NCBI GenBank assembly: GCA_003605035.1
Contig: QZKJ01000113.1
Span: forward strand, 1-64,000
From: Desulfurivibrio sp.
GTDB taxonomy: Bacteria > Desulfobacterota > Desulfobulbia > Desulfobulbales > SURF-16
Direction: 5' to 3'
Length of the DNA: 64,000 nucleotides
Shown: one piece after another, positions 1-64,000 of the stretch
How the letters are laid out: the number at the start of each line of letters is the position of its first letter
Numbering within the stretch: position 1 is the stretch's first letter
Translations under genes and position numbers: made by a program
The notes under the pieces: model-generated
Seen by the model: the letters and a program-made list of their open reading frames with translations, nothing else
Databases searched by the model: none
What the model was told of the DNA's origin: nothing

Positions 1-32
1 TGTTCGGCAATCGATGGTGTCGCTTTCTCCAT
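1..32 (-). CDS. 5' end of an unidentified gene running off the left edge
   Basis: Only ten codons (MEKATPSIAE) are visible, read leftward from an ATG at 32-30. A strong ribosome-binding site, GGAGGAGG (36-43 on the complement), lies three bases before the ATG, so the start is credible. The product cannot be named from ten residues. The palindromic sequence just upstream (78-108) would suit an autoregulated transcription factor, for example of TetR type, but that is inference only. Confidence 0.45.
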   Translation of the reverse strand, partial: MEKATPSIAE

Positions 33-77
33 AATCCTCCTCCGAAGGGTGTGATTTTCATTGAAGGATTATGTATA

Positions 78-108
78 TAGTACGCAATTAGAATGAACGT
101 ACGTACTA
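78..108. promoter_or_regulatory. Inverted repeat, candidate operator of the leftward gene
   Basis: TAGTACG at 78-84 is matched by CGTACTA at 102-108, and ACGTACGT at 97-104 is itself a palindrome. The site lies about 45-75 bases before the leftward start codon, where a dimeric repressor would bind. No protein partner can be assigned. Confidence 0.4.
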
Positions 109-228
109 AGTGGACTTCTTAAATAATTTTTTTTCCCGTCACTCTGAGCTGCAAGTCAGCACTGAGAATTTCATGCGCTCGCCCTGCGTTACCGGCAAGT
201 TCATTGACCGGGTCCGCTGAGTTCGGCG

Positions 229-1169
229 TTCTGCAACTAAAAAAACATGATCACCATATACAAAATATTTGAAATATACGGCGTTGATCCAGCCTTGGTA
301 AAACTGGTTCGTCACGGGAATAAGGAAATTTCTATTTATGAGACGTTTCTAAACAATCTCAAGCGGCTCGAAGTGTATCAGAGTTTTCAGAATCCAAATA
401 AATTTGGAAAAGCCAAAGCAATCGCAGTCTTTGCCCCATATTACAAAACGACCGGGATTTTTTTAGGTCTGTGGGACATTAAAGGATGTACAGCAAATTC
501 AGACTTCACGGAAGAAACTCTAGCTCTCTTGAAAGAGAATAAATTGCCTGAGGACTGGTTCAACCATGCCGCAAGATATGATTTACGAAGAAACAATATT
601 CTTGATGACTTATCGGAACGTCTAATCATCGAGTGGGGGGCAGCAACTGTCGCATGGGTCCAATCAAAAGATAAGGAAGTGGTAGAAATTAAAGGGAAAA
701 AATCAATCGGCGGTTTTCAATCATTTAGCTTAGTGGACTTGAATTATCAAGACCTGAAAAAATTAGTACAATTTCCAGATACAAACCTCACTTGGTTGAA
801 GGCTCTATCTTCCGTTAATGGCGTTTACCTAATTAAAGACAAAATATCAGGAAAACTATACGTCGGTTCAGCATACGGTGACCAAGGTATTTACGGCAGG
901 TGGTCTGCCTATGCAAAAAATGGTCATGGAGGTAACTTGGAATTAAAGGGATTAGACCCATCTACTTTTCAGTTCTCAATACTCGAGATCGTCCCAGCAA
1001 CTACGACCGCTGACGGAGTAATTGAATGCGAAAACAGATGGAAAGAGAAGTTGGGGACCAGACAATTCGGATTAAATAAAAACTGATAGCAGAACAAGCG
1101 CATTGAGAAGGACGCGAAGAAGCTCGGCGGCCATGACGGGCCAGGATTTGGGCGCGCCTCTGCGCGGCG
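229..1169 (+). mobile_element. Integron gene cassette carrying a GIY-YIG nuclease gene
   Basis: Cassettes are inserted between the G and TT of GTTRRRY core sites. Here the left junction is G/TTCTGC (228/229) and the right junction is G/TTAGGT (1169/1170). The ATG is only 18 bases inside the left end and the stop codon directly abuts the attC site, which is the usual tight cassette layout. The attC begins with GCAGAAC, the exact reverse complement of the cassette's own left end GTTCTGC, as expected if the two ends were joined in the excised circle. No integrase gene is visible, and I could not find a complete attC to the left of 228, so this could be a lone cassette or the end of an array that lies outside the window. 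Confidence 0.65.
247..1086 (+). CDS. GIY-YIG nuclease domain protein (cassette-borne)
   Basis: This 279-residue protein ends in a GIY-YIG endonuclease-type domain (about residues 188-279). Visible marks are GVY near residue 192, YVGSA near 205, a conserved arginine in YGRW, and a glutamate in ENRWKEKLG, which fit the two tyrosines, Arg and metal-binding Glu of the family. The first 185 residues match nothing I recognise. The family cuts DNA or RNA by a metal-dependent single active site; whether this one is a defence nuclease, a homing enzyme or something else is not visible. The gene is much richer in A+T than its neighbours and lies inside an apparent integron cassette, both signs of horizontal transfer. 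No Shine-Dalgarno precedes the ATG (it follows an A-run), which is common for cassette genes. Confidence 0.85.
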   Translation: MITIYKIFEIYGVDPALVKLVRHGNKEISIYETFLNNLKRLEVYQSFQNPNKFGKAKAIAVFAPYYKTTGIFLGLWDIKGCTANSDFTEETLALLKENKLPEDWFNHAARYDLRRNNILDDLSERLIIEWGAATVAWVQSKDKEVVEIKGKKSIGGFQSFSLVDLNYQDLKKLVQFPDTNLTWLKALSSVNGVYLIKDKISGKLYVGSAYGDQGIYGRWSAYAKNGHGGNLELKGLDPSTFQFSILEIVPATTTADGVIECENRWKEKLGTRQFGLNKN

Positions 1170-1175
1170 TTAGGT
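1089..1175 (+). other. attC recombination site of the cassette
   Basis: An 87-bp imperfect palindrome. The outer boxes are GCAGAAC (1089-1095) and GTTAGGT (1169-1175, fitting GTTRRRY). Inner arms pair GCGCA (1098-1102) with TGCGC (1161-1165) and GAG (1105-1107) with CTC (1158-1160). Two unpaired T residues (1103-1104) sit on one arm only; such extrahelical bases are what orients the folded single strand for integrase. The central 40 bases form the variable loop. Confidence 0.7.
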
Positions 1176-1209
1176 CTCAGCCAATTGCCATTGCCAGCCA
1201 GGGGAGTGA

Positions 1210-1270
1210 GGGGACGGCGTTAGGTTAATAAGATAATGCGTAAATAAACTATTAAACTAACTCCGTCCCC
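1210..1270. repeat. Long inverted repeat, REP/MITE-like
   Basis: GGGGACGG-C-GTTAG-G-TTAATA at 1210-1230 faces its near-perfect complement at 1250-1270 (two differing positions), with about 20 bases between. The form, a GGGGACGG end leading into an A+T-rich stem, resembles REP elements mobilised by IS200-like REP-associated transposases. No such transposase is in the window. The left arm shares the 11-mer CGGCGTTAGGT with the end of the neighbouring attC site. Confidence 0.55.
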
Positions 1271-1605
1271 ATTGCCCGTCCGACATGGCTTTAAGGTTAT
1301 CTCGGGCTTTAGTGGCGCCACTCCTGAGTTATGGTTAAATCTTCAAAAGAATTATGACCTTATGGCATGCAGCCCATGATTCAAATTCATGGAAATCCGT
1401 TAAACCGATTTTCTCAGCAACTATGCCTGATCACGCATAATAACAGCAGCGAACAAGGCGTTGCACATTGACCGCAAGGGGCGGCTTTTTTTGAGCCTTG
1501 CCAAGCATTGGTGTCTACATTGCTTTTTGCAAAATTTCCAGCTCCCTTGCGGCAAATGCACTATTCGGCCCCGCAGGACATGCGAATGAATGAGGGAGCG
1601 TCGTC
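1271..1605. other. Intergenic region with a weak terminator-like hairpin
   Basis: No gene seen. The only structure is nested: CCGC (1472-1475) pairs with GCGG (1481-1484) and is followed by seven T (1486-1492), and CAAGGC (1454-1459) pairs with GCCTTG (1495-1500) outside it. It could end transcription of the cassette or be a decayed attC-like fold (it opens with GAACAAGGC). The following gene has its ribosome-binding site at 1592-1597. Confidence 0.35.
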
Positions 1606-2952
1606 ATGAGAGTACAGGTTTTCAAAACATGGGACCGCGTTCGTTCCAGTTTCTGGTTTCTCCCGGCAATCATGGCCGGCGGGGCGATGGTGTCGGCCTT
1701 CGCAACCGTCGCCTTGGATACGCCGGTGACGGACTGGCTGACGCTTCACTGGGGTTTGACTTTCACCGGTGGAGCGGAGGGGGCGAGTGCCTTGCTGGGG
1801 GCCATCGCCGGATCAATGATCACCATCGCCGGGGTGGTCTTCTCGATGACCCTGGTCGCCCTGTCGCTTGCCTCGTCACAGCTCGGACCCCGTCTGCTCC
1901 GCAATTTCATGCGCGACGCCACGACTCAAATAGTACTCGGTACCTTCGTCGCTACCTTCCTGTACTGCCTGCTCGTCCTCCGCACCATCCGCCGCGCTGA
2001 GGAGGTCGCCTTCGTCCCCCACCTGTCTGTCACCTTCGGTGTGCTGCTCGCGGTGGTGAGTGTGGGGGTGTTGATCTACTTCATCCACCACGTGTCCGTT
2101 TCCATCCAGGCCAACGAGATCGTGGCGCGGGTTGGAACGGAGTTGATTGAGGGAATAGAGCGGCTGTTTCCGGAAAACATCGGACGGGGAGCGCCACGGA
2201 TTCCGACGGAGCCACCCGACGCAGACTTCCTCGACACGTTCGATCGGCAGGCGCGTCCGATTGGATCTGCCGGGGACGGCTATCTCCAGTTCGTCGATGG
2301 GGACGCCTTGATGGAGTTGGCCATGCAGGAGGATGTCGTTATTCGACTGGAGCGACGCCCCGGCCACTATGTCGTTGCCACCCGCCCGCTGGCGCTGGTC
2401 TGGCCGGGAAATAGGGTTACCGATCAGCTGGTGGAACGCGTCAATTCCGCGTTCGCCCTGGGTAACCAGCGTACGTCCGGGCAGGACATTGAGTTTGCGG
2501 TCAACCAGCTTGTCGAAATCGCGGTGCGAGCCCTCTCCCCCGGGTTGAATGATCCGTTCACGGCAATGACGTGTGTGGACCACTTGGGCTCGGCGCTGTG
2601 CCGCCTGGCTCAACGAGGCATGCCCTCGCCTTATCGGCATGACACTCAGGATCAGCTTCGGATCATTACCCCTGTCTTCACGTTCCCGGAAGTCACGGAC
2701 GCGGCATTCAACCAGATCAGGCAATATGCCCGTTCCAGCACTGCGGTGACCATCCGTCTGCTGGAAACGATTGCCGTGGTCGCGGGATCCGTACAGCGGC
2801 CAGAGGACCGCGCTGCGCTGTTACGGCACGCCAGGATGATCGCCCGCGGGGCACGTGGCGGGTTGCCGGAAGACGAGGACCGCCAGGAGGTGGAGGAACG
2901 CTTCCAATCAGCGAACCAATTGTTGAGCGAGTCGCCGGATTCTAACCGCTGA
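1606..2952 (+). CDS. DUF2254 family membrane protein
   Basis: A 448-residue inner-membrane protein of the DUF2254 family. Four hydrophobic segments lie in the first 170 residues (about 17-37, 62-88, 108-126 and 142-165), with the family-typical stretch SLASSQLGPRLLRNF near residue 90. The rest is a soluble cytoplasmic domain. Function of the family is unknown; a transport or channel-like role has been guessed from its topology only. The start is the ATG with GGGAG eight bases upstream; another ATG sixteen bases earlier is in a different frame. It stands alone on the plus strand between the cassette region and a toxin-antitoxin pair, with ordinary high-G+C codon use unlike the cassette gene. 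Confidence 0.88.
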   Translation: MRVQVFKTWDRVRSSFWFLPAIMAGGAMVSAFATVALDTPVTDWLTLHWGLTFTGGAEGASALLGAIAGSMITIAGVVFSMTLVALSLASSQLGPRLLRNFMRDATTQIVLGTFVATFLYCLLVLRTIRRAEEVAFVPHLSVTFGVLLAVVSVGVLIYFIHHVSVSIQANEIVARVGTELIEGIERLFPENIGRGAPRIPTEPPDADFLDTFDRQARPIGSAGDGYLQFVDGDALMELAMQEDVVIRLERRPGHYVVATRPLALVWPGNRVTDQLVERVNSAFALGNQRTSGQDIEFAVNQLVEIAVRALSPGLNDPFTAMTCVDHLGSALCRLAQRGMPSPYRHDTQDQLRIITPVFTFPEVTDAAFNQIRQYARSSTAVTIRLLETIAVVAGSVQRPEDRAALLRHARMIARGARGGLPEDEDRQEVEERFQSANQLLSESPDSNR

Positions 2953-3082
2953 AATGCACGTACGCAGCATGGTTGGGTTGAGGAACGAAACCCGATATTA
3001 ACGGACATTGCCAAATGGCAACATGATCACTGATGCATTCAAGAGACTCGTGTGAAAAATTAACTGCCAGCTCATTCGCGCC

Positions 3083-3111
3083 TTGCCTTTTCCGTTGCTT
3101 ATAGTTAAAAT
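3083..3111 (+). promoter_or_regulatory. Promoter of the toxin-antitoxin operon
   Basis: TTGCCT (3083-3088), a 17-base spacer and TAAAAT (3106-3111) make a good sigma-70 promoter. The expected start of transcription, about seven bases after the -10 box, coincides with the toxin's ATG at 3118, and no ribosome-binding site precedes it, so the message may be leaderless. Confidence 0.6.
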
Positions 3112-3117
3112 AGTTGT

Positions 3118-3372
3118 ATGTACAAAATAACGTTCAGCAAAAATGCGGATAAGGTTCTTCGCCGGATGCCACGCAATATCGCATTACCCATCGGCAAGAA
3201 AATAAAGGAGCTGGCCGGCAATCCTCATTCGATGCGAAACGTGAAAAAATTAACAAACCATCCCGGGTACAGGCTTCGAGTCGGTGATTGGCGAATCGTT
3301 TACAGCGTCAATGACAATGAACTTTTAATCCATGTCATCAACGTGAAAATTCGAGGGGAGGCATACAAATGA
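3118..3372 (+). CDS. RelE/ParE-family toxin
   Basis: An 84-residue protein with the compact RelE fold signature: basic N-terminal helices (KNADKVLRRMP), then NVKKLTNHPGYRLRVGDWRI, and the strand IHVINVKIRGEAY. Members act as ribosome-dependent mRNA endonucleases or gyrase poisons; the arginines in RLRVGDWRIVY are in the place of the RelE catalytic and substrate-binding residues. Its stop overlaps the antitoxin start by four bases (ATGA), so the two are translationally coupled, with the toxin first as in higBA. No Shine-Dalgarno is present at the ATG and the promoter lies directly before it, suggesting leaderless translation. Confidence 0.9.
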   Translation: MYKITFSKNADKVLRRMPRNIALPIGKKIKELAGNPHSMRNVKKLTNHPGYRLRVGDWRIVYSVNDNELLIHVINVKIRGEAYK

Positions 3373-3740
3373 ATGTTCAAATTATTGAAAAAAACGGAAA
3401 ACCCGAATGGGCTGTTATCCCCTACAGTGAGTATCAGAAACTTCAGGAGGCCCTCGAAGACGCTGAAGATAGAAAAGACATAGAAGAAAATTTCAAGGCT
3501 GTTCAGGAAGGCAAGGAAATAACGGTGCCAGGGGAAGTCACCTTTGCGATACTCGACGGAATGAGCCCAGTCCGTGCATGGAGAGAGCATAAACAGATCA
3601 AAATGAGTGAACTGGCAAAAAAAGTCGGTATCAGTTCAGCCTATCTTTCGCAAATTGAGAACGGCAAAAGAAACCCGACAATCGACACCCTGAAAGCGAT
3701 TGCCAAAGCACTTAACATTGATATTGAGATGCTCATATAA
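3369..3740 (+). CDS. Antitoxin: Phd-like N-terminus plus XRE-type HTH
   Basis: The 123-residue partner of the preceding toxin. The first 35 residues (VQIIEKNGKPEWAVIPYSEY) look like a Phd/YefM-type segment. After an acidic linker, residues 68-123 form an HTH_3 domain (MSELAKKVGISSAYLSQIEN) that should bind the operon promoter. It therefore probably both neutralises the toxin and represses transcription. Fusion of a Phd-like segment to an XRE domain is a known but less usual antitoxin layout. The gene starts inside the toxin stop codon (ATGA). Confidence 0.88.
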   Translation: MNVQIIEKNGKPEWAVIPYSEYQKLQEALEDAEDRKDIEENFKAVQEGKEITVPGEVTFAILDGMSPVRAWREHKQIKMSELAKKVGISSAYLSQIENGKRNPTIDTLKAIAKALNIDIEMLI

Positions 3741-3894
3741 AAAACACATAATCACCTGGTTTTCCTATACGGACCGCCTGCCTGCGGAAATGCGGGGAGT
3801 TTTTCCCAGGGAGGTTGTTGCGGGGTATTTGGCGGCGCATCCGGTTGACTGCCGCAGCTGATTTAAAACGTGCGACAGGCGCGGGGTGGCAAGC

Positions 3895-4956
3895 ATGAAC
3901 GTGAACCTGGAACTTGGCATCGTTCTTCTCAAATGGACTTCGCAGGTGTTGATCGCCGTGGTCGGGGTCTGGGGTCTGGTCAGCGACCCCTTTGACACGG
4001 ATGCCGCCTCCGGCCGGCGCCGGCTGAACCGGGCCGGCTGGCTCAAGATCGTTTTAATGGCGATCGGGTTTCTGCTCTTTGCCCTCACCGATGCCAATGA
4101 GCGCCGCGCCGCGGAGGCCCAGCGCCAACGCCAGGAGCAACAGATCGCCATGCAGCGGCAGACCGTTGCCGCCCAGGACACCCAGCTGGCCTATCTGCGC
4201 AAGCTCATTCTCCTCCAGTACCGCATGTCGGAGCTGGGCCTCGTGCTTGAATTCCCGAAAAACGTCATGCGGGAGATGTGGAGCGCCATAGAAGGTTACC
4301 AGCCAAAGCCGCCGCAGCTCCAGGCGGACAGAACGCAGCTTGCCTATATCGCGGCCGCCATGCGCGCCGGGACAGCCGTGGTCCGCTTTGACGGAACGGG
4401 CCGCGGCGAGCTGCAGTACAGTCTCAACCGGCCGCAGGGCCTTACCGGCGGCAGAATCACTGAGTCTGAGCCGGCATGGGCGGCCTTTGACGGCGCCTTT
4501 CGCGCCTTGTTTGGCGGCAGATTCGAGATGATGAGCGAGTCGGGACGCACGTTGGTTGATCTTGTCAATCCGGCCTCGCGCACCTCGGTCACCTTTGGGG
4601 GAAATGCGGTTTCGTTCAGCGTCAGGGAGCCTGAGGTGCGCCTGGATGAACTGAGCGGCACGCTGTCGTTTGTCTGCGGCAAGGATGACCTGCTGTTCGT
4701 CATGGAGGAGGCCTTTGACGGCGGCGAAGAGGCGCAGGCCCGGATGGCCGAGAAGATGCACTTCGGCCCGGTAAAGGCCCGCCTGACCTCAAAGGACCCC
4801 AGGGTGCAGTGGGATCAGAAAATCCAGCTTGACTGGCGCCCCGTCATCAGCCGGCGAATTGGCGAGACCGATACCGGCAGGATCTTTGAACTGGGCGAAT
4901 GGCATTCCGGGCCCAGTCCGGTGCAGGCAACCTTTTCCAGGCTGGGGTTTGAGTGA
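3895..4956 (+). CDS. Unrecognised membrane-anchored coiled-coil protein
   Basis: A protein of about 353 residues that I do not recognise. Two hydrophobic segments (about residues 8-28 and 47-65) bracket a short charged loop, followed by a Gln/Arg-rich helix, likely coiled coil (QRQRQEQQIAMQRQTVAAQ), and a soluble domain of about 250 residues rich in beta-type sequence. I start it at the ATG 3895, which has GGTGG five bases upstream; a GTG at 3886 would add three residues. It is flanked by the toxin-antitoxin pair and the efflux operon and shares no overlap with either. The long soluble C-terminus could sense or bind something, but nothing visible says what. Confidence 0.75.
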   Translation: MNVNLELGIVLLKWTSQVLIAVVGVWGLVSDPFDTDAASGRRRLNRAGWLKIVLMAIGFLLFALTDANERRAAEAQRQRQEQQIAMQRQTVAAQDTQLAYLRKLILLQYRMSELGLVLEFPKNVMREMWSAIEGYQPKPPQLQADRTQLAYIAAAMRAGTAVVRFDGTGRGELQYSLNRPQGLTGGRITESEPAWAAFDGAFRALFGGRFEMMSESGRTLVDLVNPASRTSVTFGGNAVSFSVREPEVRLDELSGTLSFVCGKDDLLFVMEEAFDGGEEAQARMAEKMHFGPVKARLTSKDPRVQWDQKIQLDWRPVISRRIGETDTGRIFELGEWHSGPSPVQATFSRLGFE

Positions 4957-5176
4957 GGCCGGCGGCTGAATCGCCGGGGCGGCCGGAAAATTTCCTTTGC
5001 GGAAAAATGAAACTTTTCTTTTAATGATGACTGCGTGGCCGGGAAGAGATAAGATGCCGGGCATTGCCTGGTTATCGTAATGTATTCACAGAGCTATCCG
5101 CCCAGGGAGGCCGGGTGGCTCAAGTTACGATGAGGGATTGCCCCCGTCCCTGACGGTGCTGCCGGAGAGAGTGACA

Positions 5177-6526
5177 ATGATGAGAGCCGTTGTTTTTCTG
5201 CTGGTCGTCGTTTTCTGCAATGCCACGGCCTTGCCCATGGCTGCCGGAGGCGAGAAAGTGATCAGCCTGCGGGAAGCCATTCTGACAAGTTTCTCCAACA
5301 ATCATGAGCTGAAGGGCCGGCAGAGCGCACTTGCGGCCGGCCAGGCCGATATCGGCATTGCCAGAAGCTCCCTGCTGCCTTCGCTGGCCCTCGAGGAAAA
5401 GTTTCAGCGCACCGCCAATCCCACCTATTCCTTCATGTCCAAGCTCAATCAGGAGCGTTTCACCGCCCGGGATTTCGCCATCGACTCCCTCAACAATCCC
5501 GACGAGATCAGCGATTTCCAGACCATGTTTTCCATCGAACAGCCGCTTTTTGTCCGACCGGCGAATATCGGCCTGGCCATGGCGAAAAATCAGCAGGAGA
5601 TAGCCAACCGGGAGTATCAGCGCAAAAAGGAAGAGCTTGCCCTGGAGGTGGTGAAAACCTTTCTCATGGTGCGCACCAGCCGGGAATATGCGGCTGTGGC
5701 GGCAAAAGGGGTGGCTGACGCCAAAGAGCACGTCCGGCTGAGCGAGCTGCGTTTCAACAACGGGCTGGGCCTCTATTCGGATACCCTGCGGGCGCGCACC
5801 GCCCTGGCCGACGCGGAGCAGCAGCTGGTGAGCGCGCAGAAAAATCATGATGTGGCCAAAAAAGGGCTGGGGCTGCTGCTCGGCCTTGCGGACCCGGTGG
5901 ATGCGGGCCAGGAGAAGGTGGAACTGCCGCTCCTGGCCATGGATTACTACACCGAGGCCAGCCTGCAGCGGGAGGATGTCAAGGCCATGGAGGGCCAGCG
6001 GGAAAACGCCAGGAAAAACCTGGCGCTCGCCACCGCCGGCTACCTGCCCACCCTGGGCCTGGCCGGCTCCTATATGCTGAACGACCATAATGTGCCGCTG
6101 GGCTCCGAAGGGGAAAGCTGGCTGGTGGCGGCGGTGCTGCGCTGGCAGCTCTTTGACGGCGCCAAAAGAGAATACGAACGGGTCAAGGCCAGACACCTGA
6201 TCGCTGAGACGGACCAGCATCTGGAGGGCCTGAAAAAGGCGGTGGAATTCAAGGTTTACGAAGCATACCAGTCGGTGGCGGAAACCGGCAAAAATCTGGA
6301 GCTGGCCCGCTCCGCCCTGCTGATGGCCGAGGAGGGGCAGCGCCTGGTGCAGGTCCGCTATGAAAATTCATTGTCGCCCATGATTGATCTGCTAGATGCC
6401 CAGGTGGCCCTTGACCATGCCCGGGCCGTGGTGGTGGCCAGGGAAAATGATCATGAACTGGTCAAGGCCAGACTCAGCTATGAGAGCGGCACCATTCTCC
6501 ATGATCTGCAGGTTGACAGCCAATAA
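5177..6526 (+). CDS. TolC-family outer membrane efflux protein
   Basis: About 449 residues after a start at ATG 5177, which has GGAGAG nine bases before it. A signal peptide (VVFLLVVVFCNATALPMAAG) is followed by two outer membrane efflux protein repeats, each opening with long amphipathic helices (SLREAILTSFSNNHELKG and REDVKAMEGQRENARKNLAL). Trimers of this family form the beta-barrel and periplasmic tunnel of tripartite exporters. It is the first gene of an operon: the adaptor starts 15 bases after its stop, and the pump overlaps the adaptor. Putting the outer membrane factor first is common in delta-type and other anaerobic proteobacteria. Substrate cannot be told from sequence. Confidence 0.93.
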   Translation: MMRAVVFLLVVVFCNATALPMAAGGEKVISLREAILTSFSNNHELKGRQSALAAGQADIGIARSSLLPSLALEEKFQRTANPTYSFMSKLNQERFTARDFAIDSLNNPDEISDFQTMFSIEQPLFVRPANIGLAMAKNQQEIANREYQRKKEELALEVVKTFLMVRTSREYAAVAAKGVADAKEHVRLSELRFNNGLGLYSDTLRARTALADAEQQLVSAQKNHDVAKKGLGLLLGLADPVDAGQEKVELPLLAMDYYTEASLQREDVKAMEGQRENARKNLALATAGYLPTLGLAGSYMLNDHNVPLGSEGESWLVAAVLRWQLFDGAKREYERVKARHLIAETDQHLEGLKKAVEFKVYEAYQSVAETGKNLELARSALLMAEEGQRLVQVRYENSLSPMIDLLDAQVALDHARAVVVARENDHELVKARLSYESGTILHDLQVDSQ

Positions 6527-6541
6527 CAGGGAGTGCAATTG

Positions 6542-7666
6542 ATGAAAGCAAAAATAGTCAAGGTGTTGGTCGTTGCGGCTTTGTCCCTGCTGCCGGCCGG
6601 CTGCCGGGACAAAACAGGTCCGGCAACCGTGGAGGTCAAGCGGCCGCTGGTGTCCGGCGTGCAGTCCGCCGAGGTGGTCAGCACGGAGATTGACGATTAT
6701 TACGAGTCGTCGGCCACGGTCAAGGCGAAAACCGAAAGTGTGGTGGCGGCGCGCATGATGGGCACGGTGACCATGCTGGCCGTTAAGGAAGGGGAGAGGG
6801 TCAAGGCCGGCCAGCTCCTGCTTACCCTGGATGACCGTGATGTCAGGCAGAAGATCCAGGCCGCCCGGGCCGCCCTGGCTGAGGCGGAAAGCGGCATGGC
6901 CGCGGCCGCCAGGCAGAAGGAGCTGGCCGGCATCACCTACGGGCGCTTCAGCAATCTTTATGACGGCAAGGCCCTGACCAGGCAGGAACTGGACGAGGCC
7001 CGGACCCGCCTGCAGGTAGCTGAGCTGGAACACGGGCGGATGAGCGAGATGGTGAACCGGGCCGGGGCCGGACTGGCCGAGGCCAGGGTCTATCAGGATT
7101 TCACCCGGGTCAGCTCGCCGGTTGACGGCCTGGTGAAAACAAAACAGATCGAGCTGGGCGCCATGGCCATGCCCGGGGTGCCGCTCTTTACCATTGAGGA
7201 CAACTCCTCCTTCCGGCTGGAGATCGGGGTGAACGAAACCATGGTCGACCGGCTGGCCCCGGGACTGCCGGTGGCGGTCAGTATCCCGGCCACCGGCATG
7301 GAGCTTGCGGGCGCGATTACCGACGTGGTGCCGGCGGTTGATCCCAGAACGCGCAATTTCCTGGTCAAGATCGAGGTGGCGGGGGCCGGGCTGCAGAGCG
7401 GCATGTATGCCAGGGTGCGCCTGCCGGTGGGCAAACGCCCGGCCATCCTGCTGCCCCGGGAGATTATTGTCGAAAAAGGGCAGCTGCACGGGGTGTATAC
7501 CGTGGAAGCCGGCGAGGTCATCACCTATCGTCTGGTCCGGCTCGGCAAATTGTACGGCGACAAGCAGGAGATCCTGGCCGGGCTGCAGCCGGGCGATAAG
7601 GTGATTGCCGGCGGGGTGGACAGGGCGGTGGACGGAGGTCTGCTGCAAGGGGATCAGGGGCAATGA
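6542..7666 (+). CDS. RND efflux periplasmic adaptor lipoprotein
   Basis: A 374-residue membrane fusion protein. The start is ATG 6542 with GGGAG nine bases upstream. The N-terminus is a lipoprotein signal ending in LLPAGC, so it should be lipid-anchored at the inner membrane facing the periplasm. The usual order follows: lipoyl half-motif ([20 protein letters not shown], about residues 77-96), a helical hairpin (about 105-175), the second lipoyl half ([18 protein letters not shown]), then beta-barrel and membrane-proximal domains. It bridges the TolC-like protein and the pump, and its stop overlaps the pump start (ATGA). Confidence 0.95.
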
Positions 7667-10600
7667 AAGAGATCGGCATTTCCGGCGTTATCGCCAGGGC
7701 GTTCATCAAATCCAAGCTGACGCCGCTTATCGTGCTCGCCTCCCTGCTGCTCGGCGTGTTCGCCGTGCTGGTCACCTCCCGGGAAGAGGAGCCGCAGATC
7801 GTCGTGCCCATGATCGATGTCATCGTCACCTATCCGGGGGCCACGGCCCAGGAGGTGGAAGAGCGCGTCACCAAGCCGATGGAGAAGTTTCTGTGGGAGA
7901 TCAAGGGGGTGGAATATATCTACTCCATTGTCAAGCCCGGCATGAATCTGACCATTGTCCGTTTCTACGTGGGCGAGGACATGGAAAAAAGCCTGGTCAA
8001 TCTGCACACCAAGTTGATGTCGCACTATGACCGCATCCCCGCCGGGGTCTCCCAGCCCCTGGTCAAGCCCAAGTCCATTGATGATGTACCGATCCTCACC
8101 CTGACCCTATGGAGCGAGCAGGCGCACTATTCCGGTTACGAACTGCGGCGGGTCGCGGTGGAGGTGGCCGACGAGCTGAAGAAGGACATGAATGTCTCGG
8201 AGTTCTCGGTGATCGGCGGCCAGAGGCGGCAGGTGCGGGTTGCCCTTGATCCGGCCCGGCTCCGGGCTTATCACATCCCGGCCGTGCAGATCATGCAGAC
8301 CCTGCAGCAGGCCAATTTCGTGCTGCCGGCCGGCGCCTTTCCGGCAGGTAACGGCGAGTTCCTGGTTGAAACCGGGGGATTTCTGGAAAATATCGACGAG
8401 GTGGGGAAGGTGGTGGTGGCGGTGGCCGGTAATCGCCCCGTCTACCTGGAGGAGGTGGCCGATCTGTCCGACGGGCCGGAGGAGCCGGCTGACTATGTGT
8501 TCATGGGCAGCGGGCCGGCGGCAGCTGACAAGGATCTGCCCTCGCTTGCCGGGCCAAGGGAGGCGGTGACCATCGCCGTGTCCAAGAAAAAAGGGGCGAA
8601 CGCCAGCACGGTGGCGGGTGAGGCCCTGGCCAAGATCGAACAGCTGCGCGGCGGCATCCTGCCCGGCGACGTCCAGGTAACGGTCACCCGCAATTACGGC
8701 GAGACCGCCAGGGATAAATCCAACGAGCTGCTTGATCACATGCTGATCGCCACCATCTCGGTCATCATCCTCATGGCGCTTACCTTGGGCTGGCGCGAGT
8801 CCCTGGTGGTGGCCGTGGCGGTGCCGGTGACGCTCGCGCTGACGCTTTTGATCAACTATCTCTACGGCTACACCCTGAACCGGGTCACCCTGTTTGCCCT
8901 GATTTTTTCCATCGGGATTCTGGTGGATGACGCCATCGTGGTGGTGGAGAACATCCACCGCCATTTCAAGCTGCACGGGGTCAGCACGCGCACCGCCGTG
9001 CAGGCGGTGGACGAGGTGGGCAGCCCGACCATTCTGGCCACCTTTGCCGTCATCTTCGCCCTGCTGCCCATGGCCTTTGTGCGGGGCCTGATGGGACCCT
9101 ACATGCGGCCCATCCCGGTGGGGGCCTCGGCCGCCATGCTCTTTTCCCTGCTGGTGGCCTTTATCGTCAGCCCCTGGCTCAGCTACAAGGTGCTCAAGAA
9201 TGTGAAGAGCGACGGGCCGGGCGAGGCGGAAACCGGCCGGCTGCATGATCTCTATGAGCGGATCCTGGGACCGCTGCTCGATCACCGCGGTAAACGCCTG
9301 CTCATGCTGCTGCTGGTCGGCGGGCTGCTTTTCCTGTCCATGCTGCTGGTGCCCTTCAAGGCGGTGACCGTCAAGATGCTGCCCTTTGACAACAAGAGCG
9401 AGCTGCAGGTGATCATCGACATGCCGGAAGGGGTCAGCCTGGAGAGAACCGCCGCCGTGGCTCGTGAACTGGGCGATTATCTGCAGACCGTGCCGGAAGT
9501 GACCGATTTCCAGACCTACATCGGCACGGCGGCGCCCTACAACTTCAATGGCCTGGTGCGCCATTACTTTCTGCGCCAGGGCAGCAACGTGGCCGACATC
9601 CAGGTGAATTTCGTCGGCAAGGGCGAGCGGCAGCTGCAGAGCCATGAGCTGGCCACCAGGCTGCGGCCCGCGCTCAAGGAGATCGGCGACCGTTACGGGG
9701 CCCGTCTCAAGGTGGCGGAAATCCCGCCCGGCCCGCCGGTGCTGAGCACCCTGGTGGCCGAGGTCTACGGACCGGACCTGGAGCGGCAGATCGAGATAGC
9801 CAAAGAGATCAGAAATATTTTCGAGACCACCGACGGGGTGGTTGATGTGGACTGGTTCGTGGAGGATGATCAGCCTAAATTCACCTTTAGCGTGGACAAG
9901 GAAAAGGCGGCCTACCATGGCATCAGCACCACGCTGGCGGCCCAGAGCCTGCGCATGGCCCTGGGCGGCACGGCGGCGGGCCTGGTCCATTATGAGAAGG
10001 AGAAGGAGCCGGTTGAGCTGCTGCTGCGCGCCTCCCTGCCCGAGCGGGCCGGCATTGCCGCCCTGCAGGAGGTGAGCGTGCCGGCCGCGGACGGTTCCCT
10101 CATCCCGCTGGCCGCCTTGGTGCGCATCAGCCAGGGCGTGGAAAACAAGACCATTTATCATAAGAACCTCAAAAGGGTAACCTATGTCACCGGTGATGTG
10201 GCCGGCGCCATCGAAAGTCCGGTTTACGCCATCCTGGAGATGAAGGAGCGGATCAGCCGGCTCGCCCTGCCGGAGGGCTATGAGCTGCAGCAGTATTCAG
10301 CCGTGCAGCCGTGGCTGGAGACCAAATACGCCATGAAGTGGGACGGCGAATGGCACATCACCTATGAGGTGTTCCGTGATCTGGGCATGGCCTTTGCCGC
10401 CGTGCTGGTGCTGATCTATATCCTGGTGGTGGCCTGGTTCCGCAGCTTTGTCACCCCCCTGGTGATCATGGCCCCCATTCCCCTTACCCTGGTGGGCATT
10501 CTGCCCGGCCACTGGCTGTTTAACGCCTTTTTCACCGCCACCTCCATGATCGGCTTTATCGCCCTGTCCGGCATTATCGTCCGCAACTCCATCCTGCTGG

Positions 10601-10884
10601 TGGATTTTGTCCAGATGGAGTGGCAGAGCGGCGGCTCGCTGCGCACGGCCCTGATCACGGCCGGCGCGGTGCGGCTGCGGCCCATTGTGCTCACCGCCCT
10701 GGCGGTGGTGGTCGGCTCGTTTGTCATGATCTTTGATCCGATCTTCCAGGGGCTGGCCATTGCCATGATGTTCGGGGCGGTGGCGGCCACGGCCCTGACG
10801 CTGGTTGCCGTGCCCCTGCTCTACTTTGAGTTTTTCCGCCACCGGCCGTGCCCGGGGGCGGACGGAGATGAACCGGCGGAGTGA
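7663..10884 (+). CDS. RND multidrug-type efflux pump subunit (AcrB/HAE1 family)
   Basis: At 1073 residues this is a full-length RND pump with twelve predicted membrane helices and two large periplasmic loops. TM4 carries the paired aspartates of the proton relay ([17 protein letters not shown]422-D423). TM1 is near residues 17-35, and the second half repeats the pattern from about residue 545. It exports compounds from the periplasm or inner leaflet using proton entry and needs the two preceding gene products. The lack of the Glu-rich metal relay of CusA-type pumps and the HAE1-like DD motif favour hydrophobic or amphiphilic substrates over metals. The substrate is unknown. Confidence 0.95.
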
Positions 10885-10988
10885 AATTCCGGCGTCAGCC
10901 AGGCGAGGGCAGTATGGGTTTTTACGGATTCCTAACTTTTTTATTCTGCATGGGTATGCAAACGGCAAGGGAATGTGGTAATTTGAAA

Positions 10989-11013
10989 TATAATCCACCA
11001 TAGTGGGGATTAT
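10989..11013 (+). promoter_or_regulatory. Possible -10 box overlapping an inverted repeat before the cytochrome gene
   Basis: TATAAT at 10989-10994 merges into ATAATCC-A-CC (10990-10999), which faces GGGGATTAT (11005-11013) across five bases. No good -35 box is visible 17 bases upstream, so an activator or alternative sigma factor would be needed. The repeat sits where an operator would control the triheme cytochrome gene. Confidence 0.35.
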
Positions 11014-11066
11014 CCCGCAGCGCTGGGGGCAGAAGCGTCATATCAATGAAAAAAGGAGAGAAGGAA

Positions 11067-11486
11067 ATGATGAATGCCGGCAGGAAATTCACCGTGCTGT
11101 TGACCATGGCGGGCCTGGTGCTGATGGGTGCGTATCCGCTGCAGGCCAGGCAGGTGGTTCATTATAAGTTCCTGGTAGAGTCGGAGGATACGCGAAGTTG
11201 CATTGACTGCCATTACCGGCAGGAGGATGATGACAAGAACAATCGCTGCCCGAAAAACTGCATGGTCGATCCGGCCTCGTCCCATCCGGTTGCCAAGAAA
11301 TATCCGCCCCGCGGCAAGGAAAAGGAATATATACCCCTCAAGGAGCTCAGGAAGACCGGCCTGATCAGGCTGGAGGCCGGCAAGGTCACCTGTATCTCCT
11401 GCCATGATGTGGCCAACAACATCGAGTATCATACGGTGGTGGAAGACAGGGGCACCCACCTCTGCAAGCTCTGTCATATCCGCTGA
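11067..11486 (+). CDS. Small periplasmic triheme cytochrome c
   Basis: A 139-residue exported protein with three CxxCH heme-attachment motifs: CIDCH, CISCH and CKLCH. A further CPKNC pair lacks the His. The start at ATG 11067 has GGAG eight bases upstream; an ATG 21 bases earlier has none. The signal peptide runs to about PLQARQ. The motif spacing and Lys-rich, Asp-rich sequence resemble small soluble electron carriers of metal- and sulfate-reducing bacteria. It stands alone, convergent with the hemerythrin gene, so its redox partner is not indicated by context. Confidence 0.9.
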   Translation: MMNAGRKFTVLLTMAGLVLMGAYPLQARQVVHYKFLVESEDTRSCIDCHYRQEDDDKNNRCPKNCMVDPASSHPVAKKYPPRGKEKEYIPLKELRKTGLIRLEAGKVTCISCHDVANNIEYHTVVEDRGTHLCKLCHIR

Positions 11487-11562
11487 GCCGCCCCGATCCG
11501 CCGGCTAATCCGGCCCTGGGTGATGAGGCCGGAAAAGCCCCTGCCGCAGCTGCTTTGCCCGG

Positions 11563-11991
11563 CTATCTGACCGACAGGAAGGCGTCGTCAACATTGGCGA
11601 CATATTTGCTGTATTTCATGTCCGAAGTGAGGATATGGTCCAGGAGCCACTCTTTCAGAAAGCGGCCGATTTCCGGCAGCGCCTCCTTGCCGTAGCTGTG
11701 CCAGTTCTCCCCGTGGCGGAAAATGTCTTCCGTGAGCTTTTCATGCTCCCGGATGTGGGCCTGCAGCTGTTCCGCCGGATATCTTGCTATCTCCATCAGT
11801 TTTTCTTCATCCCGGAAGTGCTGTTCCGCGTATTGGATGAGCCGGTTCAGGATAGAATAGGCGGTCTTCATGCCCTCGCCCCTGGCAATGGCCTGATTGA
11901 AATCATTAACGATTCCCACCAGAATCTGATGCTGGTGATCAATAAAGGCGGATTGTACGCTGTAGGCACTGCTCCATATGATTTTCCCCAT
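11563..11991 (-). CDS. Bacteriohemerythrin
   Basis: A 142-residue four-helix protein carrying all seven di-iron ligands of hemerythrins: H21 (IDHQH), H58 and E62 (HFRDE), H79 and H83 (HIREH), H119 and D124 (DHILTSD). It reversibly binds O2 and in microaerophiles and anaerobes is thought to deliver or scavenge oxygen; with no partner domain it is probably a free cytoplasmic carrier. The gene converges with the triheme cytochrome gene; only about 75 bases separate them, with no clear intrinsic terminator. Upstream lie nearly 600 bases without a gene. Confidence 0.95.
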   Translation of the reverse strand: MGKIIWSSAYSVQSAFIDHQHQILVGIVNDFNQAIARGEGMKTAYSILNRLIQYAEQHFRDEEKLMEIARYPAEQLQAHIREHEKLTEDIFRHGENWHSYGKEALPEIGRFLKEWLLDHILTSDMKYSKYVANVDDAFLSVR

Positions 11992-12573
11992 GGCATCACC
12001 TTTTGTTTGTCTGTTGTCTGCCGTAACCCCTGTTATCAGTATAAGTTATTTCTGCAGCAATGACCCAGGGGAAATTTGCCGGCCTGCCGTTGCACAGCTT
12101 TTTTTATGAGGGCAGCGGCCTTGGCCAGTCCGGGCGAACGCCGTGCCAATCGCGGCCATGGCAGAGGTTGCCCCGGGGCGCCTGCTGGGAAATTTTCTGC
12201 TGCGACATTTTGCCGCATTCACATCAGCGCTGCAGCATGATATGGTCAGGTGTAGCAACATTGTGAAGCTCTGAGGGATAATGTGCCGAGCCCGCGGAGC
12301 TGATTGATGGTTGCAAGTCTTCATGCGCAACAGCAGCAGCCGGAATCCCTCCTCCGGTTGCTGCTGTTGGGCAGATTCAAACCAGATAATCAATCCCTGG
12401 CTCTCCCGCCCATCCCTTTCCGCTGCAAGTCCTCATCACAGCTTTTGCCGTTGCCATGAGCCATTCCGGGTTGCCGAAAGATCCGGAGCGCGGTAGATTC
12501 AGTATTGCTCAATGGGTAAGGGCGCGATATCTGATTCCACATCTTAAAAAGATTAAGAAAAAAGCGGGATGAT
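11992..12573. other. Gene-free region with a 16-bp hairpin
   Basis: I see no gene here. The one clear structure is at 12328-12369: CAACAGCAGCAGCCGG pairs with CCGGTTGCTGCTGTTG (one mismatch) around a ten-base loop. No T-run follows, so it is not an intrinsic terminator. It may be a decayed mobile repeat or part of a leader RNA of the following gene. Confidence 0.4.
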
Positions 12574-13410
12574 ATGAAAAGAATCGATCCATGTCTGGCG
12601 CGGTGCGGCAGTGATTTTACGGCGAAAATTTTACGGACCGCGGCCCTGGCGGCGCTCGAGGCCGGCCATATCCTGGCCGGTTTGTATCATAAGCCGCACC
12701 AGGTGAGGTACAAGGGCGAGATCGATCTGGTGACGGAAGCGGATGTGGCGGCCGAGAAATGCGTGCTGGACATCCTGGCCGCCCAGTGCCCTGGCATCAG
12801 AATCCTCTCCGAGGAGTCGCATGCCGTGTACCAGGGAGTGCCCCGGGAGCCGGTGTGGATCATCGACCCCCTGGACGGCACCACCAATTTTGCCCATGGC
12901 TTCCCCTGGTTTGCCGTTTCCGTCGCCTATTCGGAAAAGGGCGAGAGCCTGGCCGGCGTCATTTATGCGCCGATGCAGGATGAGCTCTTTTTTTCCTGCA
13001 GGGGCTGCGGGGCATGGCTCAACGGGGAGCAAATCGCGGTGTCAGGCACCGCTGAACTGCTCAAGTCTCTGCTGGCCACCGGTTTTCCCTATGATGTCAG
13101 GGAGAACCCTGATGCGGTGCTGGGGGCGCTAGGCAAATTTCTGACCCGCTGCCAGGGGGTGCGCAGGGCCGGGGCCGCGGCCCTGGATCTGGCCTATGTG
13201 GCCTGCGGCAGGCTGGACGGCTTCTGGGAGATCAAGCTCAAACCATGGGACACGGCGGCCGGGTGGCTGCTGGTGGAAGAGGCCGGCGGCACGGTCACTG
13301 ATTTCAGAGGCGGCCCCTATTCGCCCTTTGTGCCGGAACTGCTCTCCTCAAACCGCTTGATTCATGCGGAGCTGATTGCCCATCTGCAGGAATTTTCCAT
13401 GAACCTTTAG
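12574..13410 (+). CDS. suhB: Inositol monophosphatase family protein (SuhB-like)
   Basis: A 278-residue Mg2+-dependent phosphatase. All metal-binding motifs are present: DLVTEAD near residue 50, the glutamates in ILSEES near 74, the core DPLDGTTNFAHG near 95-106, and WDTAAG near 228. The family hydrolyses inositol-1-phosphate or related sugar phosphates; in enterobacteria SuhB also acts in rRNA transcription and is moonlighting. The N-terminus is about ten residues longer than usual. A weak GGGATGAT precedes the ATG. It stands alone, so which phosphoester it acts on is not shown by context. Confidence 0.92.
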   Translation: MKRIDPCLARCGSDFTAKILRTAALAALEAGHILAGLYHKPHQVRYKGEIDLVTEADVAAEKCVLDILAAQCPGIRILSEESHAVYQGVPREPVWIIDPLDGTTNFAHGFPWFAVSVAYSEKGESLAGVIYAPMQDELFFSCRGCGAWLNGEQIAVSGTAELLKSLLATGFPYDVRENPDAVLGALGKFLTRCQGVRRAGAAALDLAYVACGRLDGFWEIKLKPWDTAAGWLLVEEAGGTVTDFRGGPYSPFVPELLSSNRLIHAELIAHLQEFSMNL

Positions 13411-13458
13411 CCGGCTTCCCGCGGCGCCTGCCGCTTTCTGACTTGATCTCCGTCATGG

Positions 13459-13533
13459 GAATTCAGAAGACAGGAGACAGGATTCTGAGATTGATTTTAT
13501 TACGTTTTATTCTGGCTCCTGGCTCCTGAATTC
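13459..13533. repeat. Dispersed inverted repeat, GAATTCAGAAG type
   Basis: GAATTCAG-A-AG-A-CAGGAG-A-CAG at 13459-13480 faces its complement at 13512-13533 (three differing positions, all A versus C) across 31 bases. The same CAGGAGACAG/GAATTCAGAAG vocabulary returns at 42788-42843, so this is a genome-wide repeat family of unknown function. Confidence 0.55.
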
Positions 13534-13614
13534 TATGGCAACAAGTTTTGGCAACCTGAAATATTTATTTCATTTCAATATGTTCCCACAACTCAGAAAG
13601 CTGAAAAAATAATC

Positions 13615-14265
13615 ATGCGCACGCTTATCCTTAAAGTCCTCTTTTTCATGGTGGTGCTGGCAGCCCTTTTTCTCCTTGAGTTTCATCTGTTCGGCCAGGA
13701 TTTCGAGCTGCTGTTCAACCAGCAGCGCTGCATTGAGTGGTTCAGCCGGATACGACCGTATGGGTGGGCCATCGGCATCGGATTGCTGATTGGCGATCTC
13801 CTTCTTCCCGTGCCGGCGACGGGCATCATGGCAGCCCTGGGTAATGTTTACGGCGTCATGGCCGGCGCCTTGTTCAGCGTCATCGGCTCGGCCGGCGCAG
13901 GTTTCATCGGTTATGGGGTAGCACGTTTTCTCGGCAGCAAGGGCAGCCGTTTTCTTGCTGCAGAGGAGGATCTGGCCCGTTTTCAGCGTCTCTTTGATAA
14001 ATGGGGCGGCATGGCGATCATCATCAGCCGCATGATGCCGGTTCTGCCGGAGGTGCTGACCATTCTGGCCGGTATCGCCGGCATGAATTTGTTAAAGTTC
14101 ACTGCCTCTCTCCTGCTGGGCACGGTTTTTACCTCCCTGCTGTTTTCCTGGCTCGGCTACGCCTCCCGTGCGTTGCCCGGCTATGGCATGCTGGCCGCCG
14201 TACTTATTCCCCTGCTCATCTGGCCTGTTTTTCTCCGGCTTGTCCGCGGCAAACAGGGCAGGTAA
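13615..14265 (+). CDS. TVP38/TMEM64 family (VTT domain) membrane protein
   Basis: A 216-residue integral membrane protein with about six hydrophobic segments. The SNARE-associated/VTT domain shows the re-entrant-loop signatures LPVPATGIMAALGNVYG (about 64-80) and SRMMPVLPEVLTILAGIAG (about 140-158). DedA and TVP38 relatives are thought to move lipids or carry out ion-coupled transport in the inner membrane. No Shine-Dalgarno is seen before the ATG. The gene is alone, followed by a palindromic mobile element. Confidence 0.85.
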   Translation: MRTLILKVLFFMVVLAALFLLEFHLFGQDFELLFNQQRCIEWFSRIRPYGWAIGIGLLIGDLLLPVPATGIMAALGNVYGVMAGALFSVIGSAGAGFIGYGVARFLGSKGSRFLAAEEDLARFQRLFDKWGGMAIIISRMMPVLPEVLTILAGIAGMNLLKFTASLLLGTVFTSLLFSWLGYASRALPGYGMLAAVLIPLLIWPVFLRLVRGKQGR

Positions 14266-14463
14266 AGACGGGAAAGCGGATTTGGGCCTTTGCCGGCCTG
14301 AAAATCGCGATGCAGCGTTCCGTCCGTCCGCGTTCTCGAATAACTTCCCCTCAGCGTTCAATAAAATCACCAAAAAAATTGACTTTACCGTGTCTTCTGA
14401 CCTAGCATTCTCATATGGCACGCGTTCAGAGCCATGGCTGTTGCGACCCATCAGCTTTCAATA

Positions 14464-14638
14464 GAGCCTCTTGCAAAATGAACGTCGTAGCGAGATCGAG
14501 AGAAAAATATTCTGGGCAAGGATGAGTGGTGAAATCGCCCGGAAGCGGAGCAGTGCTCCGCCCCGGACGATTTCACCAGGATGGCCGCACAGGTTATTTT
14601 TAGCCGATCGGAGTAGATGTTCATTTTGCAAGAGGCTC
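14464..14638. mobile_element. MITE: 175-bp palindromic element with 20-bp terminal repeats
   Basis: The ends are perfect inverted copies: GAGCCTCTTGCAAAATGAAC at 14464-14483 and its complement at 14619-14638. AATA flanks both sides (14460-14463 and 14639-14642), which looks like a 4-bp target duplication. The inside is palindromic too: GGTGAAATCG pairs with CGATTTCACC, and GCGGAGCA with TGCTCCGC at the tip, so one strand could fold end to end. There is no coding sequence; movement would need a transposase elsewhere. It lies just before the ribosome-binding site of the Cache protein gene, so it may also supply or block transcription. Confidence 0.75.
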
Positions 14639-14664
14639 AATACTGACATTTGGAGGAAGAAAAG

Positions 14665-15225
14665 ATGAAAAGGACTCTGATGTTTGTTGTTTCCGGGCTG
14701 TTCTTTCTTGCAGGCATATTGGCAGCCAATGCCGGGGAGAAGGCGCCGCAGCAGGTTATTGATCTGGCCAATGGGACCCTGGCCGCCCTGGGCACGGACC
14801 CGGTCATCGTCAAAGCGGTCCGGGAGGAAAACGCCAAAGGCAAAACCCTGGCCCAGATCCAGGAGAAGGACAGGGAGTGGCGCGAATATGCCGGCTTTGC
14901 CGACTACATGAAGGCCATCATGGATTCTGAATGCGGCAGGCATATCCGCGAGATTCAGGCGAGCGCCCCCTTTTATGCGGAAATTTTCGTCATGGACAGC
15001 CAGGGCGCCAATGTGGCCATGACTGACAAGACCTCGGACTACTGGCAGGGTGATGAGGATAAATTCCAGAAATCCTTTGCCGGCGGGGCAGGCGCCGTCT
15101 TTATCGATGATGTCAGGTTTGATGACAGCGCCCAGGCTTACCAGGTGCAGATATCCGTGCCGGTGATGGATGGCGGCAAGGCCATCGGCGCCATTACCTT
15201 TGGCATTGATGTGGACAAGATCTGA
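14665..15225 (+). CDS. Secreted Cache-type sensor domain protein
   Basis: About 186 residues: a signal peptide (FVVSGLFFLAGILAANAG) and a single periplasmic Cache/PDC-like domain ending in SVPVMDGGKAIGAITFGIDV, the usual last strands of such folds. There is no second membrane helix or output domain, so it would be a free periplasmic ligand-binding protein. The start is ATG 14665 with GGAGG eight bases upstream. The chemoreceptor gene starts 78 bases downstream on the same strand, so it could present a ligand to that receptor; this is inference from position. Confidence 0.8.
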   Translation: MKRTLMFVVSGLFFLAGILAANAGEKAPQQVIDLANGTLAALGTDPVIVKAVREENAKGKTLAQIQEKDREWREYAGFADYMKAIMDSECGRHIREIQASAPFYAEIFVMDSQGANVAMTDKTSDYWQGDEDKFQKSFAGGAGAVFIDDVRFDDSAQAYQVQISVPVMDGGKAIGAITFGIDVDKI

Positions 15226-15303
15226 AACAGGGTGGCGGTTTGCCGGTTTCATGCCCAGGCGTGTCGCCAGCATGAGCGTTCAATTTCCAGGGAGGTTGCC
15301 GAG

Positions 15304-16956
15304 GTGAAATGGTTCAGAAATCTGAAAGTTGGGGCCAAGCTCCTGGCCAGCTTTTCTGTCATGCTTGTTTTCATGGCAGTGATCGGTATTGCCGGTTACC
15401 GGAGCATCGCGGTCATCTACAGCCATCTTGAAAGGATTTTTGCCGTCAACCTGCCCGGCATTGATTATCTGACCGAAACTGACCGGGATCTGCAGCAGCT
15501 GCTGGTGGCTGAACGCTCGATGATTTTTGCCAATGCCCAGTCGGAGGAATTCAAGGGCATGGTGGCTGAGTATGAAACAAACCTCAGCCAGTCCGGTGAG
15601 CGGTGGGAGAAGTATAAGGCCCTTGCCGTGTCAGCCGAGGAAAAGGCTCTTGTGCCAAAGTTCGAAAAGGCCCGGCAGGAGTGGCAGGCCGTTTCCAGGC
15701 GGATCGTTGACGGCCGGGTTGCCGACACAAGGGAAGGGCGCCGGGAAGCTCTTGATCTCTCGCTGGGGGTGGGCAGGGAGAAGTTTGAGGAGATGCGGGA
15801 CTACCTTGACCAGCTCACCGGCATCAACCTCAAAATGGCTGAAAAGGCCCATGAAAAATCCGGAGCCGCCCATCGGTCCGCGGTGTTGTTTTTACTGGCA
15901 GCAATCGGGGCCGGTCTGCTGGCCGCCATCCTGCTGGTGTGGGGCTTGAGCCGCGGGGTAACCAGGCCGCTCAGGGAGATGATCGGAGGCCTTTCCTCTG
16001 CAGCTGGCCAGGTCAACGCCGGATCGATGCAGCTGGCCGCCGCCAGCCAGTCACTGGCCGATGGGGCTTCCGAGCAGGCGGCCTCCATCCAGGAGACGTC
16101 GGCCTCCATTGAAGAGCTCTCCTCCATGACCAGGGCCAATGCCGACAATGCCGGCGAGGCCAGGAACATGATGGGAGCAGTCTCGCAGATCGTTGACAAG
16201 GTTAACCTGCACATGGGGGAAATGGCTGCGGCCATAGCCGAGATCAATAAGTCAAGCGAGGAGACGGGCAAGATTATCAAGACCATTGATGAAATAGCCT
16301 TTCAGACCAATCTGCTGGCGCTCAATGCCGCGGTTGAGGCAGCCAGGGCGGGCGAGGCCGGCGCAGGCTTTGCCGTGGTGGCTGATGAGGTCCGCAATCT
16401 GGCCATGCGAGCGGCCGAGGCGGCAAAAGATACGTCCCGCCTGATTGAGGATACCATCAGGGCCGTGCAGAATGGCAATAAGCTGACCAGGCTGACCCAG
16501 GAGGCCTTTGCCGAGAATGTTGCTATCGCCGGAAAGGTAGGGGATCTGGTGGCGGAGATTGCCAGTGCCTCCAGTGAACAGGCTCAGGGGATCGGGCAGT
16601 TGAGCAAGGCGATTTCCGAAATGGATGAAGTGGTGCAGCGGGTGGCGGCCAATGCCGAGGAGACCGCCTCGACTTCGGAAGAGATGAATGCCCAGTCTGA
16701 ACAGCTGCAGGCCATGGTGGCTGAGTTGACCGCCCTTGTCGGCCGGGCCGGGGATGGCGGGGGAAGCGGTCACCTGGCCGGGTCCGGAAAACAGCGCTTT
16801 GAAAAGGCGGAAGAACGTGTGCCGGTGCAGGGCCGGCCTGCCCTGGCCGCTCCGGACGGCAAGGCTGCGAAGAGACCGGTCAGGAGCGGGCAGGCCAGGG
16901 AGACGAAACCGGAGCAGATCATCCCTCTCGATGACGAGGATTTCAAGGATTTTTGA
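15304..16956 (+). CDS. Methyl-accepting chemotaxis protein
   Basis: A receptor of about 550 residues. I start it at GTG 15304 ([10 protein letters not shown]), which has GGGAGG eight bases upstream. TM1 is near residues 11-33, a four-helix-bundle sensor spans about 35-190, TM2 is near 196-218, and then comes a poorly conserved HAMP. The signalling hairpin carries the near-invariant tip [19 protein letters not shown] and [17 protein letters not shown]. The C-terminal tail is long and lacks the NWETF-type CheR-binding pentapeptide. It lies directly after a secreted Cache protein. A two-way intrinsic terminator follows. Confidence 0.92.
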
Positions 16957-16987
16957 TTTTTTGCCGGCTTTGGGAACGGAAATAAAA

Positions 16988-17012
16988 AAAAGGGGCGCTG
17001 AAAGCCCCTTTT
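16988..17012. terminator. Bidirectional intrinsic terminator
   Basis: GGGGC (16992-16996) pairs with GCCCC (17004-17008), with A-runs on the left and T-runs on the right, so it works for both the chemoreceptor (plus) and the PEP-CTERM gene (minus). Confidence 0.88.
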
Positions 17013-17052
17013 TTTTGCTGTCTGCCGCGGAGGTGTCTGGTGTCTCTGCTGC

Positions 17053-17730
17053 TCAGGCCCGGTATTTCTTTCTGGCAAATCCGGCCACTCCAGCCAGGCC
17101 GGTGCCGAACAGCAGCATGGTGGCCGGTTCGGGAACCGGGGCGACGTCTTCATAGCAGCCGGCCAGGTCCAGTTTAGATACCGTAAAAGAGCCGCTCATT
17201 GCGGTAATCGTCACTTCAAGTTTATGGTCGTCACGGAGATATGAGGTGACATTAAGTGCTCCGCTTGAGCCGAAAATGAAAGGATCGAGATCGATCAATG
17301 CATCATATAATGGGTCATTGGGTGGCAAGCCGCCATTGAGTATTGAAATCGTATCGGCGGTAATGAGATCTTCAAGGACAAACTCTATGGTGTCATTAGT
17401 AGCAGATGAAAATTTGAGAGTAAGATACGCATAATGAAGAAAAGCTTCCGGATCCATGCTGCCATCTGGAAGTCTCTCGTAATCGTCGGGGTTGATGGAA
17501 AAATCGTAACTGTGACTTTCTACCATTTCCTCCGGAATTTCCCAGAGTTCCATGGTGTCGGTTTCTAAATCGAAATACCAGGTGAAGGTGTTGGCTGTTG
17601 TTGAGGTGGCATCGAGGGTGATGTCGGAATCTCCATAGTCTTCATAGTGGATGTGGGTGGCCTGGGCCAGGACCGGTGATCCTGCCAGGAACAGCAGAAC
17701 AGCGGGAAAGATATATTTTCTCTTCATCAT
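17053..17730 (-). CDS. PEP-CTERM sorting domain protein
   Basis: A 225-residue exported protein: signal peptide (KYIFPAVLLFLAGSPVLAQA), a variable beta-rich acidic middle, and a C-terminal tail VPEPATMLLFGTGLAGVAGF followed by RKK. That tail is the PEP-CTERM signal recognised by exosortase, which releases such proteins outside the cell, often with exopolysaccharide. No exosortase gene is in the window. GAGGAG lies seven bases before the ATG. The second PEP-CTERM gene upstream has an almost identical tail but an unrelated middle. An 8-bp inverted repeat (GAAACCTG/CAGGTTTC, 17750-17781) lies just upstream and may be regulatory. Confidence 0.88.
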   Translation of the reverse strand: MMKRKYIFPAVLLFLAGSPVLAQATHIHYEDYGDSDITLDATSTTANTFTWYFDLETDTMELWEIPEEMVESHSYDFSINPDDYERLPDGSMDPEAFLHYAYLTLKFSSATNDTIEFVLEDLITADTISILNGGLPPNDPLYDALIDLDPFIFGSSGALNVTSYLRDDHKLEVTITAMSGSFTVSKLDLAGCYEDVAPVPEPATMLLFGTGLAGVAGFARKKYRA

Positions 17731-18106
17731 TTGGTTCTCCTCATTTTATGAAACCTGTTGTTCCCCCAAACAGCAGGTTTCCCCTTTCCTCCTGCAGCCC
17801 ATCCTTAGCCGTGAAGCCTGCGGATGTCCCCTCCCGGAACGCTGCAAATAGTATCACTATTATAAGCAGTTTTGATGCCAGCTTGTGAGTAGTGTGATGG
17901 TTTTATGAAGAGTGAATGATTCCGAATTGTTATGGTTAGGTGTCGGAGGCGTTATCCGCATCCTGTCGCAACTTATCCTGGCTGGATATGGATTTTTACG
18001 GAAAAAATTCCAGTTTTACGGAAAAAGGGGATGGGGGTTGCGGGCGCTGGCACACAAAAAAAGAAGACTGGGTTGTTTTCCTTTTTTCAGAGAAAATTGC
18101 TCATCG
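17731..18106. other. Intergenic region between the two PEP-CTERM genes
   Basis: No gene seen. It holds GAAACCTG (17750-17757) facing CAGGTTTC (17774-17781) close to the start of the downstream minus-strand gene, and two direct copies of TTTTACGGAAAAA near 17993-18026. No convincing -35/-10 or -24/-12 promoter could be picked out by eye. Confidence 0.35.
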
Positions 18107-18138
18107 AAAAAAAACAGGAGGATTCAGTAATCCCTCCT
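18107..18138 (-). terminator. Intrinsic terminator of the second PEP-CTERM gene
   Basis: On the minus strand AGGAGGGATT pairs with AATCCTCCT (one bulged base) and is followed by GTTTTTTTT. It sits just after the stop codon at 18147. Confidence 0.8.
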
Positions 18139-18146
18139 CGATGGCA

Positions 18147-18752
18147 TCAGGCTTTTCTTACTTTTTTCCTCACCACCCCGGCGATTCCGGCGAGTCCTGT
18201 GCCGAACAGCAGCATGGTGGCGGGTTCGGGGACAGGAGAAGAATCTGGGGTCCAGAAGGTAAGGTGTGAGAGGCCTTTGTCAGATAGACCTGTTGTGTCC
18301 CAAGTATAGGCAGTACCAAGAGTAAGGGTAGCAACATAGTATAAATCAAAAGAGGTTCCAGTTTTAATGCTGTAGTATAACGAAGTTATTCTGCTTGAGG
18401 ACCACGTTCCCGAAATTGGCTCGCCGTCGCCGTTGTAGGTAAGGAAATTAACGGTAAATCCTCCGTCTATGCCATCTTCCCAATAAGAGGTGTCAGCGTC
18501 GTCGTCAAAGGCTATTTCGTATTTGGAGAGATAGGTGACAGGCGCTGGGACATCGGGATCGTTATCCTCGTTGTAAGCGGTGATAAGCGAATTGACAAGG
18601 ATACCATCCACATTGTCATTTGCTGTGCCAGTTCCGATGTACGTGCCATAAGGGGTGGCAAAACTGGTTTCCGCGCAAAATAAAACGAGCAGAACGCAAA
18701 TCACCACATTCCAGAGAGCGTTTTTTGTTCTTTCCATAATTTTTCTCGTCAT
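18147..18752 (-). CDS. PEP-CTERM sorting domain protein
   Basis: A 201-residue exported protein with a signal peptide (VVICVLLVLFCAETSFA), a beta-rich, Tyr/Thr/Asp-rich middle and the exosortase tail VPEPATMLLFGTGLAGIAGV plus RKKVRK. The tail matches the neighbouring PEP-CTERM protein almost exactly while the middle does not, as expected when the sorting signal is conserved and the cargo varies. The start could be this ATG or one five codons later (MERTKN); neither has a clear ribosome-binding site. Upstream is 295 bases of A+T-rich sequence without a gene. Confidence 0.85.
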   Translation of the reverse strand: MTRKIMERTKNALWNVVICVLLVLFCAETSFATPYGTYIGTGTANDNVDGILVNSLITAYNEDNDPDVPAPVTYLSKYEIAFDDDADTSYWEDGIDGGFTVNFLTYNGDGEPISGTWSSSRITSLYYSIKTGTSFDLYYVATLTLGTAYTWDTTGLSDKGLSHLTFWTPDSSPVPEPATMLLFGTGLAGIAGVVRKKVRKA

Positions 18753-19047
18753 AAAGAAAAGCGTTATTCGTTACGTTTAAGATATAAATTTGTGTAATTT
18801 GATAAAGCAATAAATATACCGAATTTTGAGAATGGTTATTTTTTTTGAATTTTCCATTAAATACAGCAGGTAATGATTCCTCCTCGATACTTGCGTCTTC
18901 GTGTTTTGCAGGTTTATTGTTCAGTTTTCTGGAAAAAAAACGTTTTTGCGGAATTTTTGTTTGTTGGAAATTTTATTGCATAAATGAGGAATGATTTTAA
19001 AATGATGCTTCCTGTGGAAAATATATTTATAAGCGTATCTTATTAAA

Positions 19048-19770
19048 ATGACGCAAGTTTATTTCATCCCCCTCATCTTTCTTGCCGCCGGCTTTACCCA
19101 GGGGATATCCGGCTTCGGCTCGGCCCTGGTGGCCATGCCGCTGCTGCTGCTTTTCCTGGATGCCAGAACCGCGGTGCCGCTCTGCATGCTGAACGGGCTG
19201 ATCATCACCGCCTTCCTTTCGTTGCAGCTGCGCAGGAATGTGGACTGGCGGAAGATCAGGCCCCTGGTTATCGGCTGTCTGCCGGGCATCTATGTGGGGG
19301 CGCGGTTTCTCAAGGAGGCGGACAGCGATCTGATCAAGCTGCTGCTGGGGGTAATGCTGGTCGGCTATGCCCTGTACAACATGTTCTGCAAACCCGGGCC
19401 GGGAACAGTCGCGCCTTTCTGGTCCTATATCGCCGGGTTCTTTACCGGCGTAATCGGCAGCGCCTTCAGCGCCGGCGGCCCGCCTACCATCATTTACACC
19501 ACCCTGACCGACTGGGACAAGGATGACATCAAGGCCACCCTGTCGGTGTTCTTCTTCACCACCGGCCTCATTATGGCCGGCGCCTATACCCTGGCCGGAC
19601 TGATAACCACCGCCGTGCTGCGCTATTTCTCCGTCTCCGCCGCCTTTGTCCTGCTGGGGGTGATGGCTGGCGCGTTCTGCTACGGCAAGGTGGCAAGGGA
19701 AACCTATCTGAAGATTATTCTCAATCTGCTGGTGGTGATGGGGGGGATGCTGATCTTTTCGGCGTGGTGA
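19048..19770 (+). CDS. TauE/SafE (TSUP) family permease
   Basis: A 240-residue inner-membrane protein with seven or eight hydrophobic segments. The two family repeats are visible: GFTQGISGFGSALVAMPLLL at the start and GVIGSAFSAGGPPTIIYTTL near residue 135. The family exports or imports small organosulfur or sulfite-type anions, or other small organic acids. No ribosome-binding site precedes the ATG; the upstream 40 bases are almost all A+T, so translation may be weak or leaderless. It converges with the GumN-like gene, eight bases apart. Confidence 0.88.
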   Translation: MTQVYFIPLIFLAAGFTQGISGFGSALVAMPLLLLFLDARTAVPLCMLNGLIITAFLSLQLRRNVDWRKIRPLVIGCLPGIYVGARFLKEADSDLIKLLLGVMLVGYALYNMFCKPGPGTVAPFWSYIAGFFTGVIGSAFSAGGPPTIIYTTLTDWDKDDIKATLSVFFFTTGLIMAGAYTLAGLITTAVLRYFSVSAAFVLLGVMAGAFCYGKVARETYLKIILNLLVVMGGMLIFSAW

Positions 19771-19778
19771 GGGGGTTT

Positions 19779-20663
19779 TCAGCGCTGCACCACCAGATAG
19801 CCCTGGCGGCGCAGCAGATCGACCAGGCTGTCCGGGCCGACCAGGTGACCGGCGCCTACCACCACCAGGGTCAACGGTTCGCGGCGCAGGATTTTTTCCA
19901 GCATGGGCAGCCAGTTTTTATTGCGCTGCAGTACCAGTCGCTTATACTGCTGCGGGTAGCCGGCAAAGCTTCTGGCGATCAGGCTGTACAGCTGGTCGCC
20001 GTCGCCGGTTTGCCAGGCGTTCAGCAGCTCGCCGGCCGACTGACCCGCCACCTGCAGATCATCCAGGGTCTGCAGGAGAAAATCCTCCTGCTCCTGGCGG
20101 GACTGGCTGTAAAAAAGGCTGAGCTGAAAATCCACTGATTCCAGGGGGATTATTTTCTTCTGGTCCTTTTTGGCCCTGGTGTAAAAATATTCATCCAGGC
20201 CGTAGCGAGCCAGAAAACCCATGCGCTCAAGATCAGTCACCGTAAGGGTCACGGCGCAGAGCCATGGCTTCATCCGGCTTATTTTGTCCTCCGGAATCTG
20301 CAGCTCGGCCATCTTCTGCTGCAGCAGCTGCCAGGTGCGGGGGCTGAGCTGCTGCTCCAGGGTCTGGCCGGCCGGCAGCCGGCCGTAGCGAAGGATTTTC
20401 TGCTGCATGGCCGGGGTGTCCATGTCGTCCATGTCCGTTTCAAAAACCACGGTGCCACTGGCTGCGTAAATCTCCTCCATCAGCGGCGGCAGGGGATAGG
20501 CGTCCTTCTGCAGCACATGGAGCGAGCCCAGCAGGTAGAGGGTATGCTCGCCTGCGCGCACCTGCCAGAGGATGTTTTTGGCCTGGGCCGGAACGGTGAG
20601 CAGCAGAATGAGCAGCAGCCAGAAAATGATGACGGCTGCGCGGCGGCAAGGGCTTGGGTTCAT
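19779..20663 (-). CDS. TraB/GumN family protein
   Basis: A 294-residue protein with an N-terminal signal or anchor helix (VIIFWLLLILLLTVPAQA). The family motifs are present: YLLGSLHVL near residue 44, the acidic FETDMDD, and VVVGAGHLVG near the C-terminus. The GxxH and GAGH motifs suggest a metal-dependent hydrolase of the Tiki/TraB type, and an exported or periplasmic peptidase-like role has been proposed for relatives. Last gene of the asnS operon; its start overlaps the Dus stop by four bases. Confidence 0.88.
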   Translation of the reverse strand: MNPSPCRRAAVIIFWLLLILLLTVPAQAKNILWQVRAGEHTLYLLGSLHVLQKDAYPLPPLMEEIYAASGTVVFETDMDDMDTPAMQQKILRYGRLPAGQTLEQQLSPRTWQLLQQKMAELQIPEDKISRMKPWLCAVTLTVTDLERMGFLARYGLDEYFYTRAKKDQKKIIPLESVDFQLSLFYSQSRQEQEDFLLQTLDDLQVAGQSAGELLNAWQTGDGDQLYSLIARSFAGYPQQYKRLVLQRNKNWLPMLEKILRREPLTLVVVGAGHLVGPDSLVDLLRRQGYLVVQR

Positions 20664-21628
20664 GGGGTTTCTCCTTGTTGCTGCGGCAGCCAGGCGCCAT
20701 GGGCGAAGATTTCCCTGGTGAATTCCCGGTAAGGTTCGAGTTTTTTCATTTTCTGGATTTTTTTCAGGATCTTTGTCCCATCGGCAAAGGAGGCGGCCAG
20801 ATAAAACCAGAGCCCTTTCAGGCGGCCCAGCACCGGCGAGGGGCCGGAGAGCATGTCCTGGTAGCAGGCCAGCAGCTCCTCGTGGAAGGCGGCCAGGGTG
20901 GCGCGCGGATCAGCCGGCAGCGCCAGCTGCTTGATGCGGGCAGGGAGAAAGGGGTCTGCCAGGGCGCCGCGGCCGATCATCCAGCTCCGCACCGTGGGGA
21001 AGCGCGCGGCCAGCCGTTGATAGTCCGCCAGACTGGTGATATCGCCGTTATACACCAGCGGATGGCGGCAGAGTTCCGCGCTGCGGGCGAAGGCGTCCAG
21101 ATCAACCGCGCCTTCATACATCTGGATGCCGGTACGGGGATGGATAATCAGCTCTTTTAAGGGAAATTTGTTGAAAACAGGCAGCAGGGCCAGGATCTCC
21201 CCGGCATCCCGGCGTCCCAGCCGCGTTTTTATGGAAATGGCCAGCGGCAGCGCCTGGATCTGGTCGAGAAAGGCCTCGATCCTGTCGGGAAAAGGCAGCA
21301 GCCCTGACCCTCGCATCTTGTTGGCCACCATGGGGTAGGGGCAGCCCAGGTTCCAGTTGACCTCGGTGTAGCCCAGCTCGGCCAGCAGCCGGGAGGTGGC
21401 CATGAAGTGCTCGGCATTTTTGGAGAGAATCTGCGGCACCACCGGCAGCCGGGGGTTGTTTTCCGGCAGCAGATCCCGGAGTTTGGCCGCTTTGACCCTG
21501 CTGCCCTGAAAGGTGGAGATAAAGGGAGCCACCGCCCGGTCAAAGCCCGGAAAGAAACGGACGAAGAGGTCCCGGAAGGCCGCCTCGGTGATGCCCCGCA
21601 GGGGAGCCATGACCAGGGTGGGGCTCAT
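20660..21628 (-). CDS. tRNA-dihydrouridine synthase family protein
   Basis: A 322-residue FMN-dependent TIM-barrel enzyme that reduces uridine to dihydrouridine in tRNA. Visible motifs are MAPLRGITEAAFR at the N-terminus (FMN binding), NLGCPYPMVANKMRGSGLL with the catalytic Cys and a following Lys, IKTRLG, IHPRTGIQMYEG, VYNGDI and GRGALADPF. The pattern resembles the DusC-type branch more than DusA or DusB, but the position modified cannot be fixed by eye. Overlaps with both neighbours (four bases each) show tight co-translation. Confidence 0.92.
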   Translation of the reverse strand: MSPTLVMAPLRGITEAAFRDLFVRFFPGFDRAVAPFISTFQGSRVKAAKLRDLLPENNPRLPVVPQILSKNAEHFMATSRLLAELGYTEVNWNLGCPYPMVANKMRGSGLLPFPDRIEAFLDQIQALPLAISIKTRLGRRDAGEILALLPVFNKFPLKELIIHPRTGIQMYEGAVDLDAFARSAELCRHPLVYNGDITSLADYQRLAARFPTVRSWMIGRGALADPFLPARIKQLALPADPRATLAAFHEELLACYQDMLSGPSPVLGRLKGLWFYLAASFADGTKILKKIQKMKKLEPYREFTREIFAHGAWLPQQQGETP

Positions 21629-22362
21629 GGCGCTGCCTGCTGCAGGGCGGCCTGCCGGTCATATTCCCTGAGGATGTCGCTGGTGATGTCAAAGCGTGCC
21701 TCGTTGTAAAAGACGCTGCCGGAATTTTTGTTGAGTATGTGGGTGAAGCCCTTTTCCCCGGCATATTTTTCGACAATGGCCTGGATCTCGGCAATGACGT
21801 GGCTGACCATTTCCTTTTCAAGCCGGTCAAGCTGTTCGGTCTGGCCGGCCAGGCGCATCTCCTCGAATCGTTCCCTGGCCTCGCGGCCGCGCCGTGACTG
21901 GTTGAGCACCTGCTGGATATCAATGACGCCAATGCTCTGCCTGGGAAGATCCGGCTGGGTTCCTTTTGCACTGTTTTTCCAGGGGATTTTCTGCTGGCCC
22001 GGTTCGATGAGCTTTTTTTCATCGAGTTTTTTTCCATCCGTCGGCGCCGTCTGCGGGCCGGAATTTTCCCTGAGCAGGGAGTGGTAGACCCAGCCGCTTT
22101 TTGCCAGGGAAGGCACCTCCACCTTGACCCATTCCTGCCGGCGCTCTGTGGCCAGCACCCGGGTATCCCTGCGCAGCGGGGCGATGATAGGCGCGGTATC
22201 GGCCGGGCTGCTGCGCAGGTTGGCGTCTTCGATGATCACCGCGCCGGCGGCAGGGGCCGCGGCCGCGACCGTTGCCGGCAGGACGAGCAGGAGGAGGGTG
22301 AGGAGAAAATATTTAACGCTGGCCATGGTCATATCATTGAGAAAGTTATGCGGCAAGGCCAT
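21625..22362 (-). CDS. SH3 domain plus OmpH/Skp-like chimera
   Basis: A 245-residue exported protein. After a signal peptide (YFLLTLLLLVLPATVAAAA), residues about 40-97 are a bacterial SH3 domain (DANLRSSPADTAPIIAPL, WVYHSLL). A polar linker leads to an OmpH-like part from about residue 142: IGVIDIQQVLNQSRRGREAR, a charged helical hairpin, and a last strand-like segment ending near SDILREYDR. OmpH/Skp proteins are periplasmic chaperones for outer membrane proteins, and SH3 modules bind peptidoglycan or peptides. The ATG overlaps the asnS stop (TAATG), but an internal ATG at codon 11 or 13 would give a neater signal peptide. Confidence 0.8.
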   Translation of the reverse strand: MALPHNFLNDMTMASVKYFLLTLLLLVLPATVAAAAPAAGAVIIEDANLRSSPADTAPIIAPLRRDTRVLATERRQEWVKVEVPSLAKSGWVYHSLLRENSGPQTAPTDGKKLDEKKLIEPGQQKIPWKNSAKGTQPDLPRQSIGVIDIQQVLNQSRRGREARERFEEMRLAGQTEQLDRLEKEMVSHVIAEIQAIVEKYAGEKGFTHILNKNSGSVFYNEARFDITSDILREYDRQAALQQAAP

Positions 22363-23753
22363 TACATCGCGGTCGAGCCGGGGGTGCGGGGAAAGGCGAT
22401 GACGTCGCGGATATTGGCCATGCCGGTGGCAAACTGGATCATCCGCTCAAAACCCAGTCCGAAACCGGCGTGGGGCACGGTGCCATAGCGGCGCAGATCA
22501 AGGTACCACTGGTAACTGGCGAGATCAATGCCCGCCTCCTCCATGCGCGCCGAAAGCACTTCCAGGCGTTCCTCGCGCTGGCTGCCGCCGATGATTTCGC
22601 CGATGCCGGGAAAGAGGATGTCCATGGCCGCCACGGTTTTGTTGTCGTCGTTGACCCGCATGTAAAAGGGCTTGATGGTTTTCGGGTAATCAATGACAAT
22701 CACCGGCCGCTGAAACAGGGTTTCGGCCAGATAGCGCTCGTGCTCGGACTGCAGATCAATGCCCCAGGCAACCGGGAAGGTGAACTCCCGGCCTGATTGT
22801 TCCAGCTCTTTGACCGCATCAGTGTAAGAGAGACGGACAAAGTCATGCCGCAGCACATTGTCGAGTCTGGCCGGCAGGTCCTTGTCGATGAACCGGCTGA
22901 AAAGCTCCAGCTCCTCGGCGCAGTTCGCCAGGCAGTCGGCGATGAGAAATTTGAGCAGCTCCTCGGCCAGGTCCATGTCCCCCTCCAGGTCACAGAAGGC
23001 CATTTCCGGCTCCAGCATCCAGAATTCGGCCAGATGGCGGCTGGTGTTGGAATTTTCCGCCCGGAAGGTGGGGCCGAAGGTGTAGACGTTGCCCAGGGCC
23101 AGGGCATAGGCCTCGGCCTCCAGCTGGCCGCTGACCGTCAGGCTGGCCGGCCGGCCGAAAAAATCCCGGCTGAAGTCAACCGCGCCGTTGGCCAGCGGCA
23201 GCTGCTGCAGATCAAGGGAGGTGACGGTGAACATCTCGCCCGCCCCTTCGCAGTCGCTGGTGGTGATCACCGGGGTGTGGATCTGAAAAAAACCGCGCTG
23301 CTGGAAAAACTGCTGGATGGCCCAGGACAGCCTGCTGCGCACCCTGGCCACTGCCCCCAGGCTGTTGGTGCGGCCGCGCAGATGGGCCACGGAGCGGAGA
23401 AACTCGAAGGAGTGGCGTTTTTTCTGCAGGGGATAGCTTTCCGGCGGGGCCCAGCCGTAAACTATGATTTCCCGGGCGTGCAGTTCCACCTCCTGGCCCT
23501 TGGCCGGCGAGGCGACCAGCTGGCCGCGGGCGGCAATGGCGCAGCCGGTGGAGAGCCGGCTGACGTCGGTATGGTAATTGGCCAGTGTTTCAGGGGCAAT
23601 GACCTGCAGGCCGGACAGGCTGGAGCCGTCGGTCAGGTCGAGAAAGGAGAGGCCCTTGGAATCCCGTTTCGATTTCAGCCAGCCCTGGACGCAGATGTCC
23701 CGGTTGAGCGGTTTTTCCGTGAGGATGGTTTTAATGCGCGGTGTTTTTTCCAT
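22362..23753 (-). CDS. asnS: Asparagine--tRNA ligase
   Basis: A 463-residue class II aminoacyl-tRNA synthetase, the normal length for AsnRS. The N-terminal OB-fold reads ICVQGWLKSKRDSKGLSFLD. Motif 2 is FRAENSNTSRHLAEFWMLEP and motif 3 ends in GFGLGFERMIQFATG. FRAENSNTSRH with the downstream AEFWM is typical of AsnRS rather than AspRS. It charges tRNA-Asn with asparagine in the cytoplasm. First gene of a four-gene minus-strand operon with an SH3-OmpH protein, Dus and a GumN-like protein. The isochorismatase-fold gene is divergent, 180 bases away. Confidence 0.96.
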   Translation of the reverse strand: MEKTPRIKTILTEKPLNRDICVQGWLKSKRDSKGLSFLDLTDGSSLSGLQVIAPETLANYHTDVSRLSTGCAIAARGQLVASPAKGQEVELHAREIIVYGWAPPESYPLQKKRHSFEFLRSVAHLRGRTNSLGAVARVRSRLSWAIQQFFQQRGFFQIHTPVITTSDCEGAGEMFTVTSLDLQQLPLANGAVDFSRDFFGRPASLTVSGQLEAEAYALALGNVYTFGPTFRAENSNTSRHLAEFWMLEPEMAFCDLEGDMDLAEELLKFLIADCLANCAEELELFSRFIDKDLPARLDNVLRHDFVRLSYTDAVKELEQSGREFTFPVAWGIDLQSEHERYLAETLFQRPVIVIDYPKTIKPFYMRVNDDNKTVAAMDILFPGIGEIIGGSQREERLEVLSARMEEAGIDLASYQWYLDLRRYGTVPHAGFGLGFERMIQFATGMANIRDVIAFPRTPGSTAM

Positions 23754-23933
23754 GTTGACAAAAGGGTAGAATTGCTTTGATCTGTAAGGGGTTTATGAAA
23801 GTCGGCGCCGCTTCGCAATTGCCCGTGCCGGAGCCGGACTTCCATGGTTCGTTGCGGCTGGCCAGCAGGTAGTTTGTCCGGCTAATGTCCCCATCTTAAT
23901 CATTTTTATCAGTTTTTAACAGGAGAATAGAAA

Positions 23934-24491
23934 ATGGCAATAACGAAAAGACTGGAGCCGGCCCGTTGCGGTCTGCTGGTTGTCGATATTCAGGAGAGGA
24001 TGATGCGGGTGATCCCCGAGCGGGAGGAGGTGGTGAAAAACAGTGTGCTGCTGCTGAAGGCTGCGCGGATTCTCAAACTTCCCGTGGTCGCCACCACCCA
24101 GTACGCGGCCAGGATCGGCGAGCTACTGCCGGAGATCAGCGCGGAAATGGGGGAGATCCGGCCACTGGACAAGCTTGAGTTCGGCTGTTTCGACAACCGG
24201 GAGGCCCTGGCGGCAATCCGCGCCTGCTCCGCGGTTGACAGCTGGATCGTCTGCGGGGTGGAAACCCATATCTGCATCTACCAGACCGTGCTGGGCGGCC
24301 TGCGGGAAGGCTATGCCATGTGGGTGCCGGCGGACGCGGTCAATTCCAGGGCGGTGAAGAATTATCAGACCGGCCTGGAGAGGATCCGGCAGGTCGGCGG
24401 GGCGGTGGGCAATACGGAAATGATCATTTATGAGCTGCTGCAGCAGGCCGGCACCCCTGAGTTCAAGGCCATGCTGCCCTTTATCAAGTGA
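23934..24491 (+). CDS. Isochorismatase-family cysteine hydrolase
   Basis: A 185-residue single-domain enzyme. The Asp-Lys-Cys triad is visible: D18 in LLVVDIQ, Lys in PLDKLEFGCF (about residue 82), and Cys in GVETHICI (about residue 115). A cis-peptide-type VETH precedes the nucleophile as in nicotinamidase-like and isochorismatase-like enzymes. The real substrate (nicotinamide, a carbamoyl compound, isochorismate) cannot be told. AGGAG lies eight bases before the ATG. It precedes, but is probably not in one operon with, motB. Confidence 0.9.
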   Translation: MAITKRLEPARCGLLVVDIQERMMRVIPEREEVVKNSVLLLKAARILKLPVVATTQYAARIGELLPEISAEMGEIRPLDKLEFGCFDNREALAAIRACSAVDSWIVCGVETHICIYQTVLGGLREGYAMWVPADAVNSRAVKNYQTGLERIRQVGGAVGNTEMIIYELLQQAGTPEFKAMLPFIK

Positions 24492-24604
24492 GGCGGGAAA
24501 TGAATTTTTTTGGCGGGGCGGCACGATTTTATTTGAGAAGAACGGCTGATTTCCGATAGGTTGGAATGAGCTTTCATTGGTTTTCCGGACCGGAAAGGAG
24601 AGAG

Positions 24605-25513
24605 ATGACAGACCAGCCAGGGCAGATGGATACCCCGCGGGAAAGTAAGGCCGGCAGGGAAGAGACAGCCGGCGCCGCGCCCGGCCAGCGGCAGGGGCAG
24701 GGGAATGGGCGGCCCCTCAGGATGGTCCGGCCCAGAAGGGACGGAGGCCGGCGGATCTCCGCCTTCCAGCAGGAGGTGCAGTGGGAGAGCGGCATGCGGG
24801 TGTATGACGAGGCCGCGTTTGAACGGCTGCGCATGCCCCGCGCTCCCCATTGGTCGGTGGTCTGGTCTGATCTGATGATGACCATGTTCATTCTTTTTGC
24901 CGTACTCTATATCTACCAGTCGGCCAACCGGGAGGTGCTTTTCGAAAAGGTGCCCACGCCTGATGTCAGCACCGGCAGTCGCATCAACGACCAGGGGCCG
25001 CTTGAACCCTTCAGCGAGTCCGGTGACCATCGCCTGGCGCGCCTGTATGATCTGAGCCGCCAGGTGCTCGCTGAGGACGGCATGCGCGACATTGCCAGGG
25101 TGGATCTGGCGCCGGATAAAACGGTCAGAATCATCCTCACCGCTGATCTGCTCTTTGCCAGCGGCAGCGCCGAGATCAGGGACAGCGCCCGACAGGCCCT
25201 GCAGAAGATCATTCCCCTGGTTGCCCAGACCCCGAATATGATCAATGTGGCGGGGCATACGGATGATCTGCCGATCCATACCCCGGAGTTTCCCTCCAAC
25301 TGGGAGCTGTCCCTGGTGCGGGCCAGCCGGGTCGCCCGCTTCCTGATGCAGGAGACCCGGCTTGACGAGAACAGGTTTTACGTCAGCGGCTATGGCGCCA
25401 CCCAGCCGGTGGCGGCCAACGATACCCTGGAGCACAGGGCGGCCAACCGCAGGGTGGAAATCATCCTGACCAAGGAAAAACCCTCTGCCGTGGCCCCGGA
25501 AGGCGGTCCATGA
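24605..25513 (+). CDS. motB: MotB-like flagellar stator protein with long N-terminal extension
   Basis: About 302 residues from ATG 24605 (GGAGAG just upstream). The first 80 residues are a polar, Gly/Arg/Gln-rich extension. Then comes one membrane helix with the essential proton-path aspartate, D89 in WSDLMMTMFILFAV, a plug/linker region, and a C-terminal OmpA-like peptidoglycan-binding domain (VAGHTDDLPIHTPEFPSNWE and FYVSGYGATQPVA). MotB usually has only 15-30 residues before its helix, so the extension is unusual. motA follows with a four-base overlap, the reverse of the usual motA-motB order. Together they form a stator that drives the flagellar rotor. Confidence 0.9.
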   Translation: MTDQPGQMDTPRESKAGREETAGAAPGQRQGQGNGRPLRMVRPRRDGGRRISAFQQEVQWESGMRVYDEAAFERLRMPRAPHWSVVWSDLMMTMFILFAVLYIYQSANREVLFEKVPTPDVSTGSRINDQGPLEPFSESGDHRLARLYDLSRQVLAEDGMRDIARVDLAPDKTVRIILTADLLFASGSAEIRDSARQALQKIIPLVAQTPNMINVAGHTDDLPIHTPEFPSNWELSLVRASRVARFLMQETRLDENRFYVSGYGATQPVAANDTLEHRAANRRVEIILTKEKPSAVAPEGGP

Positions 25514-26340
25514 AAAACCAGAACATCATCGGCCTCATCTGCTGCACCATGCTGTTTCTGGCCGGCTTTGTCTTTCCCGGCAATGTGGCGCTGTATTTCA
25601 ACCTGTCCGGCGCCCTGGTGGTGCTGGGCGGCACCTTCGGCGCCACTCTGATCACCTACCGGCTGGAGCGGCTGAAGATTGTCTACAAGGTGCTCGTATC
25701 CTCGTACCGGACGAAAACCAAGACCCCGGAGGATATTGTCGAGATCCTGGTGGATCTGTCGGTGAAATCAAAGTTCCAGGGGATTCTCTCCCTGCAGGAG
25801 GACGAGGAGGAAACCAGCATCCTCTTTCTGCGCCGGGCTCTGGGCCTGCTGGTGGACGGCTACCGGGGCAAGGTGATCCGCGATATCCTCAATACCGAGA
25901 TGTATTTCTTCAAAATGCGGCGCGAGGACTGCGAACGGGTGATCCGCACCATGGGCGAGCTGTTTCCCTCCTTCGGACTGGTGGGCAGCGTGGTGGGATT
26001 GATCGGCATGCTGGCCGGGGTGGGGGACAGCAAGGTTATTCTCGCCACCGTGCCCATTGCCCTGACCTCTACCCTCTACGGCGTGGTGCTGGCCAATTTC
26101 TTCTGCGTGCCCTTTGCCGGCAATATCCGGGAAAGAACCGACCAGGAACTGCTGCTGCAGAAGATCATCATGGAAGGCGTCATCGCCATTGAGAGCGAGA
26201 TGGACCCCCGCAGTCTGGAACGCAAACTGCACTCATTTGTCACCCCCTCCTCCCGCAATGTACAGCTGGTATCCCTGAAGAGGATTCAGGAGCGGTTCCA
26301 CATCAACAATGAAAGAGAAGAAAAAAGCAACTTCATGTGA
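25510..26340 (+). CDS. motA: MotA-like flagellar stator protein
   Basis: A 276-residue MotA/TolQ/ExbB-family protein. Membrane segments are near residues 5-24, 29-48, 150-170 and 180-200. The cytoplasmic domain between them has the charged residues that contact the rotor (LRRALGLLVDGYRGKVIRDI). The family core PSFGLVGSVVGLIGMLAGVG and PIALTSTLYGVVLANFFCVP is clear. It pairs with the preceding MotB-like protein. ATGA overlap means coupled translation. The next gene is 227 bases away, a PilZ protein that might adjust motor function. Confidence 0.93.
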   Translation: MKNQNIIGLICCTMLFLAGFVFPGNVALYFNLSGALVVLGGTFGATLITYRLERLKIVYKVLVSSYRTKTKTPEDIVEILVDLSVKSKFQGILSLQEDEEETSILFLRRALGLLVDGYRGKVIRDILNTEMYFFKMRREDCERVIRTMGELFPSFGLVGSVVGLIGMLAGVGDSKVILATVPIALTSTLYGVVLANFFCVPFAGNIRERTDQELLLQKIIMEGVIAIESEMDPRSLERKLHSFVTPSSRNVQLVSLKRIQERFHINNEREEKSNFM

Positions 26341-26567
26341 TGAACCGCCGCTCTTTCCCTGTCTTCCCCCGTTTTCTGCCGTTGATTAAATAGTGTTGTT
26401 AAAACGAAACGTTAGGCGGAGGCTGGCCTGTCATCTTGACGCTAAAATCTGGTCAGGAATTTTTTTTGTCAGGTGTTTACGGGTAATTGCTTGATTTTTT
26501 GAATGAAATTTTCGTAACATTATTCTGATTGCTTTTGGCATGACAGCGGAAACAGCGGAGGAAGACA

Positions 26568-26939
26568 GTGAAAGAGAAAGGGACCATGGCGGAACGGCGG
26601 CGATATGACCGGCTGGAAAAGGAGTTTGTCTTCCGGTACGCGGTTATTGATGATCTGACCAATGCCACTCTTGCTGAAACAGGGCTGATCCTTGATATCG
26701 GCGGCGGCGGTCTTCGTTTTCTCTCCTCGCGGCGCTGGAGGAAGAATGAGCAGCTGTTGATGAAACTCGATTTCGAAGGATGGCAGATCGATGAATCCGG
26801 TAATGTTACCATCCGGAGCAACGCCGAGAGCAGCAGCATGCTGGTCATCGGCGCCGTGATGTGGTCTGCGGAAACAGCGCAGGAGGATCAGTTTGAGATA
26901 GGCATCAGGTTCACGGCACGGATGCATCGAGATGAATAA
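26568..26939 (+). CDS. PilZ domain protein
   Basis: A 123-residue protein, almost entirely a PilZ domain. The c-di-GMP-binding arginine motif is near the start (RRRYDRLEKEF) and the second motif reads LDIGGGGLRF, where most PilZ proteins have D/NxSxxG. The missing Ser may weaken binding. The start is GTG 26568, which has GGAGG six bases upstream; an ATG six codons later is less well placed. It overlaps the CheZ-like gene by eight bases and follows motB-motA, so it may link c-di-GMP to motility, as YcgR does. Confidence 0.85.
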   Translation: MKEKGTMAERRRYDRLEKEFVFRYAVIDDLTNATLAETGLILDIGGGGLRFLSSRRWRKNEQLLMKLDFEGWQIDESGNVTIRSNAESSSMLVIGAVMWSAETAQEDQFEIGIRFTARMHRDE

Positions 26940-28500
26940 GGATAGTGAACACAGGGATAATAGGGCTATGGGCAATAAACCGGAGATTTACCTTGAAATA
27001 GGCGCCAGTTTTTTCAGAATTCCCACTCCTGAGGCAAATTACAACATCACCGTGCTCGGCGATCAGGAGACCTCGGTCACCAGGGCGGTGGAAAAGATGG
27101 TGGAAAAGGAGAAAAAGACGGCTCCCGCTTATGAGGAAAGCGCCATGGCGGCAGTCTCCGCCGGTCTGTCCGCCGGGGCCAGGGACGACTTCTACCGGGA
27201 GGTGTCCAGTGAAATCTACCGGGATATCGGCAATCTGGCCAAGAATCTCAGCGTCACCATCATGGACATCCCGGCTGAGGACCGCCAGCAGAAACGGGTG
27301 GAACTCGATGAGGCCGGCGATAAGATCGAAGATGCCAAGAATCAGCTGAAAGATATCGTGCATATGACCGAGAAGGCGGCCATGCAGATCATGGACAAGG
27401 TGGAGGATGTGCAGGGGGAAACCGATAATGTCAAGGACCTCCTGTCATCCCTGCGGAATCACCCGGCCTTTTCCATCACCGAACCCGCCGCCGAGGATGA
27501 GACAACCTACCCGATTACCGAGGAAACCGAGGCCCTGCAGCAGCAGCTCAACCAGGCTGTCGGCCTGCTCACCGCCATCCAGACCGAAGGCGCGGCGGAG
27601 GCTGGGACTGCTGCGGCGCCAATGGAGAAAAAAAGACGTTATCTTTTTGATCTGGACGTGGTGTTTCAAACCCTGTATGAGCTCTGCACCAATGAAGCGG
27701 TCAAGGAGCATCTTTCCAAAGCCAGGCAGAAGGCCGCCGACATCTTCGGGCTGGAGACCTTCCAGGATGCCATCTCCGCCAAGGCGGTCAAATATGAGGC
27801 GGACAGCGACAATTTCTATACGGTCCCCATGTCTGACGTCTTTGCCTCCCTGTTCAAGGCGTGCAAGGATAAGGGGATCGCCAATCTGCTGAAAAAAATG
27901 GATGCCGGCCAGAGTTCGATCTTCCTCGACCAGACCATCCCCCTGGAGGCGCCGCCGGTGGAAGAGATTGAGGTGGTAGCCGAAGCCCCCGCCGAACCTG
28001 CCGCGCTGGCTGTCGCCCCGCCCGACCCCCGCCTGGACGAGGTGAAGGAGCTGCTGAACAGGGCGGTTGCCGTGCTGGGCACCCTGCCGGAGAAAACCCA
28101 TGGTCTGCGTCTGCCCTCCGGCTGCAGCAACATGACCCTGGAGGATCAGCGGGAGATCTTCAAGCGCATTGAGGATGCCTTTGCCATGACCGCCAACATC
28201 AGCAGCGATGTCTCCAAGATTACCGAGGCCCTCAGTTTTCAGGATCTTTCCGGCCAGCAGATCATGAAGATCATCAAGCTGCTCAGTGATTTCCAGATTC
28301 AGCTGCTGGCCCTGGTGGTTTCCTTTGGTTCGCAGTTGAAGCACAAGGAATTGAACAAGGATATCACCCTGGAAGAGAGTAAAAAACTTGCCCAGGAAGA
28401 CGTTGACAGTTATATTAACAAGCTTTCCGGCACCGGCGCGGAAGGCGGCATGCTTGATCAGACGACCGTCAACAGAATGCTGGAGGAGATGGGGTTCTGA
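26932..28500 (+). CDS. cheZ: CheZ-family phosphatase with a large insertion
   Basis: CheZ dephosphorylates CheY-P. The catalytic segment FQDLSGQQIMKIIKLL contains D438 and Q442, in the place of the Asp and Gln of enterobacterial CheZ. The first long helix of the CheZ hairpin (KIEDAKNQLKDIVHMTEKAA) is near residues 127-150. Enterobacterial CheZ is about 214 residues; this one is 522 because about 250 residues separate the two halves. The inserted part has Ala/Pro/Glu-rich linkers around a helical region (LDVVFQTLYELCTNEAVKEH) I do not recognise. The C-terminus ends LDQTTVNRMLEEMGF, where CheZ carries its CheY-binding peptide. It overlaps the PilZ gene by eight bases; an intrinsic terminator follows. 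Confidence 0.82.
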   Translation: MNKDSEHRDNRAMGNKPEIYLEIGASFFRIPTPEANYNITVLGDQETSVTRAVEKMVEKEKKTAPAYEESAMAAVSAGLSAGARDDFYREVSSEIYRDIGNLAKNLSVTIMDIPAEDRQQKRVELDEAGDKIEDAKNQLKDIVHMTEKAAMQIMDKVEDVQGETDNVKDLLSSLRNHPAFSITEPAAEDETTYPITEETEALQQQLNQAVGLLTAIQTEGAAEAGTAAAPMEKKRRYLFDLDVVFQTLYELCTNEAVKEHLSKARQKAADIFGLETFQDAISAKAVKYEADSDNFYTVPMSDVFASLFKACKDKGIANLLKKMDAGQSSIFLDQTIPLEAPPVEEIEVVAEAPAEPAALAVAPPDPRLDEVKELLNRAVAVLGTLPEKTHGLRLPSGCSNMTLEDQREIFKRIEDAFAMTANISSDVSKITEALSFQDLSGQQIMKIIKLLSDFQIQLLALVVSFGSQLKHKELNKDITLEESKKLAQEDVDSYINKLSGTGAEGGMLDQTTVNRMLEEMGF

Positions 28501-28523
28501 AAAAAAGGTGGTTGGTTTGGCGG

Positions 28524-28552
28524 AATCCGGCTGGTGAGGCCGGATTTTTTTT
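28524..28552 (+). terminator. Intrinsic terminator after the CheZ-like gene
   Basis: AATCCGGC (28524-28531) pairs with GCCGGATT (28539-28546) around a seven-base loop and is followed by a T-run. Confidence 0.88.
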
Positions 28553-28582
28553 ATGTGCGAGGCGGCTGCCCGCAGGCCCGAT

Positions 28583-28617
28583 AAAAAAAGGATAACCCGG
28601 AGGTTATCCCAAAAAAA
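28583..28617. terminator. Intrinsic terminator of tRNA-Cys (two-way)
   Basis: GGATAACC (28590-28597) pairs with GGTTATCC (28602-28609). A-runs on the left become the T-run for the minus-strand tRNA transcript, directly after its CCA end; the A-run on the right makes the hairpin nearly symmetrical. Confidence 0.88.
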
Positions 28618-28693
28618 TGGAGGCGGCGAGCGGATTTGAACCGCTGAATAATGGTTTTGCAGACCACTGCCTTAGCCACTTGGCTACGCCGCC
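28618..28693 (-). tRNA. tRNA-Cys (anticodon GCA)
   Basis: A 76-base cloverleaf on the minus strand. The acceptor arm GGCGGCG pairs with CGCCGCC, the discriminator base is U and CCA is encoded. The anticodon loop CTGCAAA carries GCA, read as cysteine. The T arm contains GGTTCAAATCC. It has its own promoter and terminator. Confidence 0.97.
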
Positions 28694-28718
28694 TTACAAG
28701 CAGGTTGTTGAGGCCGAG

Positions 28719-28747
28719 ATAATAAACAGAGAACTCTTTTTTGACAA
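28719..28747 (-). promoter_or_regulatory. Promoter of tRNA-Cys
   Basis: On the minus strand TTGTCA (28747-28742), a 17-base spacer and TATTAT (28724-28719). Transcription would start about 19 bases before the tRNA 5' end. Confidence 0.75.
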
Positions 28748-28929
28748 GCAAAATATGACGCGGGGGCAAAAAGTCTCAGACAGCCGGGCCAACGGCGGTT
28801 TGCCGCCGATTTGCCCGCAGCGGACCACGCGGCATCAGCCGGACAGGCGAGGCCATTATCCAGGGCCGGCAAATGACTGCTGCAGGCTGTCGACGGACGG
28901 CTCCAACATGAATCAATCCTTGTTATCCT

Positions 28930-29661
28930 ATGACCACATTAGAATCACTGCTCATCAGAAATAGAGACCCGCTTGCCCTGTTTGAAAACAAGCTGGGATA
29001 CGTCTTCAGGGATATGTCCCTGCTGCAGAAGGCCTTTATCCACACCTCCTATGCCTTTGAACAGGGACAGGACATGCAGAGCGACAATGAGACCCTTGAG
29101 TTTCTCGGCGACGCCGTCCTTGATTTGACCGTGGGCTATGCCCTGATCACCAGGTTTCCGGCCCTGCGCGAGGGGGAGTTGACCAGGCTGCGGGCCGCCC
29201 TGGTGCAGGAAAGCCATCTGGCAACCATGGCCAGGGATATCGGCCTGGGCGGGCATCTGCTGCTCGGCAAGGGCGAGGATGCCTCAAAGGGCAGGGAAAA
29301 ATCCTCCATTCTCTCCTGCGCCTTTGAGGCGGTGATGGGCGCCGTTTTTCTCGACGGGGGCTATGAGGCGGCCCGCCAGGTGGTGGAGACCCTGGTAGCG
29401 CCCTATATCGACGAAAAGAAAGAGGCCATGTACCTGGCAGACTCAAAGAGCAGGCTGCAGGAGATGATTCAGGAAAAACACAATGAAGGCCCGGTCTATA
29501 TGCTGGAAAAAGCCGAAGGCCCGGATCATGCCAAGATATTCCATGTCTCAGTCCGCTTCCAGGACAGAATCCTGGCCAGGGGCACGGCCAGGAGCAAAAA
29601 GGAGGCGGAGCAGCAGGCCGCGGCCGAGGCGATCAGATCCTTTGCCAGCCTGGGGCTGTGA
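28930..29661 (+). CDS. rnc: Ribonuclease III
   Basis: A 243-residue dsRNA endonuclease. The catalytic domain has the signature NETLEFLGDAVLDLTVG (about residues 53-69) with its acidic metal ligands, and the second cluster AFEAVMGAVFLDGGYEAA (about 130-147). The C-terminal dsRNA-binding domain begins near SKSRLQEMIQEK and ends with RSKKEAEQQAAAEAIRSF. It processes rRNA precursors and other duplex RNAs. No clear ribosome-binding site precedes the ATG. It stands alone on this strand. Confidence 0.96.
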   Translation: MTTLESLLIRNRDPLALFENKLGYVFRDMSLLQKAFIHTSYAFEQGQDMQSDNETLEFLGDAVLDLTVGYALITRFPALREGELTRLRAALVQESHLATMARDIGLGGHLLLGKGEDASKGREKSSILSCAFEAVMGAVFLDGGYEAARQVVETLVAPYIDEKKEAMYLADSKSRLQEMIQEKHNEGPVYMLEKAEGPDHAKIFHVSVRFQDRILARGTARSKKEAEQQAAAEAIRSFASLGL

Positions 29662-30187
29662 AAAAAACAGGCGGCTGTCAGTGCAGCGATCATCGGCAGT
29701 CCCACAGCCATTTTTATAATATGTATGAGCGATTTCCGGGTATTCTCCGGGCTGCGGATACGCCTCGTAACTTGCCTGTAATACAGCAGGGACAGGGAGC
29801 ATTCGAACTTCTCCGAAACTGGTTATTCCTCTATTAATACGGAAAAGCAAATACGGCTTTAAACTTGGCTTGTCAGGGGGGAAATATTGAAGTATTGCGG
29901 AAATACGGTTCATGCTCAATCAAAGTGCCGATATTTCCGGCCATGTGCGAACATGCGGAATACCCTGCAATTTGGGATGATATACTGGTCTTTAGAATTA
30001 CTTGTTCCCGGCGACTGCGTCGCCGGGAATCGCGGTGCTGACTTCGTCAAGCGCCTTGCGCAGGCACTTTACCAGTCGGCTCTCACGCTCGCACGGGTTA
30101 ATTCAATACGTTCGCACCAGATAATGATTTTGACATCCGCCACAAGAGAATGTTACATATTAAAAGAAAAATCAAGGATTGCTAATC
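29662..30187. other. Intergenic region with an 11-bp hairpin
   Basis: No gene seen. TTCCCGGCGAC (30005-30015) pairs perfectly with GTCGCCGGGAA (30019-30029) around a three-base loop, with no T-run after it. The surrounding sequence is A+T-rich compared with rnc. The last 70 bases must contain the promoter of the following antitoxin-toxin pair, but no consensus stands out. Confidence 0.4.
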
Positions 30188-30415
30188 ATGGGAAATACAT
30201 TTGAAATCAAACATTTATCCAGAGAAGAGAAATTGAGGATAATGGAAGCCATCTGGGAAGATTTGTCAAGGGAGGATGAAGAGGTAGATTCTCCTGAGTG
30301 GCATCAGAAAGAACTAGAGGAAACAGAACATCGCCTGAATTTGGGTCTAGAGAAAAACGTTGACTGGAAGACCGCAAAAAAAGAACTTCGGGAACGATTC
30401 GGAGATGAAAATTAA
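30188..30415 (+). CDS. Antitoxin, addiction-module (Unstab_antitox) family
   Basis: A 75-residue acidic protein: FEIKHLSREEKLRIMEAIWE followed by DSPEWHQKELEETEHRL and a Glu-rich tail. This matches the short addiction-module proteins that pair with ParE/RelE toxins. I start it at ATG 30188, with AAGGA about ten bases upstream; a TTG three codons earlier is possible. Its last eleven bases overlap the toxin gene. Its A+T-rich codon use is unlike the housekeeping genes around it, suggesting acquisition. Confidence 0.88.
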   Translation: MGNTFEIKHLSREEKLRIMEAIWEDLSREDEEVDSPEWHQKELEETEHRLNLGLEKNVDWKTAKKELRERFGDEN

Positions 30416-30707
30416 GCTGCTGTCTTCTGCGTTGGAAGATTTATCCAGGGGCCGATTATTCTATGAAAAACAAGCGGAAGGTTTGGGCGAATACTTTTTT
30501 GATTCTCTGTTTTCAGACATTGACTCTTTGATGCTCTATGGTGGAATCCATCCAGAATTTTTCGGTTATCATCGCATACTTTCAAAGAGATTCCCCTATG
30601 CAATCTATTATCGGTTTGAAAAGGTGGAAGGCGTAGTTATCGTGTACAGAGTGCTTGATTTACGCTGTGATCCCAAGAAGATAAAGAAATCACTAGAACC
30701 AAGATGA
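30405..30707 (+). CDS. RelE/ParE-family toxin
   Basis: A 100-residue toxin partner. The ParE-like pattern is KLLSSALEDLSRGRLFYEKQ, then SLFSDIDSLMLYGG, FPYAIYYRFE, and VVIVYRVLDLRCDPKKI at the end. ParE-type toxins usually block DNA gyrase and RelE types cut mRNA; sequence alone does not separate them here. The ATG at 30405 lies inside the antitoxin gene, so the antitoxin-first pair is translationally coupled. The pair faces a HigBA module 255 bases away. Confidence 0.88.
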   Translation: MKIKLLSSALEDLSRGRLFYEKQAEGLGEYFFDSLFSDIDSLMLYGGIHPEFFGYHRILSKRFPYAIYYRFEKVEGVVIVYRVLDLRCDPKKIKKSLEPR

Positions 30708-30962
30708 ACAAGCTAATCCACCTGGCAGAAAGGGAAGACCTTTTTGGGCATTTAAAAGTCTGGTGTTTCCGGTGTCTTCTCCAAGTCCCGTTCCCTTTCG
30801 GCTGGTGATTAGTCCGTTAACCCGTCACCAAAACCAATTCATTTCTTAGAGCCGACAGAGAGAAGGCTGATCGGCTGACTGGTGGCGAGGCCGCGAGTTC
30901 GGGTCGCGTGGGGGACCCCACAGCCTCCATAAGCCCCATAAGGAGAGAAAACAATCTTCATT

Positions 30963-31277
30963 TTATGCGGCATGCAAAGGTTTAATTTGGGAGAGCTCTT
31001 TGTGGAACCGCTGTTCGGAATCCCATAAATCCCAGGAATGCTGGGCATTCAGCCAAAATTCCGGGGAATTGCCAAAAAGGCGAGACAATCTGAGCGCCAT
31101 GGCAGGAGTTATGGCACGTCGTTCTCGCAAAATTTCATTGATAGTCTGGCGTGATACGCCTAAAGCCTTCGCCAATAAAGTAGCGTTCAGAGCAAAATCC
31201 GGCATGAAATCTTCCTTGAGCATTTCGCCGGGATGTGTTGGCGGTAATTCTCTTTTTGTGGTGTTTGGTATAGCCAT
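30963..31277 (-). CDS. higA: HigA-family antitoxin
   Basis: A 104-residue XRE-type antitoxin. The N-terminus has the HigA signature LPPTHPGEMLKEDFMP and the helix-turn-helix is LLAKALGVSRQTINEILRER. The tail FWLNAQHSWDLWDSEQ is also typical. It should neutralise HigB and repress the operon at the palindrome in its promoter. AGGA lies seven bases before the ATG. The toxin frame runs on into this gene for 91 bases, far more overlap than usual. Confidence 0.93.
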   Translation of the reverse strand: MAIPNTTKRELPPTHPGEMLKEDFMPDFALNATLLAKALGVSRQTINEILRERRAITPAMALRLSRLFGNSPEFWLNAQHSWDLWDSEQRFHKELSQIKPLHAA

Positions 31278-31570
31278 GGTCCTATCCTTGAATGGTAATC
31301 GGTCATTTCAACATCGCAGGCATCGCCTTCAATGAAACGGAAACAGATTCGCCATTGGTCATTGATTGATAGCGAATGTTGCCCTTCCCTGTCTCCTTGT
31401 AGTGCATGCAGCCGGTTGCCTGGGGGCGTCAGGAGATCTTTAAGGTTATTGCATAATGGATAATACTCTAAACGCCTTGCAGCCCTCCTGATTAATTCAG
31501 ATGGCAGGCGTTTTGATTTGCCGGTAATAAAAAGCTGTTGTGTTTCTTGGTCGGCAAATGTTTTTATCAT
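31187..31570 (-). CDS. higB: HigB-family toxin with a read-through C-terminus
   Basis: HigB toxins are RelE-fold mRNA interferases of about 92 residues that end in a DYH-type motif. Here the core is complete: MIKTFADQETQQLFITG, GNRLHALQGDREGQHSLSIN, WRICFRF and VEMTDYH. The frame then continues about 34 residues into higA because the codon after DYH is TCA rather than TAA. I start it at ATG 31570, the family's normal start; an in-frame ATG seven codons earlier would overlap the operator. No ribosome-binding site is seen and the -10 box ends six bases before the ATG, so translation may be leaderless. Confidence 0.82.
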   Translation of the reverse strand: MIKTFADQETQQLFITGKSKRLPSELIRRAARRLEYYPLCNNLKDLLTPPGNRLHALQGDREGQHSLSINDQWRICFRFIEGDACDVEMTDYHSRIGPWLYQTPQKENYRQHIPAKCSRKISCRILL

Positions 31571-31576
31571 AGCTTG

Positions 31577-31605
31577 ATTGTAATCTGTCACGTGACAGGT
31601 GTCGA
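31577..31605 (-). promoter_or_regulatory. higBA promoter with a palindromic operator in the spacer
   Basis: On the minus strand TCGACA (31605-31600), a 17-base spacer and TACAAT (31582-31577). The spacer contains the perfect 14-bp palindrome CTGTCACGTGACAG (31585-31598). A HigA dimer bound there would block RNA polymerase directly. The predicted transcription start is the A of the higB ATG. Confidence 0.75.
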
Positions 31606-31667
31606 CGGTTGAAAACGATACTCTTTACGGCACTGGCCGCGGCAAATAATTCAGAGTGAGGCACCAA

Positions 31668-32414
31668 ATGAACACGTTCAAGATTCATCCCATCGTCATG
31701 GGCACCAAGGTTTTTGACAAGGGCATGATGACCTACCAGCATGATTACGGCAAACCCTACACCATCCCCATCTACTGCTGGTACCTGGAGGGCGGGGACA
31801 AAAAAATCCTGGTGGACACCGGCGAGCTGCGGCCCATCCAGTCGGCGGACCGGCAGCAGAGCATCGGCGGCCCCATCTATACCTTTGAGCAGGGGCTGGC
31901 CAAGTGGGGGCTCAAGCCTGAGGATATCGACCTGGTCATCCACACCCATCTCCATGCCGACCACTGCGAGAATGACTATAAATGCGTCAACGCCCGGTTT
32001 GTCATCCACGAGCAGGAGCTGGCCACCATCCATGCTCCCCATCCGCTGGACTTCCGCTATGTGGAGGATTATATCCTGGAAATTGAAGAGGCCGGGCAGA
32101 TTGACAGCATCAGCAGTGATCAAGAGATCGTGCCGGGCATCTCGGTGCTGCACACCCCGGCCCACAGCCCGGGCGGGCTGACCGTGCTGATCGACACGGC
32201 CCTGGGCCGGGCGGCCATCACCGGTTTCTGCGTGATCAGGGAAAATTTCGAGCCGCCGGCCGCGGTGCGGGCCATGGAGCTTGAGGTGATTCCGCCCGGC
32301 ACCAACATCAACAGTTACCAGGCCTATGATCTGATGCTCAAGGTGCGGGACATGGCGGACATCCTGCTGCCGCTCCATGAGCCGGAGTTCGCCGCGGTGG
32401 ACACCATCGGCTGA
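31668..32414 (+). CDS. Metallo-beta-lactamase-fold hydrolase, AHL-lactonase-like
   Basis: About 248 residues. The zinc-binding motif is HTHLHADHC (about residues 84-92), followed by later ligands in HTPAHSPGG and the C-terminal LPLHEPEF. The overall layout (IPIYCWYLEGGDKKILVDTG near the start) matches the N-acyl-homoserine lactonase-like branch. Whether it really opens lactone rings is unknown; the branch also contains other hydrolases. The ATG 31668 has GAGG five bases upstream. The radical SAM gene begins five bases after its stop. Confidence 0.88.
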   Translation: MNTFKIHPIVMGTKVFDKGMMTYQHDYGKPYTIPIYCWYLEGGDKKILVDTGELRPIQSADRQQSIGGPIYTFEQGLAKWGLKPEDIDLVIHTHLHADHCENDYKCVNARFVIHEQELATIHAPHPLDFRYVEDYILEIEEAGQIDSISSDQEIVPGISVLHTPAHSPGGLTVLIDTALGRAAITGFCVIRENFEPPAAVRAMELEVIPPGTNINSYQAYDLMLKVRDMADILLPLHEPEFAAVDTIG

Positions 32415-32418
32415 TCCC

Positions 32419-33465
32419 GTGTCACCCTCTCCCTTTGTCATCCCCTTTTTTATCGCCCACCAGGGCTGCCCCCATCAGTGCGTCTTCTGTAACCAGCATG
32501 TCATCACCGGCAGCAGCGGCCGGCTCACCGCGGCACAGGTCCGGGAGGAAATCGTCCGCTGGCTCGGCTGGCCCAGGGATGGCAAGCGGCAGGTGCAGGT
32601 GGCCTTTTACGGCGGCAGTTTCACCGGCCTTGCGCGCGAACGGCAGGAGGAACTGCTCGGCGCGGTGGGGCCGTTTCTCGAGCAAGGCGAGGTGGAGCTG
32701 ATCCGCCTGTCCACCCGGCCCGATTATGTGGATCAGGCCAAGGCCCGCTTTTTAAAGGAGCGGGGGGTGGGGCTGGTGGAACTCGGCATCCAGTCCTTTG
32801 CCGACCGGGTGCTGGCCCAAAGCAGGCGCGGCCACACGGCACAGCAGGTGAGCGAGGCCTTTGCCCATCTGCGCCAGGAGGGCATTGCAGTGGGCGGCCA
32901 GCTCATGGTGGGGCTGCCGGGGGAGACCACGGCCGGGCTTATCGCCGGGGCGCGCCGCCTGGTTGCCCTAAAGCCCGATCTGGTCAGGATCTATCCCACC
33001 CTGGTGCTTAAGGCCAGCCCCCTGGCGGATCTGCTGGCTGCCGGACGCTACCGGCCCTTGTCCATGAACCGGGCCATCGCCCTCTGCGCCAGGCTTAAGG
33101 AAATTTTCGATGAAGCCGCTATCCCGGTGGTGCGCCTGGGACTGCAGCCGTCAGCCTCCCTGGAGCATGATCTGCTGGCCGGCCCCTACCATCCCGCCTT
33201 TGGCGAGCTGGTGCTGTCCCGCCTCTACTTCAGGCGACTGAGAAAGCGGCTGACCGTCTTGCAAAAAGAGCGGGGCTGCGCTACAATACGTCTCATTCTC
33301 GCCCCTGCCGACCGTTCGCTTTTTGCCGGACAGCAACGATGTGCGGCGCGCCGGCTGGCAGCCCTGGGACTCCTTGACCACGTTGAGGTGGCCTTTCCGC
33401 CCGGGCAGCCCAGAGCAACCATCAACCACGAGATCATCCATGGATATTCTCAGTCGCATTGCTGA
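32419..33465 (+). CDS. Elp3-like radical SAM protein
   Basis: About 348 residues starting at GTG 32419, just after the preceding stop. The 4Fe-4S cluster motif is GCPHQCVFCNQH near residues 16-27. Further radical SAM signatures follow: VAFYGGSFTGL, LIRLSTRPDYV, GLVELGIQSFAD and GGQLMVGLPGETTAG. These resemble the radical SAM half of Elp3, but no acetyltransferase domain is present. Such short Elp3-like proteins often act in tRNA modification; the actual substrate is unknown. Its 3' end overlaps the DUF1992 gene by 26 bases. Confidence 0.88.
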   Translation: MSPSPFVIPFFIAHQGCPHQCVFCNQHVITGSSGRLTAAQVREEIVRWLGWPRDGKRQVQVAFYGGSFTGLARERQEELLGAVGPFLEQGEVELIRLSTRPDYVDQAKARFLKERGVGLVELGIQSFADRVLAQSRRGHTAQQVSEAFAHLRQEGIAVGGQLMVGLPGETTAGLIAGARRLVALKPDLVRIYPTLVLKASPLADLLAAGRYRPLSMNRAIALCARLKEIFDEAAIPVVRLGLQPSASLEHDLLAGPYHPAFGELVLSRLYFRRLRKRLTVLQKERGCATIRLILAPADRSLFAGQQRCAARRLAALGLLDHVEVAFPPGQPRATINHEIIHGYSQSHC

Positions 33466-33829
33466 GCGGAAAATCAGCCAGGCCATTGAAGATGGCAGCC
33501 TCGACTTCGCCAGATGGAAGAATATGCCGCTGCCCGCCGACGATGACATGCAGGTGCCGGATGATCTGAAAATTGCCTACAAGATGTTGAAGAATGCCGG
33601 CTATCTGCCCCCGGAAATCGAGGCGAAGAAGGAAATCCAGCAGCTGGAGGAGATGATTGCCCGCACCGAGGATGAGCATGTCCGTCTCAAGCAGATGAAA
33701 AAATTGAACCTCCTGCTGATGAAGATGGAGGCCACCCGGAAAACCCCGACCAATCTGGCCGCCCAGGACCATTACTACAACAAGATCGTCGAACGGATCT
33801 CCGTAAACTGCCGGAAAGACGGCAGGTAG
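33440..33829 (+). CDS. DnaJ-related DUF1992 protein
   Basis: A 129-residue protein of the DUF1992 (DnaJ homologue C28-like) family: MDILSRIAERKISQAIEDG, then the typical DDLKIAYKMLKNAGYLPPE. The remainder is helical (QLEEMIARTEDEHVRLKQMK). It lacks the J-domain HPD motif, so co-chaperone activity should not be assumed. It starts inside the 3' end of the radical SAM gene; that overlap suggests coupled translation. Confidence 0.85.
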   Translation: MDILSRIAERKISQAIEDGSLDFARWKNMPLPADDDMQVPDDLKIAYKMLKNAGYLPPEIEAKKEIQQLEEMIARTEDEHVRLKQMKKLNLLLMKMEATRKTPTNLAAQDHYYNKIVERISVNCRKDGR

Positions 33830-33878
33830 GAAACGTTTGAGCGAGCAACGCTGAAACGCTGAAACGTTGGAACGCTCT

Positions 33879-34844
33879 TTACGCAATTCCTCTGACAAAG
33901 ACCCGCAGCGGCGCCGGATAGCCTTCCACGGTCAGCGCCGGATTGCCCGGATCAAGGAAATCATCATAGGATTCAAACACCATCCAGTCGGTGCGCCGCT
34001 GTTCCGCGCTGCTCATGGAATGGCTGCAGAATATTTCTACATTGCGAAAACCCGCCCGCTTCAGCCAGTTCTGCAGGCAGGCGGCGGTGGGCACAAAATA
34101 GGTGCCCGGCACCTTGGCGTAGCGCTCCTCCGGGAACAGGGCCACCGGCGCCTCCCCCGGGATGGCCTGGGATTCAACCAGCAGGGTGCCGCCTTTCTTC
34201 ATGCTCTGCCAGACGTCTTTGAGCATCTCCACCGGGGAGATGCGGTGGTAGATGATGCCCATGAGAAAGACCACGTCAAAGCACTGCTCATACAGGGGCA
34301 GATGCTCCACTCCGAGAAGCTCCAGATGAAGGTTGGCCAGCCCGGCAAAGCTGTTTAAGGTCAGGAAGGTGAAGTAGTGGTGGTGATAGGGTTCAAAGCC
34401 GATGACCGCCCCGGGCTGGTGATGGGCCATGCGGAACATGTAATAGCCGTTGTTGCAGCCCACATCGGCGATGATTTTGCCCTTGAGGTCCGGCAGCACC
34501 GGCAGCAGGCGGTCCCACTTGCGGTTGCTGCGCCATTCCGCGTCAATGTCGATGCCGAAAACCTGAAACGGCCCCTTGCGCCACGGCATGAAGCCGCGCA
34601 GCACCTGCTGGACCCGCTGCCGTTCCTCGGCGGTGATGTCTTCAGGGCTGCCGATGCGGACCACGTCCCCTGCCAGATCAAGGGATGAGGCGCGCAGATG
34701 GCAGACCGACTCATAGGGCAGCCGGTAGGCGAGAAAGCCCTTTTTGCGGCTGCAGAGCTTGCGCCGGTTTTCCTCCCGCAGGGCCAGGATTTCCGCATGT
34801 CTGGCCGAGGGCAGCAGCCGGAGGTAATCGTCTTCGCCTGCCAC
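33879..34844 (-). CDS. cmoB: tRNA U34 carboxymethyltransferase CmoB
   Basis: A 321-residue methyltransferase-fold enzyme. It has the family core FMPWRKGPFQVFGIDIDAEW and the SAM-binding IIADVGCNNGYYMFRM, with FLMGIIYHRISPVEML after it. CmoB transfers a carboxymethyl group from carboxy-SAM to 5-hydroxyuridine 34 in tRNA, giving cmo5U, which widens wobble decoding. The start is GTG with AAGGA eight bases upstream, three bases after the cmoA stop. CmoA, the maker of carboxy-SAM, is encoded just before it. Last gene of a six-gene operon. Confidence 0.95.
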   Translation of the reverse strand: MAGEDDYLRLLPSARHAEILALREENRRKLCSRKKGFLAYRLPYESVCHLRASSLDLAGDVVRIGSPEDITAEERQRVQQVLRGFMPWRKGPFQVFGIDIDAEWRSNRKWDRLLPVLPDLKGKIIADVGCNNGYYMFRMAHHQPGAVIGFEPYHHHYFTFLTLNSFAGLANLHLELLGVEHLPLYEQCFDVVFLMGIIYHRISPVEMLKDVWQSMKKGGTLLVESQAIPGEAPVALFPEERYAKVPGTYFVPTAACLQNWLKRAGFRNVEIFCSHSMSSAEQRRTDWMVFESYDDFLDPGNPALTVEGYPAPLRVFVRGIA

Positions 34845-34847
34845 CGG

Positions 34848-35606
34848 TCAATCCTTGATCGCCACGAAGGAGGCGAAGTTAAACCACTGGAAAAAGGTTT
34901 CCACCTGGCTGAAGCCGGATTTCTGCAGGAGTTCGCTGTTTTCCCGGATGGAAAACGGGATGAGGATATTTTCCAGGGCCGCCCGTTTCCGGGCGATTTC
35001 CGTCTCCGAATACCCCTGGCTGCGTTTGAAATCGTGGTAAAAATCGATAAAGGCCCGGTTGATTTCAAGATCGTGGCAGATGATTTTTTCACTGATGATC
35101 AGGACTCCGCCCGGCTGCAGGGCCTGGTGGAGACGGCTGAGGAAACTCTGGCGGGCCATGGGGCGGATGAACTGCAGGGTGTAGTTGAGAATGCAGGCCC
35201 CGCAGGGCGCAAGCTCCACGGTGGCAATATCGCCATGGATGAAACTGATGGCGGCCGGTCTGGCCAGCATCTCGGTCTTCAGTCTGGCCTTGTCCAGCAT
35301 GGCGGGCGAGTTGTCAATGCCGACAAATTCCAGCTCGCTCGCCGCCATGCGCCGGGAGAGTTCCAGCAGGGTGGTGCCGGTTGAACAGCCCAGGTCGTAA
35401 ATCCGGTCTCCCTGGTGCACAAACCTGGCCAGCAGGGTGGCCATCATGTCAATCACCTGGTGGTAACAGGGGACCGAGCGCTGCAGCATGTCATCAAAAA
35501 CTTCAGCGACCCGGGAGTTGAAGGTGAAATCAGCAGGGGCCTGCGGATCCTGATAAATGTTGTCTCTGCTCATGGTGAGGAAGTTAAGTGGTTTTTTTTG
35601 CGGCAA
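34848..35606 (-). CDS. cmoA: Carboxy-S-adenosyl-L-methionine synthase CmoA
   Basis: A 252-residue enzyme that makes carboxy-SAM from SAM and prephenate for CmoB. The signature FNSRVAEVFDDMLQRSVPCY and the SAM loop IYDLGCSTGTTLLEL are clear, with FIHGDIATVELAP and LNYTLQFI further on. Two starts are possible. A TTG at 35606 has AGAGGA five bases upstream, placed right after the surE stop. An ATG eleven codons later (MSRDNIYQ) fits the family N-terminus but has no ribosome-binding site. I take the TTG. Confidence 0.93.
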   Translation of the reverse strand: MPQKKPLNFLTMSRDNIYQDPQAPADFTFNSRVAEVFDDMLQRSVPCYHQVIDMMATLLARFVHQGDRIYDLGCSTGTTLLELSRRMAASELEFVGIDNSPAMLDKARLKTEMLARPAAISFIHGDIATVELAPCGACILNYTLQFIRPMARQSFLSRLHQALQPGGVLIISEKIICHDLEINRAFIDFYHDFKRSQGYSETEIARKRAALENILIPFSIRENSELLQKSGFSQVETFFQWFNFASFVAIKD

Positions 35607-35619
35607 AGTTTTCCTCTGC

Positions 35620-36405
35620 TCAGGAAAACTGCTGCTCCTTCAGCCTGTTGCCCCAGGCCTGCTGCAGGGTGTCCAGGGCTTCGTAGTTGGTCAGATCCAC
35701 ATGGATCGGGGTGATGGAGATGTAATTTTTTTCCGTCTCAAAGGAGTCGGTGCCGCATTCCTGCTCTCGTGAGGGCTTGCCGCCGCCGATCCAGAAGCAG
35801 GGGCGTCCCCAGGGATCGGAGAGTTCCTGCAGGGCATTCTCATACATCCTCCTGCCCTGTCTGGTGATCTTCAGGCCGCTGAGCTCGGCGGGCCGCAGGT
35901 TGGGGATGTTGATGTTGAGATAGCAGTCGGCCGGCATGCCGTTGGCCAGGATGAGTTCCGCCATGAGCCGGGCGCACTGCAGGCCGGTGTCGAAATGGTA
36001 GGGACCGTGGCCGGCAATGGACAGGGCCATGGACGGCACGCCGCGGATGGTGCCCTCCTTAGCGGCTGACACGGTGCCGGAATAGCTGATGTCATGCCCC
36101 AGGTTGGCGCCGGCATTGATGCCGGAGACAATGAGATCCGGCTTGCCGGGCAGCACCTTCTCCAGGCCGATGGTCACGCAGTCCGCCGGCGTGCCGTTGA
36201 TCGCATAGATATTCTCTTCCAGCTTTTTTACCATCAGGGGGCGATGCAGCGACAAGGAGTGGCTGACCGCGCTGTTGTCCCGGTCCGGAGCCACGATGAC
36301 GGTCTGGCCGGTCCCGGCGAGTCCGGCAAAGAGTGTGCGCAGGCCGGGCGCGTAAACCCCGTCGTCATTGGTCAGCAGAATAAGCGCTTTTTTTTCTTCC
36401 GGCAT
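35620..36405 (-). CDS. surE: 5'/3'-nucleotidase SurE
   Basis: A 261-residue metal-dependent nucleoside monophosphate phosphatase. The N-terminal metal-binding motif is LLTNDDGVYAPGL. Further conserved parts are VVAPDRDNSAVSHSLSLHRP shortened by one, INGTPADCV and VSGINAGANLGHDISYSGTV. It dephosphorylates 5' and 3' nucleotides and is linked to stationary-phase survival. It lies in the same operon as cmoA and cmoB, with 13 bases to cmoA. Confidence 0.95.
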   Translation of the reverse strand: MPEEKKALILLTNDDGVYAPGLRTLFAGLAGTGQTVIVAPDRDNSAVSHSLSLHRPLMVKKLEENIYAINGTPADCVTIGLEKVLPGKPDLIVSGINAGANLGHDISYSGTVSAAKEGTIRGVPSMALSIAGHGPYHFDTGLQCARLMAELILANGMPADCYLNINIPNLRPAELSGLKITRQGRRMYENALQELSDPWGRPCFWIGGGKPSREQECGTDSFETEKNYISITPIHVDLTNYEALDTLQQAWGNRLKEQQFS

Positions 36406-36414
36406 GGCTCTTTC

Positions 36415-37281
36415 TTATTCCAGGGTTTGTTCGGCATAGCGTTGCTGCTGGCGGTCATACTCATTGAAGCCGAGCAGTTCCCGCAGGGCGGCGAAATCGA
36501 GATGATCCGGGTAGCTGCCGGCCTGCAGCGACTGCAGCGCCTGCTGCATGGCGGTGATGGCTGAGCTGAGCAGGGTGAGGGGATAGGCGGCGATCTTGTA
36601 GCCCAGCTCCGCCAGCTGCCCGTGGGCAAGCAGCGGGGTTTTGCCGTGCTGCAGCATGTTGGCCATCTTGTGTCCCGGGATCTCCCGGCAGAAGCGTGCC
36701 ATTTCCGCAACCGACTCCGGCGCCTCAAGGAAAATGATGTCAGCCCCCAGATCGGCAAAGGCCTGGCAGCGGTAGAGCGCCTCCTCCAGCCCATGGGTGG
36801 CCCTGGCATCGGTGCGGGCCATGATGAGGATATCCGCCCCTTCTTCCCTGGCATCCACCGCGGCCCTGATGCGGGTCAGCGCCTCGGCCCGCCCTACCAC
36901 CTGCTTGCCCTGGGTATGGCCGCAGCGCTTGGGCTGCAGCTGGTCTTCGATCATGGCGCAGGCAAAGCCCGCGGCCGCATAGCCGGCAATGGTCCGTTTG
37001 ACGTTGAGGGCATTGCCGTAGCCGGTGTCCGCATCGCCGATCACCGGAATGTTGACCCGGCCGCAGATCGTGCGGCCCTGGTCAAGCATCTCGCCAAAAG
37101 AGATCAGCCCGGTGTCCGGCAGGCCGAGCCGGGCGGCGCTGACGGCAAAACCGCTCATGAAGGTGAGGGGAAAGCCCGCCTGTTCGATCAGTCTTGCCGT
37201 GAGCGCGTCATAGCAGCAGGGCATGACCAGCAGCTGCGGTGCGGCAAGCAGGCTTTCCAGTTTCTGGCGCGGAGTGGTCAT
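36415..37281 (-). CDS. Isocitrate lyase/PEP mutase family protein
   Basis: A 288-residue TIM-barrel enzyme. The metal and substrate loops VIGDADTGYGN (about 81-91) and the mobile active-site loop QPKRCGHTQGKQVV (about 115-128) are intact, and IMARTDARATHGLEEAL follows. KRCGH is the motif of the methylisocitrate lyase/carboxyvinyl-carboxyphosphonate/oxaloacetate decarboxylase branch. C-C bond cleavage of a 2- or 3-carbon dicarboxylate is likely, but the substrate is not fixed. It lies in an operon otherwise made of RNA and nucleotide enzymes. Confidence 0.9.
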   Translation of the reverse strand: MTTPRQKLESLLAAPQLLVMPCCYDALTARLIEQAGFPLTFMSGFAVSAARLGLPDTGLISFGEMLDQGRTICGRVNIPVIGDADTGYGNALNVKRTIAGYAAAGFACAMIEDQLQPKRCGHTQGKQVVGRAEALTRIRAAVDAREEGADILIMARTDARATHGLEEALYRCQAFADLGADIIFLEAPESVAEMARFCREIPGHKMANMLQHGKTPLLAHGQLAELGYKIAAYPLTLLSSAITAMQQALQSLQAGSYPDHLDFAALRELLGFNEYDRQQQRYAEQTLE

Positions 37282-37308
37282 GGCTGTTTCACTGGGGCAG
37301 GCGGCCGG

Positions 37309-37620
37309 TCAGGGCAGGACGATCCGCTTGTCCGGCCGGATATCCTTGTTGGCCTTGTAGAGCAGGATGCTTCGACCGATCACCTGCACCAGCTGAGCGC
37401 CGGTCTGGCCGGCCACGCTTTCCGCCGCCTCATGCCGGTCAATGGCCGCGGTGTTCTGGATCTTTATCTTCACCAGTTCGTGGGCCGTCAGCACGGCGGA
37501 GATGGCGGCCAGCACCTCCTTGGTAAGTCCGTTTTGCCCGATCATGGCCACTGGAACAAGGTGATGGCCCAGGCCGCGCAGATAGCTTTTCTGTTTGCTG
37601 GAAAGTGATTTCTTTTTCAT
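37309..37620 (-). CDS. yhbY: YhbY family RNA-binding protein
   Basis: A 103-residue CRS1/YhbY (CRM) domain protein: LSSKQKSYLRGLGHHLVPVA, the GxxG-type loop IGQNGLTKEV, and the end QVIGRSILLYKANK. YhbY binds pre-50S ribosomal particles. It starts two bases after the TraB-like gene ends. Confidence 0.93.
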   Translation of the reverse strand: MKKKSLSSKQKSYLRGLGHHLVPVAMIGQNGLTKEVLAAISAVLTAHELVKIKIQNTAAIDRHEAAESVAGQTGAQLVQVIGRSILLYKANKDIRPDKRIVLP

Positions 37621-37622
37621 GA

Positions 37623-38813
37623 TTATGGTTTTGCCAGATTGGAGATGATTTCAACGCTGCCGATCCACATGCCGATCATGCCGCCAAAGCTTGGCAGCAC
37701 AAAGGCCAGAAAGACCCTCAGCAGTTTATTGCCCCACCACTTGCGGATTTTACCCATGTCGCCCAGCACGGTTTCAAACTCATGCACCTGGGGCGGCTGC
37801 ACCATGACCTGGACAAAGGCCGCGACATGCCCCACGCCGATAACCGGCGAGAGGGTGGTGAGCGGGGCCGCGGCAAAGGCGGCAAGGATGGTGACCGGAT
37901 GGGCCATGGCAAGCAGGGCGCCCGCGGCCGAGGGAACGCCGGTGGCCAGAATCCAGTAGAGGAGATTTTCTCCTGCCACCGCCAGGCCTTTGTTATAGCC
38001 GATGTAGCCCAGCGAGCCGAGAATGGTTATGGGAATAAGCCAGCCCAGCGCCTGCCATACCGGCGAGACGGGCGGGATGGTGTTGATTTCCTCCATCAGG
38101 CTGCTGCGGTCTTCTGCCAGGGCCTGTTTTACCCCTCTGATATGGCCGGCGCCAACCACGGCCACGATTTTGTTGCCTTTGGCCCTTTTGATCTTTTCGG
38201 CCAGAAAGGTATCCCGTTCATCGATGAGCACGGTTTTCAGCTCCGGCAGGGCCTGGCCCAGCTCGGCCAGCAGCTCGGAGAGCACATCGGTTTCCTTAAG
38301 TTCCTTTAATTTCTCCTCGGTGATTTCCGTCTCCTCGAACAGCGAGGCGATCAGGCTGGCGACCAGATAATTTTTCCGCCAGAAGGAGGTGGTTTTCCAG
38401 GCCCGGCGCATGGTGACCCGCACGTCCCGGTCGCACAGGGAAACCGGGATGTTCCTGGCCTGGGCTGTGGCGGCCGCCTCCAGCAGTTCCGAGCCGGGCA
38501 TGACCCCCAGCTGGTCGCCCAGTTTTTTCTGGTAGGAGGCCAGCACCAGATTGATCATCAGGGTGCTCAGCTGCTTGTTGCGGATGATCTGTTTCAGATC
38601 AAGGGACTTCCAGCGTTTTTTCTCGGACAGGGACTCGTAGCGCTTGGCGTCAAGCTCGACGCAGACGCAGTCCGGATTCTCCCGATCAATGACCTGATGG
38701 ACCAGCTCGACCGAGGCGCGGGAGATGTGCGCCGTACCCACCAGGATGAATTGCCGGCCGTCCTGTTCGACGATATGCACGTCGGCGGCCTCTAAATGAG
38801 ATGTTTCTGCCAT
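37623..38813 (-). CDS. TraB family membrane protein
   Basis: A 396-residue protein of the TraB/PrgY type. The soluble N-terminal half has the motifs ILVGTAHIS (GTAH), CVELDAKRY, and VVGAGHIRGVKQAL near residue 225. The C-terminal third has about four membrane helices (PITILGSLGYIGYNKGLAVA, AAGALLAMAHPVTILAAFAA, and two more). The motifs suggest a metalloprotease-like site facing the membrane, as in the pheromone-shutdown protein PrgY. The role here is unknown. First gene of the six-gene operon through cmoB, and a distant relative of the GumN-like protein at 19779. Confidence 0.9.
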   Translation of the reverse strand: MAETSHLEAADVHIVEQDGRQFILVGTAHISRASVELVHQVIDRENPDCVCVELDAKRYESLSEKKRWKSLDLKQIIRNKQLSTLMINLVLASYQKKLGDQLGVMPGSELLEAAATAQARNIPVSLCDRDVRVTMRRAWKTTSFWRKNYLVASLIASLFEETEITEEKLKELKETDVLSELLAELGQALPELKTVLIDERDTFLAEKIKRAKGNKIVAVVGAGHIRGVKQALAEDRSSLMEEINTIPPVSPVWQALGWLIPITILGSLGYIGYNKGLAVAGENLLYWILATGVPSAAGALLAMAHPVTILAAFAAAPLTTLSPVIGVGHVAAFVQVMVQPPQVHEFETVLGDMGKIRKWWGNKLLRVFLAFVLPSFGGMIGMWIGSVEIISNLAKP

Positions 38814-38844
38814 AGGTAAACTGCTTTTCTTCGGGCAATAGGAT

Positions 38845-38881
38845 TAAAAAAAGCAGGGACGGCCATCAAGCCGCCCCTGCT
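38845..38881 (-). terminator. Intrinsic terminator of the FadL-like gene
   Basis: On the minus strand AGCAGGG-GC-GGC pairs with GCC-GT-CCCTGCT around a six-base loop and is followed by seven T. Stem arms are 38852-38858 and 38875-38881. Confidence 0.88.
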
Positions 38882-38970
38882 GGATATCAACAAGTTAAAA
38901 AACAATTTCAGAAAATAGTCAATGGGAATGTTCCCGTCAAGGGGTGCGCAACCCGTCAGGTCCCGTACTG

Positions 38971-40236
38971 TCAGAACTTGTAAATCATGCCCAGGGTCAC
39001 CACATGGGCCCCGGCATCCTCGAATCTGCCGTTGATCTGGGAGGAATTGGCTGTATGAATGCTTCTGGTCTTCTTGTCATCGAGCAGATAGGCGCCGCCC
39101 AGCTCCAGCTGCTCATTGACCCGGTAACGGCCGCCGAAGGAGAACAGCAGGGCGTCCGAGTCGGGCAGCTCAAAACCCAGGGTGTCGCTGGGGATGGGGG
39201 TTTCGTCATAGGCAAAGCCGAGCATGGCGGTAAAACGGTCCGTGCACTTATGGGTGATGCCGATGCGGTAGGCGATGGAGTCGCGCCAGTTTTTATCTTT
39301 GGGCTGATCAAAGGCGGTGAAAAGGATCGGATTGACCAGGAAGCCGTTATAGTTGAAATCAAGCTGCTCGTATTCCGACCAGTAGGTCTTGTCCCAGGTC
39401 AGCTCCACCGTGGTCTGGTCAAAAAAGGTGTAGGAGGTGCTGATGGTGAGCACGGCCGGGGTGACCACATCAAGGCGGGCGTCTCCATGGTAGGTGTTGA
39501 AGGGAAAGGTATCTGTCCGGAGCGTGGCTGTGCCGGTCAGGCCCATGTCCACTTCCGAGCGGTAGGTGGCGGCGATGTTCCACTCCCGGGTCGGTTTGAT
39601 GGTCATGGCCAGGTTGTAGCCGAGATCGGTGGAATCGCCATCCATGTCGCGGCTTAGCGAGGCATAGGTGACACCTGGTCCGGGATCAATATCAATGAAG
39701 CCGGAGCTTTTTACCTTGTTGCCGGTGGTGTGCAGGAGCCGGGCGCCAGCGGCCAGGCCGAACCAGTCGCAGAATTTGTAGGAAAGCGACGGATTGGCCT
39801 CAAAGACCTGCAGGGTGAATTCCTCGGCAGAGGTGCGGGCAAACGTGTCATCCCATCTCTTGGACAGCCCGTAGGGTACCACAAAGGAAAAACCGAAACG
39901 GAAATTGCTGTAGTCAGGGGATACCGCATGGAACATGGGGATGACGATGTTTTCCGTTTTGGAGGAACCGTCCAGGGCGCTGTTTCTGGAGTCCGTATAT
40001 TCGATATGGAGCAGATTGATGTAGCTGGCGCTGGCCTCCAGCTGCCAGCGGTCTTCCTGCCAGCCCATGCTGGCCGGGTTGTAGTAAGCGGTGTCCGGAC
40101 CTTGCGTGTGGGCGATGTAGGCATTGCTTAAGGAAACGCCGTTGATCGACTGTTCGGGTATGCGATAGCCCGAAGCATGGGCCGTGCCCGCGGCCATGAT
40201 CCCCATTGCTGCCACTATTGCGATTTGCTTTTTCAT
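38971..40236 (-). CDS. OmpP1/FadL family outer membrane transporter
   Basis: A 421-residue outer membrane beta-barrel. After a signal peptide (IAIVAAMGIMAAGTAHA) the mature protein begins SGYRIPEQSINGVSLSNAYI, and the FadL hatch motif NPASMGW is near residue 55. The strand pattern ends in VTLGMIYKF with the terminal aromatic typical of outer membrane proteins. FadL proteins take up long-chain fatty acids or other hydrophobic compounds. The acyl-CoA ligase gene lies just upstream, 25 bases apart, so uptake and activation are probably coupled. Confidence 0.93.
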   Translation of the reverse strand: MKKQIAIVAAMGIMAAGTAHASGYRIPEQSINGVSLSNAYIAHTQGPDTAYYNPASMGWQEDRWQLEASASYINLLHIEYTDSRNSALDGSSKTENIVIPMFHAVSPDYSNFRFGFSFVVPYGLSKRWDDTFARTSAEEFTLQVFEANPSLSYKFCDWFGLAAGARLLHTTGNKVKSSGFIDIDPGPGVTYASLSRDMDGDSTDLGYNLAMTIKPTREWNIAATYRSEVDMGLTGTATLRTDTFPFNTYHGDARLDVVTPAVLTISTSYTFFDQTTVELTWDKTYWSEYEQLDFNYNGFLVNPILFTAFDQPKDKNWRDSIAYRIGITHKCTDRFTAMLGFAYDETPIPSDTLGFELPDSDALLFSFGGRYRVNEQLELGGAYLLDDKKTRSIHTANSSQINGRFEDAGAHVVTLGMIYKF

Positions 40237-40261
40237 CTCTCTTCCCTTTCTCGTTGTGTGG

Positions 40262-41947
40262 TCATTGCGCGTAAAGATAGCGTTTTATCTTGTGGGTCGC
40301 TGTCTTGATGAACGGTTCCTGTCTCTCAATGATCCTGTGGATCCTGGAATATGGCGCCAACTGGGAATTAACGGCGCGCTGGATCTCCTTGAGGAGCTGA
40401 TTGATATATTCCTTCTGCTGCTGCTGGCTTTTGTTTTTGGTCTGCTGGTTGATCAGGTCGTAATCGAGATAAACCCGGGCCTCCAGCTGGTCATTGTTTT
40501 CCAGGACCAGGGATTCGATGACATGCATGGCGGCATTGATTTTTTCTTCAATGGCCTCGGGATAGATGTTCTCACCGTTGCTCAGCACGATGACATTTTT
40601 GGAGCGGCCCTTGATATGCAGGTTGCCGGACTCATCAAAACAGCCCAGGTCGCCGGTGGCCAGCCAGCCTTCCCGGTCGATGGTTTGCGCGGTCAGATCG
40701 GCCTGATTGGCATAACCCTGCATGATATTGGGGCCGTGGGCCATTATTTCGCCGATGCCGGTCTGCGGATCAGGCCGGGAGATTCTGATTTCCACCCCGG
40801 GAACCGGCTTGCCGGCGGAGCCGACAGTGATGGTCGGGTCTTTGAAAGGGCCGCCTGACAGCAGGGGAGAGGCCTCGGTGAGGCCGTAACCGATGAGATA
40901 AGGGAAACCGGCCTCCTTGAGAAAGACTTCGGTTTCATAGTTGGTCGCCGCGCCGCCGATGGCGAGGAGCTGCAGATTGCCGCCGAAGAACGCCAGCAGT
41001 TTTTTGCCGATTTTCTGGAAAACGCTGCGGCGGATCAGCGGCACCTTCATGGAGAATTTCAGCAGGGCATTCTCTTCAATAGCGGTCATGACCCTTTTCT
41101 TGTAGATTTTTTCCATGACCATGGGCACAATGCAGATAACCGACGGTTTTTCCTTTTTGCAGATCTTCTCCAGGGTGGTGGGCGTGGGTGGTTTGCCGGC
41201 GTAAACAATGCGGGCGCCGTTCAGCAGGGGCAGCAGAAAGCCGATGGTGAACTCATAGGTGTGGGACATGGGCAGGATGGAGAGAAAGGTCCAGTCCGGC
41301 GTAATGCGGATCAGTTCGTTGGCCGAGTTGACATTGGCGCAGAGATTGTCGTGGCTCAGCATCACTGCTTTGGAGTGGCCGGAAGTTCCTGAGGTATAAA
41401 TAATGCCCGCCAGGTCATCGGGTCCCACGGTTGGCGGCCGGTCAGCCAGCTGCCGGCATTTGTCCCGCAGCTGGTCCGCTTTGGCCAGGAAGGCGGAAAA
41501 CGTCTCGACATTGCTGATCATCTTTTCCGTGGTGGTGTCATCCAGCATGATGACGGCTGACAGTTTGCTGTCCCGCAGTTCATAGATTTTTTCAATCTGC
41601 CGCTGGGTGGTGAAGAGTATCTTGACCTTGGCGTCGGTCAGGATGTGGCGGACATCCGCTTCCGGAAAATCGGGCAGGATGGGCACCACGATGGCGCCCA
41701 GCCGGATGGCGGCCAGATAGGCAATGGCCCAGTTGGGCGAGTTCTCCGCCAGAATGGCGACCTTGTCTTTCTTTCTGATGCCTGAACTTTGCAGCACGCT
41801 GGCGGTGCTGATCAGCCTGTCAAAAAGCTCCCCGTAGGTGATTGGCTGGTGAAAAGCGAGGCTGAGAGCCGGACGCTCTGCAAATTTCCTGCAACTCGTT
41901 TCCGCAAGTTCGTTTAATGTTTCCGCAGCGCTGGTTATTTTTGGCAT
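40262..41947 (-). CDS. AMP-forming acyl-CoA ligase (long-chain type)
   Basis: A 561-residue adenylate-forming enzyme. The P-loop-like motif is IIYTSGTSGHSKAVMLSH, followed by YGLTEASPLL, TGDLGCFDE, GRSKNVIVLSNGENIYPEAI minus one residue, and the catalytic lysine region FIKTATHKIKRY at the C-terminus. It activates a carboxylic acid, most likely a fatty acid, to the acyl-CoA by way of an acyl-AMP. The C-terminal domain holds an extra Gln/Lys-rich segment (NQQTKNKSQQQQKEY) that is unusual for the family. Co-directional with the FadL-like porin. Confidence 0.92.
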   Translation of the reverse strand: MPKITSAAETLNELAETSCRKFAERPALSLAFHQPITYGELFDRLISTASVLQSSGIRKKDKVAILAENSPNWAIAYLAAIRLGAIVVPILPDFPEADVRHILTDAKVKILFTTQRQIEKIYELRDSKLSAVIMLDDTTTEKMISNVETFSAFLAKADQLRDKCRQLADRPPTVGPDDLAGIIYTSGTSGHSKAVMLSHDNLCANVNSANELIRITPDWTFLSILPMSHTYEFTIGFLLPLLNGARIVYAGKPPTPTTLEKICKKEKPSVICIVPMVMEKIYKKRVMTAIEENALLKFSMKVPLIRRSVFQKIGKKLLAFFGGNLQLLAIGGAATNYETEVFLKEAGFPYLIGYGLTEASPLLSGGPFKDPTITVGSAGKPVPGVEIRISRPDPQTGIGEIMAHGPNIMQGYANQADLTAQTIDREGWLATGDLGCFDESGNLHIKGRSKNVIVLSNGENIYPEAIEEKINAAMHVIESLVLENNDQLEARVYLDYDLINQQTKNKSQQQQKEYINQLLKEIQRAVNSQLAPYSRIHRIIERQEPFIKTATHKIKRYLYAQ

Positions 41948-42323
41948 GGAATTCGGATGTTAAGTGAATAGAAAAGAAAATTTCTCTGGAAATTGATGGC
42001 TTTGTAAAAAGTCCCGGCCGCGGATTTTCGTGACGATGAATCAGGAGATTATCATGCACTGTATGGCTGTCGAGAGGTTTTTTACGAGACAGTCAGAATT
42101 GAATTCTATTAAAACAGAATCACCGGGCAAGCAACAAGTAATTTCAGCATGGCTGCAGGATATGGGGCGTATTCTGGCGCTTTTGCGCCTGGTGGTTTGC
42201 TGTTCATGCAAAATGGGGAGGTGTGGAAATTAATGAACAAAATATCCTTGGCGGCACTCTCACACAATGTGGTACCATGGTGAAGCGGCAAATGCGGGAA
42301 AATTTTTCTTACAGGAGACAGAT
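41948..42323. other. Intergenic region, divergent promoters expected
   Basis: No gene seen. A GGCGC/GCGCC hairpin with a TTTT loop lies at 42176-42189. The region should hold the promoters of the acyl-CoA ligase (leftward) and of the cytochrome (rightward), but I could not choose a convincing -35/-10 pair. Confidence 0.3.
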
Positions 42324-42722
42324 ATGCAGAAACAAATCAGGATATTTGTGGTGATGATGGCGTTGCTTGTCGCTTCGGCGGCTCTGGCTGAGGCCAGTCC
42401 GACCAAAAGATTTGACCCCGGCACCCAGACCTGCCGCATCCTCGGCTTTGACAGCATGTGGTGGGGCGATGGGGCAAAGATATTCCAGAACAACTGCAAG
42501 AGCTGCCATTACCGGGGCAATGACCAGGGCGCGCCCTTTCTTTATGCGGAATCCAAAAGTCCGGCGGCCTGGAACAGGGTATTTTTCAAGAAATATCCCC
42601 AGTGCGCCAGGGATGGCTCCTGGGCCGCCCTGACTCCGGGTGACCAGCTGAAATTAAATGACTACCTGTTCCGCAACGGCGCCAACACCTATGATCCGAA
42701 TACTGCGGCGGACTGCGGCTGA
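42324..42722 (+). CDS. Monoheme c-type cytochrome
   Basis: A 132-residue exported protein with one heme-binding motif, CKSCH, and a signal peptide (IFVVMMALLVASAALAEA). The region after the heme (APFLYAESKSPAAWNRVFFK, CARDGSW, LKLNDYLFRNGANTYDP) resembles a class I-type cytochrome fold, although a methionine sixth ligand is not obvious. Two further Cys pairs are present. AGGAGA lies nine bases before the ATG. A hairpin of ATTCCCCG and CGGGGAAT (42732-42750) follows the stop as a weak terminator. Confidence 0.85.
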   Translation: MQKQIRIFVVMMALLVASAALAEASPTKRFDPGTQTCRILGFDSMWWGDGAKIFQNNCKSCHYRGNDQGAPFLYAESKSPAAWNRVFFKKYPQCARDGSWAALTPGDQLKLNDYLFRNGANTYDPNTAADCG

Positions 42723-42787
42723 TAAGCCCGGATTCCCCGGTTCGGGGAATTTAGAGGGAAAAGTGAAAAGGAAAAAGGGAAAAGTGA

Positions 42788-42843
42788 GGAGTCAGAAGTC
42801 AAAAGTCAGTTATTCTGGCTTCTGAATTCTGTCTCCTGTCTCC
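42788..42843. repeat. Dispersed inverted repeat, second copy of the GAATTCAGAAG type
   Basis: GGAGTCAGAAGTC at 42788-42800 and on to 42809 faces CTGGCTTCTGAATTC and GTCTCCTGTCTCC at 42815-42843. The right arm reads CAGGAGACAG and GAATTCAGAAG on the complement, the same words as in 13459-13533. Confidence 0.45.
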
Positions 42844-42848
42844 TTCGT

Positions 42849-43358
42849 TTAAAATCTTTCAAAGTGCCAGGACACCGGGTTGCCGTCCCGGTAAGGCATC
42901 CAGCCATGGAAAACCCCGGGTTTGCCGTCAAATACCAGGGGCAGGAAATAGCGGTCCCCCGGCCACATGGGCAGGCTATGGAGTTGGTCCACCGGCTGCC
43001 AGCCCAGGGTACCCTCCTTGTTTTCGCTAAAGGGCCTGCCGCTGAAACGGCTGATGAGAAAGATAAAGCCCAGCCAGTCCTCTCCCTGTCTGCCGAAGTT
43101 TGTCCAGTTGATGGTGCCCCGCAGGGTCATTTCCGTGCATTCGATGCCCGCCTCCTCGCGGACCTCCCGCCGCATGCAGCCGGCCACATCCTCATGGGCG
43201 TGCATCTTGCCCCCGAGCCCGTTGTATTTGCCCAGATGCTGATCATCCTTTCTGGCATTGCGGTGAATGAGCAGGGTATGGGTCCGGTCCGGGGAAAGAA
43301 CAAAGCCAAGGGTGGCTATAATGGGCGAGTAGGAAGACATCATTGGATAATTTGGCAA
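42849..43358 (-). CDS. NUDIX hydrolase
   Basis: A 169-residue protein with a full Nudix box: GGKMHAHE, then REVREEAG, which gives the Gx5Ex7REUxEExGU pattern near residues 50-72. The lines LLIHRNARKDDQHLGKYNGL and WPGDRYFLPLVF suggest an 8-oxo-dGTP-type (MutT/MTH1-like) diphosphatase. The N-terminus could also begin five or six codons later at MSSYSP. It is alone on this strand, between the repeat and a PilZ gene that runs the other way. Confidence 0.88.
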   Translation of the reverse strand: MPNYPMMSSYSPIIATLGFVLSPDRTHTLLIHRNARKDDQHLGKYNGLGGKMHAHEDVAGCMRREVREEAGIECTEMTLRGTINWTNFGRQGEDWLGFIFLISRFSGRPFSENKEGTLGWQPVDQLHSLPMWPGDRYFLPLVFDGKPGVFHGWMPYRDGNPVSWHFERF

Positions 43359-43515
43359 GCAATGTTTCAGGCAGGCGGATCAGCCAGGCGAAACGCCGGA
43401 AAATTTCATTCTACCTTACCATGAAATCATTTTACATATCAACAGCATGACTATATTCTGTCATTAGAGTAAAGAGGATTAGCGCGCCACCTGCTGGACA
43501 AAGGAGTTTGTTTGC

Positions 43516-44013
43516 ATGATTAAGGCTGAGGTTTTTGTCAATCAGGAAGATATGGCCCTTTTCAACTGTCCGCATTGCGGGGCGATGAAACATGTGTCCG
43601 TGGCCAAGTTTAAGAATAAGAAGCACTCGCTGCAGGTAAAATGTGTTTGCGGCCAGATGTTCAGTGTTGATCTCAATTTCAGGAAAAGATATCGCAAGCA
43701 GACGGATCTGGAGGGCTTTTTCTGCAAGGCGGCCAGTTTGGGAAAAAGCGCCGATACCTCTAAAATGCCGCGCAACTGCAAGGTGGTCAATGTTTCCCTT
43801 GGCGGTATGGGGATCCGTCATACCAGCGGGCAGAAGATAGCGGTCGGGGATGAACTGATTGTTGACTTTACCCTTGACGACCGGAAGCAGTCCCATATGG
43901 TGCGCAGGGTTATGGTGCGTCATATCGGCGGGGATGGCTATATCGGGGGGGAGTTCTGCGATGCCGACCAGCAGGGTTATGAAAAGGCCCTTGGTTTTTA
44001 TCTGATGCCTTAA
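43516..44013 (+). CDS. Zinc-ribbon PilZ domain protein
   Basis: A 165-residue protein in two parts. Residues 15-52 form a zinc ribbon with CPHC and CVC cysteine pairs. Residues about 55-165 are a PilZ domain with RKRYRKQTDLEGF and VVNVSLGGMGIR, so both c-di-GMP motifs (RxxxR and NxSxxG) are intact. A zinc ribbon ahead of PilZ suggests that c-di-GMP binding is linked to a protein or nucleic acid contact. No operon partner is seen. The ATG lies fifteen bases after the T of a weak GGAG. Confidence 0.85.
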   Translation: MIKAEVFVNQEDMALFNCPHCGAMKHVSVAKFKNKKHSLQVKCVCGQMFSVDLNFRKRYRKQTDLEGFFCKAASLGKSADTSKMPRNCKVVNVSLGGMGIRHTSGQKIAVGDELIVDFTLDDRKQSHMVRRVMVRHIGGDGYIGGEFCDADQQGYEKALGFYLMP

Positions 44014-44323
44014 GCTGCCGGCTGCTGAAAGATAACCGCCCGCTTCTTTTTTGTCACGAAAATCTCTTTTGTCCTGCTCTCTGTCGCGCCCGGATGACTC
44101 GCAAGTGTTCCCGCATCCTTTTCCGCAGTTTACGTTCAGTCATGATCCTGAGTCGTCTGGTGGGCGGCAGACCAGGAACAGAGCTGTAAATGGCGCTGGA
44201 GGCGGCGGTGGAAATGTGTTAAAGTGTAAAATTTATATGCCCGATTGCCCGGCATTGGCAATGTCATAACAAGAGAGAGTCAGGGAGAAGATTTCCCTGG
44301 TTCAAGGATACGATGATTCCTGT
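44014..44323. other. Leader region of the LysM transglycosylase gene
   Basis: No ordinary gene. A hairpin of CAGGGA (44281-44286) and TCCCTG (44294-44299) lies 25 bases before the start codon. Behind it a tiny frame, ATG at 44313 to TAA at 44328-44330 (five codons, MIPVC), has AAGGA just upstream and ends overlapping the next ATG. Confidence 0.45.
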
Positions 44324-44330
44324 ATGCTAA
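44313..44330 (+). promoter_or_regulatory. Possible 5-codon upstream frame coupled to the next gene
   Basis: The only good ribosome-binding site in this leader, AAGGA (44304-44308), is positioned for the ATG at 44313, not for the long gene's ATG at 44324. The short frame stops at 44330, four bases past that ATG, so terminating ribosomes could restart there. Confidence 0.35.
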
Positions 44331-46672
44331 AAGTCAGATTCAGCCTTAAGGTGGCGATTGCCGCACTGTGCCTGTTGTGTTTTCCTCCCTTTCACTCCAA
44401 AGCCTCCGTCAGCCAGGATCCTTTTCCCGTTTACCAGTGCATGAAGGCCAATGTCGCCTTCTGGAAGAAAGTGTATGCCCAATACTCGACCAGCCAGGGC
44501 TTGATTCATGACAACCGTGATCTGTCCATCATCTATGAGGTGATTGACCTGGAGCCTGAGGGGCCAAGGTCAAGGAAAACCAACAAGGCGCGGGTCGAGC
44601 GGGCCAAGGAGCGTTACCGGCAGATTCTGCTGTCGCTGGCCGCCGGCGGCTTGGCCCGGACCGATCAGGAAAAAAAGGTGCTTGCCCTGTTCAAGGGGGC
44701 CTCTTCCGCCCGGCTCTCCCAGGCGGCGGACGCCGTTCGTTTTCAGCAGTGCCTGAGTGACCGTTTTCTTGACGGAGTGGTGCGTTCCGGGTCCTATCTG
44801 ACCGAGATCAAGAGGATATTCAGGGACTATGGCCTGCCCGAGGATCTGGCCTATCTGCCCCATGTCGAGTCTTCATACAATTACAAGGCCTATTCCAAGT
44901 TCGGGGCCGCCGGCATCTGGCAGTTCACCCAGTCAACCGGCAAGCGCTTCATGACCATTGACTATACCCTGGATGAGAGACGCGACCCCATCCGCGCCAC
45001 CCATGCCGCGGCCCGCTTTTTAAAGGAAAATCACAGCAAGCTCGGCAACTGGCCCCTGGCGCTCACTGCCTATAATCACGGGCCGAACGGCATGATGAAG
45101 GCAAAAAAACAGCATGGCACCTATGAGAATATCTTTAGTAAATATGACGGCAAGCTTTTTGGCTTTGCCTCCAGGAATTTCTATTCGGAGTTTGTTGCCG
45201 CCCGGGAAGTTGCCAAAAATTACAGGAAATACTTCGGCAAGGTCACCCTGGCAGCGCCTGTTTCCTTTGTTGAGGTGCCCATGCACGGCTATGCGCCGAT
45301 AAAGGACCTGTCCCGGCATTTCCGGGTGGATCTGGCTACCCTCAAAGAGCTCAATCCTGCTCTGCGGCCTCCGGTGTTCGAGGGCCGCAAGCATGTGCCC
45401 AAAGGCTACAAGCTGAGGATCCCGGGCCAAGACGGCCAGGTGAAGGCGCTTGCCTCGCGCATCCCGGATGACGCCTTTGTCGACAAGCAGAAGCCCAGCC
45501 GTTTTTATCAGGTGAGAAGGGGGGATTCGGCCGGCGCCATTGCCAGAAGGCATGGGGTGACGCTGGCGGACCTGCTGGCCGCCAATGGGCTCGGCTCCCG
45601 GGCCACCATTTATGCGGGGCAGAATCTGCGCATTCCCACTCTGGATGAAAAGGTGGTCATGCTGGCCAAGGCCGAGACGCGGACGGAAGACCTGGTCCCG
45701 GCCCTGGGGGCGGGCAGCGGCAAAAAGGCGCGGGAGATTGTCACCCTGAAGGCCGGGACGGTGAAAAAGGCGGTCGCGGCCCGGAAAAAGCAGGAGCCGG
45801 TGCAGCACGCTGAGGCCCAGGCCATCACGCCCGAGCAGATTGCCGCGGTGGTGGCGGAAAAACTGCCGGAAGCCGGGAAACCGGTGGAGATGCAGGCTGC
45901 GGCGCCGGTGGTGACCGACGTGGAGAGCACAACCGCAGCCGCGGCCCCGACCGCGGAGGAGAGCGTCATGGCCATCGCGGAGAAACTGGCCGCGGAGAAG
46001 GGCGTCACCGCCATCGCGGAGGATCTGGCCGTAGAGGGGAGCGTCACCGCCATCGCAGAGGAACTGGCCGCGGAGAAGAGCGCCGCCATGGCAGAGACGC
46101 CGGTCATGGCAGAGAGCAAGGTGGCTCAGGAGCAGGCGCAGTTTGAGCAGGCCCAGTCTGTTGCAGAGCTGCCCGGGGCGCCTCTGGCGGAGCCGGCCTT
46201 CAATGCCGAGGTGGTCACCGGCGATCTGCTGGTTGAAGATGCCCGTATCGTCAAGGGACGCACCGTGGGTTTCATCCGGGTGGAGGTCGATGAGACCCTC
46301 GGCCATTACGCGGATTGGCTGAAGGTGCCCACCAGCAGTATCCGCCGGCTCAACGGCCTGCGTTTCGGCCATCCCATTAAACTCAGTCAGCGGCTGAAAC
46401 TCGAATTCGCCAAAATCAGCAAAGAGGATTTTGAGGAAAAGCGCTATGAGTACCATAAGGAAATTGAAGAGGATTTCTTTGCGGCTTATAAGATAGAAGG
46501 GGCGCGGCTGTATCGCATCAAGTCCGGTGACAATATCTGGCGGCTCTGTCAGGAGGAATTTGATCTGCCTGTCTGGCTGATCAGGAAATTCAATGCTGCT
46601 CATGATTTCAACAATCTGAAGCTTGATGAACAGCTGATTATTCCGGTGGTGGGGGAAATTAAACCACAATGA
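44324..46672 (+). CDS. Membrane-bound lytic transglycosylase D-like protein with LysM domains
   Basis: A 782-residue exported cell-wall enzyme. A signal peptide (IAALCLLCFPPFHSKA) is followed by a SLT domain with catalytic E182 in HVESSYN, then GAAGIWQFTQSTGKRF and TAYNHGPNGMM. A LysM module is near residues 394-437 (FYQVRRGDSAGAIARRHGVT), and two LysM-like modules are at the C-terminus (near 650-690 and LYRIKSGDNIWRLCQEEF near 730-772). Between them is a long Ala/Glu-rich spacer with a 39-bp tandem repeat. It cleaves glycan strands with 1,6-anhydro product formation. The ATG has no ribosome-binding site of its own. Its stop overlaps the pepN start (ATGA). Confidence 0.92.
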   Translation: MLKVRFSLKVAIAALCLLCFPPFHSKASVSQDPFPVYQCMKANVAFWKKVYAQYSTSQGLIHDNRDLSIIYEVIDLEPEGPRSRKTNKARVERAKERYRQILLSLAAGGLARTDQEKKVLALFKGASSARLSQAADAVRFQQCLSDRFLDGVVRSGSYLTEIKRIFRDYGLPEDLAYLPHVESSYNYKAYSKFGAAGIWQFTQSTGKRFMTIDYTLDERRDPIRATHAAARFLKENHSKLGNWPLALTAYNHGPNGMMKAKKQHGTYENIFSKYDGKLFGFASRNFYSEFVAAREVAKNYRKYFGKVTLAAPVSFVEVPMHGYAPIKDLSRHFRVDLATLKELNPALRPPVFEGRKHVPKGYKLRIPGQDGQVKALASRIPDDAFVDKQKPSRFYQVRRGDSAGAIARRHGVTLADLLAANGLGSRATIYAGQNLRIPTLDEKVVMLAKAETRTEDLVPALGAGSGKKAREIVTLKAGTVKKAVAARKKQEPVQHAEAQAITPEQIAAVVAEKLPEAGKPVEMQAAAPVVTDVESTTAAAAPTAEESVMAIAEKLAAEKGVTAIAEDLAVEGSVTAIAEELAAEKSAAMAETPVMAESKVAQEQAQFEQAQSVAELPGAPLAEPAFNAEVVTGDLLVEDARIVKGRTVGFIRVEVDETLGHYADWLKVPTSSIRRLNGLRFGHPIKLSQRLKLEFAKISKEDFEEKRYEYHKEIEEDFFAAYKIEGARLYRIKSGDNIWRLCQEEFDLPVWLIRKFNAAHDFNNLKLDEQLIIPVVGEIKPQ
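45971..46087 (+). repeat. Three 39-bp tandem repeats inside the LysM transglycosylase gene
   Basis: Copies at 45971-46009, 46010-46048 and 46049-46087 encode AIAEKLAAEKGVT, AIAEDLAVEGSVT and AIAEELAAEKSAA. Such in-frame repeats change copy number by slippage and would alter spacer length. Confidence 0.85.
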
Positions 46673-49335
46673 GCAGTGATACCCCGCAAGTCATTTATAG
46701 GCAGGATTACCGTGCCCCCGATTTTCTGATCGATACGGTGCATCTGCATTTTTTTCTGGGAGAGCGGCAGGCGGTGGTGACCTCCAGGCTGCATTGCCGC
46801 CGCAATGGGGCAGCCGGGGCAAATCCCCCCCTGGTGCTTGACGGTAAGGAACTGGAACTGGTGTCGGTTCTGCTCGATTCCCGCAAGCTCACTGACCGGG
46901 ACTATGAGCTGAGTAAAGAGGCGCTGACCATCGGGCAGGTGCCGGACAGCTTTGAACTGACCATCATCACCCTGATCCGCCCCGAGGAGAACACCGCCCT
47001 GGAGGGGCTCTACAAGTCCAGCGGCAATTTCTGCACCCAGTGCGAGGCCCAGGGCTTCAGAAAAATCACCTATTTCCTTGACCGGCCGGATGTGATGAGC
47101 CGTTTCACCACCACCATTGAGGCGGACCGGTCCATCCCGGTGCTGCTGGCCAACGGCAATCTGGCGGAGACCGGCCAGGCGCCGGGCGGCCGCCATTACG
47201 CCACCTGGCATGACCCCTTTCCCAAGCCCTGCTATCTCTTTGCCCTGGTGGCCGGCGATCTGGTGCGGGTCGCCGATACCCATGTGACCGGTTCTGGCCG
47301 CGCCATTGCTCTGCATATCTATGTGCAGAAACATAACAGCGACCGCTGCGAGCATGCCCTGCGCTCCCTGAAAAAGGCCATGGCCTGGGATGAAAAGGTT
47401 TATGGCCTGGAGTATGATCTCGATCTGTTCATGATTGTGGCGGTGGACGATTTCAATATGGGGGCCATGGAGAACAAGGGGCTGAATATCTTTAACTCCA
47501 AATATGTGCTGGCCAAACCGCAGACCGCCACCGATGCCGATTATGCCGGCATTGAGGGGGTGGTGGCCCATGAGTATTTCCATAACTGGACCGGCAACCG
47601 GGTGACCTGCCGCGACTGGTTCCAGCTCTCCCTCAAGGAAGGGCTCACCGTTTTTAGGGATCAGCAGTTCTCGGCGGATATGACCTCCCCTGCGGTCAAG
47701 CGGCTCAGTGATGTGAGAATGCTGCGCACCCTGCAGTTTGTTGAGGACAGCGGCCCCATTGCCCATCCGGTCCGGCCTGATTCCTATATCGAGATCAACA
47801 ACTTCTATACGGTGACGGTGTATGAAAAGGGAGCGGAGCTGATCCGCATGATTCATACCCTGCTGGGCGAGAAAGGTTTCCGCCGGGGCATGGATCTCTA
47901 TTTCGCCCGCCATGACGGTCAGGCCGTCACCTGCGATGATTTTGTCCGGGCCATGGAGGATGGCGGCGGGGTGGACCTCGGCCAGTTCCGCCGCTGGTAC
48001 AGCCAGTCCGGCACCCCTGAGCTGCAGGCGGCAGGCAGTTATGATGAAAAGAGCCGGGTCTTCACCCTGCAGGTCAGCCAGAGCTGCCCGCCGACGCCGG
48101 GACAGGAAAAGAAGGAGCCGTTTCACATTCCGCTGGCAGTCGGGCTGCTGGACAGCCGGGGCAGGGACATGAAATTTTCGGTCAACGGCAGGCCGGCGGC
48201 AGCGACCGTGGTGCTGGATGTGCGGGAGAGAGAACAGTGCTTTGTCCTGGCCGACATCCGGGAAAAACCGCTGCCTTCCCTGCTGCGCGGCTTCAGCGCT
48301 CCGGTTAAACTCCATTATGACTACACGGAGGATGAGCTGCGTTTTCTGCTGGCCCATGACAGCGATCCCTTCAACCGCTGGGAGGCAGGGCACCGCCTGT
48401 CCTGCCGCCTGCTGCTGCGGCTGATTGCCGACCACCAGCAGGGCAGAGAGCTGCAGCTCGATGACGATTTTATCGCTGTTTTCCAGGGTCTGCTGGCCCA
48501 GGAAAGCGGGATTGACCCGGCCTTTCTGGCCGAGCTGCTGGCGCTGCCCTCGGAAAAATATCTGGGTGAGCAGCTGGCGGTCATTGATGTCGAGGCCATT
48601 CATCAGGTCCGGCAGTTTGTCCGCCGCACCCTGGCGGCAACCCTGCGCAACTATTTTCTGGAGGTCTTTCATGGCAATACCAGCATGGAGCCCTACAGTT
48701 ACGACCAGCAGAGCGCCGGCAGGAGGAGTCTGAAAAACGTCGCCCTGGCCTATCTGATGGTGAACCATGACAAGGCGGTGATGGATATGTGCCTGCGCCA
48801 GTTTGAGCAGTCGGGCAACATGACCGATGTGCTGGCCGCCCTGCAGGCCATTGTCCATAATCCTGACTGCCCGGAACGCAAAAGTGTGCTCGTTTCCTTT
48901 TACAGCGAGTGGCAGCGGGACACCCTGGTGCTGGACAAGTGGTTTTCCCTGCAGGCCACCGCGCCCCTGCCCGAGACCCTGGCTGAGGTGAAATCCCTGC
49001 TGGCCCATCCGGCCTTTTCCTTGAAAAACCCCAATAAGGTGCGCGCGCTGATCGGCGCCTTCTGCGGCGCGAATCAGCTCTGTTTTCATGAAAAGAGCGG
49101 GGCGGGATATCGTTTTCTGGCCGATCAGGTGCTGGCCATCGACCGCTTCAACCACCAGATCGCCGCCCGCATGCTGGCGCCGCTGAGCCGCTGGCAGCGT
49201 TTTGACCTCCCCCGCCAGCAGCTGATGTGTCGGGAGCTGGAGCGGATACTGGCCGCAGGCGAGCTTTCCAGGGATGTCTATGAAGTGGCCTCCAAGAGTT
49301 TGAGCGCAGGCTTTGCTGGACCGGCCCGCAATTAA
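46669..49335 (+). CDS. pepN: Aminopeptidase N
   Basis: An 888-residue M1 metallopeptidase. The exopeptidase motif GAMENKGLNIF and the zinc site HEYFHNWTGN with the downstream glutamate in SLKEGLTVFRDQQFSAD are intact. The four-domain layout and length match gamma-type PepN rather than the eukaryotic or archaeal short forms. It trims N-terminal residues from peptides in the cytoplasm. It overlaps the transglycosylase gene by four bases, an unusual pairing of an exported wall enzyme with a cytoplasmic peptidase. Confidence 0.96.
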   Translation: MSSDTPQVIYRQDYRAPDFLIDTVHLHFFLGERQAVVTSRLHCRRNGAAGANPPLVLDGKELELVSVLLDSRKLTDRDYELSKEALTIGQVPDSFELTIITLIRPEENTALEGLYKSSGNFCTQCEAQGFRKITYFLDRPDVMSRFTTTIEADRSIPVLLANGNLAETGQAPGGRHYATWHDPFPKPCYLFALVAGDLVRVADTHVTGSGRAIALHIYVQKHNSDRCEHALRSLKKAMAWDEKVYGLEYDLDLFMIVAVDDFNMGAMENKGLNIFNSKYVLAKPQTATDADYAGIEGVVAHEYFHNWTGNRVTCRDWFQLSLKEGLTVFRDQQFSADMTSPAVKRLSDVRMLRTLQFVEDSGPIAHPVRPDSYIEINNFYTVTVYEKGAELIRMIHTLLGEKGFRRGMDLYFARHDGQAVTCDDFVRAMEDGGGVDLGQFRRWYSQSGTPELQAAGSYDEKSRVFTLQVSQSCPPTPGQEKKEPFHIPLAVGLLDSRGRDMKFSVNGRPAAATVVLDVREREQCFVLADIREKPLPSLLRGFSAPVKLHYDYTEDELRFLLAHDSDPFNRWEAGHRLSCRLLLRLIADHQQGRELQLDDDFIAVFQGLLAQESGIDPAFLAELLALPSEKYLGEQLAVIDVEAIHQVRQFVRRTLAATLRNYFLEVFHGNTSMEPYSYDQQSAGRRSLKNVALAYLMVNHDKAVMDMCLRQFEQSGNMTDVLAALQAIVHNPDCPERKSVLVSFYSEWQRDTLVLDKWFSLQATAPLPETLAEVKSLLAHPAFSLKNPNKVRALIGAFCGANQLCFHEKSGAGYRFLADQVLAIDRFNHQIAARMLAPLSRWQRFDLPRQQLMCRELERILAAGELSRDVYEVASKSLSAGFAGPARN

Positions 49336-49400
49336 CAATGGTAAGCCGCTGTAACAAAATAATGTCGTCATCCGGGTTGTCAAAACGGCACTCTTTTCAG

Positions 49401-49472
49401 TACCCCCTTGAGGGGTATAAAGAGCCGTAACGAAATGGCCAAGAAAGCAGAGATTATTTCGTAACGGCTCTT
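49401..49472. promoter_or_regulatory. Two hairpins before the MoaE-like gene
   Basis: TACCCC (49401-49406) pairs with GGGGTA (49412-49417). Next to it AAGAGCCGTAACGAAAT (49420-49436) pairs with ATTTCGTAACGGCTCTT (49456-49472), one mismatch, around a 19-base loop. No T-run follows either, so they are more likely regulatory or repeat structures than terminators. Confidence 0.45.
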
Positions 49473-49499
49473 CATCAACGGAAACAGAGGTTAGAAATA

Positions 49500-49865
49500 A
49501 TGGATATTTCAAAAACAATAGCCAGGATGAAGGAAAACCCCGCCTTTGCCGAGAATGTGGGCATGGTGCTGGTGCACAACGGCGTGGTCCGGGCCTGGTC
49601 CCGCCAGGGCAGGGAAAATGTCATCGCCCTGGAGGTTACCCCAGATCTTGCCAGGATTGAGGCTATCCGGCAGGAATGCCTGGCCAGGGAAGGAATTTTC
49701 GACATCATCATCGAGGCCAAGGCAGGACGGTTCAAGCCGGGAGATGATCTGCTCTTCATCGTGGTGGCCGGGGACCTGCGGGAAAACGTCAAGCCAGTGC
49801 TGGCAGAGGTTCTTGATCGGGTAAAAGCGGAGGCGATTGCAAAAAAAGAGGTTGTCTCTGCTTGA
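49500..49865 (+). CDS. MoaE-like molybdopterin synthase large-subunit-type protein
   Basis: A 121-residue protein that aligns in outline with MoaE: MVLVHNGVVRAWSRQGRE near the start, ALEVTPDLARIEAIRQEC, and GRFKPGDDLLFIVVAGD where MoaE has the GxLxxGDxxV segment. MoaE adds sulfur to precursor Z to make molybdopterin together with MoaD. It is shorter than enterobacterial MoaE (about 150) and lacks the usual C-terminal WKKE-type end, so full activity is uncertain. No other molybdopterin gene is near. A double hairpin lies just upstream. Confidence 0.72.
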   Translation: MDISKTIARMKENPAFAENVGMVLVHNGVVRAWSRQGRENVIALEVTPDLARIEAIRQECLAREGIFDIIIEAKAGRFKPGDDLLFIVVAGDLRENVKPVLAEVLDRVKAEAIAKKEVVSA

Positions 49866-50033
49866 AAAAGTGCATGTATTAGTGTAGATAGTTCCCTTTC
49901 TCAATTGTTGTTGGCTTTGGGGAAATGCTCGTCCCCCGCTAGTCAGGATAATTTGCCGGCTTTTTGTGACCTCTTTGCGCAAACCGACTTTTTCCAAGGC
50001 CGTTTATTTACTTGCTTAACACGGAGTTAACTC

Positions 50034-50597
50034 ATGTATACCGCATCAGATTTACGCAAAGGCCTCAAGGTTGAAATCGATGGTGATCCCTATATCGTCA
50101 CCGACTTTGAGTTTTCCAAGCCAGGCAAGGGGCAGGCCCTCTACCGGACCCGGCTCAAAAACATGGTAACCGGCAATGCCTTTGAAAGGACTTTTCGCTC
50201 CAATGACAAATTCCACCGGGCTCCCCTGGAGGAACGCACCATGCAGTTCCTCTATTCCCAGACAGATGAATTCCATTTCATGGATAACAAAACCTTTGAG
50301 CAGATTGTCATCACCCGGGAGCAACTGGGCGACAACGTCAATTTCCTGATTGACAACATGGAGGTGGATATCCTGCTGTTCAAGGAACGGCCCATCGGCG
50401 TGACCCTGCCGAACTTCGTCAACCTGGTGGTGGTCAGGGCCGATCCCTGGGCCAAGGGTGATACCAGCGGCTCGGACACCAAGCCGGTCACGGTCGAAAC
50501 CGGTTATACCCTGCAGGTGCCGCCCTTTATTGAAGAGGGCGACAAGCTGCAGATCGACACCCGCACCGGCCAGTACCTGACCAGGGTCAAGGAGTAG
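50034..50597 (+). CDS. efp: Elongation factor P
   Basis: A 187-residue factor that relieves ribosome stalling at proline runs. The N-terminal KOW-like domain carries the modification loop KPGKGQA with K32 in the place of the lysylated Lys34 of E. coli. The OB-fold C-terminus (GYTLQVPPFIEEGDKLQIDT) is intact. epmA, which attaches beta-lysine to that residue, starts five bases after the stop. A promoter was not evident in the 170 bases upstream. Confidence 0.97.
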   Translation: MYTASDLRKGLKVEIDGDPYIVTDFEFSKPGKGQALYRTRLKNMVTGNAFERTFRSNDKFHRAPLEERTMQFLYSQTDEFHFMDNKTFEQIVITREQLGDNVNFLIDNMEVDILLFKERPIGVTLPNFVNLVVVRADPWAKGDTSGSDTKPVTVETGYTLQVPPFIEEGDKLQIDTRTGQYLTRVKE

Positions 50598-50602
50598 GCT
50601 GT

Positions 50603-51493
50603 TTGGCGTATTCCCTTCTCCGCCCCAGGGCGGAAATCATCCAGGCCATCCGCACTTTTTTCATAAACAGGGAGTATCTGGAGGTGGATACTCCCATCCG
50701 CCTTCCCTGTCTCATTCCCGAAGCCCATATCGAACCGGAGCAGTCAGCCGGCTGGTTGCTGCAGACCTCGCCCGAGATGTGCATGAAGCGGCTGCTGGCC
50801 GCAGGCCTGCCCAGGATTTTCCAGATCTGCCGCTGCTTTCGCCGCCGGGAGCGCGGCAGCCGGCATCTGCCTGAATTCACCATGCTGGAGTGGTACCGCA
50901 GCGGCATCGATTATGCGGATCTCATGGCCGAATGCGCCGAGCTGCTCCGTTTTGTCGCAGCCACCGTCGACTGTCCGGACAAGTCTGCCGCGGCGCTGCT
51001 CGGCAAAGCTGACTGGCAGTATCTCACCGTGCAGCAGGCCTTTGCCCTGCATGCCCCGCTCACGGTTGACCAGGCCCTGGCGGAAGACCGGTTTGACGAG
51101 ATGGTGGTCCGCTACCTTGAGCCCAGGCTGGGCGGCCGCCGGCCGACCTTTCTCCATGACTATCCGGCCTCGCTCGGTTCCCTGGCCCGCTTGAAAAACG
51201 GGGACAACAGCGTGGCCGAACGCTTTGAGCTCTATGTCAAGGGCCTGGAGCTGGCCAACGGCTTTTCCGAGCTGACCGATGCGGCTGAGCAGCGCCAGCG
51301 CTTTATGAGGGAAAGGGCCATCATTGAGAGTCAGGGGCGGCAGTCGGGACCCATGCCGGAGAGGTTCCTGGCTGAGCTTGGCGAGCTGCAGTCAGCCGCC
51401 GGCATCGCCCTGGGGGTGGACCGGCTGGTGATGCTGCTGTGCGGCGCCGGCAGCATTGACGAGGTGGTGGCCTTTACCCCGGAAAGCCTGTAG
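50603..51493 (+). CDS. epmA: EF-P lysine aminoacylase EpmA
   Basis: A 296-residue paralogue of the LysRS catalytic core without an anticodon-binding domain, as in EpmA/PoxA/GenX. Class II motifs are visible: REYLEVDTPI, motif 2 FRRRERGSRHLPEFTMLEW and motif 3 GIALGVDRLVMLL. It attaches (R)-beta-lysine to EF-P. The start is TTG 50603, with GGAG eight bases upstream inside the end of efp. The aminomutase EpmB, which makes beta-lysine, is not encoded nearby. Confidence 0.95.
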   Translation: MAYSLLRPRAEIIQAIRTFFINREYLEVDTPIRLPCLIPEAHIEPEQSAGWLLQTSPEMCMKRLLAAGLPRIFQICRCFRRRERGSRHLPEFTMLEWYRSGIDYADLMAECAELLRFVAATVDCPDKSAAALLGKADWQYLTVQQAFALHAPLTVDQALAEDRFDEMVVRYLEPRLGGRRPTFLHDYPASLGSLARLKNGDNSVAERFELYVKGLELANGFSELTDAAEQRQRFMRERAIIESQGRQSGPMPERFLAELGELQSAAGIALGVDRLVMLLCGAGSIDEVVAFTPESL

Positions 51494-51693
51494 AACAGGC
51501 GGAATCCCTTGGCATCTTTCATCTTTTCCCTTTTTGCTTTTCACTTGTCACTCGTTGTCAGGCCGGGCCGCGGAGCTGGAACATGAATATTTTCTTGAGA
51601 TTCCCCGGCAATTGTTTTTATATTCCTGCTGACCGCCTCTCTCCGGCCACCCTTTTCCCGTGATTTTTCATAACCGAGGATCAGTAAAAGAAA

Positions 51694-52509
51694 ATGATCG
51701 CATACCTGCAACAGTTCGATCCCCTGGTCCAGGCCCTGCTGGCCACCCTTTTCACCTGGCTGGTGACCGCTGCCGGCGCGGCCCTGGTTTTTGTCACCAA
51801 AAAGGTGAATGCCAAGGTGATGGACTCCATGCTGGGCTTTGCCGCCGGCGTGATGATTGCCGCCAGTTTCTGGTCCCTGCTGGCGCCAGGCATAGAGATG
51901 GCGGAGGATCTCGGCGGCAATCCCTGGCTGACCGCGGCAGTTGGTTTTCTCGGCGGCGGCTTTTTCATGCGGCTGATCGATATGTTCCTGCCCCACCTGC
52001 ATCCCGGGCTGGCCATGTCGCAGAGCGAGGGGATCAAGACTTCCTGGCAGCGCAGCACCCTGCTGGTGCTGGCCATCACCCTGCATAATATCCCCGAGGG
52101 CATGGCGGTGGGGGTTGCCTTCGGGGCAGTGGGGGCGGGTCAGCCTTCCGCCTCCATCGGGGCAGCCTTTGCCCTGGCGTTGGGCATCGGCCTGCAGAAC
52201 TTCCCGGAAGGGGCGGCAGTCTCGCTGCCCCTGCGCCGGGAGGGGATGGGCCGCTGGAAAAGTTTTCTGTACGGCCAGAGTTCCGGACTGGTGGAGCCGG
52301 TGGCCGGCGTGCTGGGCGCCTATTTCGTCATGCAGATGCAGAGCATTCTGCCCTATGCCCTCTGTTTTGCCGCAGGCGCCATGATCTTTGTCGTGGTGGA
52401 GGAGTTGATCCCCGAATCCCAGCAGAATGAGAAGAATATCGATGTGGTCACCATGGCTACCATGGGCGGCTTTACCCTGATGATGATCCTGGATGTCGCA
52501 CTCGGCTGA
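51694..52509 (+). CDS. ZIP family metal transporter
   Basis: A 271-residue membrane protein with eight predicted helices. The signature metal-binding helices read [15 protein letters not shown] (about 130-144) and [14 protein letters not shown] (about 168-181). ZIP proteins bring Zn2+, Fe2+ or other divalent metals into the cytoplasm. The long cytosolic His-rich loop of many ZIPs is reduced here to HLHPG. It lies alone after epmA, with no metal regulator nearby. Confidence 0.9.
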
Positions 52510-52548
52510 ACGGCGGTTGTTGCCCTGATGAAAGGATTGAGTATTCCT

Positions 52549-52577
52549 TTGACAGATGTTTCCCGGGAAAGTATAAA
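52549..52577 (+). promoter_or_regulatory. Consensus promoter facing a gene-free stretch
   Basis: TTGACA (52549-52554), exactly 17 bases, then TATAAA (52572-52577). CAGATGTTTC (52553-52562) and GAAACATCTG (52610-52619) form a 10-bp inverted repeat straddling the promoter and start point. It is among the best promoters in the window, yet the next gene is about 465 bases away. Confidence 0.7.
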
Positions 52578-52584
52578 TTAAATA

Positions 52585-53024
52585 GGGAGCACGGAGAGTG
52601 CGCTCGTGAGAAACATCTGCGCCTGGAGTGGGGATCGCTGTCAGCGCTCTTCCCGCCGCAGGCGGAAAGGCTGGATTCATGCGCCGGCCCGGTTTTTCAC
52701 GGCACCCGTCATGGTGTCCATATGATCATGCAAATGATACGTTTCAGCAGATCCCCTGTTTCGGCCTGGCGGCCCCAGACCCCGCTGCCCAGGCACTGCC
52801 AAGTTTGCGCAATCAATCCTCAGTTTCAATGCATTCAAGGTGCATCAGCTCCGCGTGGCCGGTCTGCAGGGTCGGCGCCGGTTGCATGCAAAGAGGAAAG
52901 GTGCGCAAGGGCAATAATGCATTGCCCCCTGTGGCGGACAATCACATCAGGAGGCACGGTACTGCGAAAACGTATCACGGGAGGTTAGCGAGATTTCCTC
53001 GGCAGGCGGAAGCAGCCTGCCTTT
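52585..53024 (+). ncRNA. Candidate noncoding transcript
   Basis: Bounded by the strong promoter and by a hairpin GGCAGGC (53001-53007) / GCCTGCC (53015-53021) followed by TTT. No reading frame in it looks real. The 5' end can form GAGCAC-GGAGA-GTGCGCTC, a stem with an exposed GGA. Alternatively this is a long leader of the PilZ gene at 53051, whose ribosome-binding site lies just past the hairpin. Confidence 0.35.
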
Positions 53025-53050
53025 AACAAATATTTTCAGAGGTGAAGAAA

Positions 53051-53407
53051 ATGATGAATCAAGTCGACAAGCGAAAACATCAACGGTACATCCCTTCTGC
53101 AAAAACATTTGTGTATACCGCCGACAGTTTCGGCCGCATACTGGACATCAGCGCCGGGGGCTTTTCCCTGCAATATATTGATGTGGATTCGCCGATCAGA
53201 AAGCAGGAAAATGTCGATATTCTGCTGGGAACCCTGTCCCTGATGAAAGTTCCCGTCACGGTGGTCTGGGACAGCCGCACCGGAGTTCCTCGTGGCCGGG
53301 ATGCCTCGATCATGAGCAAGGTGGGGGTGAAATTTGTTGATCTGACCAGTCAGCAAAAAGACATGATTGATTTTTTCATCTCGCAGCAGATCGCGGGCAA
53401 TGCATAA
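53051..53407 (+). CDS. PilZ domain protein
   Basis: A 118-residue stand-alone PilZ domain. The c-di-GMP motifs RKHQR (RxxxR) and DISAGGFSL (D/NxSxxG) are both intact. The start is ATG 53051 with AGGTGA six bases upstream. It is the third PilZ protein in the window and the only gene downstream of the strong promoter at 52549, so its expression may depend on that long leader. Convergent with rubrerythrin. Confidence 0.88.
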   Translation: MMNQVDKRKHQRYIPSAKTFVYTADSFGRILDISAGGFSLQYIDVDSPIRKQENVDILLGTLSLMKVPVTVVWDSRTGVPRGRDASIMSKVGVKFVDLTSQQKDMIDFFISQQIAGNA

Positions 53408-53469
53408 CCAGCCGGGAAACAGCAAACAGGCGGGTAGGCATGCCTGCTGTTTTCCCGGCGGTCCGTCGC

Positions 53470-53967
53470 TTATTCGCTCCTGAAAAAGGCATTGGCGTTG
53501 GCGCCGCAAACCGGGCATTTCTCCGGGGCCTCTTTCTCGTGGGTATGCCCGCATACCGAACAGATGTAATAATCATATTCCGCCGGTGCCGCGGCAAGAG
53601 CGTCCAGTGCCTTCTGGTAGAGTTCGGCATGCACTTTTTCCACCGCATTGGCGTATTGAAAAGAGCGGAGGGCAGCCTTATGCCCTTCAGACTCCGCATC
53701 CTTGATCATCTGCGGGTACATGTTCTTGAATTCGTGGGTTTCCCCGGCAATGGCGTCTCTCAGGTTTTCTGCGGTGGTTCCCACGCCCTTCAGGGCCCGC
53801 AGATGGGCATGGGCGTGAATGGTTTCCGCCGCCGCCGCCGCCCTGAATAGTTTTGCCGCCTGGGCAAATCCCTCTTTGTCCGCCTTACTGGCAAAGGCAA
53901 GATATTTTCTGTTCGCCTGCGATTCGCCGGCAAAGGCCTCAAGTAAATTTTCTTCTGTTTTTCCCAT
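53470..53967 (-). CDS. Rubrerythrin
   Basis: A 165-residue di-iron peroxidase. The four-helix domain supplies the ligands: E in FAGESQANRKY, E and H in AAAETIHAHAH, E in AGETHEF and E and H in AVEKVHAELY. The C-terminal rubredoxin-like domain has CSVCGHTH and CPVCGAN, binding a single iron. It reduces hydrogen peroxide using electrons from rubredoxin or NAD(P)H and protects anaerobes during air exposure. With bacteriohemerythrin it shows an oxygen-defence theme. The gene is monocistronic. Confidence 0.96.
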   Translation of the reverse strand: MGKTEENLLEAFAGESQANRKYLAFASKADKEGFAQAAKLFRAAAAAETIHAHAHLRALKGVGTTAENLRDAIAGETHEFKNMYPQMIKDAESEGHKAALRSFQYANAVEKVHAELYQKALDALAAAPAEYDYYICSVCGHTHEKEAPEKCPVCGANANAFFRSE

Positions 53968-54426
53968 GGCTCATCCTTTCTTCTTTTGATTGTCAATTCC
54001 GATTACCAGCCGATGCCGCTGCGAGAAAAGGGCGGTAATCAGGTTTTTTATGGAGAGGACTCAGGTTGGTGGTCAGATTATATTGAATTTTTTCCCCGCA
54101 TTCCAGACTTTTAGTCCCGAGGTGTCAGGCAAGGACACGGTCAGCAGGATGGCGGCCGGTAAAATGTCTAGAATTGTCAGATAATTATCCAGTCGTTCCG
54201 CCAGCAACCCCGGCACTATTATTTTTTCTGAATGCCGCCCGCTAGCAGGCAGAGGAGAATTGCCGAGATGGGTGGCGGGGAGGAGCGCACCTGCTGAAAC
54301 ATGCCCGAACTCACAGACTTTTTTGACATATGCCCAAACGTAAAGTATACAATTATATTGTATCATTACTCTGTTACAGGTCTGACCTCGGTCCCGCGCT
54401 CTCATCACATTAACTGATTTTGCCCT
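53968..54426. other. Intergenic region with a promoter near its right end
   Basis: No gene seen in the left 350 bases. The right end carries the strong promoter and palindrome described separately at 54323-54363. The start of the rubrerythrin gene has no clear promoter by eye. Confidence 0.4.
54323..54363 (+). promoter_or_regulatory. Promoter with an overlapping palindromic operator
   Basis: TTGACA (54323-54328), 17 bases, TATACA (54346-54351). The perfect palindrome ATACAAT-TAT-ATTGTAT (54347-54363) covers the -10 box and the start point, the classic place for a repressor. It drives the receiver-TPR gene with a leader of about 70 bases. Confidence 0.7.
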
Positions 54427-55590
54427 ATGAACTCGCAGTCGCAGATGCAGGAAATCGATTTTCTCCTGGTCGGTCAGGATAAGGAGATACTGGAACAGGA
54501 TGCCCGCATTCTCCGGGAATCGGGGCATGAAAACATCCGGATGGTGTCTGCTGGCATCGAGGCGCGCCATGTGCTGAAAAATTCCCGGGTGCGCTTTGTG
54601 ATTACTGATCTGCAGATGCCCTGCATGAACGGTATCGAGCTGCTCAGGCTCATCAGGCGGACCCCTGGTTTGTCGGATATCCCGGTGCTGATCATCTCCG
54701 ATAACCGCCAGAAGGAAATGATCCTCTATGCCATCGACGAGATGGTCGACGGCTACCTGGCCACGCCATACAGCGGGGAGGACCTGCTCCAGTCCATCAA
54801 TAATATTCATAAAAGAAGAAAGCTGACTGCCCTGCAGCAGGAGCTCCGCCTGGCCCGGCATCTCATCCTGGTCAAAAATTATGAAAAGGCCATTGACCGG
54901 GCCAAGGGGGTTCTCGCCCTTGACAGGAACAACAGCGAAGCCCTGTTTATACTCAGCGAAGGTTACTTCTGGCTGCAGGAACTGGATAAGGCCAGACAGT
55001 TTCTGACCCTGTACCTGAAGGGGAACCCGGCCAGCGGCAAAGGCATGCATCTGCTGAGCAAGGTGTGCCGGCTGGACGGGGCATACGGCGATGCCTTCGG
55101 ACTGCTGCTGAAAGCGCACAGGGAAAACCCGCTTAATCTCGACCTGGCCATTGACCTGGGCAAGTTTTATCTGGAAATGGAGATGGAGGACAAGGCCCGG
55201 GAAATTTTTGCTGAGGTGATGTCGAGCGGGCCTACTGATCTGAATCTCATCAAAATAGGCAAGGCCCTGCTGAAAAAGGGCCGGCTGGAGGAGGCGGCCG
55301 GCTGCCTGGATAAAACAAGACAACCGCTGCCCGAGACAGCCTTCATCTTCGCCCAGCTGGGTCAGAAGCTCTGCGATGCCGGCAACCTGGAGGCAGGGGT
55401 ACGCCAGCTCAGGAAAAGCCTGGAGCTTGTCCCCGATCACCCGGAATATCTGGTGAAGCTTGCCGAGATGTCCCTGAAACAGGGCGATATTGCCCGGGCC
55501 AGGGAGGCGCTTGAGCAATGTCTGCAGTGCCATCCCGGCCATGAGCAGGCAGGAAAACTGCTGGAGATCCTGGCCAGGGGGGCGGCGTGA
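54427..55590 (+). CDS. Degenerate receiver domain plus TPR protein
   Basis: A 387-residue protein. Residues 1-135 form a receiver domain with phosphoacceptor D61 in VITDLQMPCMNGIELL. Two key positions are changed: the acidic pair near the N-terminus reads LLVGQDKE instead of VDDD, and the switch lysine is T113 (GYLATPY for the usual KPF). So phosphorylation may be weak or absent. Residues about 140-387 are TPR repeats (for example AIDRAKGVLALDRNNSEALF and KLAEMSLKQGDIARAREALE), a protein-binding scaffold. No output DNA-binding domain. Promoter and operator lie directly upstream. Confidence 0.88.
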   Translation: MNSQSQMQEIDFLLVGQDKEILEQDARILRESGHENIRMVSAGIEARHVLKNSRVRFVITDLQMPCMNGIELLRLIRRTPGLSDIPVLIISDNRQKEMILYAIDEMVDGYLATPYSGEDLLQSINNIHKRRKLTALQQELRLARHLILVKNYEKAIDRAKGVLALDRNNSEALFILSEGYFWLQELDKARQFLTLYLKGNPASGKGMHLLSKVCRLDGAYGDAFGLLLKAHRENPLNLDLAIDLGKFYLEMEMEDKAREIFAEVMSSGPTDLNLIKIGKALLKKGRLEEAAGCLDKTRQPLPETAFIFAQLGQKLCDAGNLEAGVRQLRKSLELVPDHPEYLVKLAEMSLKQGDIARAREALEQCLQCHPGHEQAGKLLEILARGAA

Positions 55591-55620
55591 GCAGCCATCG
55601 CCCTGTCTCCCCCCCGCATA

Positions 55621-56400
55621 TCAGGCCAGGGATTTGAGCCGCTGCTGGATCAGCTGCAGATCATGCCAGGCCCCTTTTTTCAGTTCCGGCGTCTTGAGCA
55701 GCAGGGCGGGATGAAAGGTGGGCATCAGGGGAACGCCCTGGCAGTCATGAAATCGTCCCCGCAGGCTCAGCAGCGACTGGGAGGTTTTGAGCATGGTCTG
55801 GCTGGCCAGCTGACCCATGGTGCAGATGATTTTCGGTTTGAGCAGTTCAATCTGCCGCAGGAGAAAGGGCAGGCAGGCGGCGGTTTCCGCGGCGGTCACG
55901 CTGCGCTCCGCCGGCGGCGCGCACTTGGCGATGCTGGTCAGATGGATGTCGTCCAAGGCAAGGTTGATGGCGCCGAGCATTTTTTGCAGCAGCTCCCGGG
56001 GCGCGCCGCTGATCGGCCTGTTTGCCTCCTCTTCCCCGGGGCCTGCAGGATCAACGATGATCAGGAGGGCCGTGCCCTGCCGGACAGATCCTTCGCCGAA
56101 GATGATCTGCTGCCCTGATTTTCCCAGCGAACACTGCTGGCAGCTCGCCAGCTCGCGCCGGAGATCATCCAGGGTCAGGCGGCCCGCCCGGTCCGGCCCG
56201 GCCGTCTGGCCGCCGGCCCTGGCTGGCGCGCTGACCGGCGCGGGAACAGAGGGTTGTGGTGTTGCCTTTGCCCCTGCCGGTTTGAGAAAATTCTGTAATT
56301 CCCGGGTCACGGGGTAGTCGAGTTCACATTGCCGGTGAAAGGCGACCAGGTTGCGGGTGGCCTGCAGCAGTCCGGTCAGGGAGGAAAGATCATCCGGCAT
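55621..56400 (-). CDS. Uracil-DNA glycosylase superfamily protein, degenerate motif
   Basis: About 259 residues, family 4-like. Four Fe-S cysteines are present (CQQC, KCAPP, AACLPF). The later motifs [15 protein letters not shown] and [10 protein letters not shown] match, including the His of HPxxLL. In motif 1, where family 4 has GEAPGxxED, this protein reads [12 protein letters not shown], so the usual catalytic acidic residue is displaced. The N-terminal 80 residues are a Pro/Ala-rich linker. I start it at ATG 56400, which overlaps the trmFO stop by eleven bases. It could still bind or excise a damaged base. Confidence 0.82.
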
Positions 56401-57724
56401 GAATAGCCTGCCATGCGCGCAGAGCCTTGAGGGCCTTTTCCGCCCGCAGCTGGCCGCGCAGTTTTTTCGGCACCTTTCTGCCGTTCTCGCCGGCGAGATC
56501 GGCAAAGAGGCCGAAGTTGATGTTGGATGGCTGGAAATGGGCGGCATCGGTGGCGGTGAGATGGCGGATAAGCGCGCCATGCGCCGTCTCGGCCGGCGGT
56601 GGCACAGGTTCGCGGCCCTGCAGCAGGTGAGCGGCGTTGATGCCGGCCAGCAGCCCCATGGCGCTTGATTCCACGTAGCCTTCCACCCCGGTGATCTGAC
56701 CGGCCAGCAGGATGTCCTCTCTTGCTTTGAGCTGCAGGGTCGCCTCCAGCACCCTGGGGCCGCAGACAAAGGTATTGCGGTGGATGCTGCCCAGCCGTTC
56801 GAATTCCGCCTGCTCCATGCCCGGAATAAGGCGAAAGACTCGCTGCTGCTCGGAATAGGTCAGTTTGGTCTGAAACCCCACCATGTTGTAATGGGTAGCC
56901 GCCACATTCTCCTTCCTGAGCTGGACCACCGCGTAAGGGTCGCGGCCGGTGCGGGGATCCGGCAGCCCCACCGGCTTCATGGGTCCGAAGCGCAGGGTGT
57001 CCACGCCGCGTTCGAGCATCACCTCGATGGGCAGGCAACCCTCGAAATATTTTTTTTCCTCAAAGTGTTTCAAACTCACCTTGTCCGCCGCTGCCAGGGC
57101 CGTGATAAAGGTCAGGTACTGGTTCCTGTCCATGGGGCAGTTGAGATAGTCTCCCGGCCCCTCGTCATAGCGGGAGGCCTGATAGATGATCTCCCGGTTC
57201 AGCGAGTCGGCGGTGACAATCGGGGCAATGGCATCGTAAAAGGCGAGATGCGCGCCGGTAATTTCCTGCAGGGAGCGGGCCAGCCCGTCGCTGGTCAAGG
57301 GGCCGGTGGCCAGGATGGTCAGCGGATGGGCTGCCGCCGCCCGGGGAATGGCGCTGAGTTCCTCGCGGCGGACCGCGATGGCCGGGTGCGCTGCGATTTT
57401 TTCCGTGATAAAGCGGGCAAACAGAGTACGGTCAACCGCCAGGGCCTTGCCGGCCGGCACTCTGGTTGCGGCTGCGGCAGCCATGATCAGCGAGTCAAGC
57501 TGCCGCATCTCCTCTTTGAGCAGGCCGACGGCTGAAAAGGGGTCATCGGAGCGAAAAGAGTTGCTGCAGACCAGTTCCGCCAGATCAGGGGAGGAGTGGG
57601 CCGGGCTGAATCGCTGTGGTTTCATGTCATAGAGGATCACCCGGCAGCCGCGTTGCGCCGCCTGCCAGGCGGCCTCGCAGCCAGCCAGTCCTCCGCCGAT
57701 GATGGTCAGAAACCGGTCGTCCAT
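56390..57724 (-). CDS. trmFO: Methylenetetrahydrofolate--tRNA-(uracil-5-)-methyltransferase TrmFO
   Basis: A 444-residue FAD protein that makes ribothymidine 54 in tRNA using methylenetetrahydrofolate. The FAD fold opens [19 protein letters not shown], followed by the conserved [19 protein letters not shown] and [20 protein letters not shown]. The C-terminal lines [20 protein letters not shown] are also typical. Its 3' end overlaps the UDG-like gene. Its 5' side faces the tiny-ORF/terminator array, 225 bases away. Confidence 0.96.
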
Positions 57725-57948
57725 TACATATCCTTCTTCTGCTTCATACCGTGCACCAACGGCTCACTGGGCGCTGGGGTGCAAGGCCCCGGCAATTAAC
57801 GGTAAATGTGGAATCAATGTATAAAAGGGGGTGGAAAAGCTGATACTTTACACAATATTGCCTGCTTTGCCAGCAAAATAACAGTATTGCCCGGGGGCTG
57901 TTTGCGGGGCTATTGGATATCTGTTGATGTGCCGGAGGGTTGGGGATG
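57725..57948. other. Region between trmFO and the array
   Basis: No gene. Two direct copies of CA(A/G)TATTGCC lie 29 bases apart near 57853 and 57883. The region must hold the trmFO promoter (leftward) and perhaps one for the array (rightward). I could not pick a clear box set. Confidence 0.3.
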
Positions 57949-57984
57949 AAAAAGGCCGGTGTTGTGAGGGCCACCGGCCTTTTT
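57949..57984 (+). terminator. First terminator, upstream of array unit 1
   Basis: AAAAAGGCCGGTG (57949-57961) pairs with CACCGGCCTTTTT (57972-57984). It has the same core GCCGGTG/CACCGGC as the array terminators but is not preceded by a tiny frame, so it may be the founder. Confidence 0.88.
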
Positions 57985-58006
57985 CAGGTGCTAAGGAGAA
58001 AAAAAA

Positions 58007-58069
58007 ATGAAGAAAAGTGAGAAATTCGAACTGCTAAGAAGTTTCCATTCTTACAGTCTTAATTATTAA
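58007..58069 (+). CDS. Array unit 1 tiny ORF (20 aa)
   Basis: Encodes MKKSEKFELLRSFHSYSLNY with AGGAG eight bases upstream. The core RS(F/V)(H/N)SY recurs in units 2-4. Peptide is basic at the N-terminus and not a membrane helix. Whether it is translated to a functional peptide, or only to control the RNA, is unknown. Confidence 0.4.
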   Translation: MKKSEKFELLRSFHSYSLNY

Positions 58070-58071
58070 GA

Positions 58072-58094
58072 TTCCTCCGGCGGGGAAAGGTTCC
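58072..58094 (+). repeat. Unit 1 hairpin and AGGTTCC element
   Basis: TTCCTC (58072-58077) pairs with GGGGAA (58082-58087), one G-T wobble, then AGGTTCC at once. Unit 2 has TTCCTC/GAGGAA and unit 4 ATCCTT/AAGGAT at the same place. Confidence 0.6.
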
Positions 58095-58107
58095 AAAAAA
58101 CAGGCAT

Positions 58108-58142
58108 AAAAAAACCGGTGATGGGGCGTCACCGGTTTTTTT
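58108..58142 (+). terminator. Terminator ending array unit 1
   Basis: CCGGTGA (58115-58121) pairs with TCACCGG (58129-58135), loop TGGGGCG, T7 after and A7 before. Confidence 0.92.
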
Positions 58143-58165
58143 ACTGCTACAAAAAAGAGGAGAGA

Positions 58166-58264
58166 ATGAGAAGAAAAGAGCAAGTAAGGAGTTTCCATTC
58201 TTACAGTCTTAATAACTTAGATTCCTCCGGTGAGGAAAGGTTCCAAAAAAAAAATCAGGCATAA
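58166..58264 (+). CDS. Array unit 2 tiny ORF (32 aa, read-through form)
   Basis: Starts MRRKEQVRSFHSYSLNN with GAGGAG just upstream. The stop found in units 1, 3 and 4 is lost here, so the frame runs on through the hairpin and AGGTTCC to a TAA just before the terminator. Confidence 0.35.
   Translation: MRRKEQVRSFHSYSLNNLDSSGEERFQKKNQA
58222..58244 (+). repeat. Unit 2 hairpin and AGGTTCC element
   Basis: TTCCTC (58222-58227) pairs perfectly with GAGGAA (58232-58237), loop CGGT, then AGGTTCC (58238-58244). Confidence 0.65.
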
Positions 58265-58297
58265 AAAAACCGGTGATGGGGCGTCACCGGTTTTTTT
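58263..58297 (+). terminator. Terminator ending array unit 2
   Basis: CCGGTGA (58270-58276) pairs with TCACCGG (58284-58290), then T7. Same loop as unit 1. Confidence 0.92.
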
Positions 58298-58320
58298 ATT
58301 ACAACAATAAAGAGGAGAAA

Positions 58321-58371
58321 ATGAAAAGAAAAGAACGAGTAAGGAGTGTCAATTCTTACAGTCTTAATTAA
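58321..58371 (+). CDS. Array unit 3 tiny ORF (16 aa)
   Basis: Encodes MKRKERVRSVNSYSLN, with GAGGAG (58312-58317) upstream. Differs from unit 2 mostly by first- and second-position changes. Confidence 0.4.
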   Translation: MKRKERVRSVNSYSLN

Positions 58372-58417
58372 TAGGATGCTTTTTTTCAGGATAGGTTCCG
58401 AAAAAAACTGTGGGCAT

Positions 58418-58452
58418 AAAAAAACCGGTGATGGGAGGTCACCGGTTTTTTT
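58418..58452 (+). terminator. Terminator ending array unit 3
   Basis: CCGGTGA (58425-58431) pairs with TCACCGG (58439-58445), then T7. Loop changed to TGGGAGG; stem unchanged. Confidence 0.92.
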
Positions 58453-58477
58453 ACAACAACCAAAAAAGAAGAAAAAA

Positions 58478-58531
58478 ATGAGAAGAGAGGAACTGGTAAG
58501 GAGTGTCAATTCTTACCGTCTTATTAATTAA
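58478..58531 (+). CDS. Array unit 4 tiny ORF (17 aa)
   Basis: Encodes MRREELVRSVNSYRLIN. Its upstream purine run (AGAAG) is a poorer ribosome-binding site than in units 1-3. Confidence 0.35.
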   Translation: MRREELVRSVNSYRLIN

Positions 58532-58532
58532 G

Positions 58533-58556
58533 ATCCTTTGGCGAAGGATAGGTTCC
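58533..58556 (+). repeat. Unit 4 hairpin and AGGTTCC element
   Basis: ATCCTT (58533-58538) pairs with AAGGAT (58544-58549), then AGGTTCC. Two pairs differ from unit 2 in both arms at once, which keeps the stem. Confidence 0.65.
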
Positions 58557-58575
58557 GGAAAAAATCCGCCGGATA

Positions 58576-58608
58576 AAAAAAAAGCCGGTGATGAGGGTCA
58601 CCGGCTTT
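58576..58608 (+). terminator. Terminator ending array unit 4
   Basis: AAAGCCGGTGA (58581-58591) pairs with TCACCGGCTTT (58598-58608). Stem is longer, as in the founder terminator; the T-run is shorter. Confidence 0.85.
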
Positions 58609-58609
58609 C

Positions 58610-58740
58610 TGTTTCCATTGCTGGAAACACTGAGAAAAATGAAAAGTGAAAAAGTAAGGTAACTGAGGATGTTAACTCTTACATTTTACAATTCATACAA
58701 CGCTCACTTCTCCCAAAAGGTTCCATGGAAAAATATTTTT
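58610..58740 (+). repeat. Decayed fifth array unit
   Basis: An ATG at 58639 opens a 7-codon frame (MKSEKVR) that stops where other units continue. GTAAGG, a CTTAC segment, and AGGTTCC (58718-58724) remain, but the terminator is replaced by TTCCATGGAA and T-rich sequence. Confidence 0.5.
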
Positions 58741-58799
58741 TTCGCTTTTCCAGAAATTGGCGGTTAGCTGGGGCACAATGTGAATTCTATTTATTTTGA

Positions 58800-58854
58800 T
58801 TGACAAGCAGGGGCGGGTAGAGTATTTAAGTAAGTTATTAATCTTAAATTTAAG
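58800..58854 (+). promoter_or_regulatory. Promoter of the RRM gene, with a palindrome in its leader
   Basis: TTGACA (58800-58805), 17 bases, TATTTA (58823-58828). The perfect palindrome CTTAAATTTAAG (58843-58854) is just past the start point. The leader is about 120 bases, long as in many cold-shock messages. Confidence 0.7.
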
Positions 58855-58955
58855 TTTTAGCATCTTCTTTTCCCGTCAATTTTCTCGCCCGACGCTGCCT
58901 CTTGGCCCCGTTTGATGCCGTTGAAGTTTTTGCTGATCACTTAAAGGAGTACAGT

Positions 58956-59222
58956 ATGAAACTTTTTCTCGGCAACCTCCCTTACAATATGAATGATACT
59001 GAGCTGAACACTCTCTGCTCGCCCTTCGGTACCGTGGTCAGTGCAAAAGTCATCACTGATCATTTTTCGGGCCAGACAAAAGGCTTCGGTTTTGTTGAGA
59101 TGTCCAGCCGTCCTGAAGGTCATAAGGTCATGGAGGGGCTCAACGGCACCGAGATCAGCCACCGTAAATTGATCTGTAACGAGGCCAAGCCGCAAAAAAA
59201 GAAGGGGCCGCGACGTCGTTAA
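58956..59222 (+). CDS. RRM (RNP-1) RNA-binding protein
   Basis: An 88-residue single RNA recognition motif: RNP-2 is LFLGNLPYN and RNP-1 is KGFGFVEM. The start ATG 58956 has AAAGGAG ten bases upstream. The C-terminus is a basic tail (KPQKKKGPRRR). Bacterial RRM proteins of this type, known best from cyanobacteria, bind single-stranded RNA and often respond to cold. The DEAD-box helicase gene downstream on the same strand suits a shared RNA-remodelling role. It has a separate promoter from the array upstream. Confidence 0.93.
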   Translation: MKLFLGNLPYNMNDTELNTLCSPFGTVVSAKVITDHFSGQTKGFGFVEMSSRPEGHKVMEGLNGTEISHRKLICNEAKPQKKKGPRRR

Positions 59223-59485
59223 GTCCTGCCATTATTATCCCCGGCACTGTTCAATTCCGTTTTATGCACCGGCATTTTCCTGCCTTTTCCATCGTCGACA
59301 AGGTCTGAGAGGGTTCTTTTGCTGTTGAATCCGCTGCCGGCAGGAAAACAGCAGGTATTGCCGCCGTTTTTCCCCGGAAAAATTAAATAAGCAAATCATA
59401 CAGCCCGGCCCGTGGTTCTTCTGTACTGAAGATAAGGACCATGGCGGCGGAGCTGACGAATTATTACCAGAAACAAGGAGTTTCA

Positions 59486-60769
59486 ATGAGTTTCACATCA
59501 TTTCATTTTCATGCAAAAATAGCCGCAGCGATCAAGGATTGCGGCTATGCCTCAGCAACCCCCATTCAACTGCAGGCGATTCCGCCGGTTCTTGCCGGCC
59601 GTGATCTCCTCGGGCTGGCCCAGACCGGGACCGGTAAAACAGCGGCTTTTGTGCTGCCCATTCTGCAGCGCCTGATGACCGGCCCCCGCAAAAAGGTGCG
59701 GGCCCTGATCGTTGCCCCTACCCGGGAGCTTGCCGAGCAGACCCACGAGTATATCGGCAAAATGGCCGGGCAGACCGGCCTTGCCAGTGCCGTGGTTTAT
59801 GGCGGAGTCGGCAAGCAGGGTCAGATCCGCCAGATCCGCAGCGGGGCGGAAATCATTGTTGCCTGTCCGGGCCGCCTGCTCGATCATCTGGATGATGGGG
59901 CGTTTCACCTCAATAATCTCGAGATGCTGGTGCTCGATGAGGCGGATCACATGTTTGACAAGGGCTTTCTGCCCGCCATCCGCCGCATATTGAAGTATGT
60001 CCCGAAGCAGCGCCAGACGCTGATCTTTTCCGCCACCATGCCTGACGAAATCCGGCATCTGGCGCAGAATATCCTGCAGGCGCCGGAAACCGTGCAGATC
60101 AATCATGACCTGCCGGCGCCCACCATATCTCATGTGCTTTTCCAGGTGGAACAGCAGAGCAAGACCGCCCTGTTGAAACAGCTCATCGAGCAGACCGAGA
60201 TGGTCTCCGCCCTGATTTTCACCCGGACCAAACACAAGGCCAAGACCCTGGCCATGCAACTGGAAAAGTCCGGCTTAAGCGTCACCTCCCTGCAGGGCAA
60301 TCTTTCCCAGCAGAAGAGACAGCAGGCCCTGGACGGCTTTAAGAGCGGGAAATTCAAAATTCTGGTGGCCACTGATATTGCGGCCCGCGGTATTGATGTG
60401 TCAAGGATTTCCCATGTGGTCAACTATGATATGCCCGATACGGCGGAGACCTATACCCACCGCACCGGCCGCACCGGCCGCGCCTGCCGCACCGGCGAGG
60501 CCTTCACCTTTGCCGGTCGTGAGGATATGAAGATGATTCAGCTCATTGAACGTAATCTGGGCAAGAAAATGGCCAGGCCGGCCTCACCGGCCATTGCCCG
60601 TGACGCATTGACTGACCATGCTGAAATGAGAGCGGAACGCCCGGCCCGGGTCGAAAGAAAAAGCAGTCATGGCCCATCCCGGTCAGCTGGGGCAGGAAAC
60701 CAGCAGAGACGCCGGGCCGTGGCCTTTGATTTTGATGTTCGCAGCCTTTCCCAGGGATCACGGCGTTAA
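59486..60769 (+). CDS. rhlE: DEAD-box RNA helicase, RhlE type
   Basis: A 427-residue helicase. Motifs in order: Q motif near ATPIQLQAIP, I AQTGTGKT, Ia PTRELAEQ, Ib PGRLLDHL, II DEAD (VLDEADHMFD), III SATMP, IV IFTRTKHKAK, V ATDIAARGIDV, VI HRTGRTGRA. The basic C-terminal extension (RRAVAFDFDVRSLSQGSRR) is typical of RhlE. The start ATG 59486 has AAGGAG five bases upstream. It unwinds RNA duplexes in ribosome assembly or mRNA decay, especially in the cold. A 17-bp intrinsic terminator follows. Confidence 0.93.
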   Translation: MSFTSFHFHAKIAAAIKDCGYASATPIQLQAIPPVLAGRDLLGLAQTGTGKTAAFVLPILQRLMTGPRKKVRALIVAPTRELAEQTHEYIGKMAGQTGLASAVVYGGVGKQGQIRQIRSGAEIIVACPGRLLDHLDDGAFHLNNLEMLVLDEADHMFDKGFLPAIRRILKYVPKQRQTLIFSATMPDEIRHLAQNILQAPETVQINHDLPAPTISHVLFQVEQQSKTALLKQLIEQTEMVSALIFTRTKHKAKTLAMQLEKSGLSVTSLQGNLSQQKRQQALDGFKSGKFKILVATDIAARGIDVSRISHVVNYDMPDTAETYTHRTGRTGRACRTGEAFTFAGREDMKMIQLIERNLGKKMARPASPAIARDALTDHAEMRAERPARVERKSSHGPSRSAGAGNQQRRRAVAFDFDVRSLSQGSRR

Positions 60770-60832
60770 AGATTGACTGACCAGCGCGGGGTGACTCGCG
60801 CAGCTTTTCTGGGGTGCATTTCCGGTAGAAAC

Positions 60833-60873
60833 AAGATGGGCATTCGCGGCCGCCGCGAATGCCCATCTTTTTT
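60833..60873. terminator. Bidirectional intrinsic terminator
   Basis: AAGATGGGCATTCGCGG (60833-60849) pairs perfectly with its complement (60853-60869), 3-base loop, T-run after. Separates rhlE from the convergent kinase gene. The loop region holds GCGGCCGC. Confidence 0.92.
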
Positions 60874-60876
60874 GAT

Positions 60877-63800
60877 TCAGCTGGGCCCCGGTCCGGAGTC
60901 GCGGGGCAGGGCCCCTTCATCCAGCAGACGGCGGACGACAACGGCCAGTTCCCTTTTCATGAGCGGTTTGGTCAGATATTCCCGGATGCCGATATATTTC
61001 GCCATTTCTGAGGAAACGGTCTGGCTGAAGCCGGTGCAGAGAATAATGGGCAGACCGGGCCTGATCTTGAGGATGGCGTTGGCCAGTTCCGCCCCGGTCA
61101 TTTTCGGCATGGTCTGGTCGCTGATGAGCAGCCGGAATTTTTCAGGCTCGGCCTGAAAGACTGCCAGGGCCTCCAGGCTGTCGGTCCGGGCGGTAACCTG
61201 GTAACCAAGCCCGGTGAGCATCTTTTCAAGCATGGCGGTGATCGCCTGGTCGTCATCGACCAGCAGGAGGTGTTCCTGGCGGCCGGAGGGCAGAGCAGCC
61301 TTCTCACTGCCTGCTTCGTGTCCGCTTTGCCGGTTGCCGGCCAGCGGCAGCATAATATGGAACGAAGCGCCATGGCCGGGATCGCTGTATACCTTGACAG
61401 CCCCGCCCAGGGAGGCGACGATGCCATGCACCACCGCCAGTCCCATGCCGGTGCCCTCGGCCTTGCCCTTGGTGGTGAAAAACGGTTCAAAGATGTGCTC
61501 CATGATCTCCGGGCTGATGCCTGCACCGCTATCGGTTATGGTCAGCAGCAGATGGGGACCGGCCAGCAGGCCGGGATTGCTGCGGGCGTACTCCTCATCA
61601 ACCGAGACGATGCGCTGGCCCACTTCCAGCACCCCGCCGTTTTTCATCATCGCATGACCGGCATTGGTGCAGAGATTCATCAGCAGCTGATGGATTTCGG
61701 TGGGATCGGCAATGATGGACGCCTCCGGGTCGTGCAGATCATGCCTGATTTCAATGGTGGTGGGCAGGGTGGAGCGCAACAGTTTCAGCACCTCCTTGAT
61801 AATGGAGATGGGCTGCAGGGTGGTTCTTTCCTGCTTTGCCTTGCGGGCAAAGGAGAGGATCTGCTTGACCAGATCCCTGGCCCGGATGCCGGCGGTCTTG
61901 ATCTCTTTGATCTCTTCCCTGGGATAGTGGCCCAGGGAGATCTCAATTTCGGCAATATCGGCGTTGCCCAGAATGGCGAAGAGGATATTGTTGAAATCAT
62001 GGGCAATCCCGCCCGCCAGGGTGCCGATGGCCTCAAGCTTCTGGGCCTGCCTGAGCTGGGCCGCGAGTTTCTCTTTTTCCTCTTCCGTCTTTTTCCTTTC
62101 CGTAATGTCGCGGCTGACGCCGATCAGCCCGAGCACGGTGCCGTCAGGGGAATGGTATGGGGTCTTCAGGGTATCCAGCAGGACATGCCGGCCATCCGGG
62201 TAGTCGACCCATTCCTCATTGCGTCTCGTCTCGCCGCTGGCCAGCATCTGCCGGTCCTTTTCCCGGAAGAAGGCGGCAAGGTCATGGCTGAAGAGGTCGT
62301 AATCCGTTTTGCCGAGGATCTCGTCCGCCTCCCGGCCGGCGAATTCGGCAAAGGCCTTGTTGCAGCCCAGGTACCTGCTTTCATGATCTTTGAAGAAGAT
62401 GAGGTCGGGTACGGAATCGATCAGACTTCTCAGCAGGGCGTGGGCGTTCTCCAATTCAAGTTCCGCCTGCTTGCGTTCCGTGATGTTGATGGCCGTGGCC
62501 AGCACGCCGATGGTCCGGCCGGCGGCATCAAGCATTCTGTCCGCATTCCACAGCAGGGTCAGCCGGGCGCCGTTGCGGCCGAGCACATCATTTTCAAAGT
62601 CCCTGGCCGGCAGGCCGCCCAGCACCTTGACGATTTCCTGGCCCAGCGCAGGCCGCAGGTCCGGGGGAATGAACAGTTCCAGATAATTGTGGCCCAGCAC
62701 CTCATCCTTGCTCCTGCCGAAGAGATTTTCCGCGGCATGGTTGAATTCAAGAATGGAGAAATCCGGGGCCAGCATGAGAATGACGCTGGCCGCCGTATCA
62801 ATGATTTCCCTCAGCCGTTCCCTGCTCTCCTGCAGGGCCGCTACCGCCTGATTTTTTTCCGTGATGTCATTGCCGGAACAGAGCATGCCGGTGGCTTTGC
62901 CTGCCCGGTTATGCAGGATGGTGCAACGCCAGGCAACCAGTCTCTGCTCGCCGCTGCTGCTGATGATGGTGTTTTCCAGATAATCGGGGAAGTGGCCAGC
63001 CCCTGCCATGGCGTCGGCATAAAGGGCCTGCAGGGGCTGGCGGCTGTCGTCCTCCAGCACGAAATCACCCCAGTGGCGGCCCAGCACCTGCTGTTCCTCA
63101 TAGCCGAGCATCTCAACGCCTTTGCGGTTGATGAGCTGGACCATGCCCTGCTGGTCCAGATGCACCAGCATGACATTGGCGGTATCCAGATAACGCTGGG
63201 CCTTGTCTCTGGCCCGGCGCAGGGATTCTTCACTGTTCTTACGTTCAATTCCCAGGGCGATGATGTCGGCGATGGCTGCCAGGGATTGGCCGGTGATCTC
63301 CGTCAGGGTATAGCGGGAAAACATGGCCATGACGCCGATCACCCGGTCTTCGATGAGCAGGGGATGGCCGGCAAAGGACACCAGCCCCTGCTCCCTGGCC
63401 CAGTCCTGCTCCGTGACCTGGGGGTCGCCGATCACCTCATTGGTGAGATGCGGGGATTTCCGCAGGGCAATGAAGCCGATCTTGTTTTCCGCACTGATCG
63501 GCAGGCGGCTGCGCGCACCGTCCAGATGGGTGTAAAGACCGGCGCTGGCCCGCAGCTCCAGGACATTTTTTTCGGGGTTGACCGTCCAGATCCGGGCCAG
63601 GCCGGCATCCAGGAAGCGCACCATGGCCTCGGCGCATTGCTGCAGGATTTCCGGTAAGGTTTGCCCCTTGGTCAGTATCACGCCGATTTCCGAACTCAGG
63701 GAGAGCAGCCGCACCTGCTCGGCCAGGGAGTTCTCCGCCCGTTTGCGGGCAGTGATATCGAGAATGACCCCCACCAGGCCGCCGACGGAACCGTCCATCC

Positions 63801-64000
63801 GGCGGAAGGTGGCCTTATAGAAGATCACCTCATGGACTTCCCCCTTGGCGTCGGCCAGGGTGGATTCGTAGTTCTGTTTGCCGGGTTGCTTGAGCAGGGC
63901 CTGATCCATTCGGTGGTAGGTGTCGGCCCTTTCCGGCGTGGCGATATCAAAGACGGTTTTGCCGACAAATTCCCCGGCCGTGATGCCGTAGAATTCTTCA
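60877..64000 (-). CDS. Multi-PAS hybrid sensor histidine kinase (partial)
   Basis: The frame is open to the right edge, so the N-terminus is missing; at least 1040 residues are visible. Order: the end of a PAS domain, a GAF domain (LLSLSSEIGVILTKGQTLPE), three more PAS domains with linker helices, a HisKA domain with phospho-histidine in GGIAHDFNNIL, a HATPase domain (LMNLCTNAGHAMM and GAGISPEIMEHIFEPF), and a C-terminal receiver with Asp in LISDQTMPKMTGAEL. The HDFNNIL histidine box is that of the HWE/NtrB-like delta-proteobacterial hybrid kinases. Its signal is unknown. It ends the window as the last gene, converging with rhlE. Confidence 0.93.
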   Translation of the reverse strand, partial: EEFYGITAGEFVGKTVFDIATPERADTYHRMDQALLKQPGKQNYESTLADAKGEVHEVIFYKATFRRMDGSVGGLVGVILDITARKRAENSLAEQVRLLSLSSEIGVILTKGQTLPEILQQCAEAMVRFLDAGLARIWTVNPEKNVLELRASAGLYTHLDGARSRLPISAENKIGFIALRKSPHLTNEVIGDPQVTEQDWAREQGLVSFAGHPLLIEDRVIGVMAMFSRYTLTEITGQSLAAIADIIALGIERKNSEESLRRARDKAQRYLDTANVMLVHLDQQGMVQLINRKGVEMLGYEEQQVLGRHWGDFVLEDDSRQPLQALYADAMAGAGHFPDYLENTIISSSGEQRLVAWRCTILHNRAGKATGMLCSGNDITEKNQAVAALQESRERLREIIDTAASVILMLAPDFSILEFNHAAENLFGRSKDEVLGHNYLELFIPPDLRPALGQEIVKVLGGLPARDFENDVLGRNGARLTLLWNADRMLDAAGRTIGVLATAINITERKQAELELENAHALLRSLIDSVPDLIFFKDHESRYLGCNKAFAEFAGREADEILGKTDYDLFSHDLAAFFREKDRQMLASGETRRNEEWVDYPDGRHVLLDTLKTPYHSPDGTVLGLIGVSRDITERKKTEEEKEKLAAQLRQAQKLEAIGTLAGGIAHDFNNILFAILGNADIAEIEISLGHYPREEIKEIKTAGIRARDLVKQILSFARKAKQERTTLQPISIIKEVLKLLRSTLPTTIEIRHDLHDPEASIIADPTEIHQLLMNLCTNAGHAMMKNGGVLEVGQRIVSVDEEYARSNPGLLAGPHLLLTITDSGAGISPEIMEHIFEPFFTTKGKAEGTGMGLAVVHGIVASLGGAVKVYSDPGHGASFHIMLPLAGNRQSGHEAGSEKAALPSGRQEHLLLVDDDQAITAMLEKMLTGLGYQVTARTDSLEALAVFQAEPEKFRLLISDQTMPKMTGAELANAILKIRPGLPIILCTGFSQTVSSEMAKYIGIREYLTKPLMKRELAVVVRRLLDEGALPRDSGPGPS

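Follow-up and report, generated by a model that had tools for sequence, protein, structure and literature searches.

A Uzume-family GIY-YIG nuclease gene very probably carried as an integron gene cassette in Desulfurivibrio

Near the very beginning of contig C8 of a Desulfurivibrio genome (118 contigs, 4.22 Mb), a lone nuclease gene lies between two integron-like junctions, and the question that it raises is whether it is indeed a gene cassette and what such a cargo could do for its host. The DNA analysed, called the window below, is the first 64 kb of C8 and starts at its base 1. Contigs of this genome are given C numbers and other sequences L numbers. Residues 1–279 of the gene product align with positions 2–278 of the 278 in the PADLOC model for UzuA (PDLC03973), the single protein of the Uzume defence system, and we regard the product as a UzuA family member with near certainty. 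The G+C content of the gene, uzuA, is 0.396 (window, 0.570), and its start codon follows 19 nt after the left box begins. Of the 118 differences between this gene and L011, 82 are at third codon positions, a sign of selection at the protein level.

Boundaries of the cassette and its attC site

The features of the locus, all on the forward strand, are as follows.

57–186, +: end of a multi-copy interspersed repeat, present at 13 places in the genome including the window
187–234, +: right half (L' and R') of a preceding attC, assigned by eye, with R' GTTCTGC at 228–234
229–1169, +: very probable gene cassette, from G^TT to G^TT (7/7 box match; homology boundary at 227)
247–1086, +: uzuA, 279 aa, almost certainly a Uzume phage-defence nuclease (PADLOC UzuA PDLC03973, E 2.9e-83)
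1089–1175, +: attC assigned to the cassette, with R'' GCAGAAC, GGAC with an extrahelical A in L'', L' CGCGCCTCT and R' GTTAGGT
1169–1270, +: degenerate array tail, with a second junction, GGCGTTAGGT, that ends at 1225, and a half-attC inverted repeat at 1210–1223 / 1256–1269, by eye

A cut between G and TT at both junctions gives a cassette of exactly 229–1169, the extent already proposed in the preliminary description. The left box (GTTCTGC, 228–234) is the exact complement, in seven of seven positions, of R'' (GCAGAAC, 1089–1095), a self-match that had likewise been noticed beforehand and that was equalled in 11 of 1000 flank shuffles when up to 75 nt on either side of the gene were considered. 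Of the GTTRRRY form that had been claimed for both ends, only the right one is an example (R', GTTAGGT, 1169–1175), whereas the left box has pyrimidines at bases 4 and 5. DNA homology to L011 and L012, as seen by blastn, begins at 227, which is the junction, with none before it. A plasmid search at the DNA level with window 1–1300 gave no match, a plasmid search with 1085–1228 alone gave one record (E 0.1), and an Rfam scan of the window reported a single tRNA only.

On the left, copies of the interspersed repeat (97–99%) were found on C68, C4, C93, C35 and C15, all of which stop at query position 186–187; those on C68, C15, C4 and C35 are at contig ends, and that on C93 is at 87–189. The multi-copy nature of 57–186 explains the contig edge, and the repeat cuts the preceding attC. 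What is left of this attC has CCGCTGAGTT..CGTT in common with the attC of C78 and GGGTCCGCTGA..GTTCTG with that of C76 (both by eye), and no training site reached at least 13 of 22 positions in an ungapped test of the left half attC. A longer left attC at 92–234, whose GTT ranked 15 of 1418 in a hairpin scan, was rejected: since 57–186 is a multi-copy repeat, the hairpin is taken as chance and only 187–234 is kept as attC. On the right, the half-attC arms that lie inverted in window 1210–1269 (GGGGACGGCGTTAG / CTAACTCCGTCCCC) are probably array remnants. Downstream of the array, window 3118–3740 holds a gene pair for a ParE-like toxin and an HTH antitoxin.

Within 1089–1175, L'' (AGAAGG-A-CGCG) is placed by eye opposite L' (CGCG-CCTCT), with its extra A in the same GGAC register as in other attC sites, and the centre matches the C78 attC in 16 of 17 bases, the maximum for 60 shuffled queries being 15. 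Folded alone, the region did no better than shuffles. In circular form, the bottom strand gave 21 end-to-end pairs (equalled in 34 of 1000 shuffles in which the boxes were left intact), the top strand was unremarkable (273 of 1000), and neither strand had a folding energy better than that of shuffles. In the hairpin scan of the window, the rank of the GTT at 1169 was 115 of 1418. The preliminary description had named failure of this site to score as an attC as a ground for refutation, and with our two home-made covariance models, R1 (17 sites, window left out) and R2 (25 sites), the outcome went against the cassette: neither reported a match at 1089–1175, and the best score within it was −0.4 bits. 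Elsewhere in the window, R2 gave weak minus-strand matches at 10518–10572 (E 0.3) and 35517–35565 (E 0.72). R1 recovers just 13 of its own 17 training sites at E ≤1 in 160 kb, so that its miss at 1089–1175 is still compatible with an attC there; it also finds three untrained sites, one of which, L013:1215–1286, is directly 3' of the uzuA of L013. Because the models miss sites that are supported by their boxes, for instance both sites of L012, we take the negative result to reflect a divergent or worn attC.

How worn the site may be is a question in itself, as the array could have decayed to the point where the attC is degenerate and uzuA has ceased to be a mobile cassette. The two silent models, a fold that does not rise above shuffles, the half attC to the left and the remnants to the right of the cassette would all fit such decay. 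The left box and R'' of the cassette nevertheless still match in every position, the bottom strand retains its end-to-end pairing in the circular form, and at E ≤1 R1 also overlooks four of the 17 sites that it was trained on, both L012 sites among them. We consider decay a serious possibility, if a rather doubtful one.

Integron machinery and recurrence of uzuA in cassettes

Contig C33 encodes an integron integrase (TIGR02249; C33:819–1766; 430.8 bits against a cut-off of 265). Diverging from this gene are a presumed attI, a first cassette and, at C33:153–215, an attC. Over the whole Desulfurivibrio genome, R2 reported nine attC-like sites at E ≤10, of which seven had served for training and two, on C35 and C69, had not. 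A second UzuA, 35% identical, is encoded on C16; a copy (128 bp, 86%) of the attI region of C33 precedes it, and an attC at 6189–6247 (an R2 training site) closes it off. The segment C16:4677–6247 consists of an attI copy without integrase (none was found beside it), the second UzuA, a 197-aa ORF and the attC. Being directly after the attI copy, this UzuA is in the first cassette position, which in an integron is usually the expressed one. A third attI-like site, with 3 mismatches, was seen at C108:9620–9643; the gene after it encodes a type II DNA methyltransferase.

We counted 12 near-full-length UzuA loci (the window, C16, L011, L012, L013, L018, L019, L020, L021, L022, L036 and L035/L050), leaving out L014, whose gene is disrupted by an insertion, and the partial matches L023, L024, L037, L038 and L039. 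All 12 aligned members match PADLOC UzuA. Evidence of an attC or attI adjoins uzuA in eight of the 12 (the window, C16, L011, L012, L013, L035/L050, L019 and L022). Outside these 12, L026 was the one relative among those on plasmids, phages and viral contigs that was searched for attC, and it gave no match. The attC sites of L019 and L022 are absent from every training set, and beside the uzuA of L018, L020, L021 and L036 (4/12) no trusted attC was found. The match between the boxes is complete (7/7) in four of the 12 loci, namely the window, L012 (GTTCTGC/GCAGAAC; 3 of 1000 shuffles), L050 (GTTGGGC/GCCCAAC; 10 of 1000) and L019 (GTTCGCC/GGCGAAC; 7 of 1000). Since these four full matches involve three sets of letters, the box pair covaries. 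Lower counts were obtained for L018 (6), L011, C16, L022 and L036 (4 each), L020 (3), and L013 and L021 (0). For L022 and C16 the presumed true box lies beyond the 75 nt tested and matches in 6 of 7 positions each (by eye); the right end is gone in L011 and the left-end match in L013.

Relatives at 66–90% identity occur in records of Desulfospira, Desulforapulum and Melioribacteraceae, and a full TIGR02249 integrase above the cut-off was found in four of the four genomes with these relatives. None of five congeneric genomes has uzuA, and the downstream DUF2254 gene had a relative in just one of these five, at 39% identity, so that they offered no empty site for comparison. On viral contigs, a single-sequence scan gave no UzuA relatives and a profile scan gave 21 UzuA loci. 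Among phages and plasmids, UzuA-like genes were seen in two Klebsiella phage records and 199 Klebsiella plasmid records, one of them in Klebsiella phage ST13-OXA48phi12.3 (L111:2917–3753). In Desulfospira joergensenii, an ORF with an HNH-like motif (L011:4474–4929) is directly 5' of uzuA and, with an attC at 4923–4989, is apparently a cassette as well. The uzuA relative of L014 (4774–5224) is interrupted by an insertion with an ACAGACA/TGTCTGT palindrome that is also present in L043, from the same genome.

From these comparisons, uzuA appears to recur as a cassette in several unrelated bacteria. For the locus under study, self-matching boxes here and at three other UzuA loci, an integrase and attC sites on other contigs, and relatives flanked by attC bear out the earlier view of an integron cassette, and we hold that the locus is very probably an integron gene cassette, which would presumably be mobile.

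The UzuA protein and its N-terminal domain

Two domains can be distinguished in the protein.

247–672, +: N-terminal domain, residues 1–142, predicted PUA/ASCH/YTH-like modified-base reader (AlphaFold models; VIA-align)
817–1059, +: GIY-YIG catalytic domain, residues 191–271 (Pfam PF01541, E 9.4e-8)

The second of these agrees with the GIY-YIG nuclease announced in the preliminary description. Residues Y194, Y205, R218, H227, E262 and N277, whose roles in GIY-YIG catalysis we assume, are invariant in all 12 aligned sequences. The N-terminal half, which had been called unknown, is covered by the full-length UzuA family match, and a PUA/ASCH/YTH-like fold is predicted for it. AlphaFold modelled the whole protein with pLDDT 82.2 and pTM 0.56, and residues 1–164 alone with pLDDT 86.1 and pTM 0.82, with the same N-terminal elements as in the whole model. 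The best structural match of the domain was the C-terminal domain of PD-T4-3 (9u75, residues 128–255), with Z 7.2 for the whole model and 7.0 for the domain alone (116 aligned, rmsd 3.9); at Z of about 7 and 14% identity, the tool warns, a match may be a mere common arrangement. Further neighbours of both models were ASCH, YTH, EVE-like and McrB N-terminal domains. A sequence profile of the domain found no PUA-like structure, and Pfam has no family in this part of the window protein. From the models, the domain would be a reader of modified bases. PD-T4-3, now called CMoRE, is likewise a defence made up of one gene; it is a GIY-YIG enzyme of type IV that degrades 5hmC/5ghmC DNA, and its C-terminal domain binds 5hm-dCTP (PMC12923530).

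Proposed mode of action and comparison with known systems

As a whole, we find it probable that the cassette carries uzuA and would be mobile via IntI, and that UzuA would be a modification-dependent (type IV-like) nuclease. With IntI supplied from another contig, the cassette would be excised and inserted at its attC in the form of a single-stranded hairpin. A search for sigma-70-like promoters gave matches at shuffle level only, and the cassette, having no obvious promoter, would need one from outside. The N-terminal PUA-like domain would bind a modified base of phage DNA that enters the cell, and this DNA would then be cut by the GIY-YIG domain at the C-terminus, both the target base and the cleavage being predictions that build on the models. 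Taken separately, the proposal of UzuA as a restriction nuclease that depends on modification and has no partner methylase is given, in our estimate, slightly less than an even chance. With modified bases as targets, a lone gene without methylase or antitoxin could be transferred as a cassette without killing its new host. The predicted reader domain thus suggests how UzuA could tell phage from self, and it leads to a direct and cheap question, namely whether UzuA cuts 5hmC or otherwise modified DNA.

Conditional activation would also fit a single-gene defence without methylase, and at the sequence level nothing ties the N-terminal domain to base reading. UzuA might then be an abortive-infection nuclease: once this domain had sensed a protein or signal of the phage, nucleic acid of host and phage alike would be cut by the GIY-YIG domain. 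However, the structural neighbours of the domain are mostly readers of modified bases or nucleic acids, and CMoRE, the nearest architecture, acts directly and not via abortive infection (PMC12923530); we judge abortive infection unlikely. We find it very improbable that UzuA serves as a GIY-YIG nuclease of the homing or DNA-repair type, with the cassette as a selfish passenger. Its GIY-YIG part does resemble I-TevI (structural Z 8.7; PDB sequence match E 1.6e-4), but a homing-endonuclease model reaches E 0.0048 on the same protein against 2.9e-83 for the UzuA model, and the N-terminal domain with its invariant residues is kept in all 12 aligned members. Of the two functions, defence or homing, that had been left side by side for the cargo, it is defence that is supported.

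Returning to UzuA as a modification-dependent nuclease, its likeness to CMoRE consists in both being single-gene defences that combine GIY-YIG with a second domain of similar predicted fold. The order is reversed, in that the sensing domain of CMoRE is C-terminal and the predicted reader of UzuA N-terminal. CMoRE has a GIYxY motif (PMC12923530), whereas the window protein reads GVYLI and does not have its third tyrosine, and no sequence similarity was found between the second domains. Tentatively, and with somewhat less than even confidence, we suggest that Uzume could be a CMoRE in reversed order, and that, since a self-sparing nuclease that works alone requires no partner, it would be captured time and again by integrons of several phyla.

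What was known before is the defence gene uzuA; what is new is the integron carrier, its recurrence and a testable mechanism. A review gives the mechanism of Uzume as unknown (PMC12926258), and Uzume systems of the Bacillus cereus group are mostly plasmid-borne (PMC11811056). Our literature searches for Uzume and UzuA, in which sources were seen in part, found no paper on integron carriage or mechanism. The carriage of defence genes in integron cassettes is established (PMC12444791). A class 4-like integron of Aeromonas has a GIY-YIG cassette, orf6, which is likewise a GIY-YIG gene in a cassette, is not named Uzume in the part of the text available and is likened here by description only (PMC10609294). 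The Uzume system of PADLOC is also a single gene, with a full-length match and the same length (278 positions), and differs from the present case in that uzuA is here carried as an integron cassette. Phage-defence genes as integron cassettes are reportedly also the subject of work by Getz, Darracq and Kieffer in 2025; those cassettes reportedly resemble ours in holding a defence gene, with other genes and in other hosts. With the repeated capture of uzuA, the view of integrons as stores of defence genes would reach further than Vibrio and clinical integrons.

What the first reader, a model, noticed from the sequence alone, without database searches (positions are those of the whole stretch)
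57949..58740. Tandem array of tiny-ORF, hairpin and terminator units upstream of an RRM gene
Four units of about 155 bp repeat the same five parts in order: ribosome-binding site, tiny ATG frame, 6-bp hairpin, AGGTTCC, intrinsic terminator; a fifth is decayed. Terminators in series inside one intergenic region are rare and imply either several short transcripts or read-through control. Possible readings are a stack of attenuators, a family of tandem small RNAs, or a set of tiny peptides. I know no family with this layout.
Basis: partly seen in the sequence, partly recalled or inferred. Interest (0 to 1): 0.88.

Follow-up and report, generated by a model that had tools for sequence, protein, structure and literature searches.

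The report
Five tandem stress-sigma small RNA genes
What looked like a row of tiny genes on one DNA strand is, read on the other strand, five side-by-side small regulatory RNA genes, each with its own stress-sigma-factor promoter and terminator and a stretch built to cover the ribosome-binding site and start codon of other messages; the family is conserved in Desulfobulbales bacteria, whose sampled genomes lack the usual small-RNA helper protein Hfq.

Summary
On the minus strand each unit is a small-RNA gene: an ECF/sigmaE-type promoter (GGAACC-N17-TCTWA, the complement of 'TTAAGA...AGGTTCC'), a 5' hairpin, an unpaired U/C-rich stretch whose complement is the 'RBS + ATG + AAGAAA', and a strong terminator, often with a CCUCCC loop. 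The fifth unit is not decayed: it is 98-99% identical between species while its flank is about 84%. A covariance model finds the family in 21 of 22 genomes and all 9 genera of the taxonomic family, usually upstream of adk; related anti-SD RNAs occur in other Desulfobulbales. Orthologs of one RpoE-like ECF sigma gene carry the same promoter (16 of 23; 0.03 expected in total), and in some genomes such an RNA lies beside the sigma operon. The ATG and the peptides are not conserved, and the RRM gene has its own conserved promoter. Best reading: sibling sigma-dependent sRNAs blocking translation start, preferentially of exported proteins. They work like MicA/RybB or FoxI/FoxJ but match no Rfam family, and Hfq is absent from all 58 genomes tested. 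Expression and targets are unproven.

The parts
57949..58094 (-). sRNA gene unit 1 (adk/trmFO-proximal): promoter -35 58089-58094, -10 58066-58071, predicted 5' end near 58059, terminator 57949-57986
   Evidence: model hit E=2.6e-16
   Evidence: sequence; pyrimidine 95%, unpaired 0.93
58108..58244 (-). sRNA gene unit 2: -35 58239-58244, -10 58216-58221, terminator hairpin 58106-58144
   Evidence: model hit E=1.2e-17
58263..58399 (-). sRNA gene unit 3: -35 58394-58399, -10 58371-58376 (TCCTAT), terminator hairpin 58261-58299
   Evidence: model hit E=9.3e-18
58418..58556 (-). sRNA gene unit 4: -35 58551-58556, -10 58528-58533, terminator hairpin 58417-58453
   Evidence: model hit E=2.0e-17
58577..58724 (-). 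sRNA gene unit 5 (RRM-proximal, most conserved): -35 58719-58724, variant -10 GTTGTA 58696-58701, terminator 58577-58612
   Evidence: model hit E=3.1e-13; 98-99% identity to two other species
58800..58828 (+). conserved promoter of the neighbouring RRM gene (TTGACA-N17-TATTTA), outside the array
58956..59222 (+). RRM protein gene (neighbour, divergent; not needed for the sRNAs)
   Evidence: PF00076 E=5.8e-19

Best explanation
The array is five sibling small-RNA genes on the minus strand. Each has its own promoter for an RpoE-like ECF sigma factor and its own intrinsic terminator. When that sigma factor is freed from its anti-sigma, RNAs of about 95-115 nt are made, each with a 5' hairpin, an unpaired U/C-rich stretch complementary to SD-A(n)-AUG-AAG-AAA, and a terminator hairpin whose loop can be a second anti-SD element. 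They pair with translation-start regions, preferentially of exported and outer-membrane proteins, whose genes often begin AUG-AAA/AAG-AAA, and block ribosome binding: the noncoding, repressive arm of an envelope-stress response, working without Hfq. Shown by sequence: strand, promoter/terminator architecture, conservation, promoter shared with the sigma gene, absence of Hfq. Inferred: transcription, sigma dependence in vivo, repression of targets, envelope stress as the signal.
For: GGAAC[CA]-N17-TCTWA followed by hairpin, pyrimidine stretch and terminator in 32 units of 14 genomes (the units were gathered by looking for GGAAC[AC], but model hits not so gathered also carry GGAAC). Terminator stem keeps pairing through changes on both sides at 6 of 13 pairs. 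Covariance model: 21/22 family genomes, 9/9 genera (the counts include the genomes used to build the model); usually directly upstream of adk. ECF sigma orthologs carry GGAAC[CT]TT-N-[GT]TC within 350 nt upstream in 16 of 23 genomes, 0.14% expected per shuffled region. GGAACYTTT-N13-15-TCT has 5 sites in 4.2 Mb: two in the array and one before this ECF gene. In G015 such an RNA starts 14 nt beyond the anti-sigma gene; similar RNAs lie downstream of the sigma gene in G007 and G027. Stretch complementary to SD-AUG is on average 82% unpaired; its 20-mer complement has 24 sites in the genome against 5 in the reversed control, nearly all at start codons. Pairing favours signal-peptide genes for all five seeds.
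Against: No RNA data. Overall pairing energy to start regions is not better than with shuffled seeds, and the exported-protein bias is partly built into MKK starts. Motif counts over 77 genomes do not exceed the reversed control, so the regulon is otherwise undefined. Unit 5 has a variant -10, and ECF orthologs space GTC slightly differently from the TCT of the units. Seven of 23 sigma orthologs lack the strict motif.
Confidence: 0.75

Rival explanations
1. Stack of plus-strand attenuators or a structured leader controlling read-through into the RRM and DEAD-box helicase genes.
For: The hairpins have A-runs before the stem and so could also terminate on plus; four plus-strand units fold into a common multi-helix shape.
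Against: RRM has its own conserved promoter downstream of the array; the element occurs without RRM in other genera and beside adk instead; only 1 of 37 plus-strand pairs shows a two-sided change; no plus promoter found upstream of the array.
Confidence: 0.05
2. A family of tiny peptides (dual-function RNAs or type I toxin genes) on plus.
For: 24 of 32 units have an SD-like motif before an ATG on plus.
Against: ATG absent in several units; frames of 4 to more than 30 codons with no common end; peptides charged, not hydrophobic; the motif is what an anti-SD seed must look like on its other strand.
Confidence: 0.03
3. Minus-strand sRNAs as described, but acting mainly by another route: titrating the ribosome's or a protein's binding sites, or acting on few specific targets rather than on exported proteins as a class.
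For: Anti-SD stretches are generic; pairing energies over all genes are not above shuffled seeds.
Against: Modest but consistent bias to signal-peptide genes for all five seeds, beyond shuffled seeds; candidates include a Porin_5 porin and an OmpA-domain protein.
Confidence: 0.13
4. The sRNAs, or unit 5 at least, depend on the second ECF sigma factor (contig C41) rather than the RpoE-like one on C26.
For: GGAACCTTTTGGGCGGAGATTACGTTTTC lies before the C41 ECF gene and resembles unit 5, GGAACCTTTTGGGAGAAGTGAGCGTTGTATG.
Against: Units 1-4 and relatives match the C26-type promoter (TCT/GTCT -10), and related RNAs lie beside the C26-type operon in some genomes.
Confidence: 0.08

Closest known systems
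sigmaE-dependent sRNAs MicA and RybB of enterobacteria (PMC1804206)
   Same: Own promoter of sigmaE type (GGAACTTTT / GTCAAA there; GGAACC / TCTWA or GTCTTA here), short RNA, terminator, proposed repression of outer-membrane and exported proteins.
   Different: No sequence or covariance-model match; Hfq-dependent there, no Hfq here; single genes there, tandem siblings here; seed here covers SD, AUG and first codons with a long U-rich stretch.
FoxI and FoxJ of Fusobacterium nucleatum (PMC11005410)
   Same: sigmaE-dependent envelope sRNAs in a bacterium lacking Hfq and ProQ; pyrimidine (C-rich) seed; porin target.
   Different: Different phylum, no similarity shown; not tandem; their targets are demonstrated, here only predicted.
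CcsR1-4 of Rhodobacter sphaeroides (PMC8307010)
   Same: Cluster of four homologous stress-sigma-controlled sRNAs; CU-rich loops (the loop detail is from my own knowledge).
   Different: CcsR RNAs are processed from one transcript with the ccaF1 gene; here every unit has its own promoter and terminator.
Sibling sRNA sets such as LhrC1-5 of Listeria and Qrr of Vibrio (own knowledge)
   Same: Several similar sRNA genes, individually transcribed, with CU-rich stretches (LhrC) acting on start regions.
   Different: Other regulators (two-component system, sigma54); no homology tested.

Membership tests
sigmaE/ECF-dependent envelope sRNAs (functional class) | Promoter recognised by an RpoE-like ECF sigma factor | tested here: met
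   By sequence only: same -35 and spacing as the ECF gene's own conserved upstream motif
sigmaE/ECF-dependent envelope sRNAs (functional class) | Discrete short RNA ending at an intrinsic terminator | tested here: met
   Terminator with compensatory changes and T5-T10; RNA itself not observed
sigmaE/ECF-dependent envelope sRNAs (functional class) | Base-pairs with and represses omp/exported-protein mRNAs | tested here: inconclusive
   Bias of pairing to signal-peptide genes, but not stronger overall than shuffled seeds
sigmaE/ECF-dependent envelope sRNAs (functional class) | Expression lost without the sigma factor | not testable with these tools
   Needs a mutant
MicA / RybB homology (Rfam families) | Match to the covariance models | tested here: not met
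   No Rfam match at gathering score in window or nine related loci
MicA / RybB homology (Rfam families) | Hfq as partner | tested here: not met
   No PF17209 in own genome or any of the 58 genomes searched; controls ring
CcsR-type sRNA cluster | Cotranscription with a small RNA-binding protein gene and processing of a precursor | tested here: not met
   Each unit has its own promoter and terminator; the RRM gene is on the other strand with its own promoter
Plus-strand attenuator array | Promoter upstream of the array and no separate promoter for the controlled gene | tested here: not met
Tiny-peptide / type I toxin genes | Conserved start codon and (for toxins) a hydrophobic peptide | tested here: not met

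The most novel reading that the evidence does not exclude
In Desulfobulbales, which lack Hfq in every genome tested, a sigmaE-type noncoding arm of sibling sRNAs blocks the start regions of exported proteins as a class, and in this genus the divergently encoded RRM protein (a eukaryote-like RNA-binding fold) serves as their chaperone, which would explain why array and RRM gene became neighbours.
Probability: 0.1. Interest if true: 0.78.

Novelty: new variant of a known kind. Interest (0 to 1): 0.55.

Why it matters
It gives a little-studied bacterial order a concrete, testable sRNA family: promoter, sigma factor, seed and candidate targets are all predicted. sigmaE-dependent sRNAs are best known from Hfq-containing proteobacteria and, recently, from Hfq-less fusobacteria; a further unrelated, tandemly amplified version would suggest that coupling an envelope-stress sigma factor to RNAs that block start regions arose repeatedly, and it raises the question of which protein, if any, replaces Hfq. 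It is also a caution: a strong anti-SD/anti-AUG seed read on the wrong strand looks exactly like a ribosome-binding site with a tiny gene.

Tried and rejected
Rejected: plus-strand multi-helix/riboswitch reading (37 pairs, one with a two-sided change; the same letters are the promoter elements in relatives). Rfam homology (weak sub-threshold hits are terminators). CsrA-sponge idea for the plus-strand GGA motifs (dropped once the minus-strand promoter was seen; not tested further). Other copies in the same genome by DNA (only self-matches). Wider regulon by motif (no excess over reversed control in 77 genomes; one hit before a TolC-type efflux operon). Error corrected on the way: read minus-strand sigma loci in the wrong orientation; one search replaces them. 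No paper on sRNAs of Desulfobulbales was found in the library.

Full report
WHAT WAS CHECKED. The region 57949-58760 does hold a tandem array with about 155-bp spacing. The window belongs to a 4.22-Mb, 118-contig genome. Relatives found by its TrmFO protein are uncultured Desulfobulbaceae/Deltaproteobacteria and, further off, Desulfurivibrio, Desulfocapsa, Desulfopila and similar, so the host is placed in the order Desulfobulbales (inference from these hits). The array has no other copy in its own genome.

THE STRAND. Reading relatives showed that the conserved letters are better explained on minus: GGAACC, 17 variable bases, TCTWA, about 6 bases, a 5' hairpin, a U/C-rich stretch, a G+C-rich hairpin followed by T5-T10. 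The 32 units compared come from 14 genomes. They were gathered by looking for GGAAC[AC], so that part is conserved by construction; but model hits not gathered this way (for example L099, L104, L112, L115, L121, L122) also have GGAAC there. In the window GGAACC-N17-TC[TC]NA occurs four times, all on minus, all in units 1-4. The terminator scan flags three of the five hairpins as whole terminators, all on minus, and on plus only a truncated stem at the fifth; over 32 units the T-run is longer on minus (mean 7.4) than on plus (4.9). Terminator pairs vary on both sides while staying paired at 6 of 13 positions over 31 sequences.

THE UNITS. On minus there are five complete units. A tree of the genus's units shows a unit-5 lineage, a unit-1 lineage and a lineage of units 2-4, each shared between species; the middle lineage has three copies here. 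Its -10 (GTTGTA) is a variant also found in those species.

CONSERVATION. A covariance model of 31 units finds the element in 21 of 22 genomes and 9 of 9 genera of the family (the miss is 70% complete) and in 32 of 243 genomes of the class; these counts include the genomes the model was built from. Where the neighbourhood could be seen the unit usually lies just upstream of adk, followed by trmFO. G003 keeps a truncated adk; in the window trmFO follows the array without adk. In other Desulfobulbales, including a Desulfurivibrio MAG, weaker model hits 1-4 kb upstream of adk carry GGAACTTTT-N-GTCTT promoters and CUCCUCCC-type stretches; one genome of another family (G046) has two in tandem. No Rfam family matches.

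THE SIGMA FACTOR. The genome has six proteins with sigma70 region 2. The one on contig C26 is an ECF sigma whose best NCBIfam model is RpoE (136.8 bits, below that model's cut-off of 236). It is followed by a 314-aa protein with an N-terminal Cys/His cluster as in zinc-finger anti-sigma factors (motif read by eye). Upstream of the sigma gene stands GGAACCTTTTCACATAAGGATTTGTCTTG. Of 23 orthologs, 16 have GGAAC[CT]TT-N-[GT]TC within 350 nt upstream, against 0.14% of shuffled regions. The Salmonella sigmaE elements are GGAACTTTT and GTCAAA (PMC1804206). In G015 a model hit starts 14 nt beyond the aligned end of the anti-sigma gene, a hit lies downstream of the sigma gene in the related G007, and a similar but weaker one in G027. 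So the motif and, in some genomes, the map position tie the RNAs to this sigma factor. Genome-wide counts of the motif do not exceed the reversed control, so the rest of the regulon is open.

THE SEED. The stretch between 5' hairpin and terminator is 90-100% pyrimidine in its best 20 nt and 82% unpaired on average. Its complement resembles AGGAGAAAAAAATGAAGAAA: SD, start codon and AAG/AAA codons. That is the 'tiny ORF with RBS' on plus. As peptides the frames fail: the ATG is missing from several units and frame length varies from 4 codons to open. In the own genome the 20-mer with up to 3 mismatches has 24 sites against 5 for the reversed control. One is in the array; of the other 23, 20 begin ORFs of usable length, and 16 of these look exported by eye, including a Porin_5 porin, an OmpA-domain protein and a possible outer-membrane cytochrome (below the Pfam cut-off). 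MKK starts favour signal peptides anyway. In a sample of 227 genes all five seeds pair more strongly with signal-peptide genes (p 0.003-0.027; difference -1.4 to -2.5 kcal/mol against -0.3 to -1.0 for shuffled seeds), but mean pairing over all genes is not consistently better than shuffled. This supports the target class without proving it.

HFQ. No Hfq by PF17209 in the own genome or in any of the 58 genomes searched (47 of them at least 90% complete and at most 5% contaminated), with positive controls. Fusobacterium nucleatum is a precedent for sigmaE sRNAs without Hfq (PMC11005410).

THE RRM GENE. It has its own promoter TTGACA-N17-TATT after the array, conserved in five species, so it is not the array's downstream cistron. 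Adjacency was seen only in this genus. A role of the RRM protein as chaperone is speculation, kept as the novel case.

MECHANISM, GRADED. Shown by sequence: minus-strand promoter/terminator units; conservation; motif shared with an ECF sigma gene; absence of Hfq. Likely: transcription by that sigma factor. Inferred: pairing with start regions and repression, exported proteins as main targets, envelope stress as the signal.

VERDICT. A new sRNA family that works like known sigmaE sRNAs but is not homologous to them by any test made here; interest moderate.

Noticed in passing
window 57724-57949; L034 (G003): adk, which separates trmFO from the sRNA locus in other genera, is missing here and truncated in G003; trmFO in this genome seems to stand behind what is the adk promoter in relatives.
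   Followed up: partly
L069 225-361, L070 370-503, L073 288-429 (minus): A second sRNA-like unit of the same kind lies downstream of the ECF sigma operon in G015, G007 and G027, one of them 14 nt beyond the anti-sigma gene.
   Followed up: partly
L055 about 1389 (G000 contig C41): A second ECF sigma gene has GGAACCTTTTGGGCGGAGATTACGTTTTC just before its likely start, resembling the promoter of unit 5.
   Followed up: no
window 58830-58955: The 5' leader of the RRM gene (GCATCTTCTTTTC...CGTTTGATGCCGTTGAAGTTTTTGCTGATCACTTAAAGGAGT) is strikingly conserved across the genus; it may be a regulatory leader of its own.
   Followed up: no
L040 2660-2740; L038 about 2200-2390 on its minus strand: Short inverted-repeat elements of the type CATTCCCGCGAAAGCGGGAATCCAG have inserted between sRNA units in relatives.
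   Followed up: no
L085 1501-1526 (G000 contig C117): An ECF-type promoter match stands before a small exported protein and a TolC-type efflux protein, a possible further member of the regulon.
   Followed up: partly
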